From a virus, in the IMG/VR virus record IMGVR_UViG_3300032050_000177, positions 1-54,624 of that record: DNA of 54,624 nucleotides. The stretch is one strand, 5' to 3'. A program made the position numbers and the translations under genes. This document shows, in pieces, positions 1 to 54,624 of this stretch. Each line of letters starts with the position of its first letter. The first letter of the stretch is position 1. Below the pieces are notes generated by a model. That model was not told where the DNA came from, made no database searches, and worked only from the letters and a program-made list of their open reading frames with translations.

Positions 1-2097
1 TCCTGTATAAATGTATCCATAGTTAAATGAATTGTCATTAAAGGTGTAGGAGTTGGTTCCTTGACCATAATCATACCAAAAACTACCGAAAGCGCTTTCT
101 GAGTTATATCCCAAACTTCTATATGAAGAGTAATCATTAAACACTAAAGAACTAAAAGCAAAGTCTATTCTTTTATCAATAAATGAATTGTCATTCAAAA
201 CCACATTAGAACAGTTAAATCTTCCAATAAACAGATAAGTACTCTCGCCACTATAATCATTAAAAGTCATGGATTGGCAAGGTATATCGAAATAAGTTCC
301 ATAGTTTCCTAGTCCAAATATTTGTGAATTGTGATTAAAAATATAATTGTTGCTACTAGTCATTAGAGAGCTATAAAAAGTTATGCTACTATAGTTATTG
401 AGAGTTAAGTTTCCAGCTATATTTGCTCCATTATTTAAAGCGGCCTCATTAACATAACTATCATTTAGAATAATATTTGGCACATTGTAAGTTGCACTTA
501 GGTACGGTTGTATGCTACCATCAATACTACTACCATTATTAAATGTTATAGTAGGAACAACAACATTATTACCAATATAGATAATCTTATTACCATAATA
601 CGCAAAATTACTATTATTATTAAAAGTAACAGTATAACTCACAGTAATATTAATGTCAAAATTTATATTTCCAACACTACTAGTACCAACAGTTAGATTT
701 TTACATTTGGCCAAAGTTTCTATACTTACTCCAAGACTAACAGTATTTACATTAGCTAATATAACAACGCTATCAATTTGATTTTGGGGAACTGTTCCAG
801 CGTCTGGTAGTCCTATGGCCCCGTTGATGGGAATTGTGCAACTTTCATCCAACCACCAGTTGTTAAGATTACTCCAATCACCATCAGTGGTGGCGTTGTT
901 ATAGTAGTAAGTTAAACTATAATCATTTGGATAGGAGCTATTCCATGTGATTGTTCCAGTTATGGTGCTTCGTTTAATACTACTATCATTAAAAGTAACA
1001 TCTCCAGTGATGTTTCCGCTAACGCCAAGAGCAGAATTATCATTAAAAGTTGTGTTTGCATTAATGGTACCAGTATTTATATAACTAGAATCATTAAAGA
1101 TGACACTACCAGTGCCTCCATTTGAGAACACATTTATTCCACCATTGTGAACTGAATTATTATTAAATGTTATAGTTGCACTAGCATCAGTCATGTTCAT
1201 TTGTATTGAACCACTAGGTACTGCTAGTATTGATGATCCATTAAATATTGCGCTGTTTGTTATATTGGAGTTTGTTCTCATCTCAGCATCAGTTATAGTG
1301 AAATTTGCAACTGTTGGTTCGCTTCCACTATTACTAGTTATATTTGCACTAGCAACTACGCTATCAATATTTTGAGGTAAGCCTATAAGCGTTGTTATGG
1401 GTACGGTGAATCCGCTATCCAGCCACCAGTTGCCTATATTATTCCAGTCGTTGTCTACGACTCCGTTGAAATAGTAGGTTAATCCATCTCCATCGGGGTG
1501 ATAAGTACTATTCCATGTAATGGTTCCAGTTACATTACCTCGTTTTATACTATTATCATTGAATTCAGCGTTTCCAGTGATATACCCGCCTTGTGTTCCA
1601 TCCCAAACCCCAAGAATACTACTATCATTAAATGTTACAGTTATATTATTTCCGTCTATTGGACCAATACAATAACTATTATTATTAAATGTAACATTAC
1701 CAGTTATACCATATTGTGTTCCAGTACCATCATGATATGAACTATCATTAAAAACAACATTTCCAACGATAACCCCATTATCATTAAATGAAGTGTCATT
1801 AAAAACAACACTACCATTAATTTGTGCTAAAAGGCTTGTTGAATCGTTAAAAGTAGCAGTTCCGGTTACTGTTAGAATTGTGCTTGATAACTGAATGGTA
1901 TAACTTCCACCACCAATAGTAAAGTCTATTACTGTTGGGGCGCTTCCACTATTACTACTAATGGTTGCACTAGCAATCACACTATCACTACTAGTTGGTA
2001 ATGCTGATGCTGGTGTTGTAAAGCCGCTATCATCCCACCAGTTGCCTAGAGTATTCCAATCACCATCTACAGCACTGTTAAAATATAATGTGGCCAT
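1..2097 (-). CDS. Beta-repeat adhesin / tail protein, 3' end cut by window
   Basis: The minus strand is open without a stop from an ATG at 2097 to the window edge (699 codons), preceded by a GGGAGA ribosome site. The product is built from short repeats resembling VTFNDNS or VTFNNNS, many Asn, Thr and Gly, as expected of a parallel beta-helix or beta-roll. A larger module beginning with a motif like DGDWNTLGNWWDDSGF occurs three times (starting near residues 9, 223 and 403), each followed by a fresh run of FNDNS repeats. This organisation is typical of phage and bacterial surface adhesins, so a receptor-binding or virion decoration role is inferred. No catalytic motif is seen. The C-terminus is missing, so full length is unknown. 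Open reading frames on the other strand here are shadows of the repeats. Confidence 0.85.
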   Translation of the reverse strand, partial: MATLYFNSAVDGDWNTLGNWWDDSGFTTPASALPTSSDSVIASATISSNSGSAPTVIDFTIGGGSYTIQLSSTILTVTGTATFNDSTSLLAQINGSVVFNDTSFNDNGVIVGNVVFNDSSYHDGTGTQYGITGNVTFNNNSYCIGPIDGNNITVTFNDSSILGVWDGTQGGYITGNAEFNDNSIKRGNVTGTITWNSTYHPDGDGLTYYFNGVVDNDWNNIGNWWLDSGFTVPITTLIGLPQNIDSVVASANITSNSGSEPTVANFTITDAEMRTNSNITNSAIFNGSSILAVPSGSIQMNMTDASATITFNNNSVHNGGINVFSNGGTGSVIFNDSSYINTGTINANTTFNDNSALGVSGNITGDVTFNDSSIKRSTITGTITWNSSYPNDYSLTYYYNNATTDGDWSNLNNWWLDESCTIPINGAIGLPDAGTVPQNQIDSVVILANVNTVSLGVSIETLAKCKNLTVGTSSVGNINFDINITVSYTVTFNNNSNFAYYGNKIIYIGNNVVVPTITFNNGSSIDGSIQPYLSATYNVPNIILNDSYVNEAALNNGANIAGNLTLNNYSSITFYSSLMTSSNNYIFNHNSQIFGLGNYGTYFDIPCQSMTFNDYSGESTYLFIGRFNCSNVVLNDNSFIDKRIDFAFSSLVFNDYSSYRSLGYNSESAFGSFWYDYGQGTNSYTFNDNSFNYGYIYTG

Positions 2098-2111
2098 CTT
2101 TTCTCCCTAAT

Positions 2112-2423
2112 TTATTGAATTGGTCGTACAGGAGGAGAGAACAATGATTGTAGGACCTTGCTTGGTTCGTTTCCTAATAATTCGATTATTCTAGCCTCTA
2201 CTTCTGCTTGAGTATAGTCGCCAATAGTTGTATAACTTTCACCTTCCCAAAGAACTAGTGGCATAGGAAGTGGTCTTATTTGAACAATAACATTTTTACG
2301 CTCAACACTATCAATAATAGTAACGTCAAGGTTATTTAAAGTTATAGGATTAAAATTTCTAACCGACCCATCTTGTCGTGTTATGCTGGGTGGTGTTATA
2401 GTAATTGGATCTGTTAAATTCAT
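2112..2423 (-). CDS. Small conserved-looking tail-region protein
   Basis: A 103-residue protein with an AAGGAG site before its ATG. I do not recognise a family. The N-terminal part (ITITPPSITRQDGSVRNFNP) resembles short beta-rich virion proteins, and residues 60-95 hold an acidic amphipathic helix (YTQAEVEARIIELL). It lies 14 bases upstream of the beta-repeat adhesin in the same direction, so it is probably co-transcribed and may be an adaptor or chaperone for the fibre. That role is inferred from position only. Confidence 0.7.
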   Translation of the reverse strand: MNLTDPITITPPSITRQDGSVRNFNPITLNNLDVTIIDSVERKNVIVQIRPLPMPLVLWEGESYTTIGDYTQAEVEARIIELLGNEPSKVLQSLFSPPVRPIQ

Positions 2424-2438
2424 AGTTTTCTCCTTGTA

Positions 2439-3374
2439 TTAATAGCCGGGAACAAATGCTACAACGTCCCATTTGTCTCGTCCAGAGTGATATGTGGCGG
2501 CAAAAATGTCCATTTTATTGGCGGCTGTACTCCAAGGAAGTGGACTAGTTGCACTACTGGGAATAACAAATTTATCTCCAAGAGTTACTCCTCTATTACC
2601 ATTACCATCTTGAAGTATTCTCCAACGAACTGTTTTACCATTTACAGGATTGGTGGGATTGGCTAATGTGGTATTATCTGTTAAAGTAACATCAAAAACT
2701 TCGCCCAAAGAACAATCTGTGCTTAGAGTGGTATTAAAAGTTAATGAAACTACTGTTGGAGAATATGTTATGGGGGAATCTAAATATAACACTTGTGGAA
2801 TACCTGATCCATCACCAGTAACAATATTTCTTAAATGACCAGCTTGCCAGTTAAGTTCATAACCAACAGTGCAATTTAAACTAATTCCACCATTACCACC
2901 AACCCCACTATCAAAAGACCCTTCGGCAAGGCTAGAATTATTACTTAAATTAACCCCACTAAAGGTTGGGAAATTAAAAGTATTTAGATCTTGATCAAAA
3001 GGATTTGGTATATTAGGAATATCTCTTCCATCAATATTTAATCTATATCCTGATCCAACATTTTCCCAGTAAGTTGTATCAGTTACTGGAATACTTTCAT
3101 TATCAAATTTTGCTCTATATAAATTACCACTACTATAAACAAGATCATTAACAAGATATCTTGTTCCGTCAGCAAGAGTATGATTGCTAGTCCATTCTAC
3201 AGCAGCATCAAATGAAGACCCTCCACCACCGCCCCCAATAGCGACACTTATTTGACTTAAACTAATCTTTTTAGTAACGCTAGACCCAGATGGATCGTCC
3301 ATGAATAAGAAAACGTCATCGTTACTTAAACTGCCGCTACCTTCTGGAAACTCGTTTATTCTTTGAATTGGCAT
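2439..3374 (-). CDS. Tail fibre protein with CBM5/12-like segment
   Basis: A 311-residue structural protein. The first 45 residues (INEFPEGSGSLSNDDVFLFM followed by VTKKISLSQI) match the usual N-terminal attachment segment of phage tail fibres. A poly-Gly hinge at about residues 48-53 follows. Residues 58-108 have the aromatic pattern of carbohydrate-binding module 5/12: a WTSN start, LVNDLVYSSGNLYRAK in the middle and TTYWENVG at the end. The rest is beta-rich with a C-terminal DKWDVVAF motif common in fibre heads. I infer a fibre that binds a surface glycan such as a chitin-like or N-acetylglucosamine polymer; substrate is not shown by the sequence. Confidence 0.8.
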   Translation of the reverse strand: MPIQRINEFPEGSGSLSNDDVFLFMDDPSGSSVTKKISLSQISVAIGGGGGGSSFDAAVEWTSNHTLADGTRYLVNDLVYSSGNLYRAKFDNESIPVTDTTYWENVGSGYRLNIDGRDIPNIPNPFDQDLNTFNFPTFSGVNLSNNSSLAEGSFDSGVGGNGGISLNCTVGYELNWQAGHLRNIVTGDGSGIPQVLYLDSPITYSPTVVSLTFNTTLSTDCSLGEVFDVTLTDNTTLANPTNPVNGKTVRWRILQDGNGNRGVTLGDKFVIPSSATSPLPWSTAANKMDIFAATYHSGRDKWDVVAFVPGY

Positions 3375-3375
3375 A

Positions 3376-3597
3376 TTAAGCTCCCACTATTACTTGGTTG
3401 CCTAGGGTATAGTATGTTACATCATCGAATCTATTACCATATTTAGATTCTAAAGCTTCGTAGCTGATGCCAACATCTTGTGCTGAACTTGCTACATAGT
3501 TACCAGTTCTTGTGCAGTATACAACGGCAGAGCCGGTATTTTGGGTTTCTCGGCCTGGATCTACGTTTGTTACAACGTCTACGGTTGAAATTGGCAT
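3376..3597 (-). CDS. Small unknown protein in fibre operon
   Basis: A 73-residue protein, 1 base from the next fibre gene, so almost certainly in the same operon. It begins MPISTVDVVTNVDPGRETQN and ends in a beta-rich DVTYYTLGNQVIVGA. No family recognised and no membrane segment. Similar tiny proteins often sit between fibre genes and decorate or fold them, but that is only context. The 130 bases upstream contain no gene. Confidence 0.6.
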   Translation of the reverse strand: MPISTVDVVTNVDPGRETQNTGSAVVYCTRTGNYVASSAQDVGISYEALESKYGNRFDDVTYYTLGNQVIVGA

Positions 3598-3728
3598 GAT
3601 TTTAACCTCATATTAGGGGGAAATACATAATAGTATACACTTATTATATGCTGGCGGCTTAAGTAAAAGCACGATCAATATCGTTTTCTGTTAAGACTAA
3701 AATTTGACTTAATTGACAATATAGAAAG

Positions 3729-4049
3729 TTACTCCATTACTATTGGATCTTGAGGTAATAATAATAAAGCGTCACTCCAAGGGATAACCTCCACTTCTTT
3801 GCCTAATATTTCTTTATCAGCCGCAGCCCACATATCTGCGAGCAGCCCTCCCGGCAACACCTCCGTCAGAATGTCGGCACAGAGCATGAGCCGCCCATCG
3901 GTCAGCGTGAGCGGCATCGGGACGCAGTTGGACGAGCCGTGCAGCCGGTGTAGCTCCGCGAGGCGACCGGCGAGGGCGGGCGTGAACACCAAGGCCAGAA
4001 CCTTAGCATCCTCATACGAGATCGGCAGCGTAAGATCGAAGAGCGTCAT
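3729..4049 (-). CDS. Small protein of the GC-rich tail cassette
   Basis: A 106-residue protein whose start ATG overlaps the stop of the gene before it (ATGA), indicating translational coupling. The 5' two thirds are strikingly GC-rich with C/G-ending codons, while the last 30 or so codons (EILGKEVEVIPWSDALLLLP) return to the AT-rich usage of the rest of the window. The product is Leu/Ala rich; no family recognised. With its partner it looks like a tail-fibre assembly or chaperone pair, by position only. Confidence 0.65.
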   Translation of the reverse strand: MTLFDLTLPISYEDAKVLALVFTPALAGRLAELHRLHGSSNCVPMPLTLTDGRLMLCADILTEVLPGGLLADMWAAADKEILGKEVEVIPWSDALLLLPQDPIVME

Positions 4050-4920
4050 GGAATAGCCGCGCGAACGTCTGACATAAGTTGCGACACAAGGCGATCTAGC
4101 AAAATTAAATCCACGCCAGCCCCAAGGCTGTAAAACGACACCCTGCCGTTGCTGTAGATGTCAATGGCGCCTTCGCCGCCGTTGCCGTTGCGAGCAAGGA
4201 CGGCGACCGTGATATTTCCAAACAATGCGCTCGCGCCAACGATTGTCTCTGAGATTGCGTTTCCGCGAGCAGTGTATGAAACAGAATATGCGTTGCGGCT
4301 TGCGCCAATAAACCCAGCCGCCCTTAAGTTGGCCGCGCTGTCACCTGCATTGAAGGCAACTCTTGGCCTAATCCGCAAATTACCTCCGTATAGCAGGGCC
4401 AACACTGCTGATCCGATATATTGGCTAGTGGCTGCAACCGTCCCGATGTCGGTAACGAACACAGACAGGTGGGCGTTGTTTGGATTAAAAAATGCGTCTT
4501 GCCTGTTTGTCCACAAATACTTCGACGTGCCATTGCCCCTTAACCCCGGTGTCGCGCCGCCTCTTGCGTAATCGCCGCTGACGAAATTGAAGTTTGTCGG
4601 CGTTGCCCCTTTGAGAGGTTGCAGGCATCCGGCCAGCGAGCGAGCGCCGCACAGAATGCAGCAGTCGGTTATCGAATCCCAGACGCCGTTCGCCTTGCAG
4701 GCTTGAACAAACGAATTAAACGCCGTTCGTACGCGAGGCTCAAGCGGCGCACCGTCCGCCGCTTCGACACGCTGGATGTAGCCCAAGGCGTCAGCGTCGT
4801 ATGCGTATGGATCGCCGGGCATCGACACCGCCACTGGCCTGCCCAGCAGTCCTCGCGGCATCGTCGCAAACTGCGTCGGCGGAGTCAGGATGCCGGGATT
4901 CATAGATCGGCACCCAAAGC
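3830..4920. other. GC-rich island with foreign codon usage
   Basis: About 1.1 kb that is clearly GC-rich (runs such as CCTCCCGGCAACACCTCC) inside a strongly AT-rich tail region. Both edges fall within coding sequence: the left edge inside the small gene ending at 3729, the right edge near the ATGA junction at 4900-4903. Reading frames and coupling signals stay intact across both edges, which argues for a functional cassette acquired by recombination and against simple assembly error, though the latter is not excluded. Confidence 0.75.
4046..4903 (-). CDS. GC-rich phage structural protein, LamG-like candidate
   Basis: A 285-residue protein. I place the start at 4903 (MNPGILTPPTQF), where ATGA overlaps the stop of the upstream gene; the longer frame to 4969 merely reads the upstream gene in another frame. 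Residues 30-110 carry DADALGYIQRVEAADG and later SFVQACKANGVWDSI, a segment I recognise as recurrent in phage tail proteins, followed by a beta-rich region with LRGNGTSKYLW and NNAHLSVFV typical of LamG/jelly-roll folds. Base and codon use are unlike all neighbours, pointing to recent transfer. A glycan-binding fibre head is inferred. Confidence 0.8.
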   Translation of the reverse strand: MNPGILTPPTQFATMPRGLLGRPVAVSMPGDPYAYDADALGYIQRVEAADGAPLEPRVRTAFNSFVQACKANGVWDSITDCCILCGARSLAGCLQPLKGATPTNFNFVSGDYARGGATPGLRGNGTSKYLWTNRQDAFFNPNNAHLSVFVTDIGTVAATSQYIGSAVLALLYGGNLRIRPRVAFNAGDSAANLRAAGFIGASRNAYSVSYTARGNAISETIVGASALFGNITVAVLARNGNGGEGAIDIYSNGRVSFYSLGAGVDLILLDRLVSQLMSDVRAAIP

Positions 4921-5289
4921 CGTCACAACTCCAGCATTTACAGTATGAACAGTTGCTCTTAATGACCATGATGAAGATGGTAATACAAGATTACTATATG
5001 ATGTACTAACTCTGGTTTGTTTTGCACTCTGAGAACCTGTAGCAGCAGGAATTGCCACCTCATCAAATAAATAATAGGATGATCCATCATATAAAAATAG
5101 CCTAACCATTGTGGCAGACGATACTGTAGCTGTCATTTGAACAACAACTTCGGCAATTCTAGTTCCAGACGATGCTCCAGTAATTACTGTAACTATATTG
5201 GTAGGAGATGTGTATGATGTGTCGGCAGAACCAGATAGTGCTATTGAGCCTATTCTTGGTGTAACAGCAAATTGAGGACTTAAAGCCAT
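4900..5289 (-). CDS. Small beta-rich virion protein
   Basis: A 129-residue protein with an AAGGAG site ahead of the ATG. It is Ser/Thr/Val rich with alternating hydrophobics (RIAEVVVQMTATVSSATMVR) and a YDGSSYYLFDE turn, consistent with a single beta-sandwich domain seen in phage baseplate or capsid decoration proteins. Its stop overlaps the start of the GC-rich gene by ATGA; the GC shift begins just at this junction, so this gene appears to belong to the native AT-rich operon. Confidence 0.7.
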   Translation of the reverse strand: MALSPQFAVTPRIGSIALSGSADTSYTSPTNIVTVITGASSGTRIAEVVVQMTATVSSATMVRLFLYDGSSYYLFDEVAIPAATGSQSAKQTRVSTSYSNLVLPSSSWSLRATVHTVNAGVVTALGADL

Positions 5290-5299
5290 AAATTTCTCC

Positions 5300-8176
5300 T
5301 TATCTAAAACTTGACCATAAATATAAATTTGAACTATTTATTATATTAATACTATTATTAATTGTAAAGTTGCCACTAGTAGAATTTATTATTATTCCAC
5401 TACCACCAGTAATATTAGTAACCGGTAATAATCCACTAACGCTAGTATTAAAATCTGTAATATCAGAAGACGTATGAGTATGACCAACAAGACTAACACC
5501 AGTACTATTTACTGTTAGTGAAGTAAAATTACCACTAGCAGCATTAATAAGACCACTAGCATTTAATCCATTGCTAAAAGTATGAAGTGCGCTAATGGTT
5601 CTATTATTATCAATATGAACATATTGGTTATGATCATCGTCTGCTAATCCGAACAAACTACCGTGATCGTTTTGAACAACACCCACAGCTGTTGATTGTA
5701 TAGTAACTCTAAGATCAAGAATACTTTGTAAACTACTCTTAGGAGTATTAGTATAACTATTGTTGGTTCGAAAAATTAATCGATATAATGGTCTTATTTC
5801 TTGTGTGGGAATATTAGTGAGATTAATATCGCTCCAAGTATTATTATTTTCAGCACTATTTAAACTACTATCTTGTCTTTGACCAACTATAGCAAGAATA
5901 GGATCATTAATATCGTTTGTTGCCACAATCCACATTGCGAAAAATCTATCGTTAGTAACATTTGGTGTTGTCCAAGTTCCTCCACTAAGCAAATTATACT
6001 GAGCGCGTGTGCCGTTGTATTTTACTGGGAACGCTGTGGCAGGGTCTCTTACCCACTGTCCCGTACTTCCACTATGATAATAAGTGGGAATATAAGCTAT
6101 TGGACTTAATGGTTGCACGAATTCATTTGCACTGTTAGTGCCATTATCGTCAGTGATATCAATAATAATATCTTCTTGATATAACACACCATCAGATATG
6201 TCTATTTGAGCATGACTATTAGAAGATCCATTACCTAATAGTGTATACCCTCCAATACTTAATCCGCTAATATATTGCATACCAAAAGTGTTGTGAATCC
6301 ATTTATGGGTTACGCTATCCATTCGTATTCCGTGACGTTCTTCACCAAAAAACGTGCTTTGGTTTATGTCACTATTCCAGTGAATAAATCCGATTGGAAT
6401 ATCAGTATCAAAATCAAAGCCGGTAGTTTTTGTGTGTAGAGTATATGGTGACGTAGTATCAAAGTGCAGATAATTTAATGCTGTTCCACTACCAAGCACA
6501 ACAGTCTCAACACCACTTTTAATAACCTTAACTCCTTCTGCATAAATAGCATAAGATCCACCAGAAATTGCCGGTTGTATTGTGAATGTGCGAGAACTAT
6601 CATCAAAACTAATTATACTATCAGTTCTATTAACAAATCCTTGAGGTTCTTGACTTAGTATATTAATTTCAGTATGACGATTGTCTATCGTTAGAATACC
6701 AGAAGGATCATTATAAGTTAAACTTACTCCTGTTCCAGCAACCAATAATTGGCTAACTCTATCATCAACTTCCTCTGTTGTTAATCCTAATTGACCAGTA
6801 ACTGATACTGTAAAGACTGATCCGCTAGAACTAACCCCGATATTGCTACCAGCTAATATATTTGTTACAGGAAGTAGTCCGCTTACTGAGGTATTAAAGT
6901 CGGTTATTTCGGATGCTGTGTGGGTATGACCCACAATACTATAATTGCCACTCGGTTGTAATCCAGTGGCGCTAATAGTTAATGAGTCTGCTATATTGTC
7001 ATAATTTAAATTGATATAACTACCAGCTTCTAATAAAGTAGATACTTCTTGATCAATACCATCCCCAAAATCTGTAATATCAGTATAATTATGGGTGTGA
7101 ACACTATTAGCATAATTTCCGCTAGGTTGTAATCCACTCACACTTATTGTATAAGTATTATTATTAAAAGAAGAATTAATATAGCCCGTTCCCGTTACGC
7201 TAGGCAACAAACCACTAACACTACTATCAAAATTAGTAATATCACTACTGGTATGATAGTGAATTCCGCTAGCGTATACTCCGCTTGCCTGCTTATTATC
7301 TAAAGCCGTTTGCAAGCCAGTTACATCATTAATAGAATGATTGTGGCCAACAATGCTATAATTACCACTGGGCTGTTTGCCATCCAGAATATTTTGTAGA
7401 TTTGTTATATCGCCAACAACGTGTTGGTGTGTTAAACTGGCTTTTCCATCTAGCGCGGATTGAGTCGCTGTACTTATTGGCTTATTAAGATCGCTAGTAT
7501 TATCTACATTTGATAATCCAACATCGCCCTTGTTTAAAGTTACATTTCCATATTTGCCAGCAACGCTTTTAATTGGGGAATATCCACTAACAGCCGATTC
7601 AAAGTTTGTGATATCATTGGCAACGTGAGAGTGTCCAACTATAGAGTAATTGCCACTAGGCTGTAATCCTGACGTACTGATAGTAAGCGTATTAGCATTA
7701 TCATTATAATTTAGTGTAATATTAGAACCGGCCAATAGTAAGTTAGATACTCTATCATCAACTTGCTCTGGAGTTAGGCCAAATTCGCCCGTTACTGCCA
7801 CGGTATAGTTTGTGCCGCTTTTTGTTACCGATATGCCGCTACCAGCAGAAACGTTAGTAATCGTTAAAAGGCCACTTACCGCCTGTGCAAAATCTAGTAT
7901 ATTACTACTTTGTAGATTAGGATTAGACAACCCTATAGTCAATGAGTCAGTGCCAGAAGCTAATACTATGCCAGAACCGGCTTGCAAAAACTGAGATATT
8001 CTTGTATTTAAAAGATTAGTAACTTCAAGCGGGGTAAATGTTAGTCCGCTCTCAATCTGTATAATATTATTATCAAAAGTTTGTACTTCAATAGAGGCAG
8101 GATTATTTCCTATAGAAGTTTCAATCTGTATAGATTTTACTGGATTGTCTTCTATTTGTACTGTAAAAGATGACAT
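5300..8176 (-). CDS. Long tail fibre with repeated GHxH modules
   Basis: A 958-residue fibre. Residues 1-500 and the C-terminus hold many copies of a module with the pattern LQPSGNYSIVGHSH then DITNF.SAVSGLLP, separated by AGSGI or AGSNI turns. The GHxH pairs resemble metal-coordinating histidines of trimeric phage fibre shafts such as T4 gp12 (known biology; metal binding here is inferred). A central non-repeated region of about 330 residues (near 505-840) likely forms a globular head, followed by DHGSLFGLADDDHNQY, a recurrent fibre motif. It sits in one operon with the other fibre genes. A trimeric side or long tail fibre is most likely. Confidence 0.88.
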   Translation of the reverse strand: MSSFTVQIEDNPVKSIQIETSIGNNPASIEVQTFDNNIIQIESGLTFTPLEVTNLLNTRISQFLQAGSGIVLASGTDSLTIGLSNPNLQSSNILDFAQAVSGLLTITNVSAGSGISVTKSGTNYTVAVTGEFGLTPEQVDDRVSNLLLAGSNITLNYNDNANTLTISTSGLQPSGNYSIVGHSHVANDITNFESAVSGYSPIKSVAGKYGNVTLNKGDVGLSNVDNTSDLNKPISTATQSALDGKASLTHQHVVGDITNLQNILDGKQPSGNYSIVGHNHSINDVTGLQTALDNKQASGVYASGIHYHTSSDITNFDSSVSGLLPSVTGTGYINSSFNNNTYTISVSGLQPSGNYANSVHTHNYTDITDFGDGIDQEVSTLLEAGSYINLNYDNIADSLTISATGLQPSGNYSIVGHTHTASEITDFNTSVSGLLPVTNILAGSNIGVSSSGSVFTVSVTGQLGLTTEEVDDRVSQLLVAGTGVSLTYNDPSGILTIDNRHTEINILSQEPQGFVNRTDSIISFDDSSRTFTIQPAISGGSYAIYAEGVKVIKSGVETVVLGSGTALNYLHFDTTSPYTLHTKTTGFDFDTDIPIGFIHWNSDINQSTFFGEERHGIRMDSVTHKWIHNTFGMQYISGLSIGGYTLLGNGSSNSHAQIDISDGVLYQEDIIIDITDDNGTNSANEFVQPLSPIAYIPTYYHSGSTGQWVRDPATAFPVKYNGTRAQYNLLSGGTWTTPNVTNDRFFAMWIVATNDINDPILAIVGQRQDSSLNSAENNNTWSDINLTNIPTQEIRPLYRLIFRTNNSYTNTPKSSLQSILDLRVTIQSTAVGVVQNDHGSLFGLADDDHNQYVHIDNNRTISALHTFSNGLNASGLINAASGNFTSLTVNSTGVSLVGHTHTSSDITDFNTSVSGLLPVTNITGGSGIIINSTSGNFTINNSINIINSSNLYLWSSFR

Positions 8177-8201
8177 ACTAGAGCTTCCTACTTTCTACTA
8201 G

Positions 8202-8600
8202 TTAGCAACTTAGTTGATCAGAGGTTTGGCTAAACCTCTTTACTATAGTAATTGTTCCATATAATACTCTAATAATCTTTTGCCCGCCACCCACATATAA
8301 ATCTTCTGGCATTTGAAGTTCTAAATCATATTTAGCTTGATTAAAATTAAAGCTATTTGTTGTAGACGCTGGGAGCATTAGTGTGAGCTTACCAGCCGCA
8401 ACGTCGGTAGTGAATCTATACTCTGAATAATTCGTATTATTAGTCACAAAGGTGTAAACGGTGCCAGACCCAGTTTTAAAAACTAGTCTACCGCACCATC
8501 CAGCTATATTAATAGGATTTCCACTTTCGTCTTTATGAACTAAAGACATTTGAAATGAAGAACCCTGCTCTATAGAAAAATCATGTTTTGATGCGGGCAT
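8202..8600 (-). CDS. Baseplate/neck structural protein candidate
   Basis: A 132-residue protein starting MPASKHDFSIEQGSSFQMSL. The early QGSSF motif, a KDESGNPINIAGW segment and alternating beta strands are the pattern of small immunoglobulin-like proteins found near fibres in cyanophages and related marine phages (recognised by pattern, not by search). It precedes the long fibre gene by 25 bases in the same operon. A role as connector between fibre and baseplate is inferred. Confidence 0.7.
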   Translation of the reverse strand: MPASKHDFSIEQGSSFQMSLVHKDESGNPINIAGWCGRLVFKTGSGTVYTFVTNNTNYSEYRFTTDVAAGKLTLMLPASTTNSFNFNQAKYDLELQMPEDLYVGGGQKIIRVLYGTITIVKRFSQTSDQLSC

Positions 8601-8628
8601 AGTTTATTCCTCTTGTGTCAGTAAGATA

Positions 8629-9804
8629 CTACACTATTTTTACGCCTAGTTGCATATTATCAACTTGCTGTTTCGTCCATGATCCACTAGTGATAGGATT
8701 ATTAAATAAAAATGTATTTTTATAATTATAAGAAGTTGAATCTACTAGATACCCACTACCTATTTCTTTTATTGTACCGCCAATGCCGCTAGTCATGATA
8801 TTGGTAAAATTCATATTACTATTTAAATCAATCTTTTTAACAACATTTATTATTTTTATTCCTCCAACATTTGGTGGTGCTGACCCGTCAATATTAGACA
8901 TATTGAACAAGCACGCATTGCCGCTGGTAGAACTATAAATATATCCACTGTCTCCGTTATTATCATCAACATAGCTAAACGAAGGAGAAGTTTCAGAATT
9001 ATTAACTCTAGCTTTCCATTGCATTGTAGAAGAATCACCATTTGGTACTATACTATAAATTTTAGTATCTTGTCCAAGTAAACATTCTGAACTATTATTT
9101 CCAGCAGTTAAATATAAATCGTCCATAGCGCCAGTAGATATTTGATCATTAGTAGCATAATATTTAATACTTTTTAAGCTATTAAAACTATTAATATTTG
9201 TATAAATACCACTAGAAGAGTTAAGTAAATGGGTATTATAACTATTACTTGCAGAAAATCTCATAGCCATTTGACCTAGCGCTGGATTTATATATATTTC
9301 AATATAGCTATCATTCATAATATACCTTACAGTGCTTGACTCACCTATAACCCAACTACGACCTATTGGGCTGCTAAGATCATAAGTATCTAATAATGTT
9401 CCATTTTGATAAATTCCAAACCCCATACTGGTTTGACTGTTATACGTTGTTTTAATCACATCTATCCTTAATACTTCTGTAGAGTTATTATAAAATGAAA
9501 TTAAATTCTCTGCGTATGGTGGTGAGGCGTTATTATTATTTGTTTTTATTTGATAAGCGCTACACCAAAAGCCTAGACCAAATCCGCTATGACTAACTAA
9601 AGGATCATCAAAATTTGATAAAGTCAATGTGGCATTATGTGCTAAACCAGAATTAATCGGCCTTGGAGCAATACGTACCGCATTACCAGTTCTTCCAGCA
9701 CCAAAAGAGATAGATGGTGATGAATTAGTAGACCAGCAAAATGGATCTAAACGTAAAGTATCAGAATTATTATAATTAAAACCTTCAAAAAATATAATTG
9801 GCAT
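8629..9804 (-). CDS. LamG-like fibre protein
   Basis: A 391-residue protein beginning MPIIFFEGFNYNNSDTLRLD. The FFEGF start, many Asn/Ser turns, SHSGFGLGFWC, a VLRIDV strand and a MDDLYLT segment are typical of concanavalin-like (LamG/jelly-roll) domains in phage fibres that bind sugars. No enzyme motif is visible. The C-terminal region (WTKQQVDNMQLGVKIV) matches the exact end expected of such domains. It is preceded by a clear AGGAG site and followed closely by the next virion gene. Receptor binding is inferred from fold type and context. Confidence 0.78.
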   Translation of the reverse strand: MPIIFFEGFNYNNSDTLRLDPFCWSTNSSPSISFGAGRTGNAVRIAPRPINSGLAHNATLTLSNFDDPLVSHSGFGLGFWCSAYQIKTNNNNASPPYAENLISFYNNSTEVLRIDVIKTTYNSQTSMGFGIYQNGTLLDTYDLSSPIGRSWVIGESSTVRYIMNDSYIEIYINPALGQMAMRFSASNSYNTHLLNSSSGIYTNINSFNSLKSIKYYATNDQISTGAMDDLYLTAGNNSSECLLGQDTKIYSIVPNGDSSTMQWKARVNNSETSPSFSYVDDNNGDSGYIYSSTSGNACLFNMSNIDGSAPPNVGGIKIINVVKKIDLNSNMNFTNIMTSGIGGTIKEIGSGYLVDSTSYNYKNTFLFNNPITSGSWTKQQVDNMQLGVKIV

Positions 9805-9813
9805 TTCATTCTC

Positions 9814-10170
9814 CTAAGAATTTTCAGTACATAATATATCAATATATAGTGTACTATTTTGTAGCTCGTTTTTATTTTCGTTATTAAGCATTGCGTCCAT
9901 TAATAAAGTGCTATTGTATAATTCATTTTTATTTTCACTAGTAGCTATTGTGTCTACCGATAATGTGCTAGTATAAATATAATCTATGTTTAAAGTGTCA
10001 TGCGCTATAACATCGGAATTGATAAAAGTCACCGATATATTGCTTGGCGCAAGTGTAGTAGTTGTTGTAGTAGTGGTTGTAGTAGTGGTTGTAGTAGTGG
10101 TTGTAGTTGTAGTGCTTGGTGGTAATAAACGATAAATTAATAATGAATTATTACTAATAAACGGCAACAT
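9814..10170 (-). CDS. Poly-threonine virion protein
   Basis: A 118-residue protein. Residues 1-19 (LLIYRLLPPS) lead into about 20 consecutive Thr, then LAPSNISVTFINS and two imperfect repeats of an NENKNELxNSTLxxD unit. The same TTTT-LAP and TTTT-AAP linkers occur in the large gene just upstream, so this gene may be a detached fragment or partner of that fibre. The ATG directly follows the upstream stop (TAAATG), implying translational coupling. Long Thr runs in exported or virion proteins are usually extended, possibly glycosylated linkers; that is inference. Confidence 0.6.
   Translation of the reverse strand: MLPFISNNSLLIYRLLPPSTTTTTTTTTTTTTTTTTTTTLAPSNISVTFINSDVIAHDTLNIDYIYTSTLSVDTIATSENKNELYNSTLLMDAMLNNENKNELQNSTLYIDILCTENS
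10054..10113 (-). repeat. Thr-codon trinucleotide repeat tract
   Basis: About 20 consecutive ACN codons, mainly ACA, ACT and ACC, forming a trinucleotide-repeat tract. Related shorter tracts occur at about 10966-11065 and 11990-12020 in the next gene. Because the unit is three bases, length change would alter linker length without breaking the frame. Confidence 0.8.
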
Positions 10171-13104
10171 TTAAAATACGCCGCTTCCTAAATAATGTCC
10201 ATATATTGATGTGCCCATAGCTCTAAGTAGAATAAGATGTTTAGCTACAGGTAGTGGATTTGGTGGCGAAGAATACCAATTAGTGACTATTGGCCATGAC
10301 ACATTCGTACTTGATCCAGCTACAGAAAGATCTAATAATACATCTCTGCTAATATCATTTGTAGAAGGCCAATTGTTACCTTTATTCATAATAGCAGCGG
10401 TTCCACTTAGTGAGCCTGTTTGTATTTGTTTGTCAACGGCCCAATCAATATTTATATTGCCATAATTAAGAGAGCCTAAGTTATAGATTGATGTACTATA
10501 TACATCATTAAAATCTGCTATGTCTGATCTGACATGCTGATGACCGATTGGAGCATAGTTGTTTCCGTTAAAATCCGTTATATCTGATAGTACGTGTTGA
10601 TGATTTAATGGTGCATAATTTCCGCTAGACTGTACATTATTTAGAATTCCACTAAGACCGGTGATATCACTTAAGGTATGTTGATGATTACTTAGGGCTA
10701 AACCTGTGGCACCTATCACATAGGTATTTCCAACCGATGATATATTAATATTATTAGAAGCTAATAGTGTTGGAAAATCTATGGTTCCAGAGATATTTAC
10801 TGGTAGCAGTGCTGACCAAGGAGTATAACCGTCGCCCACCTTAATAACTCTAGTGTCTGTAGCATATCCAGGTTCACCGGATGCTAGAATAGTATTAGCA
10901 GATATAAATTGTGCGTTAGTTGCTCTACGAAGTTGAATCTTAGAAAAGCTTCCTCTTGACATGCAAGAGCCTACTATTTGTGGGCGAACTGTAGTAGTAG
11001 TAGTAGTAGTCGGCGCAGCCGTTGTGGTTGTAGTGGTTGTCGGCGCAGCCGTTGTTGTCGTTGTTGTATTAGTAGCTCCACAAACATAAGATGAAGCTAC
11101 TGGTCCATCTCCAGTTGTATTTGCAGATACACATGTTGGAGCAGTATCACTTTGTGTAGCATAAGTATAGTATCCAGGAGAACCACTACCATTTTTATTA
11201 GGAGAGTAATAAGCCGCTTTATACCATTCATTTTCGGTTGGTATACTATATTTAGCATTAACATTTCTAACCACATTTGTCTCAGATGTCGCTCCGTTAA
11301 GAGTGTATGCGCCACCTTCTGTTGTCGCAGTATTTTGAATCCCATTAGGTTTTCCGTTATGTAACCAGTTACAATATCGCGCAGCACTAAGCCATGTCAA
11401 AAAAACTACTGGTTTATTACCCATATTATTTTTGATAGTATAAACATAACTACCGCTACTACCGCTTCTATCTATACCACCTCTAGAAGAACTCATATTA
11501 CTAATATAGACTGAGTAAGTATCAGTACTTGCGACTGCATTTAAAAATTCTACGTATTCACAATTTGTTACCGCATATTTACTTATTTGATAGGCATAAT
11601 TCACTCCTCCATAGCTCAAGCCAGTGTTATTGTCATTACTATTATTAATATTTCCAACAGTAACAAAATAAGGAAGACCTAAAGGATTAAAAACAGAAGA
11701 AGAACTTGATAAACGAAAACCTACATCTGGGCCTGCGTACATTGTGGATGCGCTATTCCTATTGAATGACGATAAAGAGAATTGAGTACCTCCGTCACTC
11801 CAGAGTCCTCCACGACATGCACGGGCAGGGGGCGTATCAATAATAGTCTCTGACCATTCTAGCACATTTCCACTCTGATCATAAGTACCATAAGCGCTAG
11901 GCCCACCATTACTTCCCACGGTTGTAACGTTTCCGTTCTGACCATTCCAATCAGCACAATTATTAAAATTAGCAGTATTAGGACCAATGGGGGCTAGAGT
12001 TGTAGTTGTTGTAGTGGTAGTTACCGCAACGTCACTAAACAAAGCCGCAGAGTGATATCCAGGCCCAGCTTTTACTGCTACTGGAGTGCCAGATATATTA
12101 TTGTTAATTTTTACTGGTGATAATCTATTAATGTTTGTTCCGTCGCCAAGCTGATAGTTAGTATTTAAACCCCAACCATAAACATCGCCATTCGCATTTA
12201 TCGCCAATGTATAGTTATTCCCAGCACTAACCTCTGTCCATGCGTGACCGTTTATTCTAGATACTAAAATTGGCATAGATCTACTATTTGTATTTCCAAG
12301 CCCCAACTGACCATACAGATTATAACCCCAAGTATATAAATCTCCATCAGTGGTAATTGCTGCACTGTGCTGTGTTCCAAGACTAACTTTAGACCAATAT
12401 AAAGGTATAGAATTAGCTAGAGTTCCACCAACAATAATAAATGACGTTCTTAGGGTTTGTGTATTGTCCCCAAGTTGGCCACGATTATTAAGTCCGCATA
12501 AATATAATCTATTATCTCCAGTGATAATAGCTGTGTGGTAATCTCCAGCGGCTACATATTTTATATCGCCGGTAACCACGACATCTCCGGTAGATCCGGT
12601 TACTGCATTTCCAATTTGTCCATAATTATTTCTTCCCCAAATATAAGCTTGTCCAACTGTATTTAGCGCAATGTTATGATAGTTACCAGCGGATATTTGA
12701 ATGTATGGGCCATATGAATTAACAGTGACACTGGCTTCGTTTCCTTGAAGGTAAGTATTATTACCCCTAGCCGCTACGGTCCCATTTGACGTAAGGTACA
12801 GACTATGTTGCAATCCAGCTTCAACTTGTATAATATTAGCTGGCAGATTGTTTGATAAAGATCGAAATGGGGTTTTAGCTCCCACTCCAGCATCTGCTCC
12901 AGAATTGGTTAACTGGTTTTGTGAATTATCTCCACATCCAACATATGTTCTAGCAACGCCACTAGTGCCGATGGTATGATATCCACCAGCCGCTACCACG
13001 TTAATAGATGGGACGATTAATAGTGGAGAATTTTGAGTTCCAAGATTAGTATTTCCAATTTGGGATATACTGTTGTCGCCCCAAAGATATAGTCTGTTAG
13101 ACAT
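10171..13104 (-). CDS. RCC1 / permuted FGE (SUMF1) / tail-fibre fusion
   Basis: A 977-residue multidomain virion protein. Residues 1-358 hold RCC1-type propeller repeats (YLWGDNSISQIG, YTWGYNLYGQLG, YGWGLNTNYQLGDG). A Thr linker (362-369) leads to an FGE/SUMF1 C-type-lectin-fold domain whose halves are swapped: 375-465 is the usual C-terminal half (YGTYDQSGNVLEW, RGGLWSDG, VGFRLSS) and 478-677 the usual N-terminal half (YQISKYAVTNCEYVEFLNAV, KPVVFLTWLSAARYCNWL, YSIPTENEWYKAAYY). Thr/Ala/Pro linkers (679-705) follow, then a fibre segment (IQLRRATNAQF ... EPGYATDTRVIKVGDG) and GHQH/NHQH modules. A receptor-binding fibre using a propeller and a lectin-like domain is inferred; sulfatase-activating chemistry is not expected. 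Start overlaps the protease stop (TAATG). Confidence 0.88.
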   Translation of the reverse strand: MSNRLYLWGDNSISQIGNTNLGTQNSPLLIVPSINVVAAGGYHTIGTSGVARTYVGCGDNSQNQLTNSGADAGVGAKTPFRSLSNNLPANIIQVEAGLQHSLYLTSNGTVAARGNNTYLQGNEASVTVNSYGPYIQISAGNYHNIALNTVGQAYIWGRNNYGQIGNAVTGSTGDVVVTGDIKYVAAGDYHTAIITGDNRLYLCGLNNRGQLGDNTQTLRTSFIIVGGTLANSIPLYWSKVSLGTQHSAAITTDGDLYTWGYNLYGQLGLGNTNSRSMPILVSRINGHAWTEVSAGNNYTLAINANGDVYGWGLNTNYQLGDGTNINRLSPVKINNNISGTPVAVKAGPGYHSAALFSDVAVTTTTTTTTLAPIGPNTANFNNCADWNGQNGNVTTVGSNGGPSAYGTYDQSGNVLEWSETIIDTPPARACRGGLWSDGGTQFSLSSFNRNSASTMYAGPDVGFRLSSSSSVFNPLGLPYFVTVGNINNSNDNNTGLSYGGVNYAYQISKYAVTNCEYVEFLNAVASTDTYSVYISNMSSSRGGIDRSGSSGSYVYTIKNNMGNKPVVFLTWLSAARYCNWLHNGKPNGIQNTATTEGGAYTLNGATSETNVVRNVNAKYSIPTENEWYKAAYYSPNKNGSGSPGYYTYATQSDTAPTCVSANTTGDGPVASSYVCGATNTTTTTTAAPTTTTTTTAAPTTTTTTTVRPQIVGSCMSRGSFSKIQLRRATNAQFISANTILASGEPGYATDTRVIKVGDGYTPWSALLPVNISGTIDFPTLLASNNINISSVGNTYVIGATGLALSNHQHTLSDITGLSGILNNVQSSGNYAPLNHQHVLSDITDFNGNNYAPIGHQHVRSDIADFNDVYSTSIYNLGSLNYGNINIDWAVDKQIQTGSLSGTAAIMNKGNNWPSTNDISRDVLLDLSVAGSSTNVSWPIVTNWYSSPPNPLPVAKHLILLRAMGTSIYGHYLGSGVF

Positions 13105-15146
13105 TAAAATACCTTATCTAGTGTCCATGACACTTTTCTTGGTGGGAAACCGTCAACATCACTAAATACCCAAGAGCCATTTTGACTTAACATTTCAGCA
13201 GCATCCCGCTCTCTAATCCAAAAGCTGCCTTCTGGCTGATCATGTCTCTTTGGTCCACCATTCCAAACTCCCCAAGAATTTTGCACTAAGAATAAAGTCT
13301 CTTTGTAAATTTCATGAGTATCATCCATAGCTATCCAAGCCATCGCGTGGTTCCAGCCACCACTTCTAGAGGCTATACCATATTGATCTCTTCTAGAACT
13401 AAATCCAGAACCAGAACAAACACTAATAGCATAACCGTTAGCTAGAGCATCACGGGCCTGTTCTATGGTGTTAATTAGAGATATGGTCTTGACTTTATTC
13501 TTACTAGCTACTTGAACAAGCTCTTTTGGAACTCCGCTTCTACCCCATTTGCCACCAATAGCACTATATTCAGAAAGATCATACTCTCCATATTTCTTTC
13601 TTAATAGAATACCGCCAGATTGATGAACAAACTTAGCAGCACCAGAACATGTCATGCCTTCACCACCGTGACCTCTAGAGCCATAAATACCTTCTGTAGC
13701 TCCGCGAGCAACAAACTCTTCTCGTTCACCGTTAATAATTTCGCACGATCTTGTAGCATCTACCGCGTTTCGCGTGGCGTGACTAACACAATTTTTTATA
13801 ACTGCTCCACAGCCATCTATAAATGTGTGAGTCTTATTTTCTACACCAATATCATAAACTTCTTCGTGTGGTCCTTCTTCAAGTTCTACTTTGGTTATAG
13901 GCATAGCTAAATATTCATCATCTCTCCAGATATTTCTAGACGTTTTATTTAAATTCCAAGAAACTATATAAGCTATTTTATTGGTTTTCCCGGTTCGCTT
14001 GTCGGTCCTTTGCCGACTTTTTAGAGTTGGAATAAATCCATTATTAATAGCCCAAAATCTAATGCCATAAACTAAAGATGGGCTTGTATTGGTAAATTCT
14101 TGACGGTCAGATTGATTTTTATTACGACGCTTTCTAACATTGCCGTCCGCATCAATCAATCCTTCTACAACATCATCGTTTATAGCCCAGCTTGGAAGAA
14201 CTTTATGGCCATTTTCATCATAAAAATATTTTCTAAACAAATTATAGATGATATCTATTTTGTGAGTATATACTTTTCTAGCTTTTTTACTTGTCTTACA
14301 ATGAAAATAAGAGTTCCAGCTAATGCCCAGATAATCTAGTGTATTACACAACCTTTGTTCTATTTCTGGTTCGTCTGTAGTACATCCCCATTCAAGAGTT
14401 TTGCTAGATTTTTTAGTATGACCATCACCCAAAAATAATCCAATCATCCAGCGACAATTTTTATCACCCATAAATAATAACATATCTTCTGGTATTTTTG
14501 TGTCATATTCTATATTTAGTGGACAGAGCAAATAATCCGCTTCTGTTAGCTCTGAAGCAGAAACTAATTCAGCTTTTCTAGCAGTAAAAACAGTGTTAGA
14601 TTTATGTTGTGTATTTAAACCCAACTTTTTTACTACCTCGTTTTGCGATCCCGGACTGTATCTTCTTTTCCATTTTGTATTGTTGTTAACAAAGCCGCCA
14701 AAGCGATATGCTAAAACTTTATGGTCAGAAGTTACTTCTAATGGAAGACCTCCTTTAGTATAGATTTTTACCATAGGATTAAGAGACTTTTTAACCATAG
14801 TAGAAATAACTTTGGTTATTTTGCCATCTCCAGCATAAACCCTGTCGCCAATTTTAATGTCTTGTATTTTTTTTACAAAATCTGGACTAGGAATTAGGGC
14901 ATCTTTTTTTCGACAATCCCCTTGGACTTGTCTTTCGGCAGGCCCGAAGCCGGGATCAAACTTTACGAGATTCTTAAATGGAAGAGCTAACTTACCCTTG
15001 CCACTTCCAGATAAATCATAAGCCGCCACACCAAACAATGGGTGAGGTAGTTGACCCAAAAGCGCATCCAGTTCTTTTGGGTCACAATAAGAACCTACAA
15101 AACCGTCTTTATAGGCTTTTAATAAATCTCTAGGTGTTTTAAACAT
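13104..15146 (-). CDS. Papain-like (C1) cysteine protease split by an intein
   Basis: A 680-residue precursor. After removal of the intein (residues 78-452) the mature protein is about 305 residues with a papain-type triad: Cys453 in the joined motif QGD-CVSHAT, His in GWNHAMAWIAMDD and Asn in LVQNSWGVWNGGP, plus Gln75 as oxyanion residue. The intein ends exactly before the nucleophile, so the protease cannot be active until splicing is done. No signal peptide is seen. It follows the holin candidate by 1 base and precedes the RCC1/FGE fibre, so roles in virion maturation, host wall protein cleavage or tail function are possible; I cannot choose. Confidence 0.9.
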   Translation of the reverse strand: MFKTPRDLLKAYKDGFVGSYCDPKELDALLGQLPHPLFGVAAYDLSGSGKGKLALPFKNLVKFDPGFGPAERQVQGDCRKKDALIPSPDFVKKIQDIKIGDRVYAGDGKITKVISTMVKKSLNPMVKIYTKGGLPLEVTSDHKVLAYRFGGFVNNNTKWKRRYSPGSQNEVVKKLGLNTQHKSNTVFTARKAELVSASELTEADYLLCPLNIEYDTKIPEDMLLFMGDKNCRWMIGLFLGDGHTKKSSKTLEWGCTTDEPEIEQRLCNTLDYLGISWNSYFHCKTSKKARKVYTHKIDIIYNLFRKYFYDENGHKVLPSWAINDDVVEGLIDADGNVRKRRNKNQSDRQEFTNTSPSLVYGIRFWAINNGFIPTLKSRQRTDKRTGKTNKIAYIVSWNLNKTSRNIWRDDEYLAMPITKVELEEGPHEEVYDIGVENKTHTFIDGCGAVIKNCVSHATRNAVDATRSCEIINGEREEFVARGATEGIYGSRGHGGEGMTCSGAAKFVHQSGGILLRKKYGEYDLSEYSAIGGKWGRSGVPKELVQVASKNKVKTISLINTIEQARDALANGYAISVCSGSGFSSRRDQYGIASRSGGWNHAMAWIAMDDTHEIYKETLFLVQNSWGVWNGGPKRHDQPEGSFWIRERDAAEMLSQNGSWVFSDVDGFPPRKVSWTLDKVF
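13791..14915 (-). mobile_element. Intein with LAGLIDADG homing endonuclease
   Basis: A 375-residue intein. It begins with Cys (CRKKDALIPSPDF, block A), has the splicing block B motif LEVTSDHKVL (TxxH), and ends with block F VYDIGVENKTHTFIDG and block G VIKN followed by Cys+1. Between them lies a two-motif LAGLIDADG endonuclease: WMIGLFLGDGH near residue 233 and VVEGLIDADGNV near residue 326 of the precursor. The penultimate residue is Lys rather than the usual His, a known but less common variant. The endonuclease would spread the intein into empty protease alleles. Confidence 0.93.
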
Positions 15147-15147
15147 A

Positions 15148-15372
15148 TTACTTGGTATTATCCTTTACCCACTTGGTTAATGTGTTAATCGCTACTGCTA
15201 CTACTGGCACAATGAGAGCAGAAGCAGCACCTAAATCTACTTTAGCAAGATTTTCGCCAACGTATGTTAATACTGCGGCTAAACCTACTAAAAGAGCATT
15301 TTTACCAATAGCAACTAAATCAGTTGTATTAAGGGCAAATGACACTGAACCCATTTTCTTTTCGTTTGACAT
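15148..15372 (-). CDS. Holin candidate, small two-segment membrane protein
   Basis: A 74-residue protein with two predicted transmembrane segments (about residues 17-41, LVAIGKNALLVGLAAVLTYV, and 47-66, ALIVPVVAVAI) and a charged tail ending TKWVKDNTK. Size and topology match phage holins, which open the inner membrane at lysis. It has an AAGGAG site, 1 base from the protease gene, and lies just downstream of the membrane PAS protein. The holin call rests on size, topology and position; no holin family signature was recognised. Confidence 0.6.
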   Translation of the reverse strand: MSNEKKMGSVSFALNTTDLVAIGKNALLVGLAAVLTYVGENLAKVDLGAASALIVPVVAVAINTLTKWVKDNTK

Positions 15373-15373
15373 T

Positions 15374-15967
15374 TTATATCTCCTTGACTTCTGAAATGCT
15401 TACTAAAAAACCACCGTGCTTTTCATCGTTGATCTTGTACGGAAAACCAACGAGCTTTACGTTTTTCCCGTCGCAGCTTTTTGTGAGCTTAACGAATTTC
15501 CTATTCATGTTTACACATGATTTAAATTCTGTAAAAAAATCTTCTCTATCTTCTTCGTCTATATAAGTTAGCCAATCATAACCGTCTACACTATTAATAT
15601 GATCACTTGTTAATTCATAGAAACTATTATTTGTCCAAACTAGTCTTCCTTGATCGTCCGTTTCGAACAATGCTATATTATTGTAATGCAGTGCGGCTTT
15701 AGTTCTTTGTTCCATTACCTTTTGTCTAGTTTCGATTCTACTACATGTGCCTTTTAGGTCTATAATAGAGTCTTTTAAGCTGTTACCGCCATTTGTTGAT
15801 AGTTCTTTTTTAATTGTTTCCAACGTTTTAATAACGTTTTCTTGGCTTTGTAGTATTTTTATGGTGGGCCTTATTGCCTTTACCCATATTAAGCTAAAAA
15901 ATGTTCCAAGACCTCCTAAAATGCTAAATATTAGCGTAATATGTTCTGGATCTTTAAGGTCTAGCAT
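15374..15967 (-). CDS. Membrane-anchored PAS-domain protein
   Basis: A 197-residue protein. Residues 9-31 form one transmembrane segment (ITLIFSILGGLGTFFSLIWV), residues 36-90 a coiled coil (VIKTLETIKKEL, SRIETRQKVMEQ), and residues 92-195 a PAS-like sensor fold (IALFETDDQGRLVWTNNSFY, then WLTYIDEEDREDFF and a KLVGFPYKI strand). PAS domains sense small molecules, redox state or light (known biology); the ligand here is unknown and no kinase or output domain is attached. The gene is 1 base from the holin candidate, so a sensor that times lysis or reports host state is an attractive inference. A spanin or pinholin-like function is an alternative. Confidence 0.75.
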   Translation of the reverse strand: MLDLKDPEHITLIFSILGGLGTFFSLIWVKAIRPTIKILQSQENVIKTLETIKKELSTNGGNSLKDSIIDLKGTCSRIETRQKVMEQRTKAALHYNNIALFETDDQGRLVWTNNSFYELTSDHINSVDGYDWLTYIDEEDREDFFTEFKSCVNMNRKFVKLTKSCDGKNVKLVGFPYKINDEKHGGFLVSISEVKEI

Positions 15968-15990
15968 TTAATATCTCCAAGGCGAGTAAT

Positions 15991-16016
15991 GGAAGCCCCG
16001 ATATTACACGGGGCGT
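15991..16016 (-). terminator. Hairpin after the 16044 gene
   Basis: A GCCCCG / CGGGGC stem with an 8-base loop (stem 15995-16014) follows the structural gene and precedes the PAS gene. The tail after the stem is only moderately T-rich (TTCCATT), so it may be a weak terminator or an mRNA processing or stability hairpin. Confidence 0.5.
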
Positions 16017-16043
16017 CCAAGAAAAATACTAATAACTAATTAA

Positions 16044-16673
16044 TCAAGACTCTAGAGTGTTTCTAGCCTTGTAAACATCATTCTTTGGAGCCTTACCACC
16101 AAACATGTATGTAAGCTCGCCAGGAACTGATCTTGTTGGACTAGCAGCATTATCTACATTAGATGTGGTTGTACCATCATCAACCTGTACATAATTTACA
16201 GCATCTCCAGCCCCAAGACCCTTTGTGCGACCTGGAACAACAGATGTGCTTGGTCTAGCAAGAACGTCGTATGAGGCACTTGCATATGCTCCCATAGCGC
16301 GTGTAGATGTGAGCTTATGAATGCTCTTACTGCTTACGCCACCGGGAATAGAAAGAAGAGTGCTAGCAGTACCATTTATTGTACTAGCAGTGTCGCCAGC
16401 GGCTCTTAGTAAAAAGCCTTCGCCTTTTGCTGGTGTATAGGCAAAAGTACCAGCAGACTTTACCTTTACGGTGCCGTGAGGATCTGTTGTACCATTACCA
16501 ACCGCTGTATTTACTACAACCTTGGTTCCGTACTGGCTTGTAGACCCATTGATTTCATTAACGCCGATTACTTTTGTAACTGGAGTGCCAGCAGCTACGT
16601 TGCCAGCATTTACTATTGTGCCGCCGTTATTCTGTGGTGAACCACCGGCAGACTTTGCAGATGTGTAAGACAT
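16044..16673 (-). CDS. Gly/Ala/Thr-rich virion protein
   Basis: A 209-residue protein. The start at 16673 (MSYTSAKSAGG) is preferred over 16700 because GGAG lies just upstream. The sequence is rich in Gly, Ala, Ser, Thr and Val with repeated strand-turn patterns (VNAGNVAAGTPVTKVIGVNE), consistent with a tail tube, spike or capsid decoration protein. It is flanked by short untranslated gaps and a downstream hairpin, so it may be expressed as its own abundant transcript, as virion proteins often are. No family assigned. Confidence 0.68.
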   Translation of the reverse strand: MSYTSAKSAGGSPQNNGGTIVNAGNVAAGTPVTKVIGVNEINGSTSQYGTKVVVNTAVGNGTTDPHGTVKVKSAGTFAYTPAKGEGFLLRAAGDTASTINGTASTLLSIPGGVSSKSIHKLTSTRAMGAYASASYDVLARPSTSVVPGRTKGLGAGDAVNYVQVDDGTTTSNVDNAASPTRSVPGELTYMFGGKAPKNDVYKARNTLES

Positions 16674-16753
16674 GTATATTTCTCCTATGAAATGTTGCAA
16701 AATTATTCATGTCCACATCCTTTTATAGTCCAGTTCCTAATAATTAATACACG

Positions 16754-17230
16754 TTAGTTGAAGTTTTTCCTGAGATTTTTTATAATTTTGTGCATTTTCC
16801 TACGTGCGCTTTCGCGGTTAGTATGATGCTTTTCGGCTATCTCAGCTATAGTCATGTTGCTCAAACGATCTAAAAGCATTGTCTTATCGTTTTCGGATAG
16901 TTCGTCCAGAATGTCTATAATAAAAAACTCATCCTTGTCTTGTGGTATATTATCGTGTAATTTACCACTAAATCTATCCATCTTTTTACTGAACTTTATT
17001 TCTTTCATGCACTCTATAAAAACACCATTGTATAGATATGTAGTAAACTTGGCACCCTTGGTTGGCTCATGATTAACAAACGTTTTCCATAGAGCGTTTA
17101 ACTGACAAGTATTGATAGTGTCCTTGTCTAGCTGGTTTCTAAACCTACGGGCCGCTTTATTCATTATCTTTACAATATTATCGTCTTTTAGAGCGTTTTC
17201 AATTTTATTATTCAATGTGTCTACCGTCAT
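16754..17230 (-). CDS. Phage RNA polymerase sigma factor (sigma-70 family)
   Basis: A 158-residue protein with the two-domain layout of small sigma factors. Residues 45-80 (ALWKTFVNHEPTKGAKFTTY followed by GVFIECMKEI) resemble region 2 of T4 gp55-like and ECF sigma factors, which binds core polymerase and the -10 element. Residues 112-155 hold a region 4 helix-turn-helix (LSNMTIAEIAEKHHTNRESARRKM). Phage sigma factors of this kind direct late structural genes. No good TTGACA promoter was seen in the structural region to its left, which fits that role (inference). Confidence 0.8.
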   Translation of the reverse strand: MTVDTLNNKIENALKDDNIVKIMNKAARRFRNQLDKDTINTCQLNALWKTFVNHEPTKGAKFTTYLYNGVFIECMKEIKFSKKMDRFSGKLHDNIPQDKDEFFIIDILDELSENDKTMLLDRLSNMTIAEIAEKHHTNRESARRKMHKIIKNLRKNFN

Positions 17231-17234
17231 GTTG

Positions 17235-17675
17235 CTATTCTCCTTTTATCAAAGCTTTTTCAATATCATTTCTTACCTGTGTAAAATCAAACATGCGACC
17301 AATACCAACAAAAAACCTATACCTACTACATATTTTGAGAAGTTCTACTCCGGGAACTTTATTTAAAACTTCTTTTGTGTAGTGAGTCAAATCAAAGTTT
17401 GTGTGACCAATCCAACAGTCAAAACTAGAAAGCATAGCTATATCATCCATTAACTGGTTTGTTAGTGGGACCATTGGGCTGGCTTTCAGTAGCTTTCTTT
17501 CTTCTTCATATTCTTCATCGTCATACTCTTCTTCATCAGATGAGTCATTTTCTAGAGACTCTATGTGTTGCATGGCAACGTTTTGTATAATATTTGTTAA
17601 TATTGGAGAAGATATCTGTTTTTCTAGATAGTCTTCGTATTTTTGCCAGCCTATTTTCTTTTTAAACTTACTCAT
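17235..17675 (-). CDS. Unknown protein with acidic stretch
   Basis: A 146-residue protein with a Lys-rich start (MSKFKKKIGWQKYEDYLEKQ) and a very acidic run at residues 44-60 (SSDEEEYDDEEYEEE). The C-terminal half is an ordinary mixed globular domain (FDCWIGHTNFDLTHYTKEVL). It ends 4 bases before the sigma factor start, so the two are co-transcribed and perhaps functionally linked, for example as a sigma partner or anti-sigma. No family recognised; that link is inference. Confidence 0.65.
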   Translation of the reverse strand: MSKFKKKIGWQKYEDYLEKQISSPILTNIIQNVAMQHIESLENDSSDEEEYDDEEYEEERKLLKASPMVPLTNQLMDDIAMLSSFDCWIGHTNFDLTHYTKEVLNKVPGVELLKICSRYRFFVGIGRMFDFTQVRNDIEKALIKGE

Positions 17676-17700
17676 TGATACCGCTCCTTTGCTACGTTCA

Positions 17701-18084
17701 TCATAGCATGTCAGAAGGCTTGATACAAGGTTCGTCTTTTACGCTTTCCTTTTGTACTTTAATAACTTTATCTCTAGCACTTTGGCTGACCTGTGTAAAT
17801 ATTTGAATTAATAAATCTTCTCTTCCATCTTCCATAAGTGCGTTTTTAATCATGTTTAATGTTTCAGCATATGTAGCATCTTGGCATAATACATCTAAAA
17901 TATCGCACATTCCTTGGGTGGATGCTTCGTCATAGTCTCTCATAGAAGCATCTATAATAATTTTGCTAGAATTTTCTTCTATATAATAAGTTATAGATGC
18001 TAATACTTTATCATCATTTTCGTTTTCTTCTACCACGCTCACAGGCTTTTTACTGCTGAATAGATTGAATAATTTTTTTAGCAC
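17701..18084 (-). CDS. Unknown acidic alpha-beta protein
   Basis: A 127-residue protein with a basic N-terminus (MLKKLFNLFSSKKP) and a mostly helical body with YIEENSSKIIIDASMRDYDE and LLIQIFTQVSQSARDK. Its start lies inside the 3' end of the glycosyltransferase gene (35-base overlap in another frame), so translation is probably coupled. No family recognised. Cyanophage proteins with this layout are known near structural genes, but I cannot assign one. Confidence 0.65.
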   Translation of the reverse strand: MLKKLFNLFSSKKPVSVVEENENDDKVLASITYYIEENSSKIIIDASMRDYDEASTQGMCDILDVLCQDATYAETLNMIKNALMEDGREDLLIQIFTQVSQSARDKVIKVQKESVKDEPCIKPSDML

Positions 18085-19123
18085 TGTTACTCCATGTAAA
18101 ATTGTTAGCGGTTTGTATACCAGATCTATTTATCTGCAACGTGCTAGACTGTCTAGACTTATGGATATCACGCATAGCTTGTGCCATAAGATCTTTTTGA
18201 TGTTGACCTAATTTTGCCCAATTTCCCTGCCCATGAAACCATTTGTTATCATATGCCGGTTCGTATTTATCTATTGGGATCAGTGTAGAGTTGGTTTCAT
18301 TGCAAAATTCCGTATGTGCAGAATATTTTGTGGTTATAACGGGCTTTCCACAAGCCATCATTTCTAATAACTCTAAATTCCAACCCTCTGCTCTAGACGG
18401 AAAAATGCCGCAGTGCATATCTTTCATAATATTATACACCTGTTGCTGAGTTGGTTGTCTAGGAATAATGGTGATTTTATCTCCTAGTTTTGAGTTTTTA
18501 TATAAATCTTCCCACTTTTTAGATTCTTCTGGAGTATAAAATGGATTTTCACACATCAATACTAGCTCTACATCGTCTTTAATATCAAAAGCTGTATTAA
18601 ATACTTCTACTAAAACATCGTGACCCTTTCTTATCTCCCACTTTCCGCAATTAAAAAATCGTGTAGTTTCGCAATTTTTTGGAAATTCAGACGGTTTAAA
18701 TATATCAAGATCAACACCCAAAGGAATTACGGTTATTTTACTTTGATCTATGTTGAGATTATATAGTATAACATTCTTAGCCCATTCTGAGCATACAAAA
18801 ATATGATCTAGATAGTTTAAATGATGTTTTTCCACCTTATTAAATCTGTCTAGCTCAAATATTGGAAAACCTGCTTTTACTCCGTCGCCAACAAATTGTG
18901 TCATATCATGCTGGTGCCATATTTTTATGCATGGAGCGTTAAAATCTGGCATCTGATTATTTCTGATACATTCAGATATAATATCAGAATCTTCTTGAGT
19001 AGTTACTTGTGGTTGACCTATAGGCCACAAGGCTACGCTTGTTAATTTACTCAAGCTTTTGACTATATTTAGTCCTGTGATCCCATAGCCCAACTGATTT
19101 ATTGGCGAAACTATATTAATCAT
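18050..19123 (-). CDS. GT4-type glycosyltransferase
   Basis: A 357-residue GT-B fold enzyme. The N-terminal half begins with the Rossmann-like GYGITGLNIVKSLSKL, and the C-terminal half carries FFNCGKWEIRKGHDVLVEVF and the nucleotide-sugar site GIFPSRAEGWNLELLEMMAC with Glu246-x7-Glu254, the classic E-x7-E motif of retaining GT4 enzymes. It overlaps the stop of the next glycosyltransferase (4 bases), indicating a pair working together. Target may be phage DNA, virion glycoprotein or host surface glycan; nothing in the sequence decides. Confidence 0.88.
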   Translation of the reverse strand: MINIVSPINQLGYGITGLNIVKSLSKLTSVALWPIGQPQVTTQEDSDIISECIRNNQMPDFNAPCIKIWHQHDMTQFVGDGVKAGFPIFELDRFNKVEKHHLNYLDHIFVCSEWAKNVILYNLNIDQSKITVIPLGVDLDIFKPSEFPKNCETTRFFNCGKWEIRKGHDVLVEVFNTAFDIKDDVELVLMCENPFYTPEESKKWEDLYKNSKLGDKITIIPRQPTQQQVYNIMKDMHCGIFPSRAEGWNLELLEMMACGKPVITTKYSAHTEFCNETNSTLIPIDKYEPAYDNKWFHGQGNWAKLGQHQKDLMAQAMRDIHKSRQSSTLQINRSGIQTANNFTWSNSAKKIIQSIQQ

Positions 19124-20019
19124 TTTGAATACCTATGATGAGAATATGATACTATCATGCTTGGATCTAATATTATTTTTTTATCAAACTGTCTATGAAA
19201 TTCAACATGATCTGGATTTACACATCCTTCTTTAAAACACGTTGATGAGTATTGTTTATCTCCTATATCTGACATTTTGTATATGGCTAATCCACCAAAA
19301 TTAGAATCTACTTCTACGGGATCATCAGCCCTTTGAAACTTAATAAAGTTAAAGTTTTGCAATACAAAGGCATCATAATCATAATTTATACCATTTAATG
19401 GTCTAAATGCAAAAGAGTCATACATCATGTAATCTTCTGGACTTATTTCTTCTAAAGACGCACGATTGGTACATTCAGTAAGAATTCCATATGAAGATAC
19501 ACACGGATTATCTGACTGATTTAGTGTAAATATGCCATGACCAATACCATCATAAGACCAACCGCCCAATAAATCCAAATCTAAAACGCATAGATAATCA
19601 AAGTGCGAAAACTGTTTAGCGTACTGTAGATAATTATTTCTGCAATCGGACAACACTTTGCATCTATTTTCATGCCAAGGGTCTTTTCCGTTCGTCAACC
19701 CAGCCGCGTAGTCTTTGTCTTGTCTCGCCGTTGATATAAAATTCAATTGATCTGATTTATACTTATTTAGTATTTCTACGGTATTATCATCAGAATCGTT
19801 TTCATATATAAAGATGTGATAATCTTTAAACATGTCTCCAGTTCTAAATAATCTAAGAATATTAGTCTCTAGTATGTGTCCAACATTTCTACATATACCA
19901 CAAAATAGAATTCTCTTATCTTTGCATATATTTCTTCCAGTATCTACTTTATATCTATAAATAGACTGTTTTTGTTTAGCTGGAGAAAATATATCTTCTG
20001 GAAAATCTGTAGAAATCAT
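19120..20019 (-). CDS. GT-A type glycosyltransferase
   Basis: A 299-residue protein. Residues 35-100 (ILFCGICRNVGHILETNILR and HIFIYENDSDDNTVEIL) form the nucleotide-sugar fold of GT-A enzymes, and YLCVLDLDLLGG provides a DxD-type metal site near residue 145. A C-terminal segment with NFGGLAIYKM and HVEFHRQF is typical of glycosyltransferases resembling the capsule mannosyltransferase group. It is sandwiched between a GT4 enzyme and a deoxyribosyltransferase-like enzyme with overlapping starts and stops, so the three form one operon. Confidence 0.78.
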   Translation of the reverse strand: MISTDFPEDIFSPAKQKQSIYRYKVDTGRNICKDKRILFCGICRNVGHILETNILRLFRTGDMFKDYHIFIYENDSDDNTVEILNKYKSDQLNFISTARQDKDYAAGLTNGKDPWHENRCKVLSDCRNNYLQYAKQFSHFDYLCVLDLDLLGGWSYDGIGHGIFTLNQSDNPCVSSYGILTECTNRASLEEISPEDYMMYDSFAFRPLNGINYDYDAFVLQNFNFIKFQRADDPVEVDSNFGGLAIYKMSDIGDKQYSSTCFKEGCVNPDHVEFHRQFDKKIILDPSMIVSYSHHRYSK

Positions 20020-20567
20020 GAGTTATATAAGTTAGAGAAAAAGAACCATCTTTGTAGCTGTTGGGTGTCGCTTATACTATTAACGGTGTGAAGATATGAT
20101 ATAATTTCATCCATAGAGCTAAAAATGTGTTCGTGAGGAAGCATAAAAAACATCCAGTTTGGAGCCTTATGCTTTCCTTGCTCACACCATACTAATATGG
20201 GCTTTTTTTGTCGGTTAGCAGTTGTTATTTCCTCATAAGTGCCGCAGGCATGTGTATCTATATCAATATGAGCTATAATAAAATCTGAAATATCAACGCA
20301 TCTTAAATCAGCACTCCTTATAGCACTGAAAGCTGGTCTAATTTTGTGATATTGTCCAGTTTCCTTATAATGTTCTATCCAATGTCTAGCGTCTTCTTCT
20401 GATACGTTCTTGACCATTTTTTTGCACGGGTCAAGAACTTTAACGCCCAAGCTAGATAAGTGTGGAGTTATTCTTTGTCTCCAAGTTACACCACCATCGT
20501 GTACTCTATCCATAGCACCAACTAGATAAACTCTAGTACCTTTAAGATTGTTTATTGTAGAATCCAT
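20016..20567 (-). CDS. Nucleoside 2-deoxyribosyltransferase-like enzyme
   Basis: A 183-residue protein. I choose the start at 20567 (MDSTINNLKGTRVYLVGAMD) because GGAG lies 8 bases upstream; a longer frame to 20600 exists. It has the flavodoxin-like core of the NDT/DUF4406 group: RVYLVGAMDR at the start, an ISDFIIAHIDIDTHACGTYE segment carrying the conserved D and G-T-x-E loop, and a KPILVWCEQG strand. Such enzymes move deoxyribose between bases or cleave N-glycosidic bonds. It overlaps the deaminase-like gene by 26 bases, suggesting joint work on nucleotides. Confidence 0.75.
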   Translation of the reverse strand: MDSTINNLKGTRVYLVGAMDRVHDGGVTWRQRITPHLSSLGVKVLDPCKKMVKNVSEEDARHWIEHYKETGQYHKIRPAFSAIRSADLRCVDISDFIIAHIDIDTHACGTYEEITTANRQKKPILVWCEQGKHKAPNWMFFMLPHEHIFSSMDEIISYLHTVNSISDTQQLQRWFFFSNLYNS

Positions 20568-20958
20568 CGTCCATGCTCCACCATAGTTTATAAATACCAA
20601 GCCCGTTTATCACTTGCTCACACCTTTCGCACGGTTTGCTACATCTTAATTTTCCATGCTTATTCAGTCTTACAATAACCATCCTTAGACTACCATCTAT
20701 ATAATGCTTACCCCATAATCTAGATATTAGATCTGTCTCAGCGTGTAAGTATGGATGCTCCAAATCTGTATTAAATCTTTTTGAAAGCATTAATGCTTGT
20801 GTATGTGTTTTGTCTGGACAGTTTTGCCCAATAGCAAGTAGCTTATTCTTTTTAAAACCAAAAGCAAAATGGAAGAACTTATTCTTACTTTGCCTTTCTT
20901 GTTTGGCTCGCGGTAGCAAGGACAACGCAATTTCAAGTGACTGATCTAATATATTCAT
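20542..20958 (-). CDS. Cytidine/dCMP deaminase-like zinc protein
   Basis: A 138-residue protein of the zinc deaminase superfamily. YLHAETDLISRL supplies the zinc His and proton-shuttling Glu (HAE), and CSKPCERCEQVI supplies the PCxxC pair. Length is close to free-standing cytidine deaminases, but the N-terminal half (LPRAKQERQSKNKFFHFAFG) is unlike comEB-type dCMP deaminase, which is encoded separately at 22571. The substrate is therefore uncertain: cytidine, dCMP, a modified base or RNA are possible. Confidence 0.75.
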   Translation of the reverse strand: MNILDQSLEIALSLLPRAKQERQSKNKFFHFAFGFKKNKLLAIGQNCPDKTHTQALMLSKRFNTDLEHPYLHAETDLISRLWGKHYIDGSLRMVIVRLNKHGKLRCSKPCERCEQVINGLGIYKLWWSMDDGFYNKQS

Positions 20959-20961
20959 AAT

Positions 20962-21303
20962 TTAGTTCTTAAGTGCTATCATCAAAAATTCTTGTACGCT
21001 CGACGGTGGATCGCTCATGGTGCTAAAAATAAACTTAGCTTTCTTTTTTGCTTCTGTTTTCTTCATACCAAGAGCATGAAGAGCCTCTATGCAGTCAAAA
21101 TACAATTGTTGAGATTCAAAACTTGGCTTTGTTGCAACAATCTGTTGAATAATTGGTTGATCTTCAAGGTATCCCATAGTGACTAAATCTAGATTGTGTA
21201 AATTAATAGTTTTACCTTCAAAGTAAGCTTTTCTAGCATAGTAATAAACTAAACCAATAAAAGCTAACATGAAAATAAAGCTGGTATTTTCGTATGGATG
21301 CAT
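20962..21303 (-). CDS. Membrane-anchored protein with RuvA-like C-domain
   Basis: A 113-residue protein. Residues 8-24 form one transmembrane segment (FIFMLAFIGLVYYYARKAYF). Residues 66-95 (YFDCIEALHALGMKKTEAKK) resemble the helical domain III of RuvA, a three-helix domain that binds a partner ATPase (family knowledge). It is the first gene after a strong promoter at 21339-21367. I infer a small membrane adaptor that recruits a DNA or nucleotide enzyme; the role is unknown. Confidence 0.6.
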   Translation of the reverse strand: MHPYENTSFIFMLAFIGLVYYYARKAYFEGKTINLHNLDLVTMGYLEDQPIIQQIVATKPSFESQQLYFDCIEALHALGMKKTEAKKKAKFIFSTMSDPPSSVQEFLMIALKN

Positions 21304-21338
21304 ATTTATTTCTCAAAAAGTGTGATGTCAACCAGTTA

Positions 21339-21367
21339 AGTATACCTTACTTATCGTCTACTGTCAA
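21339..21367 (-). promoter_or_regulatory. Sigma70-type promoter
   Basis: TTGACA (21362-21367), 17-base spacer, TATACT (21339-21344) on the minus strand, in the gap between SSB and the 20962 gene. It would drive the operon from 21303 leftwards. Confidence 0.8.
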
Positions 21368-21376
21368 GCCGTTCTT

Positions 21377-21418
21377 TAAGAAAAATGGCCCGTCAGCATC
21401 CTTGCAAACGGGCCATTC
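21377..21418 (-). terminator. Rho-independent terminator after SSB
   Basis: AATGGCCCGT and ACGGGCCATT form a 10-base-pair stem, followed on the minus strand by a TTTTT run. It ends the SSB operon just upstream of the next promoter. Confidence 0.85.
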
Positions 21419-21441
21419 TAATCACATCTGAACTAATCTTA

Positions 21442-21786
21442 TCACTTCTCGGTCTGTTCTTTACTTTCTTGTGTTACAGTATTTGATGGACCAAGAGAAA
21501 TTTCATCTGCCATTACGCAAATAGAATTCTTAGTGTTTCCATCTTTATCCTGGTAATCATCTATTTTTAGCTTTCCCTGCACCCCTACCAAGCGACCTCT
21601 AGTTAGATGTTCCTTTAATGCTTCCGCCATCTTGCCAAAGCACAAAACATTGAGAAATAGAGTATCTTCATTACGTCTATCATTTACAGCCATGCGAAAT
21701 TTAGCCATAGTTGTACCCTTGTGGGTAACAGTAAGTTCCGCATCTCTTGTGAGTCTACCACAACCAAGCCATGTATTAATATTCAT
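21442..21786 (-). CDS. ssb: Single-stranded DNA-binding protein
   Basis: A 114-residue OB-fold SSB of bacterial type. The start at 21786 (MNINTWLGCGRLTRDAEL) is chosen because TTTGGAGG lies upstream; a longer frame to 21843 overlaps the previous gene. GCGRLTRDAELT, MAKFRMAVNDRRN, FLNVLCFGKMAEAL and GRLVGVQGKLKIDDYQDKDG are the standard SSB signature strands. The acidic tail ends with QESKEQTEK and lacks the usual DDDIPF tip, so contact with host SSB partners may differ. It binds replication intermediates and is followed by a strong terminator. Confidence 0.93.
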   Translation of the reverse strand: MNINTWLGCGRLTRDAELTVTHKGTTMAKFRMAVNDRRNEDTLFLNVLCFGKMAEALKEHLTRGRLVGVQGKLKIDDYQDKDGNTKNSICVMADEISLGPSNTVTQESKEQTEK

Positions 21787-21790
21787 ACTA

Positions 21791-22111
21791 TCATACCTCC
21801 AAAGCTGAACGAATTCTTCCACGAACCACTTGAGTATTTCCATGATTATGTGTAGCTAGAGTAGCACTATATACGCTTCTAGCAAAGTCTCTAGAAATTC
21901 CTAGTAGGCTAGCAGCAAACTCTGTTGACTCTCTAGTGTTTCGGAAAAAACCAAGACCCTTCTTGTGAGCCAGGGCAGTAATTGGATTTAGCTTAAAACC
22001 CTTAAAGTCACCACGCTGAATCTCTGCAACAACCCGATTATCACCGTCAACATCCCAATGATATGAAGAGGCAATATTCTCTAAACTATCAAAAAACTCA
22101 CTATAATTCAT
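21791..22111 (-). CDS. Unknown protein upstream of SSB
   Basis: A 106-residue protein, 4 bases before the SSB start. It is a soluble alpha-beta protein (YHWDVDGDNRVVAEIQRGDF, then FFRNTRESTEFAASLLGISR). The LGISRDFARSVYSA segment could be a helix-turn-helix, so DNA binding is possible. Co-transcribed with SSB, it may act in replication. No family recognised. Confidence 0.65.
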   Translation of the reverse strand: MNYSEFFDSLENIASSYHWDVDGDNRVVAEIQRGDFKGFKLNPITALAHKKGLGFFRNTRESTEFAASLLGISRDFARSVYSATLATHNHGNTQVVRGRIRSALEV

Positions 22112-22136
22112 AACTATTCTCCTAAAAATTACTAAT

Positions 22137-22322
22137 TTATTTATTACTTACTTTCTCACTATCAGAAGCGTCTTCCAACTCTTCTATTTCTTCAAGACCC
22201 TTTTGGATATACGATGTTAGTTTGTTAATTTCATCGTCTATCAACTTTTTTTGATTTTTAAGTTCTTCTATCCTAGCATGAACGTTTTGTAAGTGGGCTT
22301 TTGCCATATCTACTACCGACAT
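22137..22322 (-). CDS. Small coiled-coil protein
   Basis: A 61-residue protein; the start at 22322 (MSVVDMAKAHLQ) is set by a GGAGG site 5 bases upstream, shorter than the frame to 22334. Residues 10-50 form a continuous coiled coil (ARIEELKNQKKLIDDEINKL). Small SlyX-like coiled-coil proteins are common in phages near replication genes. Function unknown. Confidence 0.65.
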   Translation of the reverse strand: MSVVDMAKAHLQNVHARIEELKNQKKLIDDEINKLTSYIQKGLEEIEELEDASDSEKVSNK

Positions 22323-22365
22323 TGTTACCTCCAATATGTTATATCGTGGAACAGAAATAAAAACA

Positions 22366-22569
22366 CTAGTACTTCTGATGATATGTTAAATAGTCTAAAA
22401 CCGCTTGGTGACTCCAAGTTACTTGATAATCACCATCGGTGGCCAGTTCGCAAACTTCTATATATTCCGATTGTAGTTTTGCTAGTATTTTAGCTAATAA
22501 TTCTATTTGATTTTTTTGTACACAATCTTCTACTAAATCTATCATAGCTTTAAGTTTATCATCTGACAT
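22366..22569 (-). CDS. Small unknown helical protein
   Basis: A 67-residue acidic, mainly helical protein (MSDDKLKAMIDLVEDCVQKN, LAKILAKLQSEY). It begins 1 base after the dCMP deaminase stop, so it is co-translated with that enzyme. No family recognised. Confidence 0.6.
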   Translation of the reverse strand: MSDDKLKAMIDLVEDCVQKNQIELLAKILAKLQSEYIEVCELATDGDYQVTWSHQAVLDYLTYHQKY

Positions 22570-22570
22570 A

Positions 22571-23011
22571 TTATTCTTCTTTATATAGGGTAAGATCTAT
22601 ATCACACTCTTTAAATACGTCTTGTGAAACTATAAAGTCTGACTTCCATCTTTCTGGCATATTATCATAAGATACAACTCTGAGTATACCAGCCTGTGCT
22701 ATCATACTAGCACATTTAGGACACGGCATAAATGGATAAGTATAGATTGTACATCCAGTTAGTTCGGTTTTTGCAAACATCAATGCATTACATTCTGCAT
22801 GAATAATAATTTTATATTTTAATTCTCTTTCGTTTAATCTATCGTTATCAATAAGGCCCATTGGAAATCCATTATAACCAAGAGATATAATTCTATTATT
22901 ATAATCTGTTATAACAGCACCAACCTGTGTGGATGGATCTTTTGACCAACCGGCTACAAGTTTAGCTAAATCAAGAAATCTTTTATCCCACTTATAGCTT
23001 GGTGAATTCAT
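22571..23011 (-). CDS. Deoxycytidylate (dCMP) deaminase
   Basis: A 146-residue ComEB/dCMP-type deaminase. DKRFLDLAKLVAGWSKDPST and QVGAVI form the usual start, IIHAECNALMFA holds zinc His and catalytic Glu, and MPCPKCASMIAQAGI gives the second zinc motif (PCxxC). The enzyme converts dCMP to dUMP, the substrate for the ThyX encoded at 27864. Together they supply dTMP independent of the host. Its start overlaps the tiny membrane gene upstream by 20 bases. Confidence 0.92.
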   Translation of the reverse strand: MNSPSYKWDKRFLDLAKLVAGWSKDPSTQVGAVITDYNNRIISLGYNGFPMGLIDNDRLNERELKYKIIIHAECNALMFAKTELTGCTIYTYPFMPCPKCASMIAQAGILRVVSYDNMPERWKSDFIVSQDVFKECDIDLTLYKEE

Positions 23012-23144
23012 ACCATAATAGTCCTAAATTAGCAAAAGCATATCCCATCCACATAACTCCATGAGGATGGTCTTTTTGATAAAAGCACGATAAACTAGTA
23101 ATGGCATATAAACATGTTGATATAATAACACAAGGAATAGCCAT
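22992..23144 (-). CDS. Tiny membrane protein between guaC and dCMP deaminase
   Basis: A 50-residue frame whose ATG overlaps the guaC stop (TAATG) and whose end overlaps the dCMP deaminase start by 20 bases. The product has two short hydrophobic segments (MAIPCVIISTCLYAITSLSC and VMWMGYAFANLGLLWY) around a QKDHPHG loop. Tight double coupling supports a real gene. Function unknown; a membrane anchor for the salvage enzymes is a guess. Confidence 0.6.
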   Translation of the reverse strand: MAIPCVIISTCLYAITSLSCFYQKDHPHGVMWMGYAFANLGLLWYEFTKL

Positions 23145-24265
23145 TATATACTCCTATCAAAATGTACTCTATTTACCTTTATGAATTCGGCACATCTTGG
23201 TAAGTCCTTAAGATTGTTGGCACCAGTATACGCACAGGCACTTCTTATTCCACCAAGTATATCCTCTATTATATTAGAGGCTTGACCCTTATAATCCACT
23301 GTTAATACCCTGCCCTCGCTAGCTCTATAATTTTTAATGCCACCATATTTGTGTTGAGCTTTATGTGAACTCATTCCATAGAATGTTAGAGATTTCTTTC
23401 TTTTAGCTGTTTCGCACCCCGGATCTAATGGTTGCCACCATTCTGAGTGAACTGTTCTATCATTATTGATTATTTGGCATAGATATTCATAATCCCACTC
23501 TCCTTCACACTCTTCTACTCCAGCCAGCATTCCGCCAAGCATAACAAAGTCTGCATTAGCCGCAAATGCCTTTACCACATCCGATGGAGTTCTGCACCCA
23601 CCATCAGCACATATCAAACCAAGTCTTTTATCCTCACTCTTTAAGCCGTGTGCTGCGTGTGAGCATTCTGCTATAGCTGATAATTGTGGATATCCAACGC
23701 CCGTTTTCAACCTAGTCGTGCAGGCTGAACCTGGGCCGATTCCTACCTTCACAATATCAACTCCACCATGAAGAATTAATTCTTGAACCATCTCTGGTGT
23801 GCATACATTGCCAGCCATTATAATTGGTTCGCTACCAAATAAATCTCTTACCTTTTGACAGAAGTTAACAAAGTTATCAGTATAACCATTAGCAACATCT
23901 ATACAAATATTAGGAATAAAATATTTACTAATAAATTGATCTAGTTTATTAATATCTGAATCTTGTATTCCCATACTATACCAACCATAATCAATATCGG
24001 TTGGGTCTAGTTGATAGTCTTCAATGTTATAATGTTTATGTAAACATGTAATGATATTAAATTCTCTTAACGCTTTCATCATTGATAATGTGCCAACAGA
24101 ATCCATGTTTGCAGCCATTATTGGTGTGCCAGACCACTTCCTAGAAGAGTGATAAAAAGAAAACTGCCGATTTACATCAACACAGACCCTTGAGGCGGCT
24201 CGGGATCGCTGTGGAACGAGTAAGACATCATCAAAGTCTAACTTAGTATCATTAATTATTTTCAT
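23144..24265 (-). CDS. guaC: GMP reductase
   Basis: A 373-residue TIM-barrel enzyme of the IMPDH/GMP reductase family. The start at 24265 (MKIINDTKLDFDDVLLVPQR) has an AAAGGA site; an upstream extension would run through tRNA-Tyr and is rejected. KVGIGPGSACTTRLKTGVGY contains the catalytic Cys and the TGVGYPQ stretch characteristic of GMP reductase rather than IMP dehydrogenase, no CBS domains are present, and GGMLAGVEECEG and KKSLTFYGMSSHKAQ match the flap region. It reduces GMP to IMP using NADPH, recycling guanine nucleotides into the adenine pool, which suits an AT-rich phage degrading host nucleotides. Confidence 0.92.
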   Translation of the reverse strand: MKIINDTKLDFDDVLLVPQRSRAASRVCVDVNRQFSFYHSSRKWSGTPIMAANMDSVGTLSMMKALREFNIITCLHKHYNIEDYQLDPTDIDYGWYSMGIQDSDINKLDQFISKYFIPNICIDVANGYTDNFVNFCQKVRDLFGSEPIIMAGNVCTPEMVQELILHGGVDIVKVGIGPGSACTTRLKTGVGYPQLSAIAECSHAAHGLKSEDKRLGLICADGGCRTPSDVVKAFAANADFVMLGGMLAGVEECEGEWDYEYLCQIINNDRTVHSEWWQPLDPGCETAKRKKSLTFYGMSSHKAQHKYGGIKNYRASEGRVLTVDYKGQASNIIEDILGGIRSACAYTGANNLKDLPRCAEFIKVNRVHFDRSI

Positions 24266-24299
24266 ATTATCCTTTGCTATGTAACTATTAGTATCTAGT

Positions 24300-24379
24300 G
24301 GTAGGTGAAGGATTCGAACCTTCGAAGCCGAAACATCTGATTTACAGTCAGACCCCTTTGACCACTCGGGAAACCTACC
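24300..24379 (-). tRNA. tRNA-Tyr (GTA)
   Basis: An 80-base cloverleaf: acceptor GGTAGGT/ACCTACC, anticodon loop CTGTAAA with anticodon GTA, a long variable arm typical of bacterial tRNA-Tyr, and T-arm GAAGG-TTCGAAT-CCTTC. CCA is not encoded. It lies between guaC and the rIIB operon. Confidence 0.95.
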
Positions 24380-24387
24380 TAAATGAG

Positions 24388-24417
24388 ATAACGGGACAGG
24401 TTGCCCCATCCCGTTAT
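24388..24417 (-). terminator. Hairpin after rIIB
   Basis: ATAACGGGA / TCCCGTTAT form a 9-base-pair stem between the end of rIIB and tRNA-Tyr. The following tail is only partly T-rich, so it may be a terminator or a processing site for the tRNA transcript. Confidence 0.6.
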
Positions 24418-24433
24418 ACTCACGTTCAGTAAA

Positions 24434-25309
24434 TTAAACACCAACAAGATCACGACGAGTACGCTTAGAAAGAACTTGATTAATTCTTTCCATCTTTGCA
24501 GTAACCTCAACAACCCACTCGCGGTTACGCTTTTTACGATTCATATGTGAAATATCGTCACTGGTAAGATGAACAGCCTTATCAAAGATTGTATTAAATT
24601 CTGATACAACTTCGTATCGGCAGCATCGCAGCTTTTGGAACTTTGCGTCTGTAGGTACGCTCACAACATCGCGGGGATTTACCTTGCAGATCATCAAACG
24701 ATTTCCGCCATCGTTATCATCATCATCAAGATTAATTCCCCCATAACTCTTAGCATAATCAATAGCCCCAACATGTAGACCAGCACCGCACCCAACGTCA
24801 CGATTATTGTCAACCTTATTTCGCGGAACCTCGCAAACGGAGCCTACACTATTATCAAACTGTCCAGAATAAATATCCTTGTAGTCCTCACGAACAGCCT
24901 TATATGCAAGAAAGTGTCCATCATAAGTAATGGGCATGTTCTTATGCTCCATAAAGTCGAACAATTCAACAATGGCATGATCAGATGGATTCTGACTAAG
25001 ATTATCAAGGAAATTAAGCATTGGCTCAAAGGGAAAGCCCTGCTTAATCATATCCAAGATAGTACCAGTAAACATTTCTGGCATCTGAATACCATCCCAA
25101 TTCAATGATCCAGCATTGCAGTTAACATACCCCTCGCAGTAAGCATTTACATGAGAGATGATATCGTAAGCTGCCTCAAAATGCTCCACATTATTAGTCT
25201 TAAGATGATACACCAGCTTATTATAATTAGGATGAGACTTATTAAAAGAATAGGTCTGATCACTGACCACAGCACTAACCGAACCGTCATTAGCAATAAT
25301 ATATTTCAT
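24434..25309 (-). CDS. rIIB-like protein
   Basis: A 291-residue protein like T4 rIIB and its relatives in large phages. The diagnostic block lies in the second half: HFLAYKAVREDYKDIYSGQF, SVGSVCEVPRNKVDNNRDVG and CGAGLHVGAIDYAKSYGG. It is directly followed upstream by rIIA (24-base gap). In T4, rIIA and rIIB sit at the membrane and counter a resident prophage exclusion system (known biology). Codons here end in C more often than in most neighbours, suggesting selection for strong translation. Confidence 0.88.
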   Translation of the reverse strand: MKYIIANDGSVSAVVSDQTYSFNKSHPNYNKLVYHLKTNNVEHFEAAYDIISHVNAYCEGYVNCNAGSLNWDGIQMPEMFTGTILDMIKQGFPFEPMLNFLDNLSQNPSDHAIVELFDFMEHKNMPITYDGHFLAYKAVREDYKDIYSGQFDNSVGSVCEVPRNKVDNNRDVGCGAGLHVGAIDYAKSYGGINLDDDDNDGGNRLMICKVNPRDVVSVPTDAKFQKLRCCRYEVVSEFNTIFDKAVHLTSDDISHMNRKKRNREWVVEVTAKMERINQVLSKRTRRDLVGV

Positions 25310-25332
25310 AATAGAACTCCTTAGTGTTTAAT

Positions 25333-27468
25333 TTACATAGAACAAAGAGTGTTAGACATATTCTCAGCACTCTCAATTGTGTCAATATATTGTGCAACCA
25401 TCAGCTTGTCTTCATGATTCCAAGGATTCCCAAGCAACTTAAGCAAGGGATACTTCTTGATCTCATTGTCGAAACGCCTAGAAAACCTATCGTCCTCAAT
25501 CTTTACGTGGCTAAAGTCAATCTTAGCTACATCGATAAGATTACAAGAAACATTGTAAATGATACTCATATCAGCACTGACTTTATCCCTCTGCTTGATA
25601 TAATCATTATATTGACTCACAATCCTCTTAGCTTCATTATCAGTCTGAGTCATCATAAAGATATCCTGCCACTTATCATGTCGGCCATTCGAAAGGTAGC
25701 ATCGTCGCTGATGCTCAATAACATCCTGCTTATGAGTCTTAACTGCCTCATTAAAAATCTTAGAAAGAATTTCTACACCGGGACGCCAATTGGGCCTTTC
25801 GTCAAGCTTACGATTCTTTGCTACAGATGGCTTAACAATGTAGAATGTGGCATCGTCAAGAACATCTGCATACTTCTCATGAACGAACTTAAGGATACCA
25901 GACAGATATGATGTGTCAATAGTAGATCGACCAAACTGAACTTCGTTTTTAGACTCAATGAAGTAGTGGGCATTTTCATACTTAACACTCATAGTGCAGT
26001 CTTCGAACTGTCCCTTTTCTTCGTTGTACACCATAGCCTGCACCGCTGGCATACCGCTTCCAGCACCAGTACTAGAGCGATTATATTCTACCTTGGGCAG
26101 AGTAGAAGTAAGGATAACATCCTCACGCTTTGCATCACCCATGATAGAAAACATATGGCAATTATCCACAGATTCTCCATCGCGAAGCTTATAGAGATAA
26201 TTCATCTGACTGTGGTGATGGCTATTATCCTTCATATGCTGCTTAATGCGGCTCAATCCTCCGCGATTAAGATCGTCAATAAAGTACTTATTATGCTCAT
26301 TGAAGTACATACGCTCAACATCTGTCTTAACATCAATCTTCACACGGTATCGTGACTTTTCAAGCGTAGTAAGTTTAACATGCTTTACGTCGATATATTC
26401 TCCAGCAACACTGTCAAAGAGCTTCATATCTTTCCATGTCAAAGACTTTTGAAGGGACTGCATAGCAGAATTGATAGATGAACACTGATTACTAATCTGA
26501 ACGTACTTTGTTCGTGCCTTATAAAGTGACGGCTGAGTAGCAATCTGTTCCTCAATCTTTGTAGCAATCTCATCTACAATAGTCTGCAACACATTGAGAA
26601 TATTAGCCTTAGTTTCCTTGCTATAAGACAAGGATTCGCGGCTAGGAGTAATGTCCACATCTCCAATATTCATGAAGATACGAAGACCACTAGAGTTTTC
26701 AATAAACTTGCATCGCGGATCTGAAACGTTATTAGACCTCAACTGATTAACATCAATGGGATAAGCAATCTGACCCATGACGATCAAGTTATCATCAAGG
26801 TTATCATCAAAGTACCAGTTATTACCAGCAAGAATCTTGTTAGTCTTTGCATAGTCTGGCTTATATGCCAGAAAATTAGGCTTAGTATTAAAGTATTCGT
26901 AAACCTTGTAGGATTCAGAGTGGAAACGGCTAATGTCGTAGCTATTAACATTGATGGAAACCTTAATACCATTAGGCTCCGACGTTACAGTTTCATTCAT
27001 AAGAGAGAACACGGGGTTGCCGTCCTCATTCTTATAAGCTGTATAAAGCCGATAAGTACCATCAACATAAGACTCTACAGTAAAGCTGTCGCAGTAGGCG
27101 AATGGAGCCTTGCTGCCAAGACCAAGGCAACCAACAGCGTCATTACTATTATTACGAGTGCTACGGAAATACGTAGTGTAAAGTTGCATACAGTCTTCAT
27201 GACTCATGCCCGTACCGTAGTCACGAATAAAAAAGACGGGCTTAAGCTGAGTGGGAATATGAACGTCGAAAGAAACGTCCTTCTTTCCTGCCTCTACATG
27301 AGAATCATAGGCATTGGTTGAAAGCTCTCGGATAACAGCCAGTACCTTATTAGAATACAGACCGTCAGAAAGAATAAAGAATGCCTTAGAGGAAGCCTCA
27401 ATGCTAAACTTAGACTCTTCAAAGTTACCAGACTTCTCAATCACATTCGAACCGGCGTGAAGTTTCAT
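25333..27468 (-). CDS. rIIA-like GHKL ATPase-domain protein
   Basis: A 711-residue protein. Residues 40-160 form a GHKL (gyrase B/Hsp90/histidine kinase/MutL) ATP site: VIRELSTNAYDSHVEAGKKD (N box), VFFIRDYGTGMSHEDC (DxGxG box) and NDAVGCLGLGSKAPFAYCDS (G box). It continues with GDVDITPSRESLSYSKETK as in other phage rIIA proteins. It pairs with rIIB immediately downstream; the TTGACA promoter at 27512-27539 likely drives both. Role inferred: membrane-associated defence against host exclusion systems. Confidence 0.9.
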   Translation of the reverse strand: MKLHAGSNVIEKSGNFEESKFSIEASSKAFFILSDGLYSNKVLAVIRELSTNAYDSHVEAGKKDVSFDVHIPTQLKPVFFIRDYGTGMSHEDCMQLYTTYFRSTRNNSNDAVGCLGLGSKAPFAYCDSFTVESYVDGTYRLYTAYKNEDGNPVFSLMNETVTSEPNGIKVSINVNSYDISRFHSESYKVYEYFNTKPNFLAYKPDYAKTNKILAGNNWYFDDNLDDNLIVMGQIAYPIDVNQLRSNNVSDPRCKFIENSSGLRIFMNIGDVDITPSRESLSYSKETKANILNVLQTIVDEIATKIEEQIATQPSLYKARTKYVQISNQCSSINSAMQSLQKSLTWKDMKLFDSVAGEYIDVKHVKLTTLEKSRYRVKIDVKTDVERMYFNEHNKYFIDDLNRGGLSRIKQHMKDNSHHHSQMNYLYKLRDGESVDNCHMFSIMGDAKREDVILTSTLPKVEYNRSSTGAGSGMPAVQAMVYNEEKGQFEDCTMSVKYENAHYFIESKNEVQFGRSTIDTSYLSGILKFVHEKYADVLDDATFYIVKPSVAKNRKLDERPNWRPGVEILSKIFNEAVKTHKQDVIEHQRRCYLSNGRHDKWQDIFMMTQTDNEAKRIVSQYNDYIKQRDKVSADMSIIYNVSCNLIDVAKIDFSHVKIEDDRFSRRFDNEIKKYPLLKLLGNPWNHEDKLMVAQYIDTIESAENMSNTLCSM

Positions 27469-27511
27469 ATCGCTAATCTCCTACAAGTGCTAATTTACTG
27501 AACGTGCTTCA

Positions 27512-27539
27512 ATGATACTACAGTTATCGTCGCTGTCAA
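27512..27539 (-). promoter_or_regulatory. Promoter of the rIIA-rIIB operon
   Basis: TTGACA (27534-27539), 16-base spacer, TATCAT (27512-27517), about 45 bases before the rIIA start. Confidence 0.78.
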
Positions 27540-27564
27540 GCCCATGCCTTTAAAAATTCTTCTG

Positions 27565-27867
27565 TCACTTCTTTTTTTCTATAGAAAATGATATTGGACT
27601 CATCGCAAAGTCATCAATATAATTATTTTCATAATCTTCCCACTCTTCTAAGAAATCTATAATTATATCTTGATCTTCTTCAATATATCTATAAGCTTGA
27701 TAGTCATTAATATCATCATTCCATATAAAGATGCCATCCTTGTCTGCTTCAACGTTCTTTAGATCTTCTTTGAAAAATCTAGAGGCCAACACTTGTACTG
27801 GAGAGAATTGATTGTTCTTCATTGCTCTCACAATATCACTTTCAGACATAGATAGTTTTAGAGTCAT
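27565..27867 (-). CDS. Unknown acidic protein downstream of ThyX
   Basis: A 100-residue protein whose ATG overlaps the thyX stop (ATGA). It starts MTLKLSMSESDIVRAMKNNQ and is strongly acidic later (IEEDQDIIIDFLEEWEDYEN). No family recognised; similar short acidic proteins are carried by large phages as host-binding modulators, so that is one possibility. Translation is coupled to ThyX. Confidence 0.65.
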   Translation of the reverse strand: MTLKLSMSESDIVRAMKNNQFSPVQVLASRFFKEDLKNVEADKDGIFIWNDDINDYQAYRYIEEDQDIIIDFLEEWEDYENNYIDDFAMSPISFSIEKKK

Positions 27868-28499
27868 GACCAGTTCAAAGCCTCACTTATAATAGGGAAT
27901 TGTTGACAAAAAATCTTCTTACATTCTAGAGCTATATCTTGATGCTCTTTTTGTGTACCATTCTTTTCTCTTAGCTGTATATAGTGAATCCACGATCTAA
28001 CAGTGCCACTAACATATAATCTTGTTGGAGTGGCCAGTGGTAATACAAACCTAGCACACTCTTTTGCTACGCCATCTTCAAGCATGCCGTCATAAATAGC
28101 TTTAGCTTTAGCAAAGTGTTCTCTAATTTTAGTATTCCACTTTGACTTGATTTCGTCGCTAATATCATCAATACTATTTTGTCTATTTTTATTGTCTTGC
28201 CTACGAAGTTCAAATAGTGGTATATCTTCTGATAGCAAGGTAGTGTCAGCATATCTCTGACTAAATTCTTGGAAAGTAAAACTACGGTGCCGAAGAATTT
28301 GTGCAGCAAGACCTCTTGTGGTATTCAACTCTAGAGTTAAAAAAGACTGTTCAAATATAGACCAGTGCTGGTGGTCGATGCAATACTTAAGCAATTTAGA
28401 GTAATTATCAGAGCCTTGATTGCTAGGGTTACTTACTCTAGCACAATAGGCCATAAGCTTTTCTGCATCTGGAGTGCAGCTTACAAATTTAACTAGCAT
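27864..28499 (-). CDS. thyX: Flavin-dependent thymidylate synthase ThyX
   Basis: A 211-residue ThyX. The start at 28499 (MLVKFVSCTPDAEKLM) has GGAAAGGA upstream; a frame to 28553 is rejected because the promoter lies within it. The signature RHRx7S is RHRSFTFQEFS at residues 70-80, and FVLPLATPTRLYVSGTVRSW is the conserved C-terminal block. It makes dTMP from dUMP with methylene-tetrahydrofolate and FAD, completing the dCMP-dUMP-dTMP route with the deaminase at 22571. Confidence 0.95.
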   Translation of the reverse strand: MLVKFVSCTPDAEKLMAYCARVSNPSNQGSDNYSKLLKYCIDHQHWSIFEQSFLTLELNTTRGLAAQILRHRSFTFQEFSQRYADTTLLSEDIPLFELRRQDNKNRQNSIDDISDEIKSKWNTKIREHFAKAKAIYDGMLEDGVAKECARFVLPLATPTRLYVSGTVRSWIHYIQLREKNGTQKEHQDIALECKKIFCQQFPIISEALNWS

Positions 28500-28524
28500 A
28501 ATATTCCTTTCCTGTTGTCCCTTT

Positions 28525-28553
28525 ATTCTAACCCGCCGCAAGCGTTTTGTCAA
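28525..28553 (-). promoter_or_regulatory. thyX promoter overlapping the upstream stop codon
   Basis: TTGACA (28548-28553), 17-base spacer, TAGAAT (28525-28530). The TGA in the -35 hexamer is the stop codon of the trypsin-like protease gene. Confidence 0.82.
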
Positions 28554-29338
28554 TTATTTTTTGGTAGCTCCAAGGTAATTTCTTTGGAAGACATTGTTTT
28601 TTTAATCCACTTTACGTATTTACTTACCCTTGTGTGACCAGCCTCATTATTATATGTTGATCTTTGTTGCCCAGTATTATGCATTACACAAGAATTTATA
28701 CCAGCTAGTTTTCCATCTATAAATAATCCCCCTCCACTATCTCCACTAGCTATTAAAAATTCTAATTGCGTTCTACCAGATCTTATGGATGGACTTGGAC
28801 TACATATTAATAAGTGTCTATCTACTTTATCTATTATGTTTGATCCTGCTCGCCTATACTGATCTGATTTTATTTGTCCAGTTAAAAATGTTCCAGTTAA
28901 ACCATATCCAGATATACAGCACAATTTACCAACTTCATCTTCTTTACTATATAACTCTGGATAGAAATCTAGATCCAAATCTTTTGATAGATAAACTAAG
29001 CCTATATCTCCATAACCAAAGTCTTTATTATAATCTTCGTGAGAAAATGTTTCTAATGCTAATATTGTTTGTTTATTTGCTTCTTCGCTTATGCCACATA
29101 TTTTAACGTCATCAATAACGTGTGCCGCTGTTAAAGCCCACCTTGGACCAATGGCTACACAAGACCCGCAGAACATTTCGTTAGTTTTTGACACTCCGCA
29201 AAGCTTATAAACATATTTAAATTTTTTACCATATTCTATATATTTTGAATCGTCTGTTAGTGGGTCTATTGTGCCAGCTATACCTAATAATGTGGAACAG
29301 GCTAAAATAATACCTAAAATATATTTAAAGGTTTTCAT
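28550..29338 (-). CDS. Exported trypsin-like serine protease
   Basis: A 262-residue S1-family protease with a signal peptide (MKTFKYILGIILACSTLLGI). The triad is complete: His73 in LTAAHVID, Asp111 in GYGDIGLVYL and Ser201 in ASGDSGGGLF. Several Cys could form disulfides (FCGSCVAIG, KLCCISGYG). It belongs in the periplasm or outside the cell. Its stop is part of the thyX promoter, and its start overlaps the HNH gene by 4 bases. Secreted proteases are unusual in phages; possible roles are cleaving a host surface protein, a receptor or a defence factor. Target unknown. Confidence 0.92.
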   Translation of the reverse strand: MKTFKYILGIILACSTLLGIAGTIDPLTDDSKYIEYGKKFKYVYKLCGVSKTNEMFCGSCVAIGPRWALTAAHVIDDVKICGISEEANKQTILALETFSHEDYNKDFGYGDIGLVYLSKDLDLDFYPELYSKEDEVGKLCCISGYGLTGTFLTGQIKSDQYRRAGSNIIDKVDRHLLICSPSPSIRSGRTQLEFLIASGDSGGGLFIDGKLAGINSCVMHNTGQQRSTYNNEAGHTRVSKYVKWIKKTMSSKEITLELPKNN

Positions 29339-29658
29339 TTGCGTGGCCTTTGTTTGAGTTTAGAATAGTAAGTTGCTGCATCCTCTACAACATTTGTATT
29401 CCAACTTTTATAATCCATTAAATGGCCAAAAACAAAGTGGCAGTGTTTGCCACACAAAGTTATTAAATTATTAGGGTCTAACTCCTTCTCTGGACAAAGT
29501 TGAACTGGCTCAATGTGGTGTACTTCTAAATCTTCGTCTGACCCACAAGCTCTACATATTGGATCTAACTTTAAGTGTTCATTTCTAACACTTCTCCATT
29601 TGGGAGAACGTGCTGTTTCGTCTGTTTTATGAAAAAACTGCTTTAAAAACTTGAACAT
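29335..29658 (-). CDS. HNH endonuclease
   Basis: A 107-residue HNH nuclease. PICRACGSDEDLEVHHIEPV gives the first Cys pair and the HH catalytic core, and NLITLCGKHCHFVFGH the second Cys pair and final His. An N-terminal basic helix (KFLKQFFHKTDETARSPKW) may bind DNA. It could be a homing or host-DNA-degrading nuclease or help packaging; the position beside the protease does not decide. Confidence 0.85.
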   Translation of the reverse strand: MFKFLKQFFHKTDETARSPKWRSVRNEHLKLDPICRACGSDEDLEVHHIEPVQLCPEKELDPNNLITLCGKHCHFVFGHLMDYKSWNTNVVEDAATYYSKLKQRPRK

Positions 29659-29705
29659 AGATATATACCTGTATGGAAAAGACCATACTTGTATACACCT
29701 ATATT

Positions 29706-29891
29706 CTAAGCTTGGTTAATTACCTCAAGCTTTGGTATATTATCAAAATCTGAGACTTCTTTTATTTCTATAACTAAGAGCCTATTTTCAACGGTATTGT
29801 GTTCTTTTATATAGTTTTGTATGAGATTATTTATCTTGTGACAGACATTGTTGCAGTCCAAGTTTTGATTCATTGATATTGCCAGTTTCAT
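29706..29891 (-). CDS. Small unknown protein
   Basis: A 61-residue frame overlapping the gene upstream by about 65 bases in another frame. MKLAISMNQNLDCNNVCHKI precedes a helix and a VENRLLVIEIKEVSD strand; an inner ATG at 29873 could be the true start. No family recognised. The overlap lowers confidence. Confidence 0.45.
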   Translation of the reverse strand: MKLAISMNQNLDCNNVCHKINNLIQNYIKEHNTVENRLLVIEIKEVSDFDNIPKLEVINQA

Positions 29892-29988
29892 CTGTTTTAA
29901 TCTTTTCTTTTAATCCTAGCATTGTCGCATCATCCTCCCCAACGCCATGATTCCATTCTAAATCAATATCATAATCTTCATTTGTCAT
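29827..29988 (-). CDS. Tiny acidic protein
   Basis: A 53-residue frame whose ATG overlaps the preceding stop (ATGA), good evidence for coupling. Product: MTNEDYDIDLEWNHGVGEDD then a KEKIKTDETGNIN helix. No family recognised. It partly overlaps the 29706 frame. Confidence 0.55.
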   Translation of the reverse strand: MTNEDYDIDLEWNHGVGEDDATMLGLKEKIKTDETGNINESKLGLQQCLSQDK

Positions 29989-30227
29989 ATATAATCTATT
30001 ACTCCAGATCGACCAAGAGCAATCCTAATTCCGAGCTTTTTGTTATAGTTATCTTCCTTAGAACAAGTTGCTATTCCTTCGAAATGTTGGCCGCTTGGAC
30101 TATCAATAACAAGAATAGTCTTTCCGCCCTTTGGGGAAACAGTTCCCTTTTTGGTCTTTCTACGGTGGTGATAAACGCCAACCTTGTATCCAGACTGACG
30201 AAGATATTGAATAGTAAGATTATACAT
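29985..30227 (-). CDS. Small basic beta-rich protein
   Basis: An 80-residue protein with a basic N-terminal half (YKVGVYHHRRKTKKGTVSPK) and alternating strands (GGKTILVIDSPSGQHFEG). It could bind nucleic acid, judging from the charge pattern. The next gene is coupled by ATGA. No family recognised. Confidence 0.65.
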   Translation of the reverse strand: MYNLTIQYLRQSGYKVGVYHHRRKTKKGTVSPKGGKTILVIDSPSGQHFEGIATCSKEDNYNKKLGIRIALGRSGVIDYI

Positions 30228-30244
30228 ATAAGCCCTTTCTCAAA

Positions 30245-30577
30245 TTAAAAACTTTTAGATATCAAATAATTTACAGCTTTAATCAAACCGTCTAAATTGT
30301 CGCCAAGATTTCCTATTCCAGTGTTACATTTGTCGCAAAGCCAGCCTCTAAAGCTATCATCGGTATGATCATGGTCTAAGCACCATTTAGAAGGTTCTTT
30401 ACCACAACATTCGCAAACACTTGGTTTCGGTGGAGCATCTTGATATAATTTTTTACGCACAACCGTTTGTTGCTTAACACATTCTTTGCATCTATTATCC
30501 AAATTATCTCTAGAATGAGAATGCTTTGGGAACTGATCAAATTGTTTTGTCTCCTTACAGTATATGCATATCTTCAT
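30245..30577 (-). CDS. Recombination endonuclease VII-like resolvase
   Basis: A 110-residue protein matching the endonuclease VII (T4 gp49-like) family. CIYCKETKQFDQFPKH and DNRCKECVKQQ form the first zinc site, VCECCGKEPSKWCLDHDHTD the second site plus the catalytic DHDH, and FRGWLCDKCNTGIGNLGDN the conserved C-terminal block. The enzyme resolves branched DNA before packaging. A consensus promoter lies inside its first codons (30559-30587). Confidence 0.92.
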   Translation of the reverse strand: MKICIYCKETKQFDQFPKHSHSRDNLDNRCKECVKQQTVVRKKLYQDAPPKPSVCECCGKEPSKWCLDHDHTDDSFRGWLCDKCNTGIGNLGDNLDGLIKAVNYLISKSF

Positions 30578-30587
30578 AACTTGTCAA
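30559..30587 (-). promoter_or_regulatory. Promoter overlapping the endonuclease VII start
   Basis: TTGACA (30582-30587), 17-base spacer, TATACT (30559-30564). The -10 lies within codons 5-7 of the endonuclease VII gene, so transcripts from it would lack that start; it may serve genes further left. The TGA in the -35 is also the stop of a small frame at 30584. Confidence 0.6.
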
Positions 30588-30700
30588 TCACTGATTAGTT
30601 GAAAATACAATATGCAGTATATGATGCCATAAAACGTTAAGCATAATGGGAAAATAATATGACTGTAATTTAATAAATATCCAAGATGATAACTATCCAT
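30584..30700 (-). CDS. Possible tiny membrane protein
   Basis: A 38-residue frame, MDSYHLGYLLNYSHIIFPLC followed by LTFYGIIYCILYF, strongly hydrophobic. No ribosome site precedes it and it directly follows the tmRNA 3' end, so it may be only a frame in a spacer. Reported because its TGA falls in the -35 of a promoter, as at four other loci here. Confidence 0.3.
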   Translation of the reverse strand: MDSYHLGYLLNYSHIIFPLCLTFYGIIYCILYFQLISD

Positions 30701-30712
30701 AGTAATTAAATG

Positions 30713-31062
30713 TGGTGGAGGCGGCGATCTTCGAAAATCGCGTCCAGTCTAGTTTCAATATAAACTTCTACATCCTTAGTTAATCGTTATCGCACAATTA
30801 ACAAAACTATCAGAGTTATCTGAGTCAGATTGAGTACAATCATCATATTCATTTATGTCTGGCGAATCTACCATATCCGATTATCGGAGTCAGCATGATT
30901 GGTCGATATGGTTCATGCTACCACACTCTTGCCTAACTAGGTCAGGCAGCGAGAGCGAAACGAGTTTCGCCAACTAACATTAAGCGACTTTTATACTGGC
31001 CGGTCGCTCAACCAGTGGATGCCATCTATACCTACGTCTATCTGTCGATACCTTTCGCCCCC
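30713..31062 (-). ncRNA. ssrA: Transfer-messenger RNA (tmRNA)
   Basis: A complete 350-base one-piece tmRNA. The 5' end GGGGGCGAAAGGTATCGACA pairs with the 3' end CGCCTCCACCA; the third acceptor pair is G-U, the identity element for alanyl-tRNA synthetase, and CCA is encoded. PK1 is an H-type pseudoknot with stems ACTGG/CCAGT and AGCGAC/GTCGCT. Eleven bases later, after TTAGTT, the tag frame starts at GGC and ends TGA, giving GETRFALAA. A second pseudoknot has stems GCATGA/TCATGC and ACCATATC/GATATGGT. The T-arm hairpin GCGATTTTCGAAGATCGC precedes the acceptor. tmRNA rescues stalled ribosomes and tags products for degradation. Known in some phages, but uncommon. Confidence 0.95.
30942..30971 (-). 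CDS. tmRNA tag peptide reading frame
   Basis: Nine codons GGC to GCC then TGA (30942-30944), encoding GETRFALAA. The ALAA end is the classic ClpXP degradation signal. With the tRNA-borne alanine the added tag would be A-GETRFALAA. The resume codon choice (GGC) is inferred from the 11-base distance to PK1 and the preceding UUAGUU. Confidence 0.8.
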   Translation of the reverse strand, partial: GETRFALAA

Positions 31063-31413
31063 TTATTTGTTTTCCTCTAAAAATTTTATTAAGTCTTTTG
31101 GTCCTTTGTATCCAACCTTTTTAGTTACCGTTCTTCCTTTGATCGTCACAAAGCTTGGTATGCTCTTAATATCATACCCTTCTACAAGATCTTTGTCAAC
31201 ATCAAAATCTGCGGTCACTACTTGGTAATTTTTTACAACTTCTGATAGAACCTTGTCGTTGTTAATATCTTTCTTCGCTACCTGACAATATTTGCACCAA
31301 TCGGCAGAGAACATTATTAAAACTGGCTTATAATCGCTATCGTTGGCAAATACGGAAGCCATCGATATTAGACAAGAAATTAATAAAACACTAATAATAC
31401 TATTCTTTTGCAT
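31063..31413 (-). CDS. Exported thioredoxin-fold protein
   Basis: A 116-residue thioredoxin-like protein with a signal peptide. I choose the start at 31413 (MQKNSIISVLLISCLISMAS) with GGAGG 8 bases upstream, not the longer frame to 31467 that covers a hairpin. The active site is FSADWCKYCQVAKK (WCxxC), followed by YQVVTADFDVDKD and the cis-Pro strand SIPSFVTIKGR. It would act on disulfides outside the cytoplasm. Its stop abuts the tmRNA 5' end. It may serve the Cys-rich exported protease nearby or virion proteins (inference). Confidence 0.9.
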   Translation of the reverse strand: MQKNSIISVLLISCLISMASVFANDSDYKPVLIMFSADWCKYCQVAKKDINNDKVLSEVVKNYQVVTADFDVDKDLVEGYDIKSIPSFVTIKGRTVTKKVGYKGPKDLIKFLEENK

Positions 31414-31454
31414 GGTTCCCTCCAAGGTTAAAGGAATATCCTTATATATATACA

Positions 31455-31495
31455 CCGTGACGCCCATTCTAGTTATCGTAAAATGGACGCCACGG
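31455..31495 (-). promoter_or_regulatory. 14-base-pair hairpin upstream of the thioredoxin gene
   Basis: CCGTGGCGTCCATT and AATGGGCGTCACGG form a 14-base-pair stem in minus-strand RNA; two pairs are G-U, so only the minus-strand transcript forms the perfect stem. It lies between 31508 and 31413 genes and may terminate, protect or attenuate the transcript. Confidence 0.55.
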
Positions 31496-31507
31496 GCTTT
31501 AACCTTT

Positions 31508-31750
31508 TTAGATCACAAAGTATTCAGTATCCGGTTTTTTAGTTTTTTGGATACTTGGCATCTTGGTAATCTTTGTTATTCTTCCGCGATGGTCTTTATG
31601 TTCAGCTACTATAAATAACTTGTCCCCACCGTCGCTATAGTCTTTATAATGCCAACTATAGTTTTTAATTATATCTTCTGCTTTAGTAGACTGATCATAA
31701 ATCTCACCCTCAATTTTAAATGTTAATATTCTATTAAATACTCTTGGCAT
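31508..31750 (-). CDS. Small unknown protein
   Basis: An 80-residue basic protein (MPRVFNRILTFKIEGEIYDQ, DYSDGGDKLFIVAEHKDHRG) with alternating beta strands. The start overlaps the upstream gene by 17 bases. No family recognised; similar short proteins occur as accessory genes of large phages. Confidence 0.6.
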   Translation of the reverse strand: MPRVFNRILTFKIEGEIYDQSTKAEDIIKNYSWHYKDYSDGGDKLFIVAEHKDHRGRITKITKMPSIQKTKKPDTEYFVI

Positions 31751-31982
31751 ATTCTGCCCCCTTTCCTATTACTTGTTCTGGAAAGTGATCTTCAAGTATT
31801 TCTGGACATAACCTATTAATTTCATCTTCTAGAGTATCATTGGGATATTCCATCTTTTCTTTAAAAAGATAATTTTTGAATTCATTAAAGATATCTAGAT
31901 TGTCCATTCTTGAAACTATATAATCAGAATACCTTCTAACAATGTAAGATTTATTGCTATCTGTGATATGATAGTGTCTCAT
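31734..31982 (-). CDS. Paralogue of the 31979 and 50705 genes
   Basis: An 82-residue protein starting MRHYHITDSNKSYIVRRYSD. It shares with its neighbour at 31979 a layout of NSNK-type start, YxDxIV, an aspartate helix, YLFKEKMEYPNDTLEDEI and PEILEDHF end; the 50705 protein ends with PHLLED in the same pattern. So a small duplicated family exists. ATGA couples it to 31979. Function unknown. Confidence 0.65.
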   Translation of the reverse strand: MRHYHITDSNKSYIVRRYSDYIVSRMDNLDIFNEFKNYLFKEKMEYPNDTLEDEINRLCPEILEDHFPEQVIGKGAEYAKSI

Positions 31983-32224
31983 GATAGAACCTCAATTTCT
32001 TTATTGTGACGATAAACTCTACCAAAAACATCTTTGCATATTCTTGGGTCGCGTGATCTTATTTCATCTGCCAAATCTTCATTGGAATATCTATCTTTTT
32101 CACTATGAAGATAGTCCCTTAGAAGACTGCGAATCTGTATAAAATCCAAATGAGCTATAATACTATCAACGTATTTTACTTGGATTTCGTCACGATTAGA
32201 ATTAGTAACTTTAAAACCTTCCAT
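31979..32224 (-). CDS. Paralogue of the 31734 gene
   Basis: An 81-residue protein (MEGFKVTNSNRDEIQVKYVD, LLRDYLHSEKDRYSNEDLAD, EIRSRDPRICKDVFG). It is a diverged tandem copy of the 31734 product, aligning over its whole length. A hairpin (32233-32257) covers the region just before its start, where the weak ribosome site GGGGTG lies, so translation may be controlled. Function unknown. Confidence 0.65.
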   Translation of the reverse strand: MEGFKVTNSNRDEIQVKYVDSIIAHLDFIQIRSLLRDYLHSEKDRYSNEDLADEIRSRDPRICKDVFGRVYRHNKEIEVLS

Positions 32225-32232
32225 AAATCACC

Positions 32233-32257
32233 CCATAGATAAAGTTTGTATCTATGG
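32233..32257 (-). promoter_or_regulatory. Hairpin next to the 31979 ribosome site
   Basis: CCATAGATA / TATCTATGG form a 9-base-pair stem with a 7-base loop, ending at the GGGG that is the only candidate ribosome site for the gene. The remaining roughly 190 bases to 32446 hold no gene and include short inverted repeats and a TATAAT without a good -35, so a structured leader or small RNA is possible. Confidence 0.5.
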
Positions 32258-32446
32258 CTCTAACTTTCCGCCACATTAGCTGAAATTTAGCACCAGTGAT
32301 AATTGGGTTGGCCTGCAAATGCCTGCCACAACATATTATACCTTAACGATATAAAGAAGGCAGCAACTTTCAGTATTACAGAAAATGCTGTCGCCAAACT
32401 CTACGGAAGTTGATTAAGAGGATACCCGCGACCTCAACCTTTCGGC

Positions 32447-33055
32447 TCAACTAATAATTTCAGTCTCTAGCTCGTTCAAACACTTAAAGTGAGTGCCATT
32501 AATAGTCATTTCCCACGTTTTGTGGTAGTGTCCGAATCGCCAAATTTTTGGTTGATGTATTCTAAATAATTCATCTAATGCCCAACCAGTAAGATTTTGA
32601 TATCTAGTTGCTCCAGGTGGCAACAGGTGATAATTAATACTCTCTGGACAATCATGAGTAATAACAATATCTGGCTTTATTTCTCTATAAAGCTCCCTAG
32701 CTTTCATGAATTGATCTATAGATACTTGCTCCTGTTCCCACCAATCAATACCAATTGTTCTATACTGACGATCAATACTATATGCTCCACGATAATAGAA
32801 AAATTTTACTCCATTAATAGAAGTGTAACCGTAATCATATAAGAAATGAGGGTACTTATAACAAGTATCATAATTATCATGATTACCTCCTATAATTAGA
32901 TGTTTAGTATAGTCTACATTCTTTAGGGTATCATACTTAAATCCAAAATCACCGATCTGTAAAGTATATGGATGATACTCTGTTTGTCTAATTATTTTGT
33001 GGTAACGATCATATTTTCCATGAACGTCACCCACTAGTGTCAGCTTGTTCTTCAT
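32447..33055 (-). CDS. Metallophosphoesterase (calcineurin-like) 1
   Basis: A 202-residue phosphoesterase with all five motifs: LTLVGDVHGKYDRYH, LQIGDFGFK, IIGGNHDNYD, IVITHDCPE and RFGHYHKTWE. These bind two metals and cleave phosphodiesters or phosphomonoesters. Its substrate could be nucleotides, a signalling nucleotide, RNA ends or phosphoproteins. A second, different copy is at 34500. Its start overlaps the 33027 gene. Confidence 0.9.
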   Translation of the reverse strand: MKNKLTLVGDVHGKYDRYHKIIRQTEYHPYTLQIGDFGFKYDTLKNVDYTKHLIIGGNHDNYDTCYKYPHFLYDYGYTSINGVKFFYYRGAYSIDRQYRTIGIDWWEQEQVSIDQFMKARELYREIKPDIVITHDCPESINYHLLPPGATRYQNLTGWALDELFRIHQPKIWRFGHYHKTWEMTINGTHFKCLNELETEIIS

Positions 33056-33395
33056 TCTGTATTGTTTCTTGAAGTTTACTTACGATGGTTGCCGCTTCAT
33101 CTAACAAATTATTAATTTCTTGTAGCTTATGAAACGCTTTATTTCTTTGATTAAGAAGCAGTCTAGGAATACCTGTACTATTTTGATCATACCATGAAGT
33201 ATTAGCATTGTCAAATGCAAAATCTGACAAAGACTCTGCTAAATTTATCAAATCTTTATTTGACATTCTAGCAGAAAATGATCCTTCCCATGAGTATATC
33301 TTTAAATAAAATGGATTGGTTGATACTAGTGGATTAAATTGAATTTCTAAAGAAAGATCGTTATTAATATCAATAAATTGTTTTTTTTCTTCCAT
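33027..33395 (-). CDS. Unknown phage protein
   Basis: A 122-residue protein. I prefer ATG at 33395 (MEEKKQFIDINND) just after the upstream stop; a GTG at 33407 is the alternative. It has a beta-rich N-terminal half (LEIQFNPLVSTNPFYLKIYS) and a helical C-terminal half (KLQEINNLLDEAATIVSKLQ). No family recognised. It overlaps the start of the phosphoesterase gene. Confidence 0.6.
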   Translation of the reverse strand: MEEKKQFIDINNDLSLEIQFNPLVSTNPFYLKIYSWEGSFSARMSNKDLINLAESLSDFAFDNANTSWYDQNSTGIPRLLLNQRNKAFHKLQEINNLLDEAATIVSKLQETIQNEEQADTSG

Positions 33396-33397
33396 GA

Positions 33398-34156
33398 TTA
33401 TGTCCACAACTCTTTTCTAATCTTGATAAGTTCAATTAGTTTATCAGTATCTTCTTTGTCATACTGTTCTTCAAGCTTAACCATATTGTGCATAGACTTT
33501 ATTTCTTCTTTAGATTTTTTACTAAAGAATTCATTTCCTTCAAATTGTGACATTCCAGATAGATAATATGGCTCTGGTCTAATAGGTCTTATTTTTGTCC
33601 ACCAAATATACAGCTCTTTAACCTTTTGTGCAGAAATTGCTTGTGGTGTAATTTTTCCATAACGCCTATCACCTTCCATTATTCCGCAGTCTTCGTTGTA
33701 TGTTAGCGAACAAGCCCAGTCAAGATGATCTAATCCTGCTTGCTTACATTTCCCCTTGATAAACTTATAATCGCGGTCTTCATATGATTTCATTGTATGA
33801 GCCAATTCGCCTTCAACGTAATCTACAAGTTCATTAAATAGTCCATGCAATATTTTAGTGTCTATTTCGTGGTAATGTCCAGGTTTTAGGCCAGTTTTAA
33901 TAATGTGGGTTTGATCTATCCATCTATTTCTAACGTAAATTCTAACAGCGTTATATATATCTGATGGAAACATCCAACAATCTTGCAGGATATCAAGACC
34001 TTCTTCTGCTAACCAATATCTGATAGGATTTTTAGTCTTGACTTCGCCTTTCCACTCTGCCCACTGGTTCCATTCTAGTGCAAATGGTTTTGGTGTTCCT
34101 CTAATCCAATCGGCAAATTTGGAGCATGACCAATAGTTAAATCTAGATTTTATCAT
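33398..34156 (-). CDS. Conserved large-phage protein of unknown function
   Basis: A 252-residue protein starting with a pattern I recall from large phages (FADWIRGTPKPFALEWNQWA) with many Trp. Later parts hold LDILQDCWMFPSDIYNAVRI and a charged C-terminal helix (KLEEQYDKEDTDKLIELIK). No catalytic motif is visible. It shares start/stop bases with both neighbours, so it is part of a compact operon. Confidence 0.65.
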   Translation of the reverse strand: MIKSRFNYWSCSKFADWIRGTPKPFALEWNQWAEWKGEVKTKNPIRYWLAEEGLDILQDCWMFPSDIYNAVRIYVRNRWIDQTHIIKTGLKPGHYHEIDTKILHGLFNELVDYVEGELAHTMKSYEDRDYKFIKGKCKQAGLDHLDWACSLTYNEDCGIMEGDRRYGKITPQAISAQKVKELYIWWTKIRPIRPEPYYLSGMSQFEGNEFFSKKSKEEIKSMHNMVKLEEQYDKEDTDKLIELIKIRKELWT

Positions 34157-34503
34157 TATTTTTGCATCATTTCTGAGTAAGATATTTTTTGACGATAAAC
34201 AAAACCTTCAGAAAAACCTTGTTGGTATATCCATTTGATAGTTGATAAATGGTCGAAGGTTTCCACAAAGTCTTTATTATTTTTTGCCCAATTTATCCAC
34301 GACTTTTCCTCATCGCTTTCTCCATACAAATCATCAAAATAAATATCTTCATATGAATAGTAATGAGTATTTAAACCAGTATCAACAAGAGTAAAGACCA
34401 AGCCACCGTCTTCTTGGCTTATCGAACCAACAACCAGCTTTTGCATAAATACATTATAAACTATATCGCCCGCCTTAATGCTATCAGCCAGAGATTTTAT
34501 CAT
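34156..34503 (-). CDS. Unknown protein beside phosphoesterase 2
   Basis: A 115-residue protein beginning MIKSLADSIKAGDIVYNVFM with a barrel-like start (VVGSISQEDGGLVFTLVDTG) followed by acidic helices. The first part resembles small SH3-like folds. It overlaps the phosphoesterase stop by 4 bases. Function unknown. Confidence 0.6.
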   Translation of the reverse strand: MIKSLADSIKAGDIVYNVFMQKLVVGSISQEDGGLVFTLVDTGLNTHYYSYEDIYFDDLYGESDEEKSWINWAKNNKDFVETFDHLSTIKWIYQQGFSEGFVYRQKISYSEMMQK

Positions 34504-35075
34504 GTTTCAATCTGATTTATTGGTTTTGAATGAAGTAGTTTTTGTATCTCTTTGAAGCTCCACGGCTCTCCAAATAGCTTACCATAGTTTATCGTATTGT
34601 CAACACCTACATCTAAAGTTTTTCTGTTAGAATTTTTGTCTTCTTCGTTTAATTTAGAGTGGCTATGCCCATAGAGCATCCAGCTACCCTTGTGAGATGC
34701 GGGCCAGACTCTAGATGCGTAGTGACTAAGATATATTCTTTGATTACAATATATTATTTCTTTAACAGGCTGAACGCTGCTAAATCCATAGGAATTTTCT
34801 GATGATATTAGATGTTTAACGAAGTCTTTTTCCCGATCATGATTCCCTATTAGGACATGAATATCTTTACAGATTATTCTTTCTCTATACTCTATAGGAT
34901 CTTTACCTCTAAAAGCAAAATCACCGAGGATATAAAGAGAATCATCTATTCCAACAGTAGTGTTTATAGTATCTATAATAGATTTATTCATCTCATGCAC
35001 ATCAGAGAATGGTCTGTTGCAATATTTTATGATGTTTTTGTGTCCCAAATGTAAATCGCTAGTAAAGAATATCAT
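34500..35075 (-). CDS. Metallophosphoesterase 2
   Basis: A 191-residue enzyme of the same superfamily as 32447 but a different subtype: FFTSDLHLGHKNIIKY, YILGDFAFRG, VLIGNHDREKDF, YLSHYASRVWP and LYGHSHSKLN. This start (SDLHLGH) is typical of small phage and bacterial phosphoesterases of the YfcE-like group. Substrate unknown; possible roles are degrading signalling nucleotides or processing RNA ends. Confidence 0.9.
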   Translation of the reverse strand: MIFFTSDLHLGHKNIIKYCNRPFSDVHEMNKSIIDTINTTVGIDDSLYILGDFAFRGKDPIEYRERIICKDIHVLIGNHDREKDFVKHLISSENSYGFSSVQPVKEIIYCNQRIYLSHYASRVWPASHKGSWMLYGHSHSKLNEEDKNSNRKTLDVGVDNTINYGKLFGEPWSFKEIQKLLHSKPINQIET

Positions 35076-35077
35076 AT

Positions 35078-35281
35078 TTAATGATTTAATAGATTAGAAA
35101 GTTTATGTGTTGCCATTAAAGCAACTACTATATTTTTAGTTAGCCAATCTCTGTTAGATTGATAATCTCCATTCTTGTCCCATCCACCTTCTACTAACCC
35201 TTCGTCAAAAGCATCTCTCAAATCTTGAGCAAATGATATACAGCAGTATATTGCATTTATTTCGTCAACAGTTAGTTCCAT
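35078..35281 (-). CDS. Small unknown helical protein
   Basis: A 67-residue protein (MELTVDEINAIYCCISFAQD, LRDAFDEGLVEGGWDKNGD). It starts within the end of the 35265 gene and stops 2 bases before the phosphoesterase 2 start. No family recognised. Confidence 0.55.
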   Translation of the reverse strand: MELTVDEINAIYCCISFAQDLRDAFDEGLVEGGWDKNGDYQSNRDWLTKNIVVALMATHKLSNLLNH

Positions 35282-35516
35282 TATTATTTTCTTTTTTCTT
35301 TAAGGTATCAATGTTAAAATGAAAACGTAATTCTATGGGATAATGTCCTTCGCCAAACTCTTTATTGTAATGATTGTTACAAGCCATAATAGCATCAGAA
35401 TAGTTGTTATAAATTCTTGCCAGATTAGGATCTTTAGTATAATTAAATGGACTACCAGTAATAAAACTTTGTGTCGTTGGGTGGAATATAATCCACTTTT
35501 GTATTAGATTATTCAA
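35265..35516 (-). CDS. Small unknown protein
   Basis: An 83-residue protein (WIIFHPTTQSFITGSPFNYT, NNHYNKEFGEGHYPIELRFH). Overlapping start and stop with its neighbours indicates operon translation. The aromatic N-terminus is typical of small soluble phage proteins; no family recognised. Confidence 0.55.
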   Translation of the reverse strand: MNNLIQKWIIFHPTTQSFITGSPFNYTKDPNLARIYNNYSDAIMACNNHYNKEFGEGHYPIELRFHFNIDTLKKKENNNGTNC

Positions 35517-35910
35517 TCTTCGGCCCTCCCCAATAATCCTTATCTAGTTTAATATCTGGATTGATTAAATAGCCTTGAGGGTGTCTTTTATTATATTCTT
35601 TTTCAAGTCGGCGTTGTTCCTCATAATCTGTTTCCATTTCCTGTTTATGCCAACCCTTAACAACTTCTAGTGCCTCATCAAGAGTATAATAACAGTGAGT
35701 ACGAACACTACCAAAAACATAACTATAAATAGTAATGCTAGTAATTTTCATTTCGCATTTCTTATCTTCCCAATAATTGCCAAATTCTAAACTAATATGC
35801 CCCTCTTGGCTTTTGTGTCCAACATCACTATCGTTCTCAAACACATGGTCATATGCTTCTTTGAGAAGTTTTCGTATTAATACTAGTTTATTTATATCTT
35901 GTTGATTCAT
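35509..35910 (-). CDS. Unknown phage protein
   Basis: A 133-residue protein. It begins with a helix (QQDINKLVLIRKLLKEAYDH) then beta strands (HISLEFGNYWEDKKCEMKIT). The segment IYSYVFGSVRTHCYYTLDEA followed by LEVVKGWHKQEME matches a pattern of small phage proteins I recall but cannot name. Overlaps both neighbours by 4-8 bases. Confidence 0.6.
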   Translation of the reverse strand: MNQQDINKLVLIRKLLKEAYDHVFENDSDVGHKSQEGHISLEFGNYWEDKKCEMKITSITIYSYVFGSVRTHCYYTLDEALEVVKGWHKQEMETDYEEQRRLEKEYNKRHPQGYLINPDIKLDKDYWGGPKIE

Positions 35911-36104
35911 AAATATTTATTGACTCTTCTTCTTGCTGGATCTTTTACCAGAGGTTTATGAAATTCTTTAGTTACTATTTTTCTAAAATTATATCCGTAA
36001 ATCTCGTTCATTAAACTTTGTTCAGCTTCTAATACTCTATTAAGATCACAAGCATTATTCCAACCGCTCATAGGCGAAGGTTTTTTATATTGTCCCCAAC
36101 CCAT
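35907..36104 (-). CDS. Small basic protein
   Basis: A 65-residue protein rich in Lys and Arg (MGWGQYKKPSPMSGWNNACD, FHKPLVKDPARRRVNKYL). The basic tail suggests nucleic acid or ribosome binding. A TTGACA-17-TAGATC sequence precedes it, a weak promoter at best. No family recognised. Confidence 0.55.
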   Translation of the reverse strand: MGWGQYKKPSPMSGWNNACDLNRVLEAEQSLMNEIYGYNFRKIVTKEFHKPLVKDPARRRVNKYL

Positions 36105-36109
36105 TCGAT

Positions 36110-36214
36110 CTACAAGTCCTGCATTTGATTGTCAAGATCATTGATAGTTTCATCTACTGTTTTTGGACTCATCCAATCAAATAGACCGAAAAATCCTTTT
36201 AGAAAACTATTCAT
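36110..36214 (-). CDS. Tiny amphipathic protein
   Basis: A 34-residue frame, MNSFLKGFFGLFDWMSPKTV then DETINDLDNQMQDL, overlapping the upstream stop by 8 bases. Phe/Trp-rich N-terminus could sit on a membrane. Coupling makes a real gene plausible; function unknown. Confidence 0.45.
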   Translation of the reverse strand: MNSFLKGFFGLFDWMSPKTVDETINDLDNQMQDL

Positions 36215-36449
36215 GCCATTCTTTCTCTAGTTTATCTAGTACAAATGTAACCATTTTATTATCATAAAAACAATCAGACTCAGACGCCACAAGTTCTTTA
36301 TGTTTTTCCGGCCAAACATCCCACAATACATTCATAATAGTCTGACCATATCTCCACTGATTAGCAGCAGAAATTTTCCCCCCCGACCTTGACGCTTGAT
36401 GATTCATGAATGTATCATCGACTTTAGATACAAATTCTTCAAACTTCAT
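36207..36449 (-). CDS. Small unknown protein
   Basis: An 80-residue protein with a long central helix (WRYGQTIMNVLWDVWPEKHK) and a second helix (FDNKMVTFVLDKLEKEWHE-like end). Overlaps the STAS-like gene by 4 bases. The pattern recurs in large phage accessory blocks; no named family. Confidence 0.6.
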   Translation of the reverse strand: MKFEEFVSKVDDTFMNHQASRSGGKISAANQWRYGQTIMNVLWDVWPEKHKELVASESDCFYDNKMVTFVLDKLEKEWHE

Positions 36450-36742
36450 ACTAATATATCCTCAACACCTTCTAATAGTGTTTTTCTCACACCCTTATTC
36501 ATATTAGTAAGTAGTATATGATTCTTAACAAAGTCCGATCCGCGTTCTTTAGCTATAACACCTATTAGATTCCTACCCCATCCATTAGTAATAGAACGAA
36601 CATCCTTAAAATCAATCTCTACATTAAAACCAAGATTAATTTCTTCTAACACACTATGACGTAACTCACTAGCTAATTTAGTGCTAGATAAATCAGTACC
36701 ATACATATGTTTAATCTCATAATATATTATTGGGCCTTTCAC
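36446..36742 (-). CDS. STAS-like (DUF4325-type) protein
   Basis: A 98-residue protein. INLGFNVEIDFKDVRSITNG is the core of DUF4325 STAS-like proteins (a strand, then D-F-x-x-V-x-x-I-T/S), followed by a helix and SDFVKNHILLTNMNKG. In bacteria these small domains accompany GHKL ATPases and toxin or defence modules. Here it is next to a membrane protein and may act as an antagonist switch; this role is inferred. Confidence 0.7.
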   Translation of the reverse strand: MKGPIIYYEIKHMYGTDLSSTKLASELRHSVLEEINLGFNVEIDFKDVRSITNGWGRNLIGVIAKERGSDFVKNHILLTNMNKGVRKTLLEGVEDILV

Positions 36743-36963
36743 AGTTTATCCCCTATTGTCGCAGCAAAATATCCGAAGCTGAGTATCCAAGAAAGTATTA
36801 ATATAACAAAACAATGAGAGAACACCCAATAATTTTCATTACCATAGTTGTATTTAAAATGCTCTATGAGAATATAACAAGCAAACCAATAAAGAACCAT
36901 AAGAATCACAGAGACTCCTGTGGCAAATATTCCACTCATTAGTATTTTAAGTAAAGTATTCAT
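36739..36963 (-). CDS. Small membrane protein
   Basis: A 74-residue protein with two transmembrane segments (LMSGIFATGVSVILMVLYWF and the later VFSHCFVILILSWILSFGYF). It overlaps the STAS-like gene by 4 bases. Function unknown; a membrane partner for it is possible. Confidence 0.65.
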   Translation of the reverse strand: MNTLLKILMSGIFATGVSVILMVLYWFACYILIEHFKYNYGNENYWVFSHCFVILILSWILSFGYFAATIGDKL

Positions 36964-37009
36964 AATTTTCCTTTATTGTATTGAAAACGCCCCCATTATT
37001 GAACATAAT

Positions 37010-37060
37010 ACGTCGAGAGGGAAATCCCTACAAATAGACGCACTAGAGGTTCTAGGACGT
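37010..37060 (-). ncRNA. Candidate three-way-junction RNA
   Basis: In the roughly 140-base gap before the 37103 gene end, an outer stem ACGTC/GACGT encloses two hairpins, CTAGA-ACC-TCTAG and AGGGA-TT-TCCCT, joined by TGCGTCTATTTGT. The hairpin loops are too short for a purine riboswitch. Could be a terminator-like or regulatory element; seen by eye only. Confidence 0.35.
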
Positions 37061-37102
37061 TACCCTTGCGATCAACTCAAAGGTCGGTGTTAATTCACCT
37101 GT

Positions 37103-37339
37103 TTATATTTCTTCTCCTGTATTATAATCAAGAACAGGATAATCCCACGCCTCTTTCATCAAAGAAGGAAGAGGTATTCCTGCTTTATCTTGCACTGTTT
37201 GTAAATCCAACATACTATCCTTTAGATAAACTGGCATATTATGAATGTTCACAACATCTTGGTTATCGTCAATAAATACTGGATATAATCCATATTTGTC
37301 TTCTTTTTTAACGATACGATATTTCCAGCCGGTAGTCAT
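37103..37339 (-). CDS. Paralogue of the 37336 gene
   Basis: A 78-residue protein (MTTGWKYRIVKKEDKYGLYP, WDYPVLDYNTGEEI) that aligns with the neighbour at 37336: W-x-x-R-V/I-V start, an acidic middle, a DLxxxV segment and a final VLDYxTxEEI. They look like a tandem duplication. The family is common in cyanophages and other T4-like phages; its function is not known. Confidence 0.65.
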   Translation of the reverse strand: MTTGWKYRIVKKEDKYGLYPVFIDDNQDVVNIHNMPVYLKDSMLDLQTVQDKAGIPLPSLMKEAWDYPVLDYNTGEEI

Positions 37340-37578
37340 GGTTTAATTTCCTGTAGTGTATCGTAGTCAATTATACGTTGTTCCAAACACTTTGTCAATC
37401 GTTCGACCGTTTGTCGTAGATCGTCAATACTTTCTTCTCGTATTCTTATTGGTTCTCCCATTATTGCGTTTATAGTTCCGTCAGAGTTATAATAGACTTC
37501 ATATATCTCATATAACATACTATCATCCATATGAGTATTAGGATAAAATCTACGAACGACACGGTGATTCCATGACAT
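37336..37578 (-). CDS. Paralogue of the 37103 gene
   Basis: An 80-residue protein (MSWNHRVVRRFYPNTHMDDS, YEIYEVYYNSDGTINAIMGE, IIDYDTLQEI). The segment YEIxEVYYNSDG is typical of a short cyanophage protein family of unknown function. ATGA overlap with 37103 shows coupled translation. Confidence 0.68.
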   Translation of the reverse strand: MSWNHRVVRRFYPNTHMDDSMLYEIYEVYYNSDGTINAIMGEPIRIREESIDDLRQTVERLTKCLEQRIIDYDTLQEIKP

Positions 37579-37583
37579 TTAAA

Positions 37584-37913
37584 TTATTGTGATATTCCAC
37601 AATCTCCACTTAGTTGAGGTTGTTTTAATATTGATTGTATAGAGTCAGAAATGCTTGTATTTTGTTGCAGATATTCGTTATGCAATCGCACAATATATTC
37701 GGCGGTTTTTTGATCTATAGCAGCGTCGGGTATAATCTCATACTCTTCACTTTCTGTACTTACCAAAGTCTTACCAAAATTTTCATATTCGTCATTATAT
37801 AGAATAGGATTAACTGGCACAATTCTTCTACACCAACATTGTGGCCCACTAAAACATTCATCAACTTTCCACTCTACTAGGAAAGATAACTCTTTTGCTT
37901 GTTCAAAGTTCAT
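37584..37913 (-). CDS. Unknown phage protein
   Basis: A 109-residue protein (MNFEQAKELSFLVEWKVDEC, SGPQCWCRRIVPVNPILYND, QKTAEYIVRLHNEYLQQN). The WKVDECFSGPQCWCRRI stretch with two close Cys could bind a metal. AAEYIVxLHN is a common motif of small phage proteins with EF-hand-free helices. No named family. Confidence 0.6.
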   Translation of the reverse strand: MNFEQAKELSFLVEWKVDECFSGPQCWCRRIVPVNPILYNDEYENFGKTLVSTESEEYEIIPDAAIDQKTAEYIVRLHNEYLQQNTSISDSIQSILKQPQLSGDCGISQ

Positions 37914-38307
37914 AGTTATGATTTTCGTATATTTTTGGAATCATCCAGTTCTTTAGCCATTTACTATCTTTGGCTCGACTTTTCAGTTCTTCGTCAATGT
38001 ATTTGCGTTCATTGTAATCTAACAGCCAATATCTGTCAATAGCAAACTTTTCCCACTCTCTAACATCATATCCTCCAAATGGTAATTCATACATACCACT
38101 TGACTTAAATTCATCATACAAGTATTCAAAAACATCTCGTACAACAACACATTTGGTATTAGAATTTAAACTATCCCAATGGTTTTTTATCCAGTCTTGA
38201 ACTGCTCCCGGCACATAAGTCATTCGACCAAGAGCATAGCGTAACGCAGAAGTAACCATGATACCACCATTAACATCGCAGTTAAAATTATGTTTTTTAG
38301 TTTTCAT
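37903..38307 (-). CDS. Conserved phage protein
   Basis: A 134-residue protein with GIMVTSALRYALGRMTYVPG followed by AVQDWIKNHW, a block I recognise from many phage hypothetical proteins, and later VVRDVFEYLYDEF and RYWLLDYNERKYIDEEL. Function unknown. Its ATG overlaps the stop of a tiny upstream frame (ATGA). Confidence 0.72.
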   Translation of the reverse strand: MKTKKHNFNCDVNGGIMVTSALRYALGRMTYVPGAVQDWIKNHWDSLNSNTKCVVVRDVFEYLYDEFKSSGMYELPFGGYDVREWEKFAIDRYWLLDYNERKYIDEELKSRAKDSKWLKNWMIPKIYENHNYEL

Positions 38308-38441
38308 TCCTGCACCTTTGTTCCCATGTCATAAGGATAGCCGTTCTCTGGATCATCACTATACACTCCCTCGTATTCATTATCATACCAAGGAATTTTG
38401 CTATCTGGTAACGATTCGCCGTCTGTATTATCTGATATCAT
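38304..38441 (-). CDS. Tiny acidic protein
   Basis: A 45-residue frame, MISDNTDGESLPDSKIPWYD then NEYEGVYSDDPENGYPYDMG, very acidic. ATGA coupling to the next gene supports it. Function unknown; strongly acidic peptides can mimic DNA, which is speculative. Confidence 0.5.
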   Translation of the reverse strand: MISDNTDGESLPDSKIPWYDNEYEGVYSDDPENGYPYDMGTKVQE

Positions 38442-38443
38442 AA

Positions 38444-38665
38444 TTAAAGATCTATATTTACATTGTGTTCGTTTAATAGTCTATAAAATTCTTCTCGTAT
38501 CTTGTCCAAGGCATCACTAGCGTCAGTAAAATCATTGTGATATTTATACCAATTTCTAAGCTGCTGACTAAAATCCCACAAAAAGGATTGAGTTCTAGAT
38601 GCTTGCATAGTAACATCATATTCGTGTTGATCTTCTGGCAGATCAAATCTTAGCATTACCTTCAT
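38444..38665 (-). CDS. Small conserved-looking phage protein
   Basis: A 73-residue protein (MKVMLRFDLPEDQHEYDVTM, LRNWYKYHNDFTDASDALDK, IREEFYRLLNEHNVNIDL). The pattern F-x-L-P-E-E..E..Q..L..R..KY, is a small phage protein type I have seen often near replication or accessory genes. Unknown function. Confidence 0.68.
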   Translation of the reverse strand: MKVMLRFDLPEDQHEYDVTMQASRTQSFLWDFSQQLRNWYKYHNDFTDASDALDKIREEFYRLLNEHNVNIDL

Positions 38666-38667
38666 TA

Positions 38668-38871
38668 TTATACTCCATATTTACAAATTTCCAACCCGAA
38701 ACCTAGAAAACGAAAATTTAATCCATATCCCCAATCGTATGTATAGAAATATAATTCTGTAGTTAGGTCTAATGAGAAACCATATTCATATACATCATCA
38801 GTATTATATAGTTTATTAGGAGTTCTGACTCCTACTAGGTTAAAAGGATGAAATACTTTAAATCTGACCAT
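38668..38871 (-). CDS. Small unknown protein
   Basis: A 67-residue aromatic, beta-rich protein (MVRFKVFHPFNLVGVRTPNK, LYFYTYDWGYGLNFRFLGFG). Start overlaps the upstream stop (TAATG). It may be membrane-associated through its aromatic strands; no family recognised. Confidence 0.55.
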   Translation of the reverse strand: MVRFKVFHPFNLVGVRTPNKLYNTDDVYEYGFSLDLTTELYFYTYDWGYGLNFRFLGFGLEICKYGV

Positions 38872-39071
38872 TATTTACCCCTATAAGAAGCCGCACTAAT
38901 ACTACTATTAAGTATCATAACACAAGCCCAATTAAGCCAACTATGCTCAATAGAAGTTTTAAATAATGTATTAATTGCCCAAATTTGAATAAATGGCCCA
39001 GCCACTATAAAGATCAGAGCAATCAACAAAATTATAGTAAAAAGAACGGGATCAATATTCACTGGTTTCAT
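38871..39071 (-). CDS. Small membrane protein
   Basis: A 66-residue protein with two transmembrane segments (FTIILLIALIFIVAGPFIQI and LNWACVMILNSSISA). I choose ATG at 39071, overlapping the upstream stop as TAATG, over a GTG at 39086. Function unknown. Confidence 0.62.
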   Translation of the reverse strand: MKPVNIDPVLFTIILLIALIFIVAGPFIQIWAINTLFKTSIEHSWLNWACVMILNSSISAASYRGK

Positions 39072-39472
39072 TATAGATTTTTCCACTCTTTCTCAATAAT
39101 ATCTGCTATAGTCTTAAACTTTCTTCCGCAATCATTAAGATCAGCCAAATATTCATAATGATCTGAAAGATAAAATCTACCAAGATTATCATTCATACCA
39201 GCCCAATCTTTAACCTCTTTTGGCAAATCCTCTTTCTTACCACCAAATCTACAATATCCATGAGAAAAATCACTATCATTATCATAAACTTTCTCAGGTA
39301 GAATCTTTTTCTTGTTCTTCTTCATGGTAGTATTATACAACTCACAAAGCACCCCAAGACAACAGTGTTGAGCCTGTCCCTTGCTATTAAATTGTTTGAG
39401 AGTTCCAGTACCCTGCTTATATTTGCCAGATCGCAGAGCCTTAACCCATTTTTTCATAATATTTTGTTTCAT
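39071..39472 (-). CDS. Conserved phage protein, ALRSGKYKQ family
   Basis: A 133-residue protein of a family widespread in phages and recognised by KWVKALRSGKYKQGTGTLKQ, HCCLGVLCELYNT, LPKEVKDWAGM and LADLNDCGRKFKTIADIIEK. Its function is not known; the CCLGVL core is its hallmark. An AGGAGA-like site precedes ATG, which overlaps the upstream stop. Confidence 0.8.
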   Translation of the reverse strand: MKQNIMKKWVKALRSGKYKQGTGTLKQFNSKGQAQHCCLGVLCELYNTTMKKNKKKILPEKVYDNDSDFSHGYCRFGGKKEDLPKEVKDWAGMNDNLGRFYLSDHYEYLADLNDCGRKFKTIADIIEKEWKNL

Positions 39473-39756
39473 TGATTATTCTCCATAAATTTCAAATCTC
39501 TAGGATGATCTTGGCTGGCTTCTCTAATAGATGGAAGATAATAGTAATCATAAATATCTTGCCACGAAGGAAACTCATAAAATGGTTCGCCCTCATTAAC
39601 ACACAATCCGCTATTGTCATAAACATCATAAAAACTTACTTTACGATTATCGTAATCTTCCATGCTATCATAGCAGGCAAATACCGTATAGATTCCATAA
39701 TCTACATTTGGTTCATAGATATATGACGCAACACTTTCGTTCATGGTTTTACTCAT
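39469..39756 (-). CDS. Paralogue of the 50893 gene
   Basis: A 95-residue protein starting at 39756 (MSKTMNESVASYIYEPNVDY); the longer frame to 39852 lies in the upstream gene. It aligns along its length with the 50893 product: ASYIYxxxxDYGIY, YDSMEDYDNRKVSFYDVYD and LCVNEGEPFYEFPSWQDIYD. The two lie 11 kb apart in different operons, showing a duplication inside the genome. Function unknown. Confidence 0.7.
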   Translation of the reverse strand: MSKTMNESVASYIYEPNVDYGIYTVFACYDSMEDYDNRKVSFYDVYDNSGLCVNEGEPFYEFPSWQDIYDYYYLPSIREASQDHPRDLKFMENNQ

Positions 39757-39931
39757 TGTTATTCTCCACAAAACTATTATCAAAACTCTGGAAAAGACCA
39801 TCAACCTCTTCAATAGAATATGGTCTACGATTAGGCAACCCAAATGCCTCACTATTCTTCATACTCAAAACTAAATTCTCCAAAGCATCCAGAATAATTG
39901 TCATATCATGCTTTTCAATATAGTAGTTCAT
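39749..39931 (-). CDS. Small helical protein
   Basis: A 60-residue protein (MNYYIEKHDMTIILDALENL, VLSMKNSEAFGLPNRRPYSI). Overlaps both neighbours by 4-8 bases. The pattern is typical of small phage accessory proteins; no family name. Confidence 0.6.
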   Translation of the reverse strand: MNYYIEKHDMTIILDALENLVLSMKNSEAFGLPNRRPYSIEEVDGLFQSFDNSFVENNNE

Positions 39932-40140
39932 ACTTCTTCCTCACTCGGGATATTATAGACGCCAATAATAGCAACGTCTTTGTGCAGTTTTACATTTTTG
40001 TATACCCAATCAATTATTTCTTTTTCTTCATGTATTATATTTTCTGGAACATCAATAAAATTAGTATTCCAAGTATAATCATCCAACAAAAAATAAAACT
40101 CAACACTAATCATCTTAGGCTTTTGCTTAGTTTTCATCAT
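39928..40140 (-). CDS. Small unknown protein, first of its operon
   Basis: A 70-residue protein. I choose 40140 (MMKTKQKPKMISVEFYFLLD) because GGAGAG lies directly upstream; the -10 of a strong promoter is only 22 bases away. It is acidic and beta-rich (DYTWNTNFIDVPENIIHEEK). No family recognised. Confidence 0.62.
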   Translation of the reverse strand: MMKTKQKPKMISVEFYFLLDDYTWNTNFIDVPENIIHEEKEIIDWVYKNVKLHKDVAIIGVYNIPSEEEV

Positions 40141-40162
40141 ATCTCTCCAAAGGGTATACAAC

Positions 40163-40190
40163 AGTATACAGTGTTATCGGCAGTTGTCAA
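40163..40190 (-). promoter_or_regulatory. Sigma70-type promoter
   Basis: TTGACA (40185-40190), 16-base spacer, TATACT (40163-40168). Drives the 39928 operon leftwards. Confidence 0.82.
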
Positions 40191-40204
40191 GAGCAACCTT
40201 TAGA

Positions 40205-40393
40205 CTAAAACATTTTTTCGATCTTGTGTGGTTTATTTTCAACGATCTCAATAATAGCATCAGTACAACCTATAATTTCTTCTATGGCGTCTATTACAAT
40301 ATGATGACCGATACTTAAAGAACCAATATTATTGGCTGAAGACTTAATAATATGTGTTAGTTCTAGTAAATCCTTTTTATCAAGATCATTCAT
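40205..40393 (-). CDS. Small helical protein
   Basis: A 62-residue protein (MNDLDKKDLLELTHIIKSSA, IGHHIVIDAIEEIIGCTDAI). ATGA coupling to the upstream tiny gene. All helical; function unknown. Confidence 0.6.
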   Translation of the reverse strand: MNDLDKKDLLELTHIIKSSANNIGSLSIGHHIVIDAIEEIIGCTDAIIEIVENKPHKIEKMF

Positions 40394-40515
40394 TCTTTAA
40401 TCTCTTTAATGTTCTGATACAATTCTATCGCTATGTTTTCTAATTGTTCGATAACTTCTACCGAAACATGATCATTAAGAAAATTTTGGACGGTTTCTCT
40501 GAGTTTGTCGTTCAT
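40390..40515 (-). CDS. Tiny helical protein
   Basis: A 41-residue frame, MNDKLRETVQNFLNDHVSVE then VIEQLENIAIELYQNIKEIK. It starts on the last base of the Tat-like gene and overlaps the next start by ATGA. Both its start (MND) and helical character resemble the neighbour at 40205, perhaps a tandem pair. Confidence 0.5.
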   Translation of the reverse strand: MNDKLRETVQNFLNDHVSVEVIEQLENIAIELYQNIKEIKE

Positions 40516-40967
40516 TATTTATTTTCCTTATAAACTCTTACGCCCCATTGACTTGATCCATAATTATTAGATCCAATAATTGGTTCTGATTTAGAAAATC
40601 CATTTTTTAGATAATAAGCAGATATTGCATTAACAACATGAGAACTTGATACGTTGTATTTTTTAAGCCAATCTACTTCTGTTGATTCAACAACCCATAT
40701 AGGATTATTCTCTTCAAAGCCCAAACCATAAATTCCAATTTTATCATCTGTTACCATATTATCATAACAAATATCAATAGAATATATACGGGAGTTTTTT
40801 GTTTTTATGTTTTCATAATCCATATTTAAAATAAAACTTTCGACAACTTTTGCTGCAACATCCCATCGTGGCAAAAGATCATTATTACTAAAATCAAACT
40901 TATTAAATAGTGGTAATATACCAAAACTTAATAGGCTGTTTTGAAAAAATTCTCTACGAGTATTCAT
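40515..40967 (-). CDS. Protein with twin-arginine-like N-terminus
   Basis: A 150-residue protein starting MNTRREFFQNSLLSFGILPL: TRREFF plus a hydrophobic stretch is close to the Tat export motif S/T-R-R-x-F-x-K. The mature part (DIGIYGLGFEENNPIWVVES-type strands, VVNAISAYYLKNGFSKSEPI) is soluble with no recognised family. Tat substrates are folded before export and often carry cofactors; such a leader is rare in phage proteins. Localisation is inferred from the motif. Confidence 0.6.
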   Translation of the reverse strand: MNTRREFFQNSLLSFGILPLFNKFDFSNNDLLPRWDVAAKVVESFILNMDYENIKTKNSRIYSIDICYDNMVTDDKIGIYGLGFEENNPIWVVESTEVDWLKKYNVSSSHVVNAISAYYLKNGFSKSEPIIGSNNYGSSQWGVRVYKENK

Positions 40968-40970
40968 TAT

Positions 40971-41195
40971 TTATTCTCCACAGAAAATAAAATCTGGATC
41001 AGACCCCTGCTTAATAAGAGCCTGTTCCATTTCATCTCTAGTAATTTCTTCACACTGTTCGCTAATTTGGCCGCTTACTTCTCCAAACTTAATATCATAA
41101 TCTACTTGAGACAAATCCAAAACAGAATATGGAAAATCACTCAATACTTCAACAGTAATAGTTGTGCGATAATATTTTTGTTTATTTTGCGACAT
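40971..41195 (-). CDS. Small unknown protein
   Basis: A 74-residue acidic protein (YYRTTITVEVLSDFPYSVLD, ISEQCEEITRDEMEQALIKQ, DPDFIFCGE). A short ferredoxin-like fold is plausible. GGAGAAT precedes the start. The family resembles short cyanophage proteins; no name. Confidence 0.6.
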   Translation of the reverse strand: MSQNKQKYYRTTITVEVLSDFPYSVLDLSQVDYDIKFGEVSGQISEQCEEITRDEMEQALIKQGSDPDFIFCGE

Positions 41196-41212
41196 TAGTT
41201 ATTCTCCAAATA

Positions 41213-41449
41213 TTAGTCTATAATATGACTTTCAATTTCCATGTCATAATATCCACCACGATAGTATGATGTATCTCCATAACCTTTTCTCGTTGGTTTG
41301 ACTAATTTAGAGTTAGCCACAAACTGCCTCGCCCGGTCTACACTAGAAAATACTCGTACAATTTCTTTGTCTGGATGAGGTGTAAAGTCTCCACCAATAA
41401 TATCTTGATAAACATTCTCTTTTGTTCCAATAATGATAAAAACTTCCAT
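41213..41449 (-). CDS. Small unknown protein
   Basis: A 78-residue protein (MEVFIIIGTKENVYQDIIGG, VFSSVDRARQFVANSKLVKP). The layout V-x-S-S-x-E-xA-x-xF is like a family of small phage proteins that wrap a single alpha-beta domain. One base overlap with the zinc-finger gene. Confidence 0.6.
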   Translation of the reverse strand: MEVFIIIGTKENVYQDIIGGDFTPHPDKEIVRVFSSVDRARQFVANSKLVKPTRKGYGDTSYYRGGYYDMEIESHIID

Positions 41450-41646
41450 TATTCATTCTCCAAATACTTATAGATAAAATCGGCCACTTCCTTATCTTCT
41501 TTCATACATTCATCACATAAAGCATAATTGTCTTGTCTATTATCAAAAACTTTACCACAAATACATTTAGTATGCGTAGCATTTAAGTGTTTACCTAAAT
41601 CATCTAGAGATTCATATTCATAATCACAATAATTACATTTGACCAT
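41449..41646 (-). CDS. Small zinc-finger protein
   Basis: A 65-residue protein with a C2H2 finger (CNYCDYEYESLDDLGKHLNA then TH) and a second CxC..CxxC cluster (KCICGKVF, YALCDECMKE). DNA, RNA or protein binding is expected. Its ATG overlaps the GTG-initiated gene upstream (TAATG). Function unknown. Confidence 0.68.
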   Translation of the reverse strand: MVKCNYCDYEYESLDDLGKHLNATHTKCICGKVFDNRQDNYALCDECMKEDKEVADFIYKYLENE

Positions 41647-41813
41647 TAATTATTCTCCAAATACTTAAGGATAAATTCGGCCAACCCCTTTAAATCTTCC
41701 TTACTAGCATAAGGATAAACATATTCACTACCCATACCTATAAGATATTCACCATCATTATTAAATAGATGAAATACGAAATTTTCACCATTATAAGTAT
41801 TTTTATTTTTCAC
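41646..41813 (-). CDS. Small protein with GTG start
   Basis: A 55-residue frame beginning at GTG (VKNKNTYNGENFVFHLFNND as read), where GTGA overlaps the upstream stop, and ending TAATG on the next start. The end LKGLAEFILKYLENN resembles the ends of the next proteins (DFIYKYLENE), suggesting common ancestry of the C-terminal helix. Function unknown. Confidence 0.55.
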   Translation of the reverse strand: MKNKNTYNGENFVFHLFNNDGEYLIGMGSEYVYPYASKEDLKGLAEFILKYLENN

Positions 41814-41995
41814 GGGTTATTGTCCTTATGAATAATACATAGTAAACCTAGTATAACTATCCAACCCATATTAGGAGGAAAACTATGTTGTGGATCGTCC
41901 ATAAAATTCATGATAGTTCCAAGTAGAACATTAAAATAGAAACTAAGATGTAAAATATTGTAAGTTAAAGATTTATTCAAGATGCTACTATCCAC
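41810..41995 (-). CDS. Small membrane protein
   Basis: A 61-residue protein with hydrophobic segments (YNILHLSFYFNVLLGTIMNF and MGWIVILGLLCIIH). Translation is coupled to the GTG gene downstream by GTGA. Function unknown. Confidence 0.55.
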   Translation of the reverse strand: MDSSILNKSLTYNILHLSFYFNVLLGTIMNFMDDPQHSFPPNMGWIVILGLLCIIHKDNNP

Positions 41996-42297
41996 CCTAT
42001 TTTTATTAAATCTAATCGTATTTCATCTGTAACTTCGCCCTCTCCTACACAACCTTCTAATCCGCTGCCTATGCCAGAACAATACCAATTTAAGTAGTCT
42101 CCAGAGCCTTGTATATCAGATATTATTCCGCCAGCATATCTCCAAGAGCAACTCCAAGGTTGATCGCCTTTTTTAAATACATTATTGCAAAGTGCTGCGT
42201 ATAAGTTCTGACTATAAACATAGCTATTTTTGCATTTAGAAACTATCGTTTCAGAATCATATAAATCATTTTCCAGGCTTGCAGTTTCTATATTCAT
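41977..42297 (-). CDS. Conserved phage protein
   Basis: A 106-residue protein with NLYAALCNNVFKKGDQPWSC and SWRYAGGIISDIQGSGDYLN then WYCSGIGSG, a block I recognise from many phage hypothetical proteins near other conserved small genes. Several Cys and Trp are conserved in that family. Function unknown. ATGA coupling with 42294. Confidence 0.72.
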   Translation of the reverse strand: MNIETASLENDLYDSETIVSKCKNSYVYSQNLYAALCNNVFKKGDQPWSCSWRYAGGIISDIQGSGDYLNWYCSGIGSGLEGCVGEGEVTDEIRLDLIKIGWIVAS

Positions 42298-42671
42298 ACA
42301 TATCCAGCTTTAGCTGCCTCTTCGTCGCATAGTGTTTGCATCCAAGCATTAACAAATTCCCCGTTTACTATCTTTTTTGTTCTTAGCTTGCCCCTTTTAC
42401 CAGTAACTTCGCACGTTATATAACTAATAGCTTCTAACGCACGAAAATATCCAAACAAATATTCATTATATGAGGTACAGTATATTCTAAGTCCACCAAA
42501 CTTCTCTTTAATCTGAACAAATTGATATTGTTTATGGTCTTGCTTAGACCTATGATCCATTTCTTCCGCTGCCATACGAATCAAATCATACCACCCATCT
42601 CCACATTCACAATATGTGAAATTCAGAGTGGGGAAATCTTTTTTTAGTTGATCCATTAATTCTTGTTTCAT
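42294..42671 (-). CDS. Conserved phage protein
   Basis: A 125-residue protein of a common phage family recognised by ECGDGWYDLIRMAAEEMDHR and YQFVQIKEKFGGLRIYCTSY, followed by CEVTGKRGKL-type Cys residues. Function unknown. It is the first gene left of the tRNA cluster. Confidence 0.75.
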   Translation of the reverse strand: MKQELMDQLKKDFPTLNFTYCECGDGWYDLIRMAAEEMDHRSKQDHKQYQFVQIKEKFGGLRIYCTSYNEYLFGYFRALEAISYITCEVTGKRGKLRTKKIVNGEFVNAWMQTLCDEEAAKAGYV

Positions 42672-42687
42672 AATTATACCTTACAAT

Positions 42688-42763
42688 AGCCCCAAGAGGA
42701 ATCGAACCTACAGAAATGATAGTCTATTCCATTTTGTGTATATATTAATATCTCGTTGGGGAG
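42688..42763 (-). tRNA. Degenerate tRNA-like remnant
   Basis: The minus strand shows a tRNA 3' part: T-arm with TTCGATT loop (TAGG-TTCGATT-CCTC) and acceptor TGGGGCT. A possible 5' partner CTCCCCA lies about 70 bases upstream but overlaps the neighbouring tRNA and matches only five of seven bases. No clear 7-base anticodon loop. Probably a decayed tRNA. Confidence 0.35.
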
Positions 42764-42834
42764 TCGAACCCTAGTCATCCGTCCACCATGTTAATGACAT
42801 AGGCTTAGAAGGCCCACGGCGGCTACAACGAGAC
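42750..42834 (-). tRNA. Aberrant tRNA, best read as Arg (TCT)
   Basis: Acceptor GTCTCGT/ACGAGAT and T-arm GGG-TTCGACT-CCC are clear. The stem TGGGC/GCCTA closes a textbook loop CTTCTAA giving anticodon TCT (AGA codons), but then the D region is only about 9 bases and 26 extra bases follow, which could form a GTCAT/ATGAC arm. An alternative anticodon arm CTATG/CATGG leaves U33 missing. The gene may be an inserted or rearranged tRNA; function uncertain. Confidence 0.5.
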
Positions 42835-42861
42835 TCGTTTAACTATTATAGAGGCTACTGC

Positions 42862-43380
42862 ATGAAAGTCAATTGCAAAAACTGTGAAAAAACATTCGAA
42901 AAAACAAAAGCAGAGATTATGAGAACTGAAAATAATTTTTGTAGTAGGAGTTGTGCGGCTAGTTTTAATAATAGAAATACAAAAAGAATAAAAATGAAAC
43001 CAATGGAAAAAACTGTCAAAAAATACTCTAAATGTAATCAGTGCGGTATTGATCTTAATTATAAAAAACGTAGAATGCTATGTGAAGAATGCAAGGACAC
43101 TTCTAAAGATCAAACATTGGCTCAGGTTGCTTATGATAAGCATCATAAATCGTCTTGTTGGGCATTAGTAAGATCAAGAGCAAGGGCTGTAATGAAAAAT
43201 AAAACACAAATTTGTACAAAGTGTGGGTACGATAAACATGTTGAAGTAGCACATATTAAACCAATACAAAGTTTTGAACTTTATACATTGGTATCGGAAG
43301 TAAATGATGAAAACAATTTAATTTTATTATGTCCAAATTGTCATTGGGAATATGATCACGGTCTTTTTACATTAGATTAA
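42862..43380 (+). CDS. HNH homing-type endonuclease, only plus-strand gene
   Basis: A 172-residue HNH protein. CKNCEKTFEKTKAEIMRTEN and CSRSCAASFNNRNTKR form an N-terminal zinc finger, CNQCGIDLNYKKRRMLCEEC another, and ICTKCGYDKHVEVAHIKPIQ plus LILLCPNCHWEYDHG the HNH core with its Cys pairs. Opposite orientation to all neighbours, and location directly between the aberrant tRNA and a conserved gene, are typical of free-standing homing endonucleases inserted in phage genomes. It likely cuts a tRNA-region target in relatives. Confidence 0.9.
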   Translation: MKVNCKNCEKTFEKTKAEIMRTENNFCSRSCAASFNNRNTKRIKMKPMEKTVKKYSKCNQCGIDLNYKKRRMLCEECKDTSKDQTLAQVAYDKHHKSSCWALVRSRARAVMKNKTQICTKCGYDKHVEVAHIKPIQSFELYTLVSEVNDENNLILLCPNCHWEYDHGLFTLD

Positions 43381-43382
43381 TA

Positions 43383-43700
43383 TCAAATATATTTATATTC
43401 TTTTATATCACCATTAGATACTATCTTGCTATCTTCATATTGTGAGGCTACTCGCCTATAAAACTCTTGCTTAATATTTTCTAGTACGCCAGTTATTATA
43501 GCAATCTTGGGATAAGAAACCTTGCCCATTAGACCAGCCGCTATTCTGCTAAAGCTATAGTTAATATCTCCACAAATCTCTAGCAGTTGATCGTTAGTAA
43601 GCTCTTTACCTTCTGCATCAATATTATGTTTAATACAGTTTATCATATCATCAATACAGTGATACAGGCTTGTTCGTCGTTCTTCTTTTATGTATGGCAT
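43383..43700 (-). CDS. DUF6899-type conserved phage protein
   Basis: A 105-residue protein (KEERRTSLYHCIDDMINCIK, CGDINYSFSRIAAGLMG, YPKIAIITGVLENIKQEFYR, YEDSKIVSNGDIKEY). Start RR..ld.i, GDINYxI, and final YExxKxxxNGDI are hallmarks of a family common in cyanophages. Function unknown. It converges with the HNH gene, 2 bases apart. Confidence 0.78.
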   Translation of the reverse strand: MPYIKEERRTSLYHCIDDMINCIKHNIDAEGKELTNDQLLEICGDINYSFSRIAAGLMGKVSYPKIAIITGVLENIKQEFYRRVASQYEDSKIVSNGDIKEYKYI

Positions 43701-43740
43701 AGTTTTTCCTTTGTAAACTTAAAACGTTTTGATATATAGT

Positions 43741-43824
43741 CTCACGGGCGGGATTCGAACCCGCAGTGTTTCTAATGTGGGGGATTTTAAGTCCCCTGTG
43801 TTTCGCCAATTTCACCACCGTGAG
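43741..43824 (-). tRNA. tRNA-Leu (TAA)
   Basis: Acceptor CTCACGG/CCGTGAG, anticodon arm GGGGA-CTTAAAA-TCCCC with anticodon TAA, long variable arm typical of tRNA-Leu, T-arm GCGGG-TTCGAAT-CCCGC. Reads UUA codons, abundant in this AT-rich genome. CCA not encoded. Confidence 0.95.
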
Positions 43825-43835
43825 TGCGTTTACAT

Positions 43836-43864
43836 ATCATATCGCATTATAACAAATCTGTCAT
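43836..43864 (-). promoter_or_regulatory. Likely promoter of tRNA-Leu
   Basis: ATGACA (43859-43864), 17-base spacer, TATGAT (43836-43841), 11 bases before the tRNA. The TGA is also the stop of the gene ending at 43861. Confidence 0.65.
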
Positions 43865-44052
43865 TTAACAAACTCTATTGTCCAATTATCCTTATTTACG
43901 ATCCACTTTTTCACAAGATCAGCATCAATATATTCTCCAACCCTTACATTTAGAGTATTTACAACTTTCTTTACCATAAAAACATTATCGTCACAAATAC
44001 TACTTGGTGGATCACAAAGAACTATCTTAACAGACTTACTTTTTTTAACCAT
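43861..44052 (-). CDS. Small unknown protein
   Basis: A 63-residue protein starting at 44052 (MVKKSKSVKIVLCDPPSSIC) after an AGGAGG site; the longer frame to 44160 overlaps the next gene and is rejected. It has basic start and alternating strands (VNTLNVRVGEYIDADLVKKW). The last codon's TGA forms part of a promoter. No family recognised. Confidence 0.62.
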   Translation of the reverse strand: MVKKSKSVKIVLCDPPSSICDDNVFMVKKVVNTLNVRVGEYIDADLVKKWIVNKDNWTIEFVK

Positions 44053-44062
44053 TTCAATCCTC

Positions 44063-44365
44063 CTAATTAGTGTCTTCATCATCAACAGTCTCAGTATACA
44101 TCGAACCATTGTGTTCGTCAAGTCGAAACAGTGCTGTAAATACAGACCAAAGCTTAGCATGTTTCATTTCATGTAGATTAACAATGCCTTGCAGAGTATT
44201 TACCAAATAATCTGGATCTTCACAAACATTTTCACCCTCAATAACATTCTCCATAATTGTATTCAGATTATCCACAATCTCCATCTGTTTCGTAATAGCA
44301 TCTTCAAGATCAAATCGACTTGGACAACCAAAATCAAAATCAATATTTTCATATTTGTTAGTCAT
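44063..44365 (-). CDS. Small acidic helical protein
   Basis: A 100-residue acidic protein (FDLEDAITKQMEIVDNLNTI, VNLHEMKHAKLWSVFTALFR). Helical throughout; the pattern is often seen in small phage accessory proteins near replication. No name. Confidence 0.62.
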   Translation of the reverse strand: MTNKYENIDFDFGCPSRFDLEDAITKQMEIVDNLNTIMENVIEGENVCEDPDYLVNTLQGIVNLHEMKHAKLWSVFTALFRLDEHNGSMYTETVDDEDTN

Positions 44366-44369
44366 AATT

Positions 44370-44699
44370 TTATCCTATGTTATAGTGTCTAGAAAATTCG
44401 CCCTGTATATCGCTTACAAACTCTGGTTTACCATCATAGTCTGGACCATATATAAAAGACTTTGGAATCTCTTTATATACTCCCTTAGTTTTTGCTTCGT
44501 CCCAATCTAACTGACCATACTTATTCCAGTAAAGGTATTTGTATGTTGCATCCTCTTTTGTTTCTTGAAGCAGTTTTTCCATCATAATACAAAGCTTTTG
44601 CTTAGTTGATTGAGGAATCTTACTCCTAAGAAGATCATTAATAGAGTTTTTGCAGTGAGTCAAAAAATCAATCGATACTTGCTTCCTTAGCTTCTTCAT
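44370..44699 (-). CDS. Unknown phage protein
   Basis: A 109-residue protein (MKKLRKQVSIDFLTHCKNSI, YLYWNKYGQLDWDEAKTKGV). The start lies within the end of the 44668 gene (32-base overlap in another frame). No family recognised. Confidence 0.58.
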   Translation of the reverse strand: MKKLRKQVSIDFLTHCKNSINDLLRSKIPQSTKQKLCIMMEKLLQETKEDATYKYLYWNKYGQLDWDEAKTKGVYKEIPKSFIYGPDYDGKPEFVSDIQGEFSRHYNIG

Positions 44700-44910
44700 C
44701 CTCTAGCTCCTGTTCATTTATAGCGATATATGCTACCCATCCAGTATCCATGTTCTCAGTTGCTTCAACTAGAAGCTCCGTAAGGCCACCAGCAAATAAT
44801 TCGCCAGTGGAATAATCAAAAATATTTACAGATTCTTCAAGAAAGTGTTTATTATTTCTAGCCTGTTTATTAATAAAGTTCTTAAGTTCTCGCCAAGTCA
44901 TTTTAGTCAT
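44668..44910 (-). CDS. Small unknown protein, first of its operon
   Basis: An 80-residue acidic protein (MTKMTWRELKNFINKQARNN, VNIFDYSTGELFAGGLTELL). The start is preceded by GAGGAG; a second ATG lies 9 bases in. MTWxELKxxI and VxVFDxxTGE are typical of a phage family of small alpha-beta proteins. Driven by the 44935-44963 promoter. Confidence 0.65.
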   Translation of the reverse strand: MTKMTWRELKNFINKQARNNKHFLEESVNIFDYSTGELFAGGLTELLVEATENMDTGWVAYIAINEQELEDEEAKEASID

Positions 44911-44934
44911 TTTAGTAATTTTCTCCTCGTATGT

Positions 44935-44963
44935 ATTTTAGCTTATCGACATTCCATTGTCAA
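44935..44963 (-). promoter_or_regulatory. Sigma70-type promoter overlapping a stop codon
   Basis: TTGACA (44958-44963), 17-base spacer, TAAAAT (44935-44940). TGA within the -35 is the stop codon of the 44960 gene. Confidence 0.8.
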
Positions 44964-45259
44964 GAGCTTGAAACATTTTCTTCAATCTTCACAATGTTTA
45001 TTCTCATAAATTGATTAGAATACCTATTTGGATCAGCAAGTCCGCTGTCTATATAATTCTTGAATGTCATGTAGAACCCTCTATCATCCTTACAAAGTAT
45101 TGCCCCAACCTTTTCATTGAGAACAACGGGACGGCCATCTTCAACGTATTTATATTGATTATGATCCACAACCATGTCGCTAGTGCTACCAAAATGAGTT
45201 TTAGTAGTAACTGATGTGCCCGTTTGATGAACTGGTGCCTTATAATGCTTCTTAGCCAT
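44960..45259 (-). CDS. Unknown phage protein
   Basis: A 99-residue basic protein (MAKKHYKAPVHQTGTSVTTK, TSDMVVDHNQYKYVEDGRPV). Beta-rich; no family recognised. An AAGGAG site precedes the start, and its stop codon is inside the -35 of the next promoter. Confidence 0.62.
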   Translation of the reverse strand: MAKKHYKAPVHQTGTSVTTKTHFGSTSDMVVDHNQYKYVEDGRPVVLNEKVGAILCKDDRGFYMTFKNYIDSGLADPNRYSNQFMRINIVKIEENVSSS

Positions 45260-45589
45260 TTATATCTCCTTTAGATTACCAAAAACCATACAATTCTTAT
45301 CTTCGTCCCAACTAGCAGCTAAATCTCCGCTAGATGCCATTTTACATAATTTTATACCTAATACCCAATCGTTAATCTCTTTAAATATCTTTTGCAATAT
45401 CATTGCATTAATAAGATATTCTCCATTTTTTTCTACGCAGTATTGTCTAATAAGTGATCTTACTTCTTTAGGCTTAATATATGTTCTAAATTCATCTAGT
45501 GGGATATCCATATTGTGAGCAACATCCCTTCCTATATGTCTAGACATTTTTCTAATGTCTTTTATTTGCACCATTGGATCATTATACAT
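45260..45589 (-). CDS. Unknown phage protein
   Basis: A 109-residue protein (RKMSRHIGRDVAHNMDIPLD, EVRSLIRQYCVEKNGEYLIN, WVLGIKLCKMASSGDLAASW). Mostly helical; the C-terminal GDLAASWDEDKNCMVFG pattern resembles small phage regulators of unknown function. It overlaps the UV endonuclease gene by 8 bases. Confidence 0.65.
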   Translation of the reverse strand: MYNDPMVQIKDIRKMSRHIGRDVAHNMDIPLDEFRTYIKPKEVRSLIRQYCVEKNGEYLINAMILQKIFKEINDWVLGIKLCKMASSGDLAASWDEDKNCMVFGNLKEI

Positions 45590-46490
45590 ATGATATCTCC
45601 TGTATAAACTTGCTTATAGCTTTGTCTTTCATTTTTAATTCGAAGTCAAGATCAAAGTCTAAGTCGTATGTATTGAAAGTATTATATGCGTAGTCTGCGT
45701 GTGCCCTTGGATTGTTTCCAGCCCTACTCTCGCTGTAGTGGAATAGGGGCTTGTAATCGCCCCAAGTGGCGTGGCAGGCCAGTATAGCCTGTTCCTCAGT
45801 CAAACCGTCTGGATGGCAGGTATGATGCAAGTAGTCGAACGTGATCGGTATATTTGTAGCAGGATGAAATATCTCTGTCAACTCTTTAACTGACCAGCAA
45901 TTTACTTTATCGTCATTCTCAATAACCAGTCTGCTACGGCAATTGTCATCAAGGCGAGAATAATTGGAGAGAAATCTAGTAATAATGGTATCATGGTCGC
46001 CACTCTTATTATGTACGTGTAAATTTATGGGAGATCGGTAGTCTGCTGGACAACCTATACGATCCATGAAAGATGAATAAAAATTAAGTTCTGTAATAGT
46101 CTTTTCGACTGCCGCACTATTGGTTGAGGCTAATACGTTGAATTCGCTGGGATGACAAGATATGCGAATATTACTAGATTTTATAGTGTCCTCTAGAACG
46201 TCAAAGCTATATTCAATATCGTCATAATTTGGCAGATCTGTAAGCTCTATATTAGCCTCATCATATGTAATGAGAGGAAATAGGTCACTACTAATACGGT
46301 AGCAATAATCATTTATGGCACAATATTTGATTATCTCATTGGTAACGCACATATTATTATATATGCGGTCGCCAAGAATTGATAGTGCCTCTTCTCTAGG
46401 TAGGCTAGAGAATCGTTTGTATGTCATCGTCTGAAACTTAATATCTTGCTCTTGGAGCTTAATAGATATGCAACATAGTCCGTATTTCAT
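45582..46490 (-). CDS. UV damage endonuclease UvdE/UvsE
   Basis: A 302-residue TIM-barrel UV damage endonuclease. MKYGLCCISIKLQEQ is the family start; ISCHPSEFNVLASTN, RLVIENDDKVNCWSVKELTE, PITFDYLHHTCHPDGL and NPRAHADYAYNTF carry the metal ligands. The enzyme nicks DNA 5' of pyrimidine dimers, an alternative to nucleotide excision. It starts 6 bases after a -10 box, with no ribosome site: a leaderless mRNA is predicted. Useful to a phage exposed to sunlight. Confidence 0.93.
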   Translation of the reverse strand: MKYGLCCISIKLQEQDIKFQTMTYKRFSSLPREEALSILGDRIYNNMCVTNEIIKYCAINDYCYRISSDLFPLITYDEANIELTDLPNYDDIEYSFDVLEDTIKSSNIRISCHPSEFNVLASTNSAAVEKTITELNFYSSFMDRIGCPADYRSPINLHVHNKSGDHDTIITRFLSNYSRLDDNCRSRLVIENDDKVNCWSVKELTEIFHPATNIPITFDYLHHTCHPDGLTEEQAILACHATWGDYKPLFHYSESRAGNNPRAHADYAYNTFNTYDLDFDLDFELKMKDKAISKFIQEISYV

Positions 46491-46496
46491 TTTTGT

Positions 46497-46524
46497 ATTC
46501 TACCATCCCTAGTTTAGTTGTCAA
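46497..46524 (-). promoter_or_regulatory. Promoter for leaderless UV endonuclease mRNA
   Basis: TTGACA (46519-46524), 16-base spacer, TAGAAT (46497-46502). Only 6 bases separate the -10 from the ATG, so transcription should start at or next to the start codon. Confidence 0.8.
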
Positions 46525-47125
46525 GTGCGTATTTTTTGTACAATGTGTTAATTTTTTGCAATAAATCTTTTGGCGTGTTATCAATAATAAACTGATTATC
46601 ATTATCCGTTATATATGCTTGTAGTTCATCATATAAAACATCTTTATGATATCCTTTATCTAGAATATACTTAGATATTTTACTAATATGTTGCTTATTG
46701 GCATAGAATATATTGTTAATAGATTGAGTATAATTGCTATCAAAATAATACAGAGCATGAGCCAACTCATGCCTAATTGTACTATCGTCATTAGCCCCTA
46801 TAATATAAAACTTATCTGTTCTATACTTAAATAGATTAACGAGGCTAGATTCTTGATCTGTTAGAGGATCAAATAGGCCACATTTAAATGGCTCTAAAAT
46901 ATAACTTGGAAAGTTAAAGCCAGACCAATCTAGGTGGTAAGTGTCACCACCATATTCTTGAGAATACCAGTTAAGATATTTGCCCCTTGTGAATATATTT
47001 CTTCTAAAGTTCTCATTGGGGCTTTCATAGTATTCTTGAAATCTCATGAAAGTCTGACCTAATTCCTCTTGGGAATCCGCAGACACAAGAACACTGTTAA
47101 ATTTTTGTGGTTTTACGTGTAGCAT
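46514..47125 (-). CDS. HExxH metallopeptidase-like phage protein
   Basis: A 203-residue protein. STIRHELAHALYYFDSNYTQ holds HELAH (His119, Glu120, His123), the zincin motif, and VLYDELQAYI supplies a likely third ligand Glu. Cyanophages encode relatives of this layout (GYHKDVLYDELQAYI). Probably a cytoplasmic zinc peptidase acting on host proteins; target unknown. It ends within the region of the UV endonuclease promoter. Confidence 0.75.
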   Translation of the reverse strand: MLHVKPQKFNSVLVSADSQEELGQTFMRFQEYYESPNENFRRNIFTRGKYLNWYSQEYGGDTYHLDWSGFNFPSYILEPFKCGLFDPLTDQESSLVNLFKYRTDKFYIIGANDDSTIRHELAHALYYFDSNYTQSINNIFYANKQHISKISKYILDKGYHKDVLYDELQAYITDNDNQFIIDNTPKDLLQKINTLYKKYALDN

Positions 47126-47142
47126 AGCCTTTCTCCCAATGT

Positions 47143-47170
47143 ATTATACATCGGCCAAAGGCGTTGTCAA
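47143..47170 (-). promoter_or_regulatory. Sigma70-type promoter overlapping a stop codon
   Basis: TTGACA (47165-47170), 16-base spacer, TATAAT (47143-47148). The TGA in the -35 is the stop of the 47167 gene. A GGGAGAAAGG ribosome site precedes the 47125 start. Confidence 0.85.
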
Positions 47171-47409
47171 CCTTGATTTTTTTTCCAAGAGAACAAACTA
47201 TTTAGATAAGCTTTTCTTTTTGTGCAATTACACTCTTTAAGCCCGAACCACTCTTTGAATCTTTCCTCAGTAATACCAAAAGTCTTTAATACATTCTCTA
47301 CAACATCGCCCAATCCTATTACATTTGGATCTAAATGGCTAGATGGACTCACTCCTAGCTTCTCTAATTCTGTTATTACTACGTCCATTTCTTCTTTAAT
47401 GTCTGCCAT
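47167..47409 (-). CDS. Conserved small phage protein with Cys pair
   Basis: An 80-residue protein (NVLKTFGITEERFKEWFGLK then ECNCTKRKAYLNSLF) of a phage type with the sequence FGITEExFKxWFGLKxCxCxxRK. A CxC motif may bind metal or partner protein. Two tandem copies of AAAAGGGAGAAAAAA precede the ATG, a duplicated Shine-Dalgarno. Function unknown. Confidence 0.72.
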   Translation of the reverse strand: MADIKEEMDVVITELEKLGVSPSSHLDPNVIGLGDVVENVLKTFGITEERFKEWFGLKECNCTKRKAYLNSLFSWKKNQG

Positions 47410-47797
47410 TTTTTCTCCCTTTTGTGGTTTTTTCTCCCTTTTAATATCTTATAATCCTTTTTTCTGTGGGTTGTTTACCACTATTCCACATAGTATTATA
47501 CACCTAAAATGGTCTAAAAACGGGTAGTTAATCCAATACGTCTAATGTACATTTAACACTATAAAATAAGATATATAACATAATACATATACATAGTAGT
47601 ACTACATACAATAGAAGAAAGATGGGTAGGGAATATATTGTGAATTTAAACCTGGATAATTCACCACAAATATAATTACTCACTTATCATTTCCTTATGG
47701 ATGGTATGGTAGTATGGATAGGTATGTATGGATGTATGTATATAGGAAGACCCACTATAGGATAGTTAGTCCAGTATAGTGGGCCTTATAGGGATAT
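47410..47797 (-). other. Gene-free region: duplicated SD, promoter-like -10, terminator
   Basis: No gene seen. On the minus strand it holds the hairpin at 47747-47787, then AT-rich sequence with TATGGA/TGTATG simple repeats, a TATAAT (about 47491-47496) without a good -35, and two tandem GGGAGA ribosome-site copies just before the 47409 start. Probably the leader of the 47167 gene. Confidence 0.55.
47747..47787 (-). terminator. Terminator hairpin after the 47798 gene
   Basis: AAGGCCCACTATA and TATAGTGGGTCTT form a 13-base-pair stem (one G-U) around a 15-base loop in the minus-strand transcript, followed by a CCTATATA tail. Confidence 0.65.
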
Positions 47798-48073
47798 TTA
47801 GTTATTTTCGTCTATTTGTAGTAGGGCGTATTCTATGGTACTCATGTACTGATCTACTTGGGATGGTGTATACTCTCGCCCATTAGATGCTAGGGCGTGT
47901 CTATATAGCAATCTTTTATGTTTATCCATTTTAGTAAGGTCACGAAGCTCTTTTATTTGGCCACTGTCCTTTATTTTAGATAGTGTCTTAAAGGATTTAT
48001 ATAGATCAGAGTAATCGTTATCATCTCCATGCATCTCTGTCATATAGTCTATGAATTCTTTCTTTGTGACCAT
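47798..48073 (-). CDS. Small unknown helical protein
   Basis: A 91-residue protein (MVTKKEFIDYMTEMHGDDND, LTKMDKHKRLLYRHALASNG, SQVDQYMSTIEYALLQIDEN). All helical. An AGGAG site precedes the start and a clear hairpin follows the stop. No family recognised. Confidence 0.65.
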   Translation of the reverse strand: MVTKKEFIDYMTEMHGDDNDYSDLYKSFKTLSKIKDSGQIKELRDLTKMDKHKRLLYRHALASNGREYTPSQVDQYMSTIEYALLQIDENN

Positions 48074-48165
48074 GTTGAATCTCCTATTGAATTTGGCGCG
48101 TTTTGGGCCTTATTTTTAGTAATAAACCCGTTTAAACCTAATATTTCATGTTATTAGGTGTGATT

Positions 48166-48600
48166 TTACACACGGGCTGGAATATTGACTTTTGCTATCT
48201 TATGGGGCGCTCTATACATATTAGGAATATACTGGGACTGTTCTTCTGGTCCCATATAAATATACCCGAATCCGCCCTCGTTCCCATATACCACCAAGCC
48301 CTTAGAGTCTTGTGACTTTACAATATATATACCAGAATCCGTAAAATATTGTTTATCACCATTGTCTCCAACATAATAGTTACCAGACCGCCCAAATACC
48401 TTTATACGATCACCATTAGCCAACTCTCTCCAATCATCTATATACTCTATCTTCTTTACCTTCTTGGGCTTCTTCACCTTCTTATTTTTAGAGGTGGCTC
48501 CACTTACAAATGCATGATTACAATGTTTACAAGAGTGAGATCGGGCGCCATTGATTTGATTACAATTCTTACAAAGCTTTTGTCCACGTTTTGGTTTCAT
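48166..48600 (-). CDS. Zinc-ribbon protein
   Basis: A 144-residue protein. The N-terminus has a CxxC-x8-CxxC zinc ribbon, KLCKNCNQINGARSHSCKHC, followed by a Lys-rich linker (KKVKKPKKVKK) and a beta-rich C-domain with GDRIKVFGRSGNYYVGDNGD, an SH3- or KOW-like barrel. Nucleic acid binding is likely. The transcript begins at the 48656-48684 promoter and includes a repeated leader element directly before the ribosome site. Confidence 0.72.
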   Translation of the reverse strand: MKPKRGQKLCKNCNQINGARSHSCKHCNHAFVSGATSKNKKVKKPKKVKKIEYIDDWRELANGDRIKVFGRSGNYYVGDNGDKQYFTDSGIYIVKSQDSKGLVVYGNEGGFGYIYMGPEEQSQYIPNMYRAPHKIAKVNIPARV

Positions 48601-48610
48601 ATAGTCCTTT

Positions 48611-48640
48611 CACTGACTATGAGTATCTGGGCGATCTTAT
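48611..48640 (-). repeat. Leader repeat, copy 1
   Basis: Minus strand reads ATAAGATCGCCCAGATACTC then ATAGTCAGTG. It matches copy 2 at 48701-48730 (ATAAGATCGCCACAATGCTG then ATAGTCAGCG). It lies between a promoter and the ribosome site of the 48166 gene. Confidence 0.6.
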
Positions 48641-48655
48641 TGATTTGAGTAGTAC

Positions 48656-48684
48656 AGTATACATCGTCATATCCCTGGTGTCAA
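48656..48684 (-). promoter_or_regulatory. Sigma70-type promoter
   Basis: TTGACA (48679-48684), 17-base spacer, TATACT (48656-48661); drives the 48166 gene. The two leader repeats sit on either side of it. Confidence 0.82.
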
Positions 48685-48700
48685 CTACAATATAAAAAGT

Positions 48701-48730
48701 CGCTGACTATCAGCATTGTGGCGATCTTAT
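48701..48730 (-). repeat. Leader repeat, copy 2
   Basis: Second copy of the 30-base element of 48611-48640, sharing ATAAGATCGCC and ATAGTCAG. It lies upstream of the promoter, just after the stop of the 48734 gene. Possible operator pair or remnant of a duplication. Confidence 0.6.
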
Positions 48731-48733
48731 ATA

Positions 48734-48958
48734 TTAAGGTGAGACAATGGTAAGTTCATGATTATGCATATGTATAAAATAACTTTTACTAATGATCTTA
48801 CCTTCTATACCTTCTACCATACGCTTACTATATATGTTGACCCGCCAGCGGTTATCAAATACATTAATACTTTTGCACCCTATATAATCCTTGGGCTTCT
48901 CTACATAATTGAAAATAATATCACAAGGAGTAATGCCCCAATCCTCAATCTTTGTCAT
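48734..48958 (-). CDS. Small unknown protein
   Basis: A 74-residue protein; 48958 (MTKIEDWGITPCDIIFNYVE) is preferred because AAAGGA lies 6 bases upstream. It is beta-rich (INVFDNRWRVNIYSKRMVEG) and ends HNHELTIVSP. No family recognised. Confidence 0.6.
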   Translation of the reverse strand: MTKIEDWGITPCDIIFNYVEKPKDYIGCKSINVFDNRWRVNIYSKRMVEGIEGKIISKSYFIHMHNHELTIVSP

Positions 48959-49179
48959 TGGAAATCCTTTCACAGTATTTAACATAAAACCTCTATTTTC
49001 GCTGACTGTATTGCAATAACTTGAACCTTTTGGTTGGGGTTGTACACCCCCTTGCCCAGCCTGTGTAGATTACCTATCTTACCCATCTTCACAACTGAAC
49101 CTTCTCCATTCTACCATATCGACACTCTAGACACAACCTCTTGAGATCAAAGGACTTACGTAGACTTGACGTAAGTACT

Positions 49180-49250
49180 TGGAAATAAATAACTTATGGA
49201 AAATGGTCCCGGCCCCGCTTGACGCAAACCCTTGCGGCATAAGGACTTAG
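49180..49250 (-). repeat. Interspersed repeat, copy A
   Basis: Minus strand: TAAGTCCTTATGCCGCAAGG then GTTTGCGTCAAGCGGGGCCG, then GGACCATTTTCCATAAGT. Shares both ends and the GCGGGGCCGGG core with copies B (50619-50703) and C (52670-52747). Lies between a terminator and the next gene's leader. Confidence 0.75.
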
Positions 49251-49262
49251 GACGAATAAGAG

Positions 49263-49311
49263 AAAAAGAAACCGGCCACCACCGATGACGTATTTATGAT
49301 GGTGACCGGCT
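49263..49311 (-). terminator. Strong terminator after the DUF932 gene
   Basis: AGCCGGTCACCA and TGGTGGCCGGTT form an 11-base-pair stem (one G-U) followed by a TTTCTTTTTCTC tail on the minus strand. Confidence 0.88.
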
Positions 49312-49326
49312 CTTTCCCTTTATAAC

Positions 49327-50523
49327 TTAAGCTGTAAGAGCGAAAATCTTTTCGTAGTCCTTATCAGTGTAAGTATCAGCACGACGCAGGATGGTACTCC
49401 AGCTATTAGCAGAGGTTTCCATCAGACCGCCAGCCATTTCGTCAAGCCGTACCCAAGTCTTATTATCAAACTTCTGGCCAGCACGGGTCAGGCCGTTGAT
49501 AATACCAAACAGGTTACGATGCTCAGACTCCATAGTAATATACTGCTCAAGGAACTCTGTAGCCTCACGCTTCGACAGTTTATAATCTGACGAAACCGCT
49601 GCGATAACACCCTTAACACTAGCCTTGCCAGTTTCCATAGCACGGGTAGCGAGGAATTGCTTAATACCGGGAGCAAGAAGCGGAATCTGATCCTGGATAT
49701 TCTTAGCAATTTCCATCTTAAGTTTAACAAGATCAATATTACCACGGTGAACACGACGAATCTTTTCGCCCGTAGTCTGACCCCAGATACAACCGTTCAT
49801 GCAGATAGCACGAAACAGGCTGGGCGTTTGACTAATGCGGCGAGTACCAATCTCGCAATTACCAACACTAATCATACCACCATAGTCACTATCGTCAGAA
49901 CCATAATCCATGATAGTATCGGGGATAAGAACATTACCATAGATAGTATCCTCATCGCCACGCCAGTGACTGAAACGACCGCCGGGAATAAACTCCGCGA
50001 GGGTTTCCAAATACCAGCGATTATCAACCGGAGCATACTGATCTGTCACGAAAGCACGACAAGTACCATCGGTATAGGTACGGAGTCGGAATTTCTTATC
50101 TTGGTCAATACGTCGCAGAGCATTATTACCCACAATAGCCATAGTATTAGCATCGTGAGAATCAAACCCCTCAATATTACGCATCTCACGCAGGAATGAA
50201 GAACTGGTAACGCCAGCCCTCACGCTGAACTGTTCAATAGCATGATCGGTCGGGCGAAACTTACGCCCATCGTGCAGCTTAAAAGAGAACTCGCCATCCT
50301 CGCTCACGCAAGAGATGCTCTTAGTCTCAACCAGAATATCCTCACGATTCTCAACGGCAACGTGAGCATCCTGCATAACCTGTTCGTAGGTTTTAGTCTT
50401 AGACCACCAATCCTTATGAACATGCGTTCCCTTCTCAAAACCAACGCCCGTTTGGCCTTGCAGGGTACGCACAAAATCGCCCTGACTCTTATCGGACGCA
50501 ATAACCAGTTTATCGTAGCTCAT
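49327..50523 (-). CDS. DUF932 / phage-plasmid-like protein
   Basis: A 398-residue protein of the DUF932 group (TIGR03299-like). I choose 50523 (MSYDKLVIASDKSQGDFVRT) over the two ATG/TTG codons directly before it because of the AGGAG distance. FRPTDHAIEQFSVRAGVTSS, RTYTDGTCRAFVTDQYAPVD and GGMISVGNCEIGTRRISQTP with MNGCIWGQ are its hallmarks. Relatives on plasmids and phages are thought to bind DNA; function unproven. It is more GC-rich with C-ending codons, has its own promoter and terminator, and may be strongly expressed. Confidence 0.85.
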   Translation of the reverse strand: MSYDKLVIASDKSQGDFVRTLQGQTGVGFEKGTHVHKDWWSKTKTYEQVMQDAHVAVENREDILVETKSISCVSEDGEFSFKLHDGRKFRPTDHAIEQFSVRAGVTSSSFLREMRNIEGFDSHDANTMAIVGNNALRRIDQDKKFRLRTYTDGTCRAFVTDQYAPVDNRWYLETLAEFIPGGRFSHWRGDEDTIYGNVLIPDTIMDYGSDDSDYGGMISVGNCEIGTRRISQTPSLFRAICMNGCIWGQTTGEKIRRVHRGNIDLVKLKMEIAKNIQDQIPLLAPGIKQFLATRAMETGKASVKGVIAAVSSDYKLSKREATEFLEQYITMESEHRNLFGIINGLTRAGQKFDNKTWVRLDEMAGGLMETSANSWSTILRRADTYTDKDYEKIFALTA

Positions 50524-50564
50524 CATCAATCTCCTAAAGTGGGATCATCAACTCTTGTTCCCCT

Positions 50565-50592
50565 ATCATACTATACATTATCGGCGTGTCAA
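50565..50592 (-). promoter_or_regulatory. Promoter of the DUF932 gene
   Basis: TTGACA (50587-50592), 16-base spacer, TATGAT (50565-50570), 42 bases before the start codon. Copy B of the interspersed repeat lies directly upstream. Confidence 0.82.
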
Positions 50593-50618
50593 GGGGTCAG
50601 CATTAGAAATTTCTTTTT

Positions 50619-50703
50619 AGCTCTAAACCCTTGTGGAATAAGGACTTATGGCGAGCCGCCCCGGCCCCGCTGTTCCTAAATATAGGCAGCGTAAGGACTT
50701 ACG
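50619..50703 (-). repeat. Interspersed repeat, copy B
   Basis: Minus strand: GTAAGTCCTTACGCTGCC, a variable part, AGCGGGGCCGGGGCGGC, then GCCATAAGTCCTTATTCCAC and AAGGGTTTAGAGC. It fills the space between the 50705 stop and the DUF932 promoter. Confidence 0.8.
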
Positions 50704-50704
50704 T

Positions 50705-50896
50705 TCAATCTTCTAAGAGATGTGGATAAACCGCAAGTATTTCTCTTTCGAGAACTTCGGATTCCAATAATTCGTTTTTCTCTACCAATGTTTCATAAGC
50801 AAAGGTATATAGAGAATCCCAATCCATACTGTCCAATACTTCGTGAGAGTATGAGCGAACAATATCCATCTTATTATTAGCATTAACTTTAATCAA
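50705..50896 (-). CDS. Small paralogue of 31734/31979
   Basis: A 63-residue protein (MIKVNANNKMDIVRSYSHEV, LDSMDWDSLYTFAYETLVEK, ILAVYPHLLED). It shares with the 31734 and 31979 products the N-n-d-x-I/V-x-x-Y start, MDxDxLYxF helix and PxxLED end. Relatives occur in cyanophages. ATGA overlap with the 50893 gene. Function unknown. Confidence 0.65.
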   Translation of the reverse strand: MIKVNANNKMDIVRSYSHEVLDSMDWDSLYTFAYETLVEKNELLESEVLEREILAVYPHLLED

Positions 50897-51120
50897 TTCA
50901 CATACTCCATATAATATATATCAAACACCTGTTTCCACGTTGGCATGTCGTACCAAGGATCTCCCTCGTTTACACATACGCCATTCTTATCATATATATC
51001 ATGCCAGGAAACATTTCTGTTATCACGATCTACCATGGAATCATATACAGCATATATTTCGTATACGCCATAATCAAGTCGCTCGTCATAGATATATGTT
51101 GCTATATGTTCTTCGTTCAT
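50893..51120 (-). CDS. Paralogue of the 39469 gene
   Basis: A 75-residue protein (MNEEHIATYIYDERLDYGVY, YDSMVDRDNRNVSWHDIYDK, CVNEGDPWYDMPTWKQVFDI). Along its whole length it aligns with the 39469 product, which has extra residues at the C-terminus. As at 31979/31734, the pair of small families reappears in a second locus here, hinting at segmental duplication. Function unknown. Confidence 0.72.
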   Translation of the reverse strand: MNEEHIATYIYDERLDYGVYEIYAVYDSMVDRDNRNVSWHDIYDKNGVCVNEGDPWYDMPTWKQVFDIYYMEYVN

Positions 51121-51277
51121 AATATGGCACCGTTTAAAAGTGTGAGAGGATATTGGTTTAATTTATAACACAAACTATCCCGATTTATTTATCTTGGTAC
51201 AGCATACTCCATATAACAATCATAATCATGAGTTCTAGCAATGATACTCCCTAGGTGAAATGATAACATATCACAGT

Positions 51278-51352
51278 AGGGCGAGTAGGAGTCGAACCTA
51301 CCTATGAACACCTTATAAGAGTGTCGGATGCAACCGGCTTACCTTTCGCCCC
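51278..51352 (-). tRNA. tRNA-Ile (TAT)
   Basis: A 75-base cloverleaf: acceptor GGGGCGA/TCGCCCT, anticodon arm ACACT-CTTATAA-GGTGT with anticodon TAT, T-arm GTAGG-TTCGACT-CCTAC. An unmodified UAU reads AUA codons; no separate TilS-dependent tRNA is needed. Preceded by a promoter at 51374-51402. Confidence 0.93.
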
Positions 51353-51373
51353 GTGAAGCGGGTGATACAAGGC

Positions 51374-51402
51374 ATTATACCATGTACCACCCGCATCGTC
51401 AA
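51374..51402 (-). promoter_or_regulatory. Promoter of tRNA-Ile
   Basis: TTGACG (51397-51402), 17-base spacer, TATAAT (51374-51379), 21 bases before the tRNA 5' end. Confidence 0.82.
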
Positions 51403-51409
51403 GGGAGAA

Positions 51410-51622
51410 TCAACGATAGCAGTGCGTTTCGATCATCTTATCGCACAGCAGGGTACGCACCGTCTGATCCACAGCACGAACCACGGCATAGCGGCCATTA
51501 GGGCCAGTACCAACACGCTCAATGCGACCAACGTGATACTTCAGCACATTCTTACTGCCGTGCAGCGGATACTTGCACTTGATATGGCGGTTCTTACGAA
51601 GGCTAGCAAAGTTATTAGACAT
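51410..51622 (-). CDS. Small basic protein
   Basis: A 70-residue protein starting at 51622 (MSNNFASLRKNRHIKCKYPL) with GGGAG 8 bases upstream. It is basic with a beta barrel-like core (YHVGRIERVGTGPNGRYAVV, RAVDQTVRTLLCDKMI), like KOW/SH3 folds that bind RNA or DNA. GC-rich codon use. Function unknown. Confidence 0.65.
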   Translation of the reverse strand: MSNNFASLRKNRHIKCKYPLHGSKNVLKYHVGRIERVGTGPNGRYAVVRAVDQTVRTLLCDKMIETHCYR

Positions 51623-51633
51623 AATCATCTCCC

Positions 51634-51771
51634 TTAGTTAGTAAACATCTTCTCAACATCGGCAAGGGCATACACAGCCGTCTTGCCATTCAACACAAAC
51701 GTCACACCATTAGCCGCGATACTAACAACCTTACCGTACTTAGTATCGTCATTCAAGCCAAGAATCTTCAT
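51634..51771 (-). CDS. Tiny beta-rich protein
   Basis: A 45-residue frame, MKILGLNDDTKYGKVVSIAA then NGVTFVLNGKTAVYALADVE. GAACAAAGA upstream is a weak ribosome site. The compact strand pattern looks real. Function unknown. Confidence 0.6.
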   Translation of the reverse strand: MKILGLNDDTKYGKVVSIAANGVTFVLNGKTAVYALADVEKMFTN

Positions 51772-51796
51772 TCTTTGTTCCTCGTTATTTTCAATA

Positions 51797-52168
51797 TCAC
51801 CACCAGCTATCATACACTACAGTTAGTCCGTTGTCAATAGCCTCTCGGGCTTTACGAACAAACTCCAAATCTTGATCTTTATAGTATCCGTCACTGTTAT
51901 CTCCAAAGAAGAATCCTCCAGTAGACGGAAGTTCATTATTAGAAACAGCAGACTCCAAACATGCCAGATCGTCCAAATCCAATTCAAGGGGAACACAGTT
52001 GAAATCGCCCATCATATTAGACTCGTAATCCTCTGGCAAACCGGGACGCCCCTTTTCTTCCCACAGATTTTCCATCCAACCTTGAAGATTAGGATGCTTA
52101 CGCCAGTAGGCAATTTCAGTCTTATTACCTTCCTTGTCAATCGTAGAAGCATACTGATCCAGACCCAT
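51797..52168 (-). CDS. Conserved phage protein (MGLDQYA family)
   Basis: A 123-residue protein of a well-conserved phage family: MGLDQYASTIDKEGNKTEIA, YWRKHPNLQGWMENL, GDFNCVPLELDLDDLACLES, STGGFFFGDNSDGYYKDQDL and AIDNGLTVVYDSWW. Databases have long carried misleading enzyme names for it; true function is unknown. The mRNA leader contains a long hairpin (52195-52258). Confidence 0.85.
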   Translation of the reverse strand: MGLDQYASTIDKEGNKTEIAYWRKHPNLQGWMENLWEEKGRPGLPEDYESNMMGDFNCVPLELDLDDLACLESAVSNNELPSTGGFFFGDNSDGYYKDQDLEFVRKAREAIDNGLTVVYDSWW

Positions 52169-52194
52169 TATAATCTCCTAATTAGTGAAAGTGT

Positions 52195-52258
52195 GATATA
52201 CCTATACTGGTCTAACGTCCAGTTGCGTTTTCGACTTCCACCGCCTATAAGGTATATC
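52195..52258 (-). promoter_or_regulatory. Structured leader or terminator hairpin
   Basis: An outer stem GATATACC/GGTATATC (8 pairs, extended by TATA/TATA) encloses an inner hairpin ACTGG-ACGTTAGA-CCAGT. It lies between the 52287 stop and the 51797 start and may be a terminator for the first or a structured leader of the second. Confidence 0.5.
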
Positions 52259-52286
52259 GGTATTCTACTCTCTAGTCTTTAGAAAA

Positions 52287-52562
52287 TCAAGCCTCGACCG
52301 TAGCAGGAACCTCTGCCTTCACGGCCTTCGGAGCCTTCGGAGCCTTGACGGGCTTCGGGGCAGCAAGGCTAACGCCAGCCACACGCTTTGCCCAAACCTT
52401 ATAACCCTGCTCTGCCAGAACGTCAGACTTGACCTGACGATGCACAGCGTGGATGCTACCGATACCGTCAACAGCGGCATTAAGCGAACCACGAACAGCA
52501 TCAATGTCAATACCAACCGGCGAATCCGTCACAATATCAACCGTAAAAGAAAACTTGTGCAT
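52287..52562 (-). CDS. Small protein with Ala/Lys/Pro tail
   Basis: A 91-residue protein starting at 52562 (MHKFSFTVDIVTDSPVGIDI) after AAGGAG; the longer frame to 52640 would overlap the promoter. The first 60 residues form an alpha-beta domain (IHAVHRQVKSDVLAEQGYKV). The end is a histone-like tail, PKPVKAPKAPKAVKAEVPAT. GC-rich codons suggest high expression. Role unknown; DNA or protein bridging is possible. Confidence 0.65.
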   Translation of the reverse strand: MHKFSFTVDIVTDSPVGIDIDAVRGSLNAAVDGIGSIHAVHRQVKSDVLAEQGYKVWAKRVAGVSLAAPKPVKAPKAPKAVKAEVPATVEA

Positions 52563-52608
52563 AATCAACTCCTTATCAAAAGTTAGTGTTATCAACCTTA
52601 CTACGACG

Positions 52609-52636
52609 ATTATACATCTATTATCGACCCTGTCAA
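52609..52636 (-). promoter_or_regulatory. Promoter of the 52287 gene
   Basis: TTGACA (52631-52636), 16-base spacer, TATAAT (52609-52614), 46 bases before the start. Repeat copy C lies upstream. Confidence 0.85.
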
Positions 52637-52669
52637 GCACAATCTTGAAAAAAAATTTTATTCGTCATA

Positions 52670-52747
52670 AGTTGTTGTGGCGTAAGGACTTATGGCGAGA
52701 GCGGCCCGCCCCGCTAGCTCTAAATCCTTATGGGATAAAGAGTTAGG
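52670..52747 (-). repeat. Interspersed repeat, copy C
   Basis: Minus strand: TAACTCTTTATCCCATAAGG, ATTTAGAGCTAGCGGGGCGG, GCCGCTCTCGCCATAAGTCC, TTACGCCACAAC. It fills the space between the 52755 stop and the 52287 promoter, the same position as copy B. Confidence 0.8.
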
Positions 52748-52754
52748 GAGAGTC

Positions 52755-53114
52755 TCAAGCATTAGTTGTCCAGCACGAACAACCACACCTCCCCAGTTCC
52801 TCGCACAGTTTGTGTGCAACCTCTGGGTCAAGAGGTTTGGTGAACATGGTCTTGTTGTAGTTTTGGGCTTCCTCAACCCAATCCTTGGCATCCTTCAAGC
52901 CAATACCGGTAGCCAACCGCAGGCTTTTAATGGCAGGAATCTTCTGATCCCAATACTGACCATTATAGGCCACGCCATTACAAGCCACCAGTAACTTCTC
53001 GTTACCAGTAGCCAGTTCCAGAGCCTTGATGATCCTCTCGTATAGATCACCAGTGCAACTGGAGTTAGAAGCCAGCGACACCATCTCACGAATCGTCATG
53101 CCAACATTAATCAT
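52755..53114 (-). CDS. Ribosomal protein L7/L12 C-domain-like protein
   Basis: A 119-residue protein. KIPAIKSLRLATGIGLKDAK followed by DWVEEA and EVAHKLCEELGRCGCSCWTT aligns with the factor-binding C-terminal domain of L7/L12 (KIxVIKxVRExTGLGLKEAKDLVE). A phage copy could recruit translation GTPases or compete for the ribosomal stalk site; that is inference. A Cys-rich end (RCGCSCW) is unusual. The N-terminus (TIREMVSLASNSSCTGDLYE) is unrelated to the L7/L12 dimer domain. Confidence 0.7.
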   Translation of the reverse strand: MINVGMTIREMVSLASNSSCTGDLYERIIKALELATGNEKLLVACNGVAYNGQYWDQKIPAIKSLRLATGIGLKDAKDWVEEAQNYNKTMFTKPLDPEVAHKLCEELGRCGCSCWTTNA

Positions 53115-53524
53115 ACTCTTTCCTCCAGAACGTAAACTTGTTTGTCGTTAGTAATCAGTGTAGAGTATTCGCTATCATCCCACACGAATTCGTTGCTATC
53201 GCTCTCTCGTCGCCAGTGTGGGTCACGAATAGGATTATAATACAATTTCTCTAGATCGTCAACTGGAATATTCTTAATCGGCCTAACTTCTTCACACTTG
53301 ACCCATCCACTAACATCGTGAACGCCAGCCTTATGTACTTTCTTGGCCTTGTTGGGATAATTCACCAATTTGCAACCAATCATCTCTAGCTGATATTCGT
53401 TAGGATTATAGTAGTATACATCTACCTTTTTCCTACCCTGCATGATCTTAATTTGCCAGTGCATATAATGCTGGCCTTTGCTCAGATGAAATCGAACTTC
53501 GGCGTGTAGTGGTTTCTGTTTCAT
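53111..53524 (-). CDS. Unknown protein expressed from a leaderless mRNA
   Basis: A 137-residue protein (MKQKPLHAEVRFHLSKGQHY, WQIKIMQGRKKVDVYYYNPN, RDPHWRRESDSNEFVWDDSE). I choose 53524 because only 6 bases separate it from a perfect -10; the ATG at 53530 directly abuts the -10 and would not be transcribed from its first base. ATGA overlap with 52755. No family recognised. Confidence 0.68.
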   Translation of the reverse strand: MKQKPLHAEVRFHLSKGQHYMHWQIKIMQGRKKVDVYYYNPNEYQLEMIGCKLVNYPNKAKKVHKAGVHDVSGWVKCEEVRPIKNIPVDDLEKLYYNPIRDPHWRRESDSNEFVWDDSEYSTLITNDKQVYVLEERV

Positions 53525-53530
53525 GCTCAT

Positions 53531-53559
53531 ATTATACGTTATCGACCATATCCTGTCAA
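53531..53559 (-). promoter_or_regulatory. Promoter for leaderless 53111 mRNA
   Basis: TTGACA (53554-53559), 17-base spacer, TATAAT (53531-53536). Six bases then ATG at 53524, same geometry as at the UV endonuclease. Confidence 0.85.
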
Positions 53560-53564
53560 GACCT

Positions 53565-53879
53565 TTAATCGTATAAATTTTGTGTGTATTCTTTCGGAAT
53601 TATGGGACACCAACTCTTGGCCCGTTCCTCGTCGTAAGGAAGCCAGAATGGGGCGTCACAAGCGTCACACACTCCAAAGGTGACGTTGGTGAATATATGA
53701 GAACAAAGCTCTATCACCTTTTCCTCATACACTTTCACACCATTCTCATCATAATAGTGTGGAGTGAATGATCTTTCTTCGTAAGAATAGTGACCAATCC
53801 ACAGGCCAATGTTGGGGCCGAAGTAATAAACTTTCTGGCCAACCTTGGGTGGATTCTTATGAGAACTATTCCACTCCAT
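53565..53879 (-). CDS. DUF551-like small protein
   Basis: A 104-residue protein starting at 53879 (MEWNSSHKNPPKVGQKVYYF), TAATG-coupled to the gene before it with GGAGGG upstream. W.s...PP.vGqkVyyf and IGLWIGHYSYEERSFTPHYY resemble the beta-rich DUF551 group found in phages. A pair CDACDAPFW may bind zinc. Function unknown. Confidence 0.65.
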   Translation of the reverse strand: MEWNSSHKNPPKVGQKVYYFGPNIGLWIGHYSYEERSFTPHYYDENGVKVYEEKVIELCSHIFTNVTFGVCDACDAPFWLPYDEERAKSWCPIIPKEYTQNLYD

Positions 53880-54076
53880 TACCAACCCTCCGGCATAGGA
53901 ATATCACCAAGATACATATAATAGGCAACTTCATTACTATCAAGAGTTTCCCAACTTTCACTATCCCCATAACCCCATGAAACACCGTCCCAATATAGTT
54001 CAGTAGGCTTATTGCTATCAACAATAGCACAAAGATAGTAGCCAATATCAATAGGTTGTCCACTTCGCCACTTCAT
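53879..54076 (-). CDS. Small DUF551-like protein
   Basis: A 65-residue protein starting at 54076 (MKWRSGQPIDIGYYLCAIVD) after GAGAGG; TAATG couples it to the 53565 gene. The ends (LYWDGVSWGYGDSESWETLD, YYMYLGDIPMPEGW) resemble DUF551 proteins, so the two neighbours may be diverged copies. Function unknown. Confidence 0.62.
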   Translation of the reverse strand: MKWRSGQPIDIGYYLCAIVDSNKPTELYWDGVSWGYGDSESWETLDSNEVAYYMYLGDIPMPEGW

Positions 54077-54078
54077 AT

Positions 54079-54243
54079 TCACACCCTCTCTGCTATTTTC
54101 GCCCACTGTTCGATCAAATCTTTAGCCATTATACCATGCTCAAATGCTAATGCAAATGCCTCATCCCTCATAGGTTTGCTCATAACGGCCATACGGCTAT
54201 TTAAAACTTTCAGAATCTTAACGATTGCTTCTTCTTTAGTCAT
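54079..54243 (-). CDS. Small helical protein
   Basis: A 54-residue frame, MTKEEAIVKILKVLNSRMAV then MSKPMRDEAFALAFEHGIMA and EQWAKIAERV. GGAAAAAG precedes the ATG, and the stop is 2 bases from the next gene. Function unknown. Confidence 0.62.
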   Translation of the reverse strand: MTKEEAIVKILKVLNSRMAVMSKPMRDEAFALAFEHGIMAKDLIEQWAKIAERV

Positions 54244-54455
54244 TCTTTTTCCTTATATTAAAACCAGCGAGATATTTACGGTCAATCCCTATAACCCCAC
54301 CAATACCCGATATTATTAACCCTTGGGCCAGGTAAAAATTGGCGGGAAGCGGCCTACGCTCCTTTCGTTCCGTTCATGAATCGGACACAGGGAGGGGTGA
54401 CAGCTACTGGTTGTATTGGCCGTGGTGAGGACGCTATCCCCCATAGATTAGCACT

Positions 54456-54483
54456 ACTATACAGCGTATAAGCCCGCTGTCAA
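54456..54483 (-). promoter_or_regulatory. Sigma70-type promoter
   Basis: TTGACA (54478-54483), 16-base spacer, TATAGT (54456-54461). Confidence 0.8.
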
Positions 54484-54580
54484 CCCCACGCTGCATCACA
54501 GCCGTAGGTTTATCGTAATGGCTTATCCTAATCTAGTCCCGAGCATGGACCCACGGATATTTGTTTTGTCTTATTTATAC

Positions 54581-54609
54581 ATCATACTCGTTACGCCACG
54601 CCCTGTCAA
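54581..54609 (-). promoter_or_regulatory. Sigma70-type promoter at the window edge
   Basis: TTGACA (54604-54609), 17-base spacer, TATGAT (54581-54586). Confidence 0.8.
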
Positions 54610-54624
54610 GAGCTTTTCTTGTAC

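Follow-up and report, generated by a model that had tools for sequence, protein, structure and literature searches.

A probable circular permutation of an FGE-type lectin domain in tail-fibre-like proteins of uncultivated phages

Introduction

The FGE fold is found in human FGE (SUMF1), SUMF2, CarF, PvdO, and EgtB, none of which is permuted, and two of these proteins (FGE and EgtB) are enzymes. The C-type lectin variable proteins Mtd, from Bordetella phage BPP-1, and TvpA, from Treponema, belong to the FGE subclass of this fold. Both possess the canonical order of structural elements, are diversified by retroelements, and have a variable region located at or near the C-terminus. The role of Mtd is ligand binding (PMC5006420). 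Natural circular permutation has been described in phages for the DNA methylases of jumbo phages, in a survey of 224 such phages that detected no lectin domains of the FGE type (PMC7824862). No description of a permuted FGE or C-type-lectin domain was found in the open-access papers searched.

The protein considered here is encoded on the minus strand of a 54,624-nucleotide stretch of viral DNA, referred to as the window (positions 1 to 54,624 of IMG/VR record IMGVR_UViG_3300032050_000177). A preliminary description of this DNA claimed that the motifs of an FGE/SUMF1 domain occur in swapped order within the protein, and the split profile matches described below bear this out. Taken together with structure prediction and a survey of relatives, they indicate that the FGE/SUMF1-like domain is very probably a genuine circular permutation.

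Organization of the Fibre-Like Protein

The features of the protein are collected in Table 1. The permuted domain is set among parts of tail-fibre type (Pfam, PHROG), including an Mtd_N-like domain of a kind that is common in phage tail fibres. The Thr linkers previously noted on either side of the domain are both present. The RCC1-like propeller, which had been considered part of the novelty of this protein, is indeed joined to the permuted domain here; this arrangement is one architecture among many and is not essential.

Table 1. Layout of the fibre-like protein in the window
Feature	Residues	Position	Strand	Basis	Motif order
Tail-fibre-like protein with permuted domain, 977 aa		10171..13104	-	ORF; Pfam and PHROG tail-type matches	
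RCC1-like beta-propeller	5-352	12049..13092	-	PF25390 E 1.9e-63; PF00415 E 4.2e-45	
Thr-rich linker TTTTTTTTLAP, ahead of permuted domain	362-372	11989..12021	-	sequence	
Canonical C-terminal FGE-like half, first in chain	374-468	11701..11985	-	PF03781 profile 158-253; canonical profile nodes 163-274, E 1e-26	NTANFNNCADWNG...YGTYDQSGNVLEW...RGGLW...VGFR
9-residue linker, canonical C-terminus to canonical N-terminus	469-477	11674..11700	-	AlphaFold2 pLDDT about 94	
Canonical N-terminal FGE-like half, second in chain	478-680	11065..11673	-	PF03781 profile 21-128; canonical profile nodes 1-204, E 1e-79	PYFVTVGN...YQISKYAVTN...YCNWLHNG...IPTENEWYKAAYY...TQSDTAPT
Thr-rich linker behind permuted domain	681-708	10981..11064	-	sequence	
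Mtd_N-like domain	723-761	10822..10938	-	PF18454 E 8e-11; several PHROG tail fibre families	
Phage tail repeat-like segment, HQHxLSDI repeats	806-864	10513..10689	-	PF12789 E 4.2e-4, under curated cut-off; PHROG minor tail protein E 3e-6	

Two neighbouring open reading frames on the same strand are also of interest. A 118-residue ORF located directly past the fibre gene (9814-10170) contains a run of about 20 threonines. The 680-residue ORF at 13104-15146 contains an intein with a LAGLIDADG-type homing endonuclease signature. The intein host appears to be a papain-like peptidase (QGDC ... NSWG), and its putative catalytic Cys is apparently the first residue behind the intein.

Evidence for a Swapped Order

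The PF03781 (FGE-sulfatase) profile matches the 977-residue protein twice, and each half alone scores above the curated cut-off. The whole protein reaches 61.7 bits with a cut-off of 23.3, which places it in the family. Profile positions 21-128 match the window at 11194-11643 (E 6.7e-13), while positions 158-253 match at 11710-11949 (E 6.2e-7). As both matches lie on the minus strand, the end of the profile is read first, and the N-to-C order of the family is consequently not kept. A canonical profile built from 50 bacterial homologues is divided in the same manner, with nodes 163-274 at residues 348-465 and nodes 1-204 at residues 481-686. The full FGE-like domain spans about 11065-11985, slightly more than the 11074-11982 given earlier, and a single open frame runs across both halves. 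In a profile-profile comparison, residues 110-298 of the permuted family align with positions 1-187 of the canonical family (E 2.5e-81). A phmmer search of PDB sequences returned weak matches only, with the C-half motif leading.

The Permuted Family in Viral Contigs

A profile search with the halves in both orders had been suggested in the preliminary description, and it uncovered a conserved family with the same swapped order. The swapped-order query identified 53 viral loci, and one tblastn match spans most of the query in the majority of them; identities range from 35 to 62%, apart from one contig (L003) that carries an identical copy of the permuted region. HMM scans of the fetched viral loci yielded C-N units (about 110, non-redundant) that share the same break and have consistent borders, although each scan covers the best 80 loci and the number of units is therefore no unbiased census. 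The units start near an N.AN(F/Y)N motif and stop shortly past an (A/P)TQSD..P segment, and the gap between the C and N halves has a mode of 9-10 residues and is mostly 9-12 residues across the family. Units are found at the start of the protein in 39 of 110 cases and at the end in 29 of 110, with a Thr/Pro/Ser-rich linker preceding 47 and following 57 of them. Some proteins possess several units, the maximum being five (L027). With the canonical profile, 341 C-then-N pairs were detected in viral frames compared to 0 in bacterial frames (redundant counts). The roughly 110 viral units and the tree described below, on which the order changes once or twice, show that the swapped order is a conserved trait of a lineage and not an isolated case. 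No relatives of the permuted domain were recovered when 50,697 phage records were searched with tblastn and megablast.

The preliminary description pointed to the junction near 11690 as a place where misassembly could have created the swapped order. This junction corresponds to the 9-residue linker of Table 1. Chance and misassembly are excluded by the identical copy in L003 and by the recurrence of this order across dozens of divergent viral contigs, and the uninterrupted reading frame is a further argument against an assembly or sequencing artefact, the probability of which is negligible.

Nearly all of the canonical-order units in viral contigs are proteins of about 300 residues with a signal peptide and a PEP-CTERM-like tail, and these units may represent bacterial DNA. 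Clear exceptions are found in L018, L041, and L249, and possibly L356. In L018 (ORF 2-4408, residues 599-1174), a canonical unit comes immediately after a permuted one. This canonical unit clusters with planctomycete proteins, suggesting that a phage captured the canonical domain in a separate event. In L041 (ORF 1396-10584, residues about 937-1428), a full canonical-order FGE-like domain is nested within a permuted one, such that domains of one family are nested in opposite orders. The phage protein of L249 (ORF 1386-5540, residues 11-548) has the order C-insert-N-C, and its N-C part may reflect a return to canonical order via loss inside a tandem array. A different kind of insertion is present in L264 (ORF 3974-7897) and L274 (ORF 3587-7408), which contain about 290 additional residues that appear propeller-like by eye. 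The insert separates the C half from the N half precisely at the site of the canonical termini.

Predicted Structure of the Permuted Domain

The structure of the permuted unit was predicted with AlphaFold2 (monomer) using an alignment with 49 relatives. The model is one closed domain with new termini (pLDDT 94.7, pTM 0.94), an outcome that the preliminary description had named as support for a permutation. The control, a canonical bacterial relative (L138) modelled with its own alignment, gave a pLDDT of 91.6 and a pTM of 0.92; its least confident loop (residues 191-200) adjoins the position of the phage break. The elements of the permuted model (E45 E57 H71 E80 followed by E110 E135 H144 H165 E174 E184 H201 H254) include all of those in the canonical model (E2 E24 H33 H55 E64 E74 H91 H141 followed by E229 E240 H252 E261), cyclically rotated, with the exception of the short helix H109 of L138. 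The short linker that bridges the canonical termini is confidently placed in the permuted model. Such a bridge is easily made, since the first and last strands (beta1/beta5) of the FGE-type fold pair together in published structures (PMC5006420).

Comparison with known structures is consistent with this model. The canonical model aligns with FGE, CarF, TvpA, and SUMF2 over residues 1..276 (VIA-align Z 19-21.6; Z 21.4 for TvpA 2y3c) and with Mtd 1yu3 at Z 11.9, whereas for the permuted model the five best chains score Z 4.9-6.5 and only model residues 100-303 or so are mapped, to the first ~200 residues of those chains. A match limited to the N half is the behaviour that would be expected when a sequential aligner meets a circular permutant. 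Similarly, Foldseek returned 71 significant matches for the canonical model (best E 1.4e-9) and no significant match for the permuted model in PDB and BFVD. Because the canonical relative matches FGE-type structures strongly, the latter result was not taken as a sign of a new fold, and that interpretation was rejected.

The two halves are thus predicted to fold as a single closed FGE-like domain, and two other arrangements must be weighed against this prediction. That Pfam reports two distinct stretches could mean that each half is a small domain of its own and does not pack against the other, with the swapped order being incidental. This reading is very improbable, as the halves are found side by side, separated by a fixed short gap, in about 110 non-redundant units and the prediction is a single globule; a loosely attached half of 95 residues would not be expected to permit a pTM of 0.94. 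A domain swap, in which each N half would be completed by the C half of an adjacent chain so that no monomer closes a fold by itself, deserves somewhat more consideration, as phage fibres are usually oligomeric and the AlphaFold2 model is of a monomer only. A swap nevertheless appears unlikely, given that a single chain yields the high pTM noted above and that the linker is short, is confidently modelled, and connects strands that are paired in the canonical fold. Furthermore, units occur alone at protein ends as well as in series of as many as five along one chain. A circular permutation remains the preferred reading.

Canonical Relatives in Bacteria

Relatives were sought in bacteria and archaea by scanning one genome per species (84,980 species) with the N-half profile. 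The 80 loci listed, mostly from Planctomycetota and Verrucomicrobiota, contain 99 non-redundant canonical N-C units, and the best match among them shares 56% identity with the N half. No isolated C-N unit was present among the 80 loci; four non-redundant apparent C-N units were rejected, as they are composed of adjacent domains in tandem N-C-N-C proteins. Canonical relatives (L137, L139, L155) are continuous through the loop where the phage units start and stop. One tandem N-C-N-C protein (L147) is encoded in a single frame with a C-to-N gap of 12 residues, and it does not lie near the permuted group. Tandem FGE-like domains are also fused in one frame in L161 (ORF 2717-4897) and L209 (ORF 2180-4795), where an apparent PEP-CTERM tail and a signal peptide are retained between the domains, as if adjacent genes had merged.

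Origin of the Permutation

For phylogenetic analysis, the C and N halves were aligned separately and then joined. The tree requires one change of order without L249 and two changes with it, compared to a shuffled mean of 28-29. L249 has canonical order inside the permuted group and lies on a long branch. As the branch separating permuted from canonical units has low support (57), a single fixation of the permutation is favoured rather than proven. The finding of only the ordinary order in bacteria makes the swapped domain look like the product of one ancient rearrangement that became a building block spread by phages.

A duplicate-and-truncate route can be proposed for this rearrangement. The ancestor would have been a tandem canonical N-C-N-C protein, a type still seen in bacteria, and loss of the outer halves would have left C-N. 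The bacterial N-C-N-C proteins exemplify the type of intermediate that this route requires. In the permuted domain, the chain starts in the loop past the canonical (T/P)QSD..P segment and proceeds through the canonical C-terminal half; a short linker then connects the canonical C- and N-terminal strands, and the N-terminal half returns to the starting loop. Phages would subsequently have spread the C-N module, placing it between Thr/Pro/Ser linkers or at the protein end, in up to five copies per chain. We lean towards an account in which an FGE-type lectin domain, taken from a secreted protein of planctomycete or verrucomicrobial type, was permuted once and gave rise to a large family of phage-only modules, which is now shuffled through the tail fibres of many uncultivated phages and goes unseen in order-dependent structure searches.

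Proposed Function of the Permuted Domain

The fold, the location in a fibre-like protein, and the variable loops suggest that the permuted domain probably has a ligand-binding role in host recognition. The module would be a non-enzymatic part of the fibre that binds ligands on the host surface, combining a conserved N-half scaffold with variable loops in the canonical binding segment. The most variable columns of the family are in the loops ahead of the GFR motif. These loops are about equally variable in canonical bacterial relatives, which indicates that their variability is a feature of the fold and is not proof of phage-specific selection.

Membership in PF03781 raises the possibility that an enzymatic activity (formylglycine-generating or oxidative) has been kept and is used on the fibre or the host. 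In human FGE, the catalytic cysteine pair lies in the segment between RGGLW and VGFR, before the LGFR motif. The 977-residue protein has no Cys between RGGLW and VGFR, and the columns conserved in the family alignment (50 relatives) include no Cys. The lack of Cys in the catalytic-pair segment speaks against enzyme activity, which is considered highly unlikely.

The preliminary description also linked the domain to receptor-binding proteins diversified by retroelements, a link that is not supported. The domain does share its fold subclass with Mtd and TvpA, as reflected in the alignments of the canonical model, and its most variable columns lie just ahead of the GFR motif, where diversity-generating retroelements also introduce variation in Mtd and TvpA. 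However, a search for reverse transcriptase (RVT_1), for which control genomes were positive, gave no match in the window and none in 50 related viral records, which may be fragments. Additionally, a blastn comparison of the variable segment with the window returned the segment itself and matches of 13-14 bases only, giving no template repeat. Diversification by a retroelement was rejected on these two grounds, and the comparable variability in canonical bacterial relatives is a third argument against it; a variable protein of the Mtd or TvpA type is highly improbable.

Comparison with Known Systems

To our knowledge, natural circular permutations are seldom seen with both forms closely related. 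In this family, sequence identity between canonical and permuted relatives is about 50%, the break is located to within a few residues, likely duplication-type intermediates survive in bacteria, and both orders even occur within one phage protein (L018, L041). The combination of close relatives, a placed break, likely surviving intermediates, and proteins of mixed order makes the duplicate-and-truncate route directly testable. Furthermore, the fragmentary Pfam matches and the lack of a significant Foldseek match make it likely that a widespread phage fibre module is overlooked or misannotated.

The circularly permuted DNA methylases of jumbo phages are likewise natural phage permutations, but their fold is unrelated. 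The phage domain is predicted to have the fold of human FGE, SUMF2, CarF, PvdO, and EgtB, and it differs from the enzymes FGE and EgtB in lacking the catalytic Cys segment. Similar to Mtd and TvpA, the phage units have a variable segment ahead of the last strand, and unlike these proteins they are permuted. The canonical PF03781 secreted proteins of Planctomycetota and Verrucomicrobiota belong to the same sequence family as the phage units. These proteins have N-C order, are mostly stand-alone proteins of about 300 residues, and in many cases possess a signal peptide and a sorting tail that is often PEP-CTERM-like, whereas the phage units have C-N order and are embedded in fibre-like proteins.
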